Made by a program: the position numbers and the translations under genes. The notes below the pieces were generated by a model. That model was not told the DNA's origin and did no database searches. It worked only from the letters and a program-made list of their open reading frames with translations. Positions 1 to 12,427 of a stretch of 12,427 bases of DNA are shown here, in pieces; position 1 is the first letter of the stretch; every line of letters begins with the position of its first letter. The DNA is taken from contig CAIVKT010000275.1 of the NCBI GenBank assembly GCA_903906615.1, positions 1 to 12,427 of the forward strand. The letters are read 5' to 3'. Source of the DNA: an uncultured Bacteroidota bacterium. GTDB taxonomy: Bacteria > Bacteroidota > Bacteroidia > Chitinophagales > Chitinophagaceae.

Positions 1-24
1 CCGGCGAAGGCGAACTTGCCCCTG

Positions 25-187
25 CCCTCCTCGCGCAGTTCACGCAACATCTCCTCTCCTTCGGAGAGGCCGGGAGAGGCCCTCCTCGCGCAGTTCAGAC
101 AACCCCGCACTCGCCGTAGGGGCTTTGCATTGTTCGCCATAGCTTTAGCGAAGGTGAAACTTGCCCATGCCCGTCTCGCGCAGTTCA
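25..187. repeat. Three copies of an 18-bp GC-rich repeat
   Basis: The 18 bases CCCTCCTCGCGCAGTTCA occur identically at 25-42 and 80-97, and with two mismatches at 170-187. The first and third copies share a longer context: both are preceded by GCGAAGG and a version of AACTTGCCC, and followed by CAC(G/A)CAAC, so the larger units are about 4-48 and 148-193. Spacing is irregular (55 and 90 bases) and no unique spacers of constant size separate the copies, so this is not a CRISPR array. Confidence 0.75.
49..89. repeat. Dispersed REP-like palindromic repeat, copy 1
   Basis: The first 22 bases (49-70) are identical to 1491-1512. The remaining 19 match 1513-1531 apart from small differences. Inside is a perfect 7-bp hairpin: CCTCTCC (53-59), loop TTC, GGAGAGG (63-69). 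Two copies about 1.4 kb apart, both intergenic, flank the 276-residue gene. This resembles the short palindromic intergenic repeats common in Bacteroidota genomes; the mechanism of spread is unknown. Confidence 0.7.
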
Positions 188-376
188 CACAACACACGCA
201 ATCAACCCAAACATCATAGTCCATCATTCTAATCATTAAAGATCATAGTCCCACAACCATCAAATAACCAAATTCCATCTACATATTTTAGAAAATTCTC
301 CCCGCGCCCCGCGCGGCTTTCACTTGCGTTATCCACATTTTTTCGGCCATTAACACCAACTGAAAAAAGACCAATT

Positions 377-384
377 TACCTTTG
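377..384 (+). promoter_or_regulatory. Candidate -7 promoter element of the HTH gene
   Basis: TACCTTTG matches the Bacteroidota -7 consensus TAnnTTTG exactly. It would place transcription start near 390, giving a leader of about 70 bases that includes the hairpin at 421-435. No clear TTTG-type -33 element is seen at the expected distance upstream, so this is a single-motif prediction. Confidence 0.35.
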
Positions 385-420
385 TGCCCCAAAAATATTT
401 TTTCACCACTCCAACGTTCT

Positions 421-435
421 AAGGGGAAGCCCCTT
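421..435 (+). repeat. Hairpin in the leader of the HTH gene
   Basis: AAGGGG (421-426), loop AAG, CCCCTT (430-435) forms a perfect 6-bp stem, followed by TAGGGGTTTGGGG and then a short T-run ending 4 bases before the start codon at 462. It could be another dispersed repeat, or an attenuator-like structure that lowers expression. The T-run is too far from the stem for an ordinary intrinsic terminator. Confidence 0.45.
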
Positions 436-461
436 TAGGGGTTTGGGGTTAACCTTTTTCT

Positions 462-1292
462 ATGAACAGCACCCTTCAGGCCAAGGCCCAAAAACTCTTC
501 TTCCAGTCCGATCTATCGAAGACTGAGATTTCCGAAATGCTCGGCATCCCACGCCGCACCCTCCACTATTGGATACGCGAAAAGAACTGGGACCGTATCA
601 AGCGCAGCTCTGCGCAGATGCCGTCCTTGCTGGCCGACAACATTTACCACATCATCGCCCGTTTCACGCAGCAACTGCTTGGCGAAGACCGCATCAACCG
701 CCCCATTACCCACAAAGAGGCAGACACGCTGCACAAGCTTACCCTCACAATCGGCAAGCTCAAAACACGCAATACCCTCAACGAAAGCATGGAAATGTTC
801 GGACTGTTCATGGAAAGCGTTAATCAAAAGTCACCCGAAATGGCACAGCAACTGGTACCATTCGTAGACGACTACATCTCCGGCCGCGCCGCAACCAACA
901 TCCAACAATTCCGTCCCGACAACATGAACGACCTTGGCCTCATTCCCAAACAGGAAGCCAACCTGACCGAAGAACAGCTCGATATGCAAGACATCATGGC
1001 GTGGACGGAAGCCGACAATCCACCCGTTGATCTCGAAAAACTCGAAGCACTTGAAGAGCAGCACGAAGCTGCAATAGCAAATGGCAAGATCTCTCCTGCC
1101 ACCCCACCACGTCCACGACCACTAACCGGTACCCGTGCCGAAATACTCGCTCGCTACATGGATGCGCATAGCGACATAGACCACAAAACCGACCAACTGA
1201 CTCATCCCGAATCCACCCCACCTTCCGGCAGCACCTCCCCCCGGGAACGATCACAACAACCCATAAACCCGGAAACCAAGCTGGCTGCTTAA
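462..1292 (+). CDS. Terminase-small-subunit-like HTH DNA-binding protein
   Basis: This 276-residue protein has a clear helix-turn-helix at residues 18-43, with the LSKTEISEMLGIPRRTLHYW pattern followed by a conserved-looking W43. That layout matches the N-terminal DNA-binding domain of phage terminase small subunits (gpP-related). The middle part is helical with acidic stretches, and from about residue 205 it becomes rich in Pro, Thr and Ser, probably disordered. No large terminase, portal or capsid gene is nearby, so it is either a domesticated DNA-binding protein or an isolated phage remnant. Start at 462 is the first ATG upstream of the HTH; no Shine-Dalgarno site is visible. The coding strand is C-rich and G-poor with many C-ending codons, unlike the helicase gene downstream. 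Target site and function are unknown. Confidence 0.8.
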   Translation: MNSTLQAKAQKLFFQSDLSKTEISEMLGIPRRTLHYWIREKNWDRIKRSSAQMPSLLADNIYHIIARFTQQLLGEDRINRPITHKEADTLHKLTLTIGKLKTRNTLNESMEMFGLFMESVNQKSPEMAQQLVPFVDDYISGRAATNIQQFRPDNMNDLGLIPKQEANLTEEQLDMQDIMAWTEADNPPVDLEKLEALEEQHEAAIANGKISPATPPRPRPLTGTRAEILARYMDAHSDIDHKTDQLTHPESTPPSGSTSPRERSQQPINPETKLAA

Positions 1293-1401
1293 TCACTTAC
1301 TCATGCAGAACAGATAACATCTCCATTTAGATTCTGTTGTACTCGTGTAGCACTCACCACGCACAGTTATGTACCTACGGCACATAGCACAGAGAGAGCA
1401 T

Positions 1402-1426
1402 GGAGTTACTATATAGCTATAACTCC
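1402..1426 (+). terminator. Weak hairpin downstream of the HTH gene
   Basis: GGAGTTA (1402-1408) and TAACTCC (1420-1426) form a 7-bp stem with an 11-base loop that itself contains the palindrome CTATATAG. It is 110 bases past the stop codon and is not followed by a T-run, so its role as a terminator is doubtful. Confidence 0.25.
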
Positions 1427-1490
1427 TTAACGAGGTGAAAAAAGAGCGATACACTTTAAGACATGACACCTGCCGACAGGCAGACAAATG

Positions 1491-1531
1491 ATCTCCTCTC
1501 CTTCGGAGAGGCAGGGGAGAGGCCTCCTCGC
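1491..1531. repeat. Dispersed REP-like palindromic repeat, copy 2
   Basis: This matches 49-89, with 22 identical leading bases and the same 7-bp hairpin (CCTCTCC 1495-1501, GGAGAGG 1505-1511). It differs by an A for C plus an extra G after the hairpin and one fewer C further on. The 276-residue HTH gene lies between the two copies. Confidence 0.7.
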
Positions 1532-1584
1532 CGGGTGAGCAACTTTATAAGGAAAAAAGCCGCTAATCCATTGATTATCAACAA

Positions 1585-1602
1585 TCCCGATAGCTATCGG
1601 GA
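1585..1602. repeat. 18-bp perfect palindrome
   Basis: TCCCGATAGCTATCGGGA is self-complementary over all 18 bases with no loop. It is not followed by a T-run and lies about 190 bases before the helicase start, so a terminator role is unlikely. It could be a protein-binding site or a high-copy intergenic palindrome. Confidence 0.7.
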
Positions 1603-1777
1603 GAGCAATAAAAGTGAGCAAAAAAAACGCCACCCTCACATATGCCCCTGCGGTTTATGAACATAAAATTGCATAAATATGTCATCTGATGCATTTTGGG
1701 GAGCAGTAAATAGCAGGTAACGCATATTTTTCCACAGGGTGGTTATTGTGTTTGGCCAAAGTGCGGGAGAGAAACGA

Positions 1778-1785
1778 TAAATTTG
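1778..1785 (+). promoter_or_regulatory. -7 promoter element abutting the helicase start codon
   Basis: TAAATTTG matches the Bacteroidota consensus TAnnTTTG exactly and ends 4 bases before the ATG at 1790. A TTTG at 1751-1754 could be the -33 element, although the 23-base gap is longer than usual. If this is the promoter, the mRNA would begin at or next to the start codon, that is, nearly leaderless. No Shine-Dalgarno site is present. Confidence 0.45.
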
Positions 1786-1789
1786 CCCC

Positions 1790-4072
1790 ATGCAGAATTA
1801 TTTAGTGGGATTGAACGAGGAGCAGCGCACAGCCGTGGAACATATGGATGGTCCGCTGATGATAGTGGCGGGCGCAGGCAGCGGCAAAACCAAGGTACTC
1901 ACCACGCGCATAGCCCACCTCATGTACAATGGCGTGGATGCGTTCAATATACTGGCTTTGACGTTTACCAACAAGGCGGCGGCAGAGATGAAGGAAAGGG
2001 TGGAGCGGGCGCTTGGCAATACCGAAGCAAGGAATTTATACATAGGCACCTTTCACTCCGTATTCGCGCGGATACTGCGGGGCGAGGCCAACAGGCTGGG
2101 CTACCCCAACAACTTCACTATCTATGATACCGATGATGCCAAGAGTGTGATCAAGGGCATTGTGAACGAGATGAACCTGGACGACAAGCACTACAAGGCC
2201 GCTTATGTGTATAACCGCATCAGCGCAGCCAAGAACAGCCTGATAGACCCGGCCATGTACAAGCTGGATACGACCATACAGCAGGAGGATGCCCGCGGCA
2301 ACCGCCCGCAGATGGGCGATATATACGAGGCGTATGCCCGGCGCTGCTTCAGGAACGGGGCTATGGATTTTGATGACCTGTTGTTCAAGATGTATATTCT
2401 GCTCACGCACCATCCGGAGGCACTGGCCAAGTACCAGGGCCGCTTTCAGTATATACTGATCGATGAGTACCAGGATACCAACCTGGCGCAGTATGCCATC
2501 ATCAAGATGCTGGGCGCGCGGCACGAGAATATATGCGTGGTGGGCGATGATGCGCAGAGTATCTACTCCTTCCGCGGAGCTACGGTGCAGAACATCCTGC
2601 AATTCCAGGACGACTATGAAGATGTGAAAATAGTGAAGCTGGAGCAGAACTACCGCAGCACACAAACCATACTGAATGTAGCCAACAACGTAATAGGCAA
2701 CAACAAGAACCAGATAAAGAAGTCGCTTTGGACGAGCAATGACGAGGGCGATAAGATAATGCTGGTGCGTACCATGACAGACAATGACGAGGGACGCTTT
2801 GTAGCCGACTCTATAAAGGAGCAGCAGATGCGCAACCACTACGCCAATCGTGACTTTGCGATACTATACCGCACCAACGCGCAGAGCCGCTCCTTCGAGG
2901 AAAGCCTGCGGCGCATGAACATACCTTACAAGCTGGTGGGTGGAACATCCTTCTACCAGCGCAAGGAAGTAAAGGACTACCTCGCCTATATGCGCGTGGT
3001 GGTGAACACGCAGGACGAGGAGAACATCAAGCGCATCATCAACTACCCCACAAGGGGTATAGGCAAGACAACAATAGAGCGCATACTGGTGCGTGCCAAT
3101 GAGCTGAACACGACCTTCTGGGAGGTGATCTCCAACCACGAAATAGATGGGATACGCTCCACGCAGATTGATAACTTTGTGATGATGATCCGCAGCTTCC
3201 AGGCTATGTTGGAGAAGCATACGGCCTATGATGTGGCCTATGCGGTGGGCAAGCATACCGGCCTGGTGCAGGAGCTATACAATGATAAGACAGTAGAAGG
3301 CCTGGCCCGCTATGAGAACGTGCAGGAACTGCTGAACTCTATAAAGGAATTTACAGAAACACCGGATGAAGAAGGCGAGCTGCGCGATAAGAACCTGGGC
3401 AGCTACCTGCAACAGATAACCCTGCTCACCGATGCCGACCAGAACAATGACGAGAATGCTGATGTGGTGAAGCTGATGACCATACATGCCGCAAAGGGCC
3501 TGGAGTTTACCTGCGTATTTGCTGTCGGGCTGGAGGAGAACCTCTTCCCGAGCGCTATGAGCCTGTATGACCGGGAGAACCTCGAAGAAGAGCGCCGCCT
3601 GTTCTATGTTGTGATCACACGTGCGAAGGCAAAGCTGTGGGTGACGTATGCCAACAGCCGCTACCGCTTCGGTACGCTGGTGCAGAACGAGCCGAGCCGC
3701 TTTATAGAAGAGATACCGGCAGCCCACCTCGACAAAACATTTACGGGTACCAGCAATAAAGCGCCTACCAGCCCAGGCGGCTTCGGAAGCATGATGAACC
3801 AGACGTTCGACAAAATGCCATCGCTGAAAAAGCTGGCCGATAAGCTGGCGCAGCCTGCACCGCCGGTACATACGCCATCACCCGACTTTGTACCTGACGA
3901 TGCCATGGCCATGGAGCCGGGTATGCAGGTAGAGCATCAAAAATTCGGGATGGGAAAGATACTGACCGTAGAAGGCGGAGTACAAAACAGGATAGCCGGC
4001 ATAGACTTCGGTACCGGCCACGGCGTAAAAAAGATCATGCTCAACTTTGCGAAGCTCAGGATAGTGAAGTAA
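1790..4072 (+). CDS. uvrD: UvrD/PcrA-type superfamily 1A DNA helicase
   Basis: This ATP-dependent 3'-5' helicase of 760 residues should act in nucleotide excision repair, mismatch repair or clearing of replication blocks, as known for the family. All SF1A motifs are visible: Q motif LNEEQR (8-13), Walker A AGAGSGKT (27-34), Ia TFTNKAA (58-64), Walker B DEYQDT (225-230), III GDDAQSIYSFRGA (252-264), IV QNYRST (286-291), V TIHAAKGLEF (564-573) and VI EERRLFYVVITRA (600-612). Residues 640-700 form a Pro/Thr/Ser-rich linker. The last 55 residues (VEHQKFGMGKI onward) are the small beta-barrel C-terminal domain that in PcrA/UvrD contacts RNA polymerase. Length is normal and the gene looks intact. 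It appears monocistronic, since the downstream genes have very different composition. Confidence 0.96.
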   Translation: MQNYLVGLNEEQRTAVEHMDGPLMIVAGAGSGKTKVLTTRIAHLMYNGVDAFNILALTFTNKAAAEMKERVERALGNTEARNLYIGTFHSVFARILRGEANRLGYPNNFTIYDTDDAKSVIKGIVNEMNLDDKHYKAAYVYNRISAAKNSLIDPAMYKLDTTIQQEDARGNRPQMGDIYEAYARRCFRNGAMDFDDLLFKMYILLTHHPEALAKYQGRFQYILIDEYQDTNLAQYAIIKMLGARHENICVVGDDAQSIYSFRGATVQNILQFQDDYEDVKIVKLEQNYRSTQTILNVANNVIGNNKNQIKKSLWTSNDEGDKIMLVRTMTDNDEGRFVADSIKEQQMRNHYANRDFAILYRTNAQSRSFEESLRRMNIPYKLVGGTSFYQRKEVKDYLAYMRVVVNTQDEENIKRIINYPTRGIGKTTIERILVRANELNTTFWEVISNHEIDGIRSTQIDNFVMMIRSFQAMLEKHTAYDVAYAVGKHTGLVQELYNDKTVEGLARYENVQELLNSIKEFTETPDEEGELRDKNLGSYLQQITLLTDADQNNDENADVVKLMTIHAAKGLEFTCVFAVGLEENLFPSAMSLYDRENLEEERRLFYVVITRAKAKLWVTYANSRYRFGTLVQNEPSRFIEEIPAAHLDKTFTGTSNKAPTSPGGFGSMMNQTFDKMPSLKKLADKLAQPAPPVHTPSPDFVPDDAMAMEPGMQVEHQKFGMGKILTVEGGVQNRIAGIDFGTGHGVKKIMLNFAKLRIVK

Positions 4073-4107
4073 AGTGAAAAGGCAAAAGTGAAAACCTAAA
4101 AGTGAAA
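4071..4107 (+). repeat. Three AAAGTGAAA repeats with 14-bp period
   Basis: AAAGTGAAA occurs at 4071-4079, 4085-4093 and 4099-4107, spaced exactly 14 bases apart and beginning inside the helicase stop codon. The array sits at the junction between the helicase and the AT-rich duplicated gene pair. Function unknown; it may be slippage-derived. Confidence 0.6.
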
Positions 4108-4143
4108 TAATGTTTGTTTTGGGAAAATTATTAATTTTACAAA

Positions 4144-4149
4144 AAGGAG
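4144..4149 (+). promoter_or_regulatory. Shine-Dalgarno site of copy 1 small gene
   Basis: AAGGAG is placed 6 bases before the ATT codon at 4156, exactly as in the intact copy at 4402-4407. Its conservation suggests that translation may still be attempted at a non-ATG codon. Confidence 0.5.
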
Positions 4150-4155
4150 TTTATT

Positions 4156-4305
4156 ATTACGGATGAACAAATAGCAAGGCAAATTGAAGTGCTAAAAAGT
4201 GTAGGGAAAGAGGCCTCAAGAAATAAAGAAACGGCTATCAAATTTCTGAGGGATGCAGGTATTCTGAAAGACGAAGAGGCCAAGCGTTCTAAAAAGAAAA
4301 AGTAG
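4156..4305 (+). CDS. Small partner paralogue with ATT in place of ATG
   Basis: An open frame of 49 codons aligns with the 53-residue protein at 4414-4575. Shared parts are TDEQ right after the start, QIE, and the block KFLRDAGI (29-36), followed by a Lys-rich tail (SKKKK). The start codon position, fixed by alignment and by the Shine-Dalgarno site, reads ATT. Upstream in frame there is no ATG, GTG or TTG before a TAA at 4132. A GTG at codon 12 would give a 38-residue product but lacks a ribosome site. It may be translated poorly from ATT, as infC is, or be dead. The frame is otherwise undamaged, so it could be a solo antitoxin-like gene left beside a broken partner. Confidence 0.5.
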   Translation: MTDEQIARQIEVLKSVGKEASRNKETAIKFLRDAGILKDEEAKRSKKKK

Positions 4306-4308
4306 ATT

Positions 4309-4392
4309 ATGCACGATTATCAGCCTTTTAGTGTCATTGGGTTTCATAGTTGTGATAGGGAAGTATTTAGAATATCAGTTCTGTTTATTTAA
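4309..4392 (+). pseudogene. Truncated copy of the ART-like gene
   Basis: A start codon follows the stop of the small paralogue by three bases. The first 19 codons (MHDYQPFSVIGFHSCDREV) match the intact protein at 4568-5167 except for K17 to R. Then homology ends and 8 unrelated codons run into a TAA at 4390-4392. About 90% of the protein is missing, including the GTGIYF motif, so it cannot be an active enzyme. Across the 56 aligned bases seven differences are synonymous and one codon (AGG/AAA) changes Arg to Lys. Confidence 0.8.
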
Positions 4393-4401
4393 GTTTACAA
4401 A

Positions 4402-4407
4402 AAGGAG
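4402..4407 (+). promoter_or_regulatory. Shine-Dalgarno site of the 53-residue gene
   Basis: AAGGAG lies 6 bases before the ATG at 4414, a near-ideal placement. This fixes the start of the small gene. Other genes in the window lack such sites, which fits a horizontally acquired origin for this pair. Confidence 0.75.
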
Positions 4408-4413
4408 TTTATT

Positions 4414-4575
4414 ATGACGGATGAACAAGCAAGAGCGCAAATTGAACTAATAGATAAGGTAACAAAGGAATTATTGAAGGATAAGAAAGCTGCGTACAAA
4501 TTTCTTAGGGATGCAGGTATACCTGTAGGCAATGAGCCATTTGGATCCTCAAAGAAAAAGGCTCGTCATGCATGA
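4414..4575 (+). CDS. Small partner protein, antitoxin-like (53 aa)
   Basis: This short gene encodes MTDEQARAQIELIDKVTKEL, a Lys-rich helix, the block KFLRDAGI (29-36) and a basic tail (SKKKARHA). The KFLRDAGI-type ending resembles small antitoxin-like or accessory proteins that carry an 'F-L-x-x-A-G-I' motif; this family link is from memory. The start is set by a strong Shine-Dalgarno site. The stop codon (4573-4575) overlaps the start of the next gene by 8 bases (ATGCATGA), so the two are probably translationally coupled. A diverged paralogue lies 258 bases upstream. It may neutralise, fold or regulate the ART-like protein; this is inferred only from size, order and overlap. Confidence 0.7.
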   Translation: MTDEQARAQIELIDKVTKELLKDKKAAYKFLRDAGIPVGNEPFGSSKKKARHA

Positions 4576-5167
4576 TTATCAGCCATTCAGTGTTATCGGA
4601 TTTCATAGTTGCGATAAAGAAGTTGGCCTTAGGGTGTTAAATGGTAATGATGAGCTATTGCCTAGTGAAAATGCGTGGGACTGGTTAGGTACAGGTATAT
4701 ATTTTTGGGAACAGAACCCATTTCGCGCTTTGGAATATGCAATGGAAAGTGTTCAACGAAAGCAATTCAATAAAAAGCCAATAAAAGAACCTTTTGTTCT
4801 CGGGGCAGTTATAGAACTTGGTAATTGCCTCAATTTAACAGAATCAAGTTCGCTGCAGATCTTGGGCAAAGCATATAGTTCATTGAGCGAATTGAAGAAG
4901 AACCTCGGCGAAGATATGCCTGTCAATAAACATAACAATCGTGCGTTAGACTGTGCCGTAATCCAATACTTACATCAATTAAATGAGCTGAAGAATGAGC
5001 CTGGGTACGACACCGTAAGATGTGCGTTCCCGGAGGGAGAGCAGGCATATCCCGATTCTTACATAACCTCGCGGCTGCATATACAGGTGTGTGTGCGCAA
5101 TGCAGACTGTATCAAAGGTTTCTTTCTCCCCCGGCCTTTGGCAAAATTCAATCCGTCTATGAAGTAG
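4568..5167 (+). CDS. Putative ADP-ribosyltransferase-like protein
   Basis: The 199-residue protein has motifs resembling ARTs of the PARP/diphtheria-toxin type. H13 in GFHSCD could be the first NAD-binding residue. WDWLGTGIYFWEQNPFRALEYA (37-58, hyphen-free run split here: WDWLGTGIYF, then WEQNPFRALEYA) resembles the 'GxGIYF...A..YA' strand-helix with the second key residue Y45. RLHIQVCVRN (169-178) could supply the third, with Q173 rather than Glu. I recall uncharacterised bacterial proteins with the same 'H-x-C-D ... DWLGxGIYFWE ... HIQ' pattern, but no tested function. I chose ATG 4568 over 4532: it matches the start of the truncated copy at 4309 and overlaps the small gene's stop. The 3' third is visibly richer in GC than the 5' part. 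The substrate, if any, is unknown; a toxin or defence effector is plausible. Confidence 0.75.
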   Translation: MHDYQPFSVIGFHSCDKEVGLRVLNGNDELLPSENAWDWLGTGIYFWEQNPFRALEYAMESVQRKQFNKKPIKEPFVLGAVIELGNCLNLTESSSLQILGKAYSSLSELKKNLGEDMPVNKHNNRALDCAVIQYLHQLNELKNEPGYDTVRCAFPEGEQAYPDSYITSRLHIQVCVRNADCIKGFFLPRPLAKFNPSMK

Positions 5168-5563
5168 TTATTGTTCCTTTCCTGCGAATGCCGCCAATAG
5201 GCAGAATAAACCAATGCCCAATAATCCGCCGATGGCATCTGCTACGGCATCCATGAGCTCCATGCTGCGGCCGAGGAAGGTGAGGAGGCCCTGCATAAGC
5301 TCGATGAAGCAGCCGAGGGCTACTGCTGTGAGGAACATGATGAGCAGTCGGGGAATGGTGCGTAAAGGGTAGGCGCAAAGCCAGAACAGCGTAAAGCCGC
5401 CGAAAAGGACAAGGTGTACCCACTTATCTATGAGTGGCACATCTACTTTGGGGAGGTCCTGGCCGGGAGTGAAGCAGCCAATAAAAATAAGCAAGGTCCA
5501 CCGGATAGCTATGAACCTTGCTTGCTTTGTATAAGGAGAGCCGGGCGTGAATATCCGCAGCAT
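5168..5563 (-). CDS. VanZ-family membrane protein
   Basis: This 131-residue integral membrane protein has four predicted helices (about 15-34, 48-66, 72-94 and 106-127). It carries the VanZ pattern: D46-K-W-x-H50 before the second helix, E88-x-x-Q91 at the end of the third, G98-R99-S100, and D105...D109 leading into G-G-L-L-G. VanZ is named from the teicoplanin-resistance accessory protein of enterococci; most chromosomal homologues have no known function, so no resistance role is implied. It begins 5 bases after the gcvH stop and is presumably co-transcribed with it, an arrangement I recall from other Bacteroidota. Its stop codon directly abuts the stop codon of the convergent ART-like gene, with no base between. 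Confidence 0.85.
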   Translation of the reverse strand: MLRIFTPGSPYTKQARFIAIRWTLLIFIGCFTPGQDLPKVDVPLIDKWVHLVLFGGFTLFWLCAYPLRTIPRLLIMFLTAVALGCFIELMQGLLTFLGRSMELMDAVADAIGGLLGIGLFCLLAAFAGKEQ

Positions 5564-5568
5564 CTGTA

Positions 5569-5946
5569 TTAACCTACTAATTTCTGGTATGCTTCGGCAT
5601 CCATCAGGCCGCTTGCCTGTGCAGGGTCGGTGAGGGTCATTTTTACGATCCAGCCGGTGCCATAAGGGTCTTTGTTCACGCTCTCCGGGTTGTCATTCAG
5701 GCTCCCGTTTGCTTCTGTGATGGTTCCGCCTACAGGCAGGTACAGGTCAGAAACTGTTTTTACCGCTTCCACGCTACCGAAGATAGTATTAGCTTGCAAA
5801 GTCTTACCAACAGATGGAATATCAACGTACACGATATCGCCCAGCTCATGCTGTGCAAAATCAGTGATACCTACAGTGGCTGTGTTGCCTTCTACCAGGA
5901 CCCATTCGTGGTCGTTGGTGTAACGTAAATTTGCGGGGAAATTCAT
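5569..5946 (-). CDS. gcvH: Glycine cleavage system H protein
   Basis: GcvH is the lipoylated carrier of the glycine cleavage complex: it shuttles the aminomethyl intermediate from P protein (glycine decarboxylase) to T protein and is re-oxidised by L protein, feeding one-carbon units to tetrahydrofolate. The 125-residue length is typical. The lipoyl-attachment site is clear: [13 protein letters not shown] at 57-69 with K63 as the modified lysine. Other family signatures are YTNDHEWV (9-16), [20 protein letters not shown] (25-44), E60 near the lipoyl turn, and the C-terminal NDDP-like and GTGWIVKM region. gcvT and gcvP are not in the window, which is normal where these genes are scattered. It is followed by the VanZ-family gene in the same transcription unit. 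Confidence 0.97.
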
Positions 5947-6071
5947 TGTTTCAGATTTTGAGGTAAAAATAGGGTAAAAAATTAGAAAAGCTAAATGGTT
6001 AATTGGTTAACTAGTTAAAAGGTCAATGAGGTAGCAAGTTAATAAATTAGTTAACATTTTAATTTAATATA
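5947..6071. repeat. AT-rich gcvH upstream region with GTTAA repeats
   Basis: Between tolC-like and gcvH lie five GTTAA motifs within 5998-6055, including the 12-bp perfect palindrome TTAACTAGTTAA at 6007-6018. The gcvH promoter is expected here. On the minus strand TATTTTTA, about 25-30 bases before the ATG, is one mismatch from TAnnTTTG, but no convincing -33 element was found. Confidence 0.45.
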
Positions 6072-7451
6072 TCAGGGTTTTATGGCGCCGATATAGAAAT
6101 CGAGGGCTTTTTTGCGGAGCATCATATTTACAGAGGCCTGTATCTTATCCTGCGCGGCCTGTAATAGTACAAGCTGGGCATTTGACTCTGTGATAAAGTC
6201 TGTAGCACCTTCTTTGTAGAGGCCACTTACGGCATCAAATGCTTTTTGCGCTGCGTTTAAGCCAACACCTACTGTTTCCATCTGCTGTACGGCATTGCGA
6301 TAGTCGTTGTGAGCGAGGCGCACGTTCGCAGTTATATGTGTGAGCGTATCCTGCTGGTCTATACGGGCATTGTCGGCGGCGATCTTAGCTATGGCCACAT
6401 TCGTTTTGGTGTAGTATCGGTCGAAGATATTCCATGTGGCATTGACACCTACCAAGCCATAGGTATACTTATAGAGCTGTGTAGGTATGTTTTGCTGTGT
6501 TTCGACCGGAGTGGTCGCGCCATTCACCTCAAGCGTGTTGAAGTATGCGCCATTGTTATATAGGCCTGCCGACAGGCTTACCTGTGGCAGGTAGCCACTA
6601 CGATATTTTTTGATGTTCCAGTCGGATATTTCTGTGTTGATCTTGGCTGCGCGGAGGTCCACCCTGTTTTGCACAGCTTCCTGTACCAGCACTTCGCGGT
6701 TGCCATAGCGTGCGGCATCGGGGTTGTCGTCAATGGCTATGTCGGCTATGTCGTAATTGTCGGTAGAGTCAATACGGAGCTTTTCCAGCAGCATGATCTT
6801 GTCGTTCTGCATTTTGCTCATAGCATTAATGAGCAGTAACTTGTTGCTGCTGGTTTGCGCCTGTTGCTGGTACAGGTCGGTCTTTGCTTTACGGCCTACC
6901 TCAGTGAGCATGGTCAGTTGGTCTTCGCGCTTCATGGAGGTACTGAGGTTATTGCTGTCGAGCGACACTATTTTTTTGTCGAGGATCACCTGTAGGTAAG
7001 ACTGTGTGATATCGAGTTCGATCTCCTGTTTGGCGTAGTCAAGAGTTAGCGAGGATATATCCTTGTTCAGCTTAGCGGCCTTCCAGGTAGAGTAGTTGTA
7101 GTAGCCGGTGAAGATGTTGATGCTGCTGGTCACCTGGTAGTTGAACTGGCTGCGGTTCTCATTGACAAGAGTAGGGCCTGTAGATGCATAAAAGTTATTG
7201 CCCCTGTCGTAGTTGTAGCCGCCTGCCGCTGCGAGGTTGGGCAGGTATTGGCCATAGGCTGCAAGCACTTGCGCACCTGCATTGGCTACATTATTATTGC
7301 CCTTGAGCACTGCTGTGGAACGTTGTATGGCTATATCCACGCAATCGGGCAGGGTGAGTACCTTTACGCCTGTTTGGGCAGTGAGCGTAGTGGCGCATAA
7401 CAATGCAGCCATTATGCCTGATGATATGGTGTATCTCTTGTTGCTGATCAT
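6072..7451 (-). CDS. TolC-family outer-membrane efflux channel
   Basis: This 459-residue protein should form the trimeric outer-membrane channel of the RND pump encoded upstream. It has a signal peptide (basic MISNKR, hydrophobic core, cut near AQ at 25-26). A first TolC repeat follows, beginning LPDCVDIAIQRS and continuing with the AxAQVLAAYGQYLPNL helix pattern. The second repeat starts around VQEAVQNRVDLRAAKINTEI and includes YLPQVSLSAGLYNNG and WNIFDRYYTKTNVAIAKI. Long periplasmic helices occupy the rest. Length is normal. Its start codon overlaps the adaptor's stop by four bases (ATGA at 7448-7451), showing that they are in one operon and probably translationally coupled. Being last, it may be the least expressed of the three unless coupling compensates. 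Substrate cannot be read from the sequence. Confidence 0.93.
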   Translation of the reverse strand: MISNKRYTISSGIMAALLCATTLTAQTGVKVLTLPDCVDIAIQRSTAVLKGNNNVANAGAQVLAAYGQYLPNLAAAGGYNYDRGNNFYASTGPTLVNENRSQFNYQVTSSINIFTGYYNYSTWKAAKLNKDISSLTLDYAKQEIELDITQSYLQVILDKKIVSLDSNNLSTSMKREDQLTMLTEVGRKAKTDLYQQQAQTSSNKLLLINAMSKMQNDKIMLLEKLRIDSTDNYDIADIAIDDNPDAARYGNREVLVQEAVQNRVDLRAAKINTEISDWNIKKYRSGYLPQVSLSAGLYNNGAYFNTLEVNGATTPVETQQNIPTQLYKYTYGLVGVNATWNIFDRYYTKTNVAIAKIAADNARIDQQDTLTHITANVRLAHNDYRNAVQQMETVGVGLNAAQKAFDAVSGLYKEGATDFITESNAQLVLLQAAQDKIQASVNMMLRKKALDFYIGAIKP

Positions 7452-8560
7452 AGTTGTACGTTTACTTTTTGTCCTTCAGGAAGCTCCGGGCTTACGCTGA
7501 TCCCTATGAGATCGCCCTCGCTGATGCCACTGATTATAGAAACATGCACGCCATCGTTATTATTGACCACTACAGGCTGGTAGTGCAGCTCGTTATTGCT
7601 GTTGATCATGGGTACGAAAAATTTGCCACCTTTTACCACCAATGCTTCAGATGGTATAGTGAGGAATTTTTTCGGTGGTGCCTGGAAATTCACCTGTAGG
7701 TAGCTGCCGGGTATAATGGCGTTGTCTTTATTGGGAAGGTCTATCTCTGCAAGCATCATACGTGTTTTGGGATCGAGTTCGCCGGCGATGCGGGTGAGGG
7801 ATGCGCTGATCTTCATGGAGGGGTTCTCGGTCATGGTAATGGTAACCGGGTAGCCCTCGCGCAGGAAAGCAGCGTCAGACTGGGCCACGTACACGTAGAT
7901 GCGTATCTTATCCAGTTGTGACAGCGTAACGACCGGCTGGGCGCTTGTTTGCGAGTTGGTGGCATTCTGCACCAGTGCGCCGGGATCGGCGAAGCGGGCT
8001 GTGATCGTACCGGCGAAAGGAGCGGTGATGTTCTTGTACTGCATCTGCTCTTTCAGCGATTGCACCTGCGCCTGGGCTACTGCAACTGCCGTTTGGGTTG
8101 CCTCGGCATCTTCTTTAGAGATATACTCTTTCTGCACCAGCGCTTCATCACGTTTGGCTATCTTCTTTTTATTGTCGAGGTCGGCAACGGCGGCCTTGTA
8201 GGCCTGGTCCGTTTCCGGGGAGATGATGGTAGCCAGCAACTGGCCTTCATGTACCTTGTCGCCTTTATCCACAAGTATCTTATTCATATAGCCGCTGGTC
8301 TTGGCATACAAGGTCACGCTTTGGAACGGACGTGCCTCACCTATGAGTACTAATCCTTTATCGACAGCCGACATGCCGGCTTTTATAGCCTTCACAGATG
8401 GGCCGGCTTTGATCTCTTTTACCCGAACATCTGTTTCTTTGTCGACAGCTGATTGTTTTTTCATCATCATTGTGATGAGGCCGAAAGCCGCAATGGCGAT
8501 GAGTAGCAGTCCGCCAATCCATATCCTTGATTTGCTGCTATTGTTGTTGTTATTGTCCAT
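7448..8560 (-). CDS. RND efflux periplasmic adaptor (membrane fusion protein)
   Basis: The 370-residue adaptor links the inner-membrane permease to the outer-membrane channel. After an Asn-rich start (residues 3-7) and a transmembrane anchor (13-33), the usual order of domains is visible. There is a first lipoyl half (SVTLYAKTSGYMNKILVDKG, 81-100) and a helical hairpin of about 115-172 with QKEYISKEDAEA. The second lipoyl half is KNITAPFAGTITARFADPGALV (176-197, two short blocks KNITAPFAG and TITARFADPGALV). A beta-barrel follows (LSQLDKIRIYVYV onward), then a membrane-proximal domain (IPSEALVVKGGKFFV). There is no lipobox cysteine, so anchoring should be by the N-terminal helix. The start is 24 bases after the permease stop, and the end overlaps the channel gene by 4 bases. 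Family assignment is firm; substrate unknown. Confidence 0.95.
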   Translation of the reverse strand: MDNNNNNSSKSRIWIGGLLLIAIAAFGLITMMMKKQSAVDKETDVRVKEIKAGPSVKAIKAGMSAVDKGLVLIGEARPFQSVTLYAKTSGYMNKILVDKGDKVHEGQLLATIISPETDQAYKAAVADLDNKKKIAKRDEALVQKEYISKEDAEATQTAVAVAQAQVQSLKEQMQYKNITAPFAGTITARFADPGALVQNATNSQTSAQPVVTLSQLDKIRIYVYVAQSDAAFLREGYPVTITMTENPSMKISASLTRIAGELDPKTRMMLAEIDLPNKDNAIIPGSYLQVNFQAPPKKFLTIPSEALVVKGGKFFVPMINSNNELHYQPVVVNNNDGVHVSIISGISEGDLIGISVSPELPEGQKVNVQL

Positions 8561-8584
8561 GTCTTATGTTTTTATATGCTGATT

Positions 8585-11500
8585 TTAGTGTTGTTCTTTA
8601 TTGGTTACAGAAGGCGCAGGTACGAGCACTGCGTGTTGTTCGGTCACTTCGTCATAGCGCATGGTTTCCAGTTCAAATTGTTTATCCAGCTTATCCCTTT
8701 CAGGCGCATTTTTGCGAAGCAGGGAGTAGATGATAGGTACGATGAACAGCGTAACCACTGTGGCTACCAGCAGCCCGCCCATAACGGCACGGCCCAGCGG
8801 GGCGTTTTGCTCGCCACCCGCGCCTGTGCCCAGCGACATCGGGATCATACCCAGCACCATAGCGAGGGCAGTCATGAGCACGGGGCGCAACCTTGTTTTA
8901 CCTGCCTCCAGCGCGGCTTCTATGGCATTCAATCCTTTCTCCACCCGCACTTCATTTGCAAAGCTGACCATAAGGATGGAATTAGACACCGCAATACCCA
9001 CTGCCACAATAGAACCCATGAGCGATACGGTATTGATGGTAGTGCCTGTGAGCGCCAGCATCCATAATATACCTACGAAAGCGCCGGGAACAGCGAAGAG
9101 TATGATGAAGGGATCGAGCCAGGTCTGGAAGAGGACGACCATAAGGAGGTATACCAGTACCACGGAGAGTATAAGGCCAAGGCCCAGCGTTTTGAATGTG
9201 CTGTCCATCACCTCGGGCTGCCCGCGCATGTATATGTGCATACCTACCGGCAACTTGCCGATAGAGGCTATCTTCTTTTCTATATCATCTGCTACAGAAC
9301 CCATATCCCTGCCATCCACGTTTGCGGTAATGTCCATCACACGCTGCACTGTATAGTGGCTGATGACATCGTACTGGTTCTGATAGCTTACCGATGCCAG
9401 GTTGCCCAATGTCTGTGTTTGAGAGCCGGGTGTGCTGGTGAGCGCCGCGCTATTTGGAACCGGTGCGCTGGCAGTTACCGGAGTGTTCATGATACTATTG
9501 ATCGAATTGAGCTCCTGGTAAGGCTCTTTCACGGCCACGTTGTAATTCACGTTGTTGACGGGGTTGATGTAGAATGAAGGCGCTACTGTTGCATTTGACG
9601 ACAGCGCTACAAGCATGGAGTTGGCTACATCTTTCTGTGAAAGGCCCATTTCCTGTGCGCGTTCCCTGTTTACATTAAACATCATGGTAGGGTAGTCGAG
9701 GATCTGTTTGATGTTCACGTCTGTAGCGCCGGGCACAGTGCGTATGGCGTTCTTCAGCTTTATGGCGTATTTATAAGAGGAGTCATAATTATTGTTCATG
9801 ATCTCTATATCTATAGGCGCAGACACGCCGAAATTCAATACCTGGCTTACAATATCTGCCGACTGGAAATAGATGGCGCAGCCGGGGAAATTCTGGTTGA
9901 GGTCTTTGCGTATAGCGCGGGCATAATCGTCTGTGGGCTTGTGGCCCTTATTAAGTGATATGAGGATATCGGCATCCATGCTGCTGGTATTATCTGTTTG
10001 CACAAAGGCCAGGTTGTAGAATAATGGAACGCCGATCATATCGTTTACTATCGAGAGGTCTTTCGGGCCGACGATGCGTTGTATGTGTGCTTCGGCAGAA
10101 TCTACCAGTCGCTCTGTTTCTTCAATGCGGCTACCTACCGGGGCACGGAAGTGTATCTTCATCATGCCCGTATCTGTATTGGGGAAGAAGTCCTGGCCGA
10201 TGACTTTAACAAGGAACAGAGAAATAGCCATGACCACAAGCGTGATGATGAGTACCAATGCCCTGTTCTTCAGCAGCAGGTGCAGCATCCTGCCATACCT
10301 GTCTTTGAAATTATCAAAGCGGCGGTCGCGCTCCTGGTTGAATTTAAAGGAGAACTTTTTGAAACGGCTTGCATTCACAGGCGCTTCTGTACCGTGGTGC
10401 TCGCTGGCCATGAGCATGCGCGCCAGTACAGGCACGAGTGTACGCGACAGTATGTAAGAGGCCATCATGGAAATAACCACTGAGAGCGCCATAGCCTGGA
10501 ACAGGTATTTGGACGGGCCAGTGAGTAAAACCACCGGGAAGAACACAATGCAAATAGCGAGTGTAGCCATGAGCGCGGGCACGGCTATTTGTTGCGCCCC
10601 ATCCAGTATGGCGATGGTGAGCGGCTTGCCCAGCCCCCGGTTTCGATGTATGTTCTCGACCTCCACCGTGGCATCATCCACCAGCATACCTATAGCGAGC
10701 GAGAGGCCGCCAAGCGTCATGATGTTGAGCGAATTGCCTGTGAGCTTTAATACAATGATAGCAACGAGGATGGACAAGGGTATAGAGGTACACACAATGA
10801 CCATGCTGCGCCAGCTACCGAGGAAGAACATGATCATCAACGATACCAGTATAGCGCTGATGATGGCCTCGTGCAGCACACTCTCAATAGAGTTCTCCAC
10901 GAATACCGATTGGTCGAAATCTACCTTCAGGTCGAGGGCCGGGGGCGCGGTTTCTTTGATCACCGGGATCATTTCTTTAGCAGCTTCTACCACCATGAGT
11001 GTGGAAGCATTTGCTTTTTTGAGGATAGAAAGATAGGCAGCACGCTTGCGGTCCACACGAACTATATTGGTTTGGTCGGCAAAGCCATCTGATATTTTGG
11101 CGACCTGCCCCAGCAACACTATTTGCCCATCTACCCATTTTACAGGAATCTTACCGAAATCCCTTACGGAGTCGGGGCTGGAATTCAGCTGCACGTTATA
11201 CTCTCGCGTGCCTATACGGGCTGTACCCGCCGGGATAATGAGGTTTGAATTTTGCAGCGCAGTGAGCAGGTCTACCGGCGAGAGGCCGTAGGCCTGCATG
11301 GCTTTGGGGTCGCCATCCACCACTATCTCGCGCTGCTTGCCCCCGAAGGGTGCAGGCGTAGAAAGGCCGGGGATAGTGAACAGGCGCAGGCGTATAAAGT
11401 TGAGCGCGTAGTCAAATATCTTGTCCTCCCCCATTGTTTTGCTGCTCATGGTGATCTGCGCCACCGGCACATTGGTGGCATTGAACTGCAGGATGACCGG

Positions 11501-11878
11501 CAACTGTATGCCCGGCGGCATACCGTGGATGGAAGTACCGGCTACAGCCGACATCTGCGCGATGGCCGCGCCTATATCTGTGCCTTTCTCGAAATATATC
11601 CTGAGGATACCCACACCCGGCTGCGACTGCGATTCGATACGCTCCACCCCGTTTACGGAGGAGGATATACCACGTTCGCTGAGGTATACTACTTTCTTTT
11701 CCATTTCGGCAGCAGACAGACCCGGATAGGTCCATATTACCGATACTACGGGAATATCTATAACGGGGAAGATATCCACCATCATAGACCTGATGGACAT
11801 TATGCCCATCATTAATATCAAAAAGGCCATAACCCCAACTGTGTAGGGCCGCCTTAACGCGAATCTAACTATCCACAT
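8585..11878 (-). CDS. RND-family efflux permease (AcrB/CzcA superfamily)
   Basis: This 1097-residue inner-membrane proton-driven exporter has the full RND layout: a first helix starting MWIVRFALRRPYTVGVMAFL, a large periplasmic loop to about 335, helices 2-6 to about 490, an amphipathic stretch, helix 7 (540-560), a second periplasmic loop to about 895 and helices 8-12 to 1053. Helix 4 carries the proton-relay acids in GMLVDDATVEVEN (D401, D402). The helix-10 lysine of AcrB is replaced: the motif reads VGIAVSNSILM, with S965 at the lysine position. A Ser/Thr/Pro/Ala-rich loop occupies about 800-824 in the second periplasmic domain. It resembles a permease subfamily common in Bacteroidota and Acidobacteriota, usually annotated generically as multidrug or metal efflux. 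It leads the operon; start at 11878 precedes the canonical first helix. Confidence 0.95.
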   Translation of the reverse strand: MWIVRFALRRPYTVGVMAFLILMMGIMSIRSMMVDIFPVIDIPVVSVIWTYPGLSAAEMEKKVVYLSERGISSSVNGVERIESQSQPGVGILRIYFEKGTDIGAAIAQMSAVAGTSIHGMPPGIQLPVILQFNATNVPVAQITMSSKTMGEDKIFDYALNFIRLRLFTIPGLSTPAPFGGKQREIVVDGDPKAMQAYGLSPVDLLTALQNSNLIIPAGTARIGTREYNVQLNSSPDSVRDFGKIPVKWVDGQIVLLGQVAKISDGFADQTNIVRVDRKRAAYLSILKKANASTLMVVEAAKEMIPVIKETAPPALDLKVDFDQSVFVENSIESVLHEAIISAILVSLMIMFFLGSWRSMVIVCTSIPLSILVAIIVLKLTGNSLNIMTLGGLSLAIGMLVDDATVEVENIHRNRGLGKPLTIAILDGAQQIAVPALMATLAICIVFFPVVLLTGPSKYLFQAMALSVVISMMASYILSRTLVPVLARMLMASEHHGTEAPVNASRFKKFSFKFNQERDRRFDNFKDRYGRMLHLLLKNRALVLIITLVVMAISLFLVKVIGQDFFPNTDTGMMKIHFRAPVGSRIEETERLVDSAEAHIQRIVGPKDLSIVNDMIGVPLFYNLAFVQTDNTSSMDADILISLNKGHKPTDDYARAIRKDLNQNFPGCAIYFQSADIVSQVLNFGVSAPIDIEIMNNNYDSSYKYAIKLKNAIRTVPGATDVNIKQILDYPTMMFNVNRERAQEMGLSQKDVANSMLVALSSNATVAPSFYINPVNNVNYNVAVKEPYQELNSINSIMNTPVTASAPVPNSAALTSTPGSQTQTLGNLASVSYQNQYDVISHYTVQRVMDITANVDGRDMGSVADDIEKKIASIGKLPVGMHIYMRGQPEVMDSTFKTLGLGLILSVVLVYLLMVVLFQTWLDPFIILFAVPGAFVGILWMLALTGTTINTVSLMGSIVAVGIAVSNSILMVSFANEVRVEKGLNAIEAALEAGKTRLRPVLMTALAMVLGMIPMSLGTGAGGEQNAPLGRAVMGGLLVATVVTLFIVPIIYSLLRKNAPERDKLDKQFELETMRYDEVTEQHAVLVPAPSVTNKEQH

Positions 11879-11896
11879 TCTTTAAAATTGAACTTT

Positions 11897-11904
11897 GAAA
11901 CTTA
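11897..11904 (-). promoter_or_regulatory. Candidate -7 element of the RND operon
   Basis: On the minus strand TAAGTTTC differs from TAnnTTTG by one base and lies about 18 bases before the permease start codon. It would give a very short leader. No matching -33 motif is clear, so this is weak. Confidence 0.25.
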
Positions 11905-11968
11905 TAGTAAAATGTTCTGCATCGAAGGGCATACGCATAACGAAGCCGGCAGATGAAGGAATAATGGC

Positions 11969-11990
11969 TTGCATTACATGAGCAATGCAA
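11969..11990. promoter_or_regulatory. Inverted repeat upstream of the efflux operon
   Basis: TTGCATT (11969-11975) and AATGCAA (11984-11990) are perfect inverted 7-bp arms separated by 8 bases. The site is about 90 bases upstream of the RND permease start and 20 bases past the stop of the next gene upstream. Arm length and spacing suit a dimeric repressor or activator. In the minus-strand direction no T-run follows it, so an intrinsic terminator for the upstream gene is less likely. No regulator gene is present in the window. Confidence 0.4.
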
Positions 11991-12010
11991 CTTTTGACTT
12001 GTAAAGAATA

Positions 12011-12421
12011 TCAGACCCGGAAATGGCGATACCTGAGATAAAGCGGCACAGCGCTGAGGCTAAGACCAGGGTCCTGGCCGTTCGGTGCATCTACTTCTTC
12101 CCTTTTGCCGGTGAGGAACCGGAGGGCAGAGCAGATAAGTGTGGGTAATATAACTAATAAAAGACCATCGCTGCCGCCTGAAAAATGATGTGTGGCAGCA
12201 GAAACAGCCAGGGCCTGGTTGTGCTTATCGGCAATGCTGCAGTCTTTTCCTTCGGGGATGCCCAGGTGTTCCATGGAAACCTGCTCAGTGGGCGGATAAT
12301 GCTTATAGAGCTGCATCCGGATGTATTTCTTCACCGGGGTGGAGAAAACTACAAAGAACAAAGCAAGCCCCATCCATAATGAACGGGTAAGCCGGGATGC
12401 CCTTTGTTGGTCGTTTTGCAT
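12011..12421 (-). CDS. Small two-helix membrane protein, unknown function
   Basis: I do not recognise this protein of at least 136 residues. It has a basic N-terminus (NDQQRASRLTR), a hydrophobic helix at about 14-29, and a central polar, probably extracytoplasmic part (35-83) with one Cys (C61) and paired histidines (H78, H79). A second helix at 85-103 is followed by a charged tail ending YLRYRHFRV. The ATG at 12419-12421 is six bases from the window edge and the frame stays open to that edge, so the true start could be further upstream. It is on the same strand as the efflux operon and ends 132 bases before it, so it might be an upstream member of the same unit, but the inverted repeat between them suggests a separate promoter. 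Confidence 0.6.
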   Translation of the reverse strand: MQNDQQRASRLTRSLWMGLALFFVVFSTPVKKYIRMQLYKHYPPTEQVSMEHLGIPEGKDCSIADKHNQALAVSAATHHFSGGSDGLLLVILPTLICSALRFLTGKREEVDAPNGQDPGLSLSAVPLYLRYRHFRV

Positions 12422-12427
12422 AAGCAG

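Follow-up and report, generated by a model that had tools for sequence, protein, structure and literature searches.

A candidate chaperone-free CmdT-type ADP-ribosyltransferase toxin paired with a mini-antitoxin in the Chitinophagaceae

What might two overlapping genes, encoding proteins of 53 and 199 aa, do together in the genome of an uncultured member of the Chitinophagaceae (Bacteroidota)? An initial annotation of the window, by which we mean the whole analyzed stretch of 12,427 nucleotides, had described the large protein as resembling ADP-ribosyltransferases (ARTs) and had likened the arrangement to a type II toxin-antitoxin (TA) or small phage-defence unit. ART toxins in TA pairs are already known, namely DarT, RES, and CmdT. 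Our best reading of the present pair is a chaperone-free CmdT-type toxin with a mini-antitoxin. We consider it probable that the two genes form a type II-like TA system, in which the large protein would be an NAD+-dependent ART of the H-Y-[EDQ] kind that is bound and silenced by the small protein.

The overlap claimed for the two genes is present in the sequence as the 8 bases ATGCATGA (Table 1). By gene positions, the small gene lies upstream of the large gene and is coupled to it, as in type II TA systems. The large ORF was taken from the ATG at 4568 rather than from the ATG at 4532, with which the program-made ORF list begins, because homologues start at the MHDYQPF/MYSTKPG position. The leader with the AAGGAG motif of the intact small gene is common to a gene remnant upstream of the pair and to a relative (L031), and no inverted repeat of at least 12 bases was found between window positions 3900 and 5400.

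Table 1. Features of the window around the gene pair, with positions, strand, and the basis of each assignment.
Feature	Position	Strand	Basis
UvrD/PcrA-like helicase gene	1790-4072	+	named by eye
Decayed small-gene copy	4131-4305	+	direct repeat D2, profile, identity to L031
Upstream large-gene remnant	4309-4392	+	direct repeat D1; 95% identity, residues 1-19
Shine-Dalgarno-like AAGGAG, intact small gene	4402-4407	+	sequence
Small gene, 53 aa, presumed antitoxin	4414-4575	+	ORF, profile, pairing, AlphaFold2 prediction
8-base stop/start overlap ATGCATGA	4568-4575	+	sequence
Large gene, 199 aa, CmdT-type ADP-ribosyltransferase-fold protein, presumed toxin	4568-5167	+	AlphaFold2, structural matches, PADLOC, hhalign
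H13 codon, first residue of presumed triad	4604-4606	+	91/91 homologues
Y45 codon, second residue of presumed triad, WLGxGIYFWE	4700-4702	+	91/91 homologues
H171 codon, alternative third residue	5078-5080	+	91/91 homologues
Q173 codon, presumed third residue, strand HIQVCV	5084-5086	+	89/91 homologues
VanZ-like gene	5168-5563	-	named by eye

Neither protein of the window reached the cut-offs of Pfam or NCBIfam; for the PARP family (PF00644), the large protein scored 12.6 bits against a curated cut-off of 26.7 bits, and the same profile matched 5 of 21 family members at 0.1 (best E-value 7.8e-4). Over residues 8-187, the large protein matches PHROG 14664 (E-value 2e-20), a family that is unnamed and has no function given. 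AlphaFold2 modeled it with a pLDDT of 95.4 and a pTM of 0.90, and in a structure search with VIA-align, 49 of the 50 matches listed were ARTs by name. The predicted structure, compared with known folds, points to an ADP-ribosyltransferase fold, so the ART-likeness proposed initially stands. Two PDB matches, TMEM260 (0.012) and a TUTase (0.22), were judged to be due to chance.

The 3 residues that had been put forward as a catalytic triad, H13, Y45, and Q173, lie where they had been placed and are conserved among homologues (Table 1), with Glu at position 173 in the 2 homologues that lack Gln. The H-Y-[EDQ] pattern of the ART superfamily is conserved if position 173 is taken as the third residue. 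Two residues ahead of Q173, H171 is also fully conserved. Sequence comparison favors Q173 over H171 as the third residue of the putative triad, because 2 of 3 CmdT-like proteins have Gln at position 173 and none has His at position 171. By reasoning alone, a PARP-like spacing to the next strand would indicate H171 instead. Placing the third residue by alignment to the PARP profile was replaced by the CmdT comparison, since PF00644 matches in the phylum are scarce (5 of 148 and 5 of 244 genomes) and hhalign gave no sensible alignment with 4 PF00644 proteins of the phylum.

The PADLOC profile PD-T4-9_A matches residues 8-60 of the large protein (E-value 3.5e-6). CmdTAC, or PD-T4-9, is described as an anti-phage toxin-antitoxin-chaperone system, whose toxin CmdT modifies mRNA, acting on the adenine N6 position of GA dinucleotides in single-stranded RNA, with Y41 as the inferred catalytic residue (PMC11618068). 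True CmdT relatives were sought by searching 395 genomes of the phylum with this profile, giving matches in 7 genomes, 4 of which (G000, G237, G241, and G280) carry the present family; 1 of 14 control genomes (M. jannaschii) was matched as well. Two loci, L158 and L159, contain complete CmdTAC-like operons, with toxin matches at 9.4e-82 and 6.8e-67 and SecB-like proteins at 1.3e-55 and 3.4e-50 that are also above the Pfam SecB cut-off, and a third, more distant operon was found in L160. Aligned by hhalign to these three CmdT-like proteins, the window family yielded 96.2% and an E-value of 2.1e-9 over 148 columns; scores against each protein singly were 59.5, 36.9, and 38.0, compared with maxima of 29.6 for 106 control proteins and 12.1 for reversed sequences. 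These alignments suggest that CmdT is the nearest characterized relative found for the large protein, albeit distant kin only.

In the joint alignment, all three CmdT-like proteins have Tyr at the Y45 position and share an LGxGxY(F/L)W motif with the large protein, which is also an ART-fold protein of similar size. L158 and L159 have Thr at position 13 and Gln at position 173, whereas L160 has His and Ile there; an IQIC strand is present in 2 of the 3 proteins, and position 171 is occupied by Glu, Ala, and Leu. As aligned, the triads of the two groups match imperfectly. The operons of L158 (1483-2734) and L159 (1495-2724) have the order small protein, SecB-like protein, toxin, which differs from the T-A-C order of the CmdTAC name, and their toxins carry Thr at the position of the first triad residue, for which H-Y-[EDQ] would predict His.

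Three differences set the present pair apart from CmdTAC. First, a SecB-like gene was found nowhere near the pair in the loci searched: the SecB/CmdC profile had no match at E ≤ 1 among 6,079 ORFs from 80 loci and none among the 152 open frames of the window, while in leave-one-out controls, profiles built from two true members recovered the remaining one with E-values no higher than 1.7e-13. Second, the partner is mostly 40-70 aa long (range 40-86) and lies directly upstream of the enzyme. Third, no sequence similarity was detected between it and the three CmdA-like ORFs, to which the small-protein profile gave no significant match; CmdA itself is an antitoxin with a chaperone-addiction tail. 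A likeness appears at the level of the model, in which AlphaFold2 predicts helices at residues 3-22 and 24-33 followed by a loose tail (mean pLDDT 78.8, pTM 0.47), as CmdA is described to combine an N-terminal helix pair with a long unstructured C-terminal part (PMC11618068). Among 57 small proteins, Pfam recognized only one UPF0425_C and one DUF5343 protein, and PHROGs placed two in an unnamed family.

The structural matches listed for the large protein include the NatRT and MbcT-MbcA complexes, which would also fit a toxin that consumes NAD+, as an NADase or as an NAD+ phosphorylase like RES, within what would still be a TA pair. RES-Xre systems (NatRT, MbcTA) are likewise two-gene pairs with an ART-fold toxin, but their antitoxin is described as an HTH protein and their toxin residues belong to another clade than the H-Y-[EDQ] residues conserved here (PMC9503650). 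No Xre/HTH family was found in the window partner or among the Pfam families of the 57 small proteins, and the closest characterized kin found, CmdT, is an mRNA transferase (PMC11618068). An NAD+-consuming toxin is therefore an unlikely reading. DarTG also pairs an ART-fold toxin with a neighboring antitoxin gene (PMC9503650), but DarG is a macrodomain hydrolase (PMC11833690), whereas the 53-aa partner in the window has no Pfam match, to a macrodomain or otherwise.

The pairing itself was followed with a profile (A3) built from 19 small proteins of relatives and searched against the 6,079 ORFs (40 aa or longer) of the 80 loci, which derive from named genomes found by the large protein. The expected upstream ORF was matched in 61 of 80 loci at 1e-5, in 73 at 0.01, and in 78 at 10; elsewhere in the 6,079 ORFs, there were no matches up to 0.1, 1 up to 1, and 5 up to 10. 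L043 and L046 had no match at the expected place. Without the four loci already represented in the profile (L031, L044, L058, and L088), 69 of 76 were matched at 0.01. In a survey of 149 genomes, comprising the window's own genome and relatives, 32 of the 33 loci with a large gene also have the small gene, upstream and in the same orientation, and the sole unpaired one (G090) is a fragment with a stop. With 32/33 loci among relatives and 73/80 across phyla, the claims that the small gene adjoins the large one and that their order and coupling are TA-like are borne out. The profile was also found upstream of the large gene in 4 of 4 plasmid loci (E-value 3.1e-4 or better). Furthermore, small and large proteins diverge in a correlated manner (r 0.373, 64 pairs, 0 of 2000 permutations), which shared ancestry alone can explain.

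A second, decayed copy of both genes, missed in the initial annotation, lies directly upstream of the pair (4131-4392) and is exposed by the direct repeats D1 and D2, 258-259 bp apart. Its small gene has the same leader and Shine-Dalgarno sequence as the intact copy, but ATT in place of ATG at 4156-4158, and 49 codons are followed by a stop; the small-protein profile matches it at 4159-4302 (E-value 3e-15), and 133 of 147 bases are identical to the small gene of L031. The large-gene remnant retains 19 N-terminal residues of the family before divergent sequence and a stop. The locus therefore formerly carried two related but distinct pairs in tandem.

Damage is also seen elsewhere: 9 of the 33 large-gene loci are affected (2 split, 4 with internal stops, and 3 partial, including the window remnant), and 8 of these loci keep a small frame without stops. 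Conversely, a large gene of its own is missing for 9 of the 41 small-gene matches in the 149 genomes. These are extra tandem copies in G015 and G040, copies with stops in G020:C170 and G026:C116, and open orphan genes in G031:C198 (twice), G007, G080, and G060, where the sequence read contains no large gene. The broken and partial loci, together with the decayed copy in the window, would fit a pair that is neutral or in decay and serves no particular purpose, but this is very improbable, being already contradicted by the conservation of active-site residues across 91 homologues and of the pairing in 73 of 80 loci. Two further loci, L149 (965-1436) and L150 (1657-2180), have two tandem small genes ahead of one large gene, as if antitoxins had been kept after the loss of their toxins.

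Strict pairing and correlated divergence would also fit a small protein that serves a regulatory ADP-ribosylating enzyme, with no TA function, as obligate folding partner, activator, or targeting subunit; CmdT is described to require CmdA for its accumulation (PMC11618068). However, small genes also occur alone and in tandem, their frame stays free of stops beside most broken or partial large genes, and the pair is patchily present and partly plasmid-borne, which makes a regulatory enzyme a rather improbable alternative to a TA pair.

Beyond the computed features, which are the fold, the conserved residues, the pairing, the variable location, the tandem decay, and that no chaperone gene was found nearby, we infer catalysis, target, toxicity, neutralization, trigger, and any defence role of the TA pair. 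Owing to the overlapping frames, small and large protein would be made together, and the 53-aa protein would bind the enzyme through its two helices and keep it inactive, probably also aiding its folding as CmdA does for CmdT. If the small protein were lost or degraded, upon plasmid loss, segregation, or perhaps phage infection, the enzyme would be freed and, with its presumed triad, would most likely modify nucleic acid, perhaps single-stranded RNA or mRNA. Such unrestrained ART activity would stop growth. A more far-reaching reading, which we consider less likely than not, is a widespread class of RNA-modifying, chaperone-free ART TA systems, represented in eight or more phylum-level groups, whose two-helix peptide of some 50 residues would by itself fulfil the tasks shared by CmdA and CmdC. 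If true, CmdTAC would be an elaborated form, in which the basic ART/mini-antitoxin pair became a phage sensor together with a SecB-like chaperone.

Protein-modifying ARTs (PARPs, ExoA, and diphtheria toxin) are among the structural matches listed too, and we see a small but appreciable chance that the target is not RNA but a protein of the host or of a phage, or DNA as for DarT. The nearest characterized sequence relative found is the mRNA-modifying CmdT, which argues against such targets, but distant kin can differ in target.

That no characterized system has this pairing, as originally stated, holds for the open-access literature searched; the statement had, however, overlooked the kinship with CmdT. 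In the available part of the NetFlax TA survey, DarTG is reported to have escaped prediction, and CmdT and PARP are not mentioned (PMC10440598). Should the TA reading hold, a large, unannotated toxin-antitoxin family would be added, CmdT-type ARTs would extend beyond chaperone-controlled systems, and a minimal two-protein system would be at hand for learning how so small a protein can help an ART fold and yet silence it.

Within the genus, the pair occupies a variable site. The junction between uvrD and vanZ (4072-5168 in the window), compared across 30 loci (L165-L194), holds the pair in 3 (the window, G024, and G001, the last with an intact small gene and a frameshift in the large one), is near-empty (8-14 bp) in 4, measures 40-120 bp in 5, and contains other genes over 793-1010 bp in 5; in 13 loci, uvrD is absent within about 1.5 kb. 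Of 35 genomes from the genus, VanZ was found in 34. Alternative contents of the junction are a membrane-type protein, recognized by eye, in L169, L176, and L180, and a gene encoding MKNLVRFDWAMKRLLRNK... in L179 and L182. Across 4050-4949, GC content is 35-40%, and it reaches 45-48% where the large gene ends (3'). The flanking 300-base windows have 51-56%, and similarly low values (36-41%) occur in an unrelated stretch (5850-6299).

The surroundings of the pair were searched for a third gene by an all-against-all comparison of 653 neighboring ORFs of at least 100 aa, among which no family holds a constant place across diverse loci. Families found in at least 3 loci reflect the synteny of five Rhizobium loci, or occur in 3-4 loci, and an ABC-type ATPase lies near the pair in 8 loci at varied distances. 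In a test for a defence island, which covered 106 of 126 selected neighboring ORFs, PADLOC matched 3 at 1e-10; a phage integrase Pfam family was found in 3, and the 25 Pfam families listed, out of 98, are mostly metabolic. Kinship with CmdT makes a phage-defence role possible, but few of these neighbors point to one. Carriage on plasmids suits addiction at least as well as defence.

A contig scan revealed at least 575 stretches encoding a relative of the large protein, and relatives occur on 66 plasmid records. Both genes are annotated as hypothetical protein in 3 of 4 plasmid records, with the small gene unannotated in the fourth; they are present as such on an 8.5-kb Acinetobacter plasmid. 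On the Pseudomonas syringae plasmid pPSR1, an annotated RelE/ParE-type TA pair is found close by, and an annotated FRG-domain gene is located directly upstream of the present pair (L112, 2869-3588). A tree of 75 large proteins with eight phylum-level labels requires 11 changes compared to a minimum of 7. It thus follows the phyla for the most part; the limited mixing does not prove transfer. In the phylum-wide sample of Bacteroidota, the large protein was found in 6 of 395 genomes and the small profile in 4 of 395. Of the 6, the small profile matched beside the large gene in G000, G227, and G241; a separate search gave a match in G580, where the large gene is broken, and in G237 and G280 a diverged small ORF is recognizable by eye upstream of the large gene. 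Around the small matches in G564 and G241:C61, no large gene was found in the 1.9-3.1 kb of sequence retrieved.

A single-protein query of a viral contig collection returned no relative of the large protein, and the only match in a phage collection comprises 79 residues and comes from Synechococcus phage S-B28, in 2 records of that phage. The S-B28 gene (L115, 2956-3309) lies between hli and psbA and encodes a piece of approximately 79 residues that resembles the large protein in its N-terminal half; an S-B28 protein among the structural matches bears the name DUF6321 in BFVD. The window itself also contains, at 462-1292, a 276-aa ORF whose N-terminal HTH resembles, by eye, that of a terminase small subunit.
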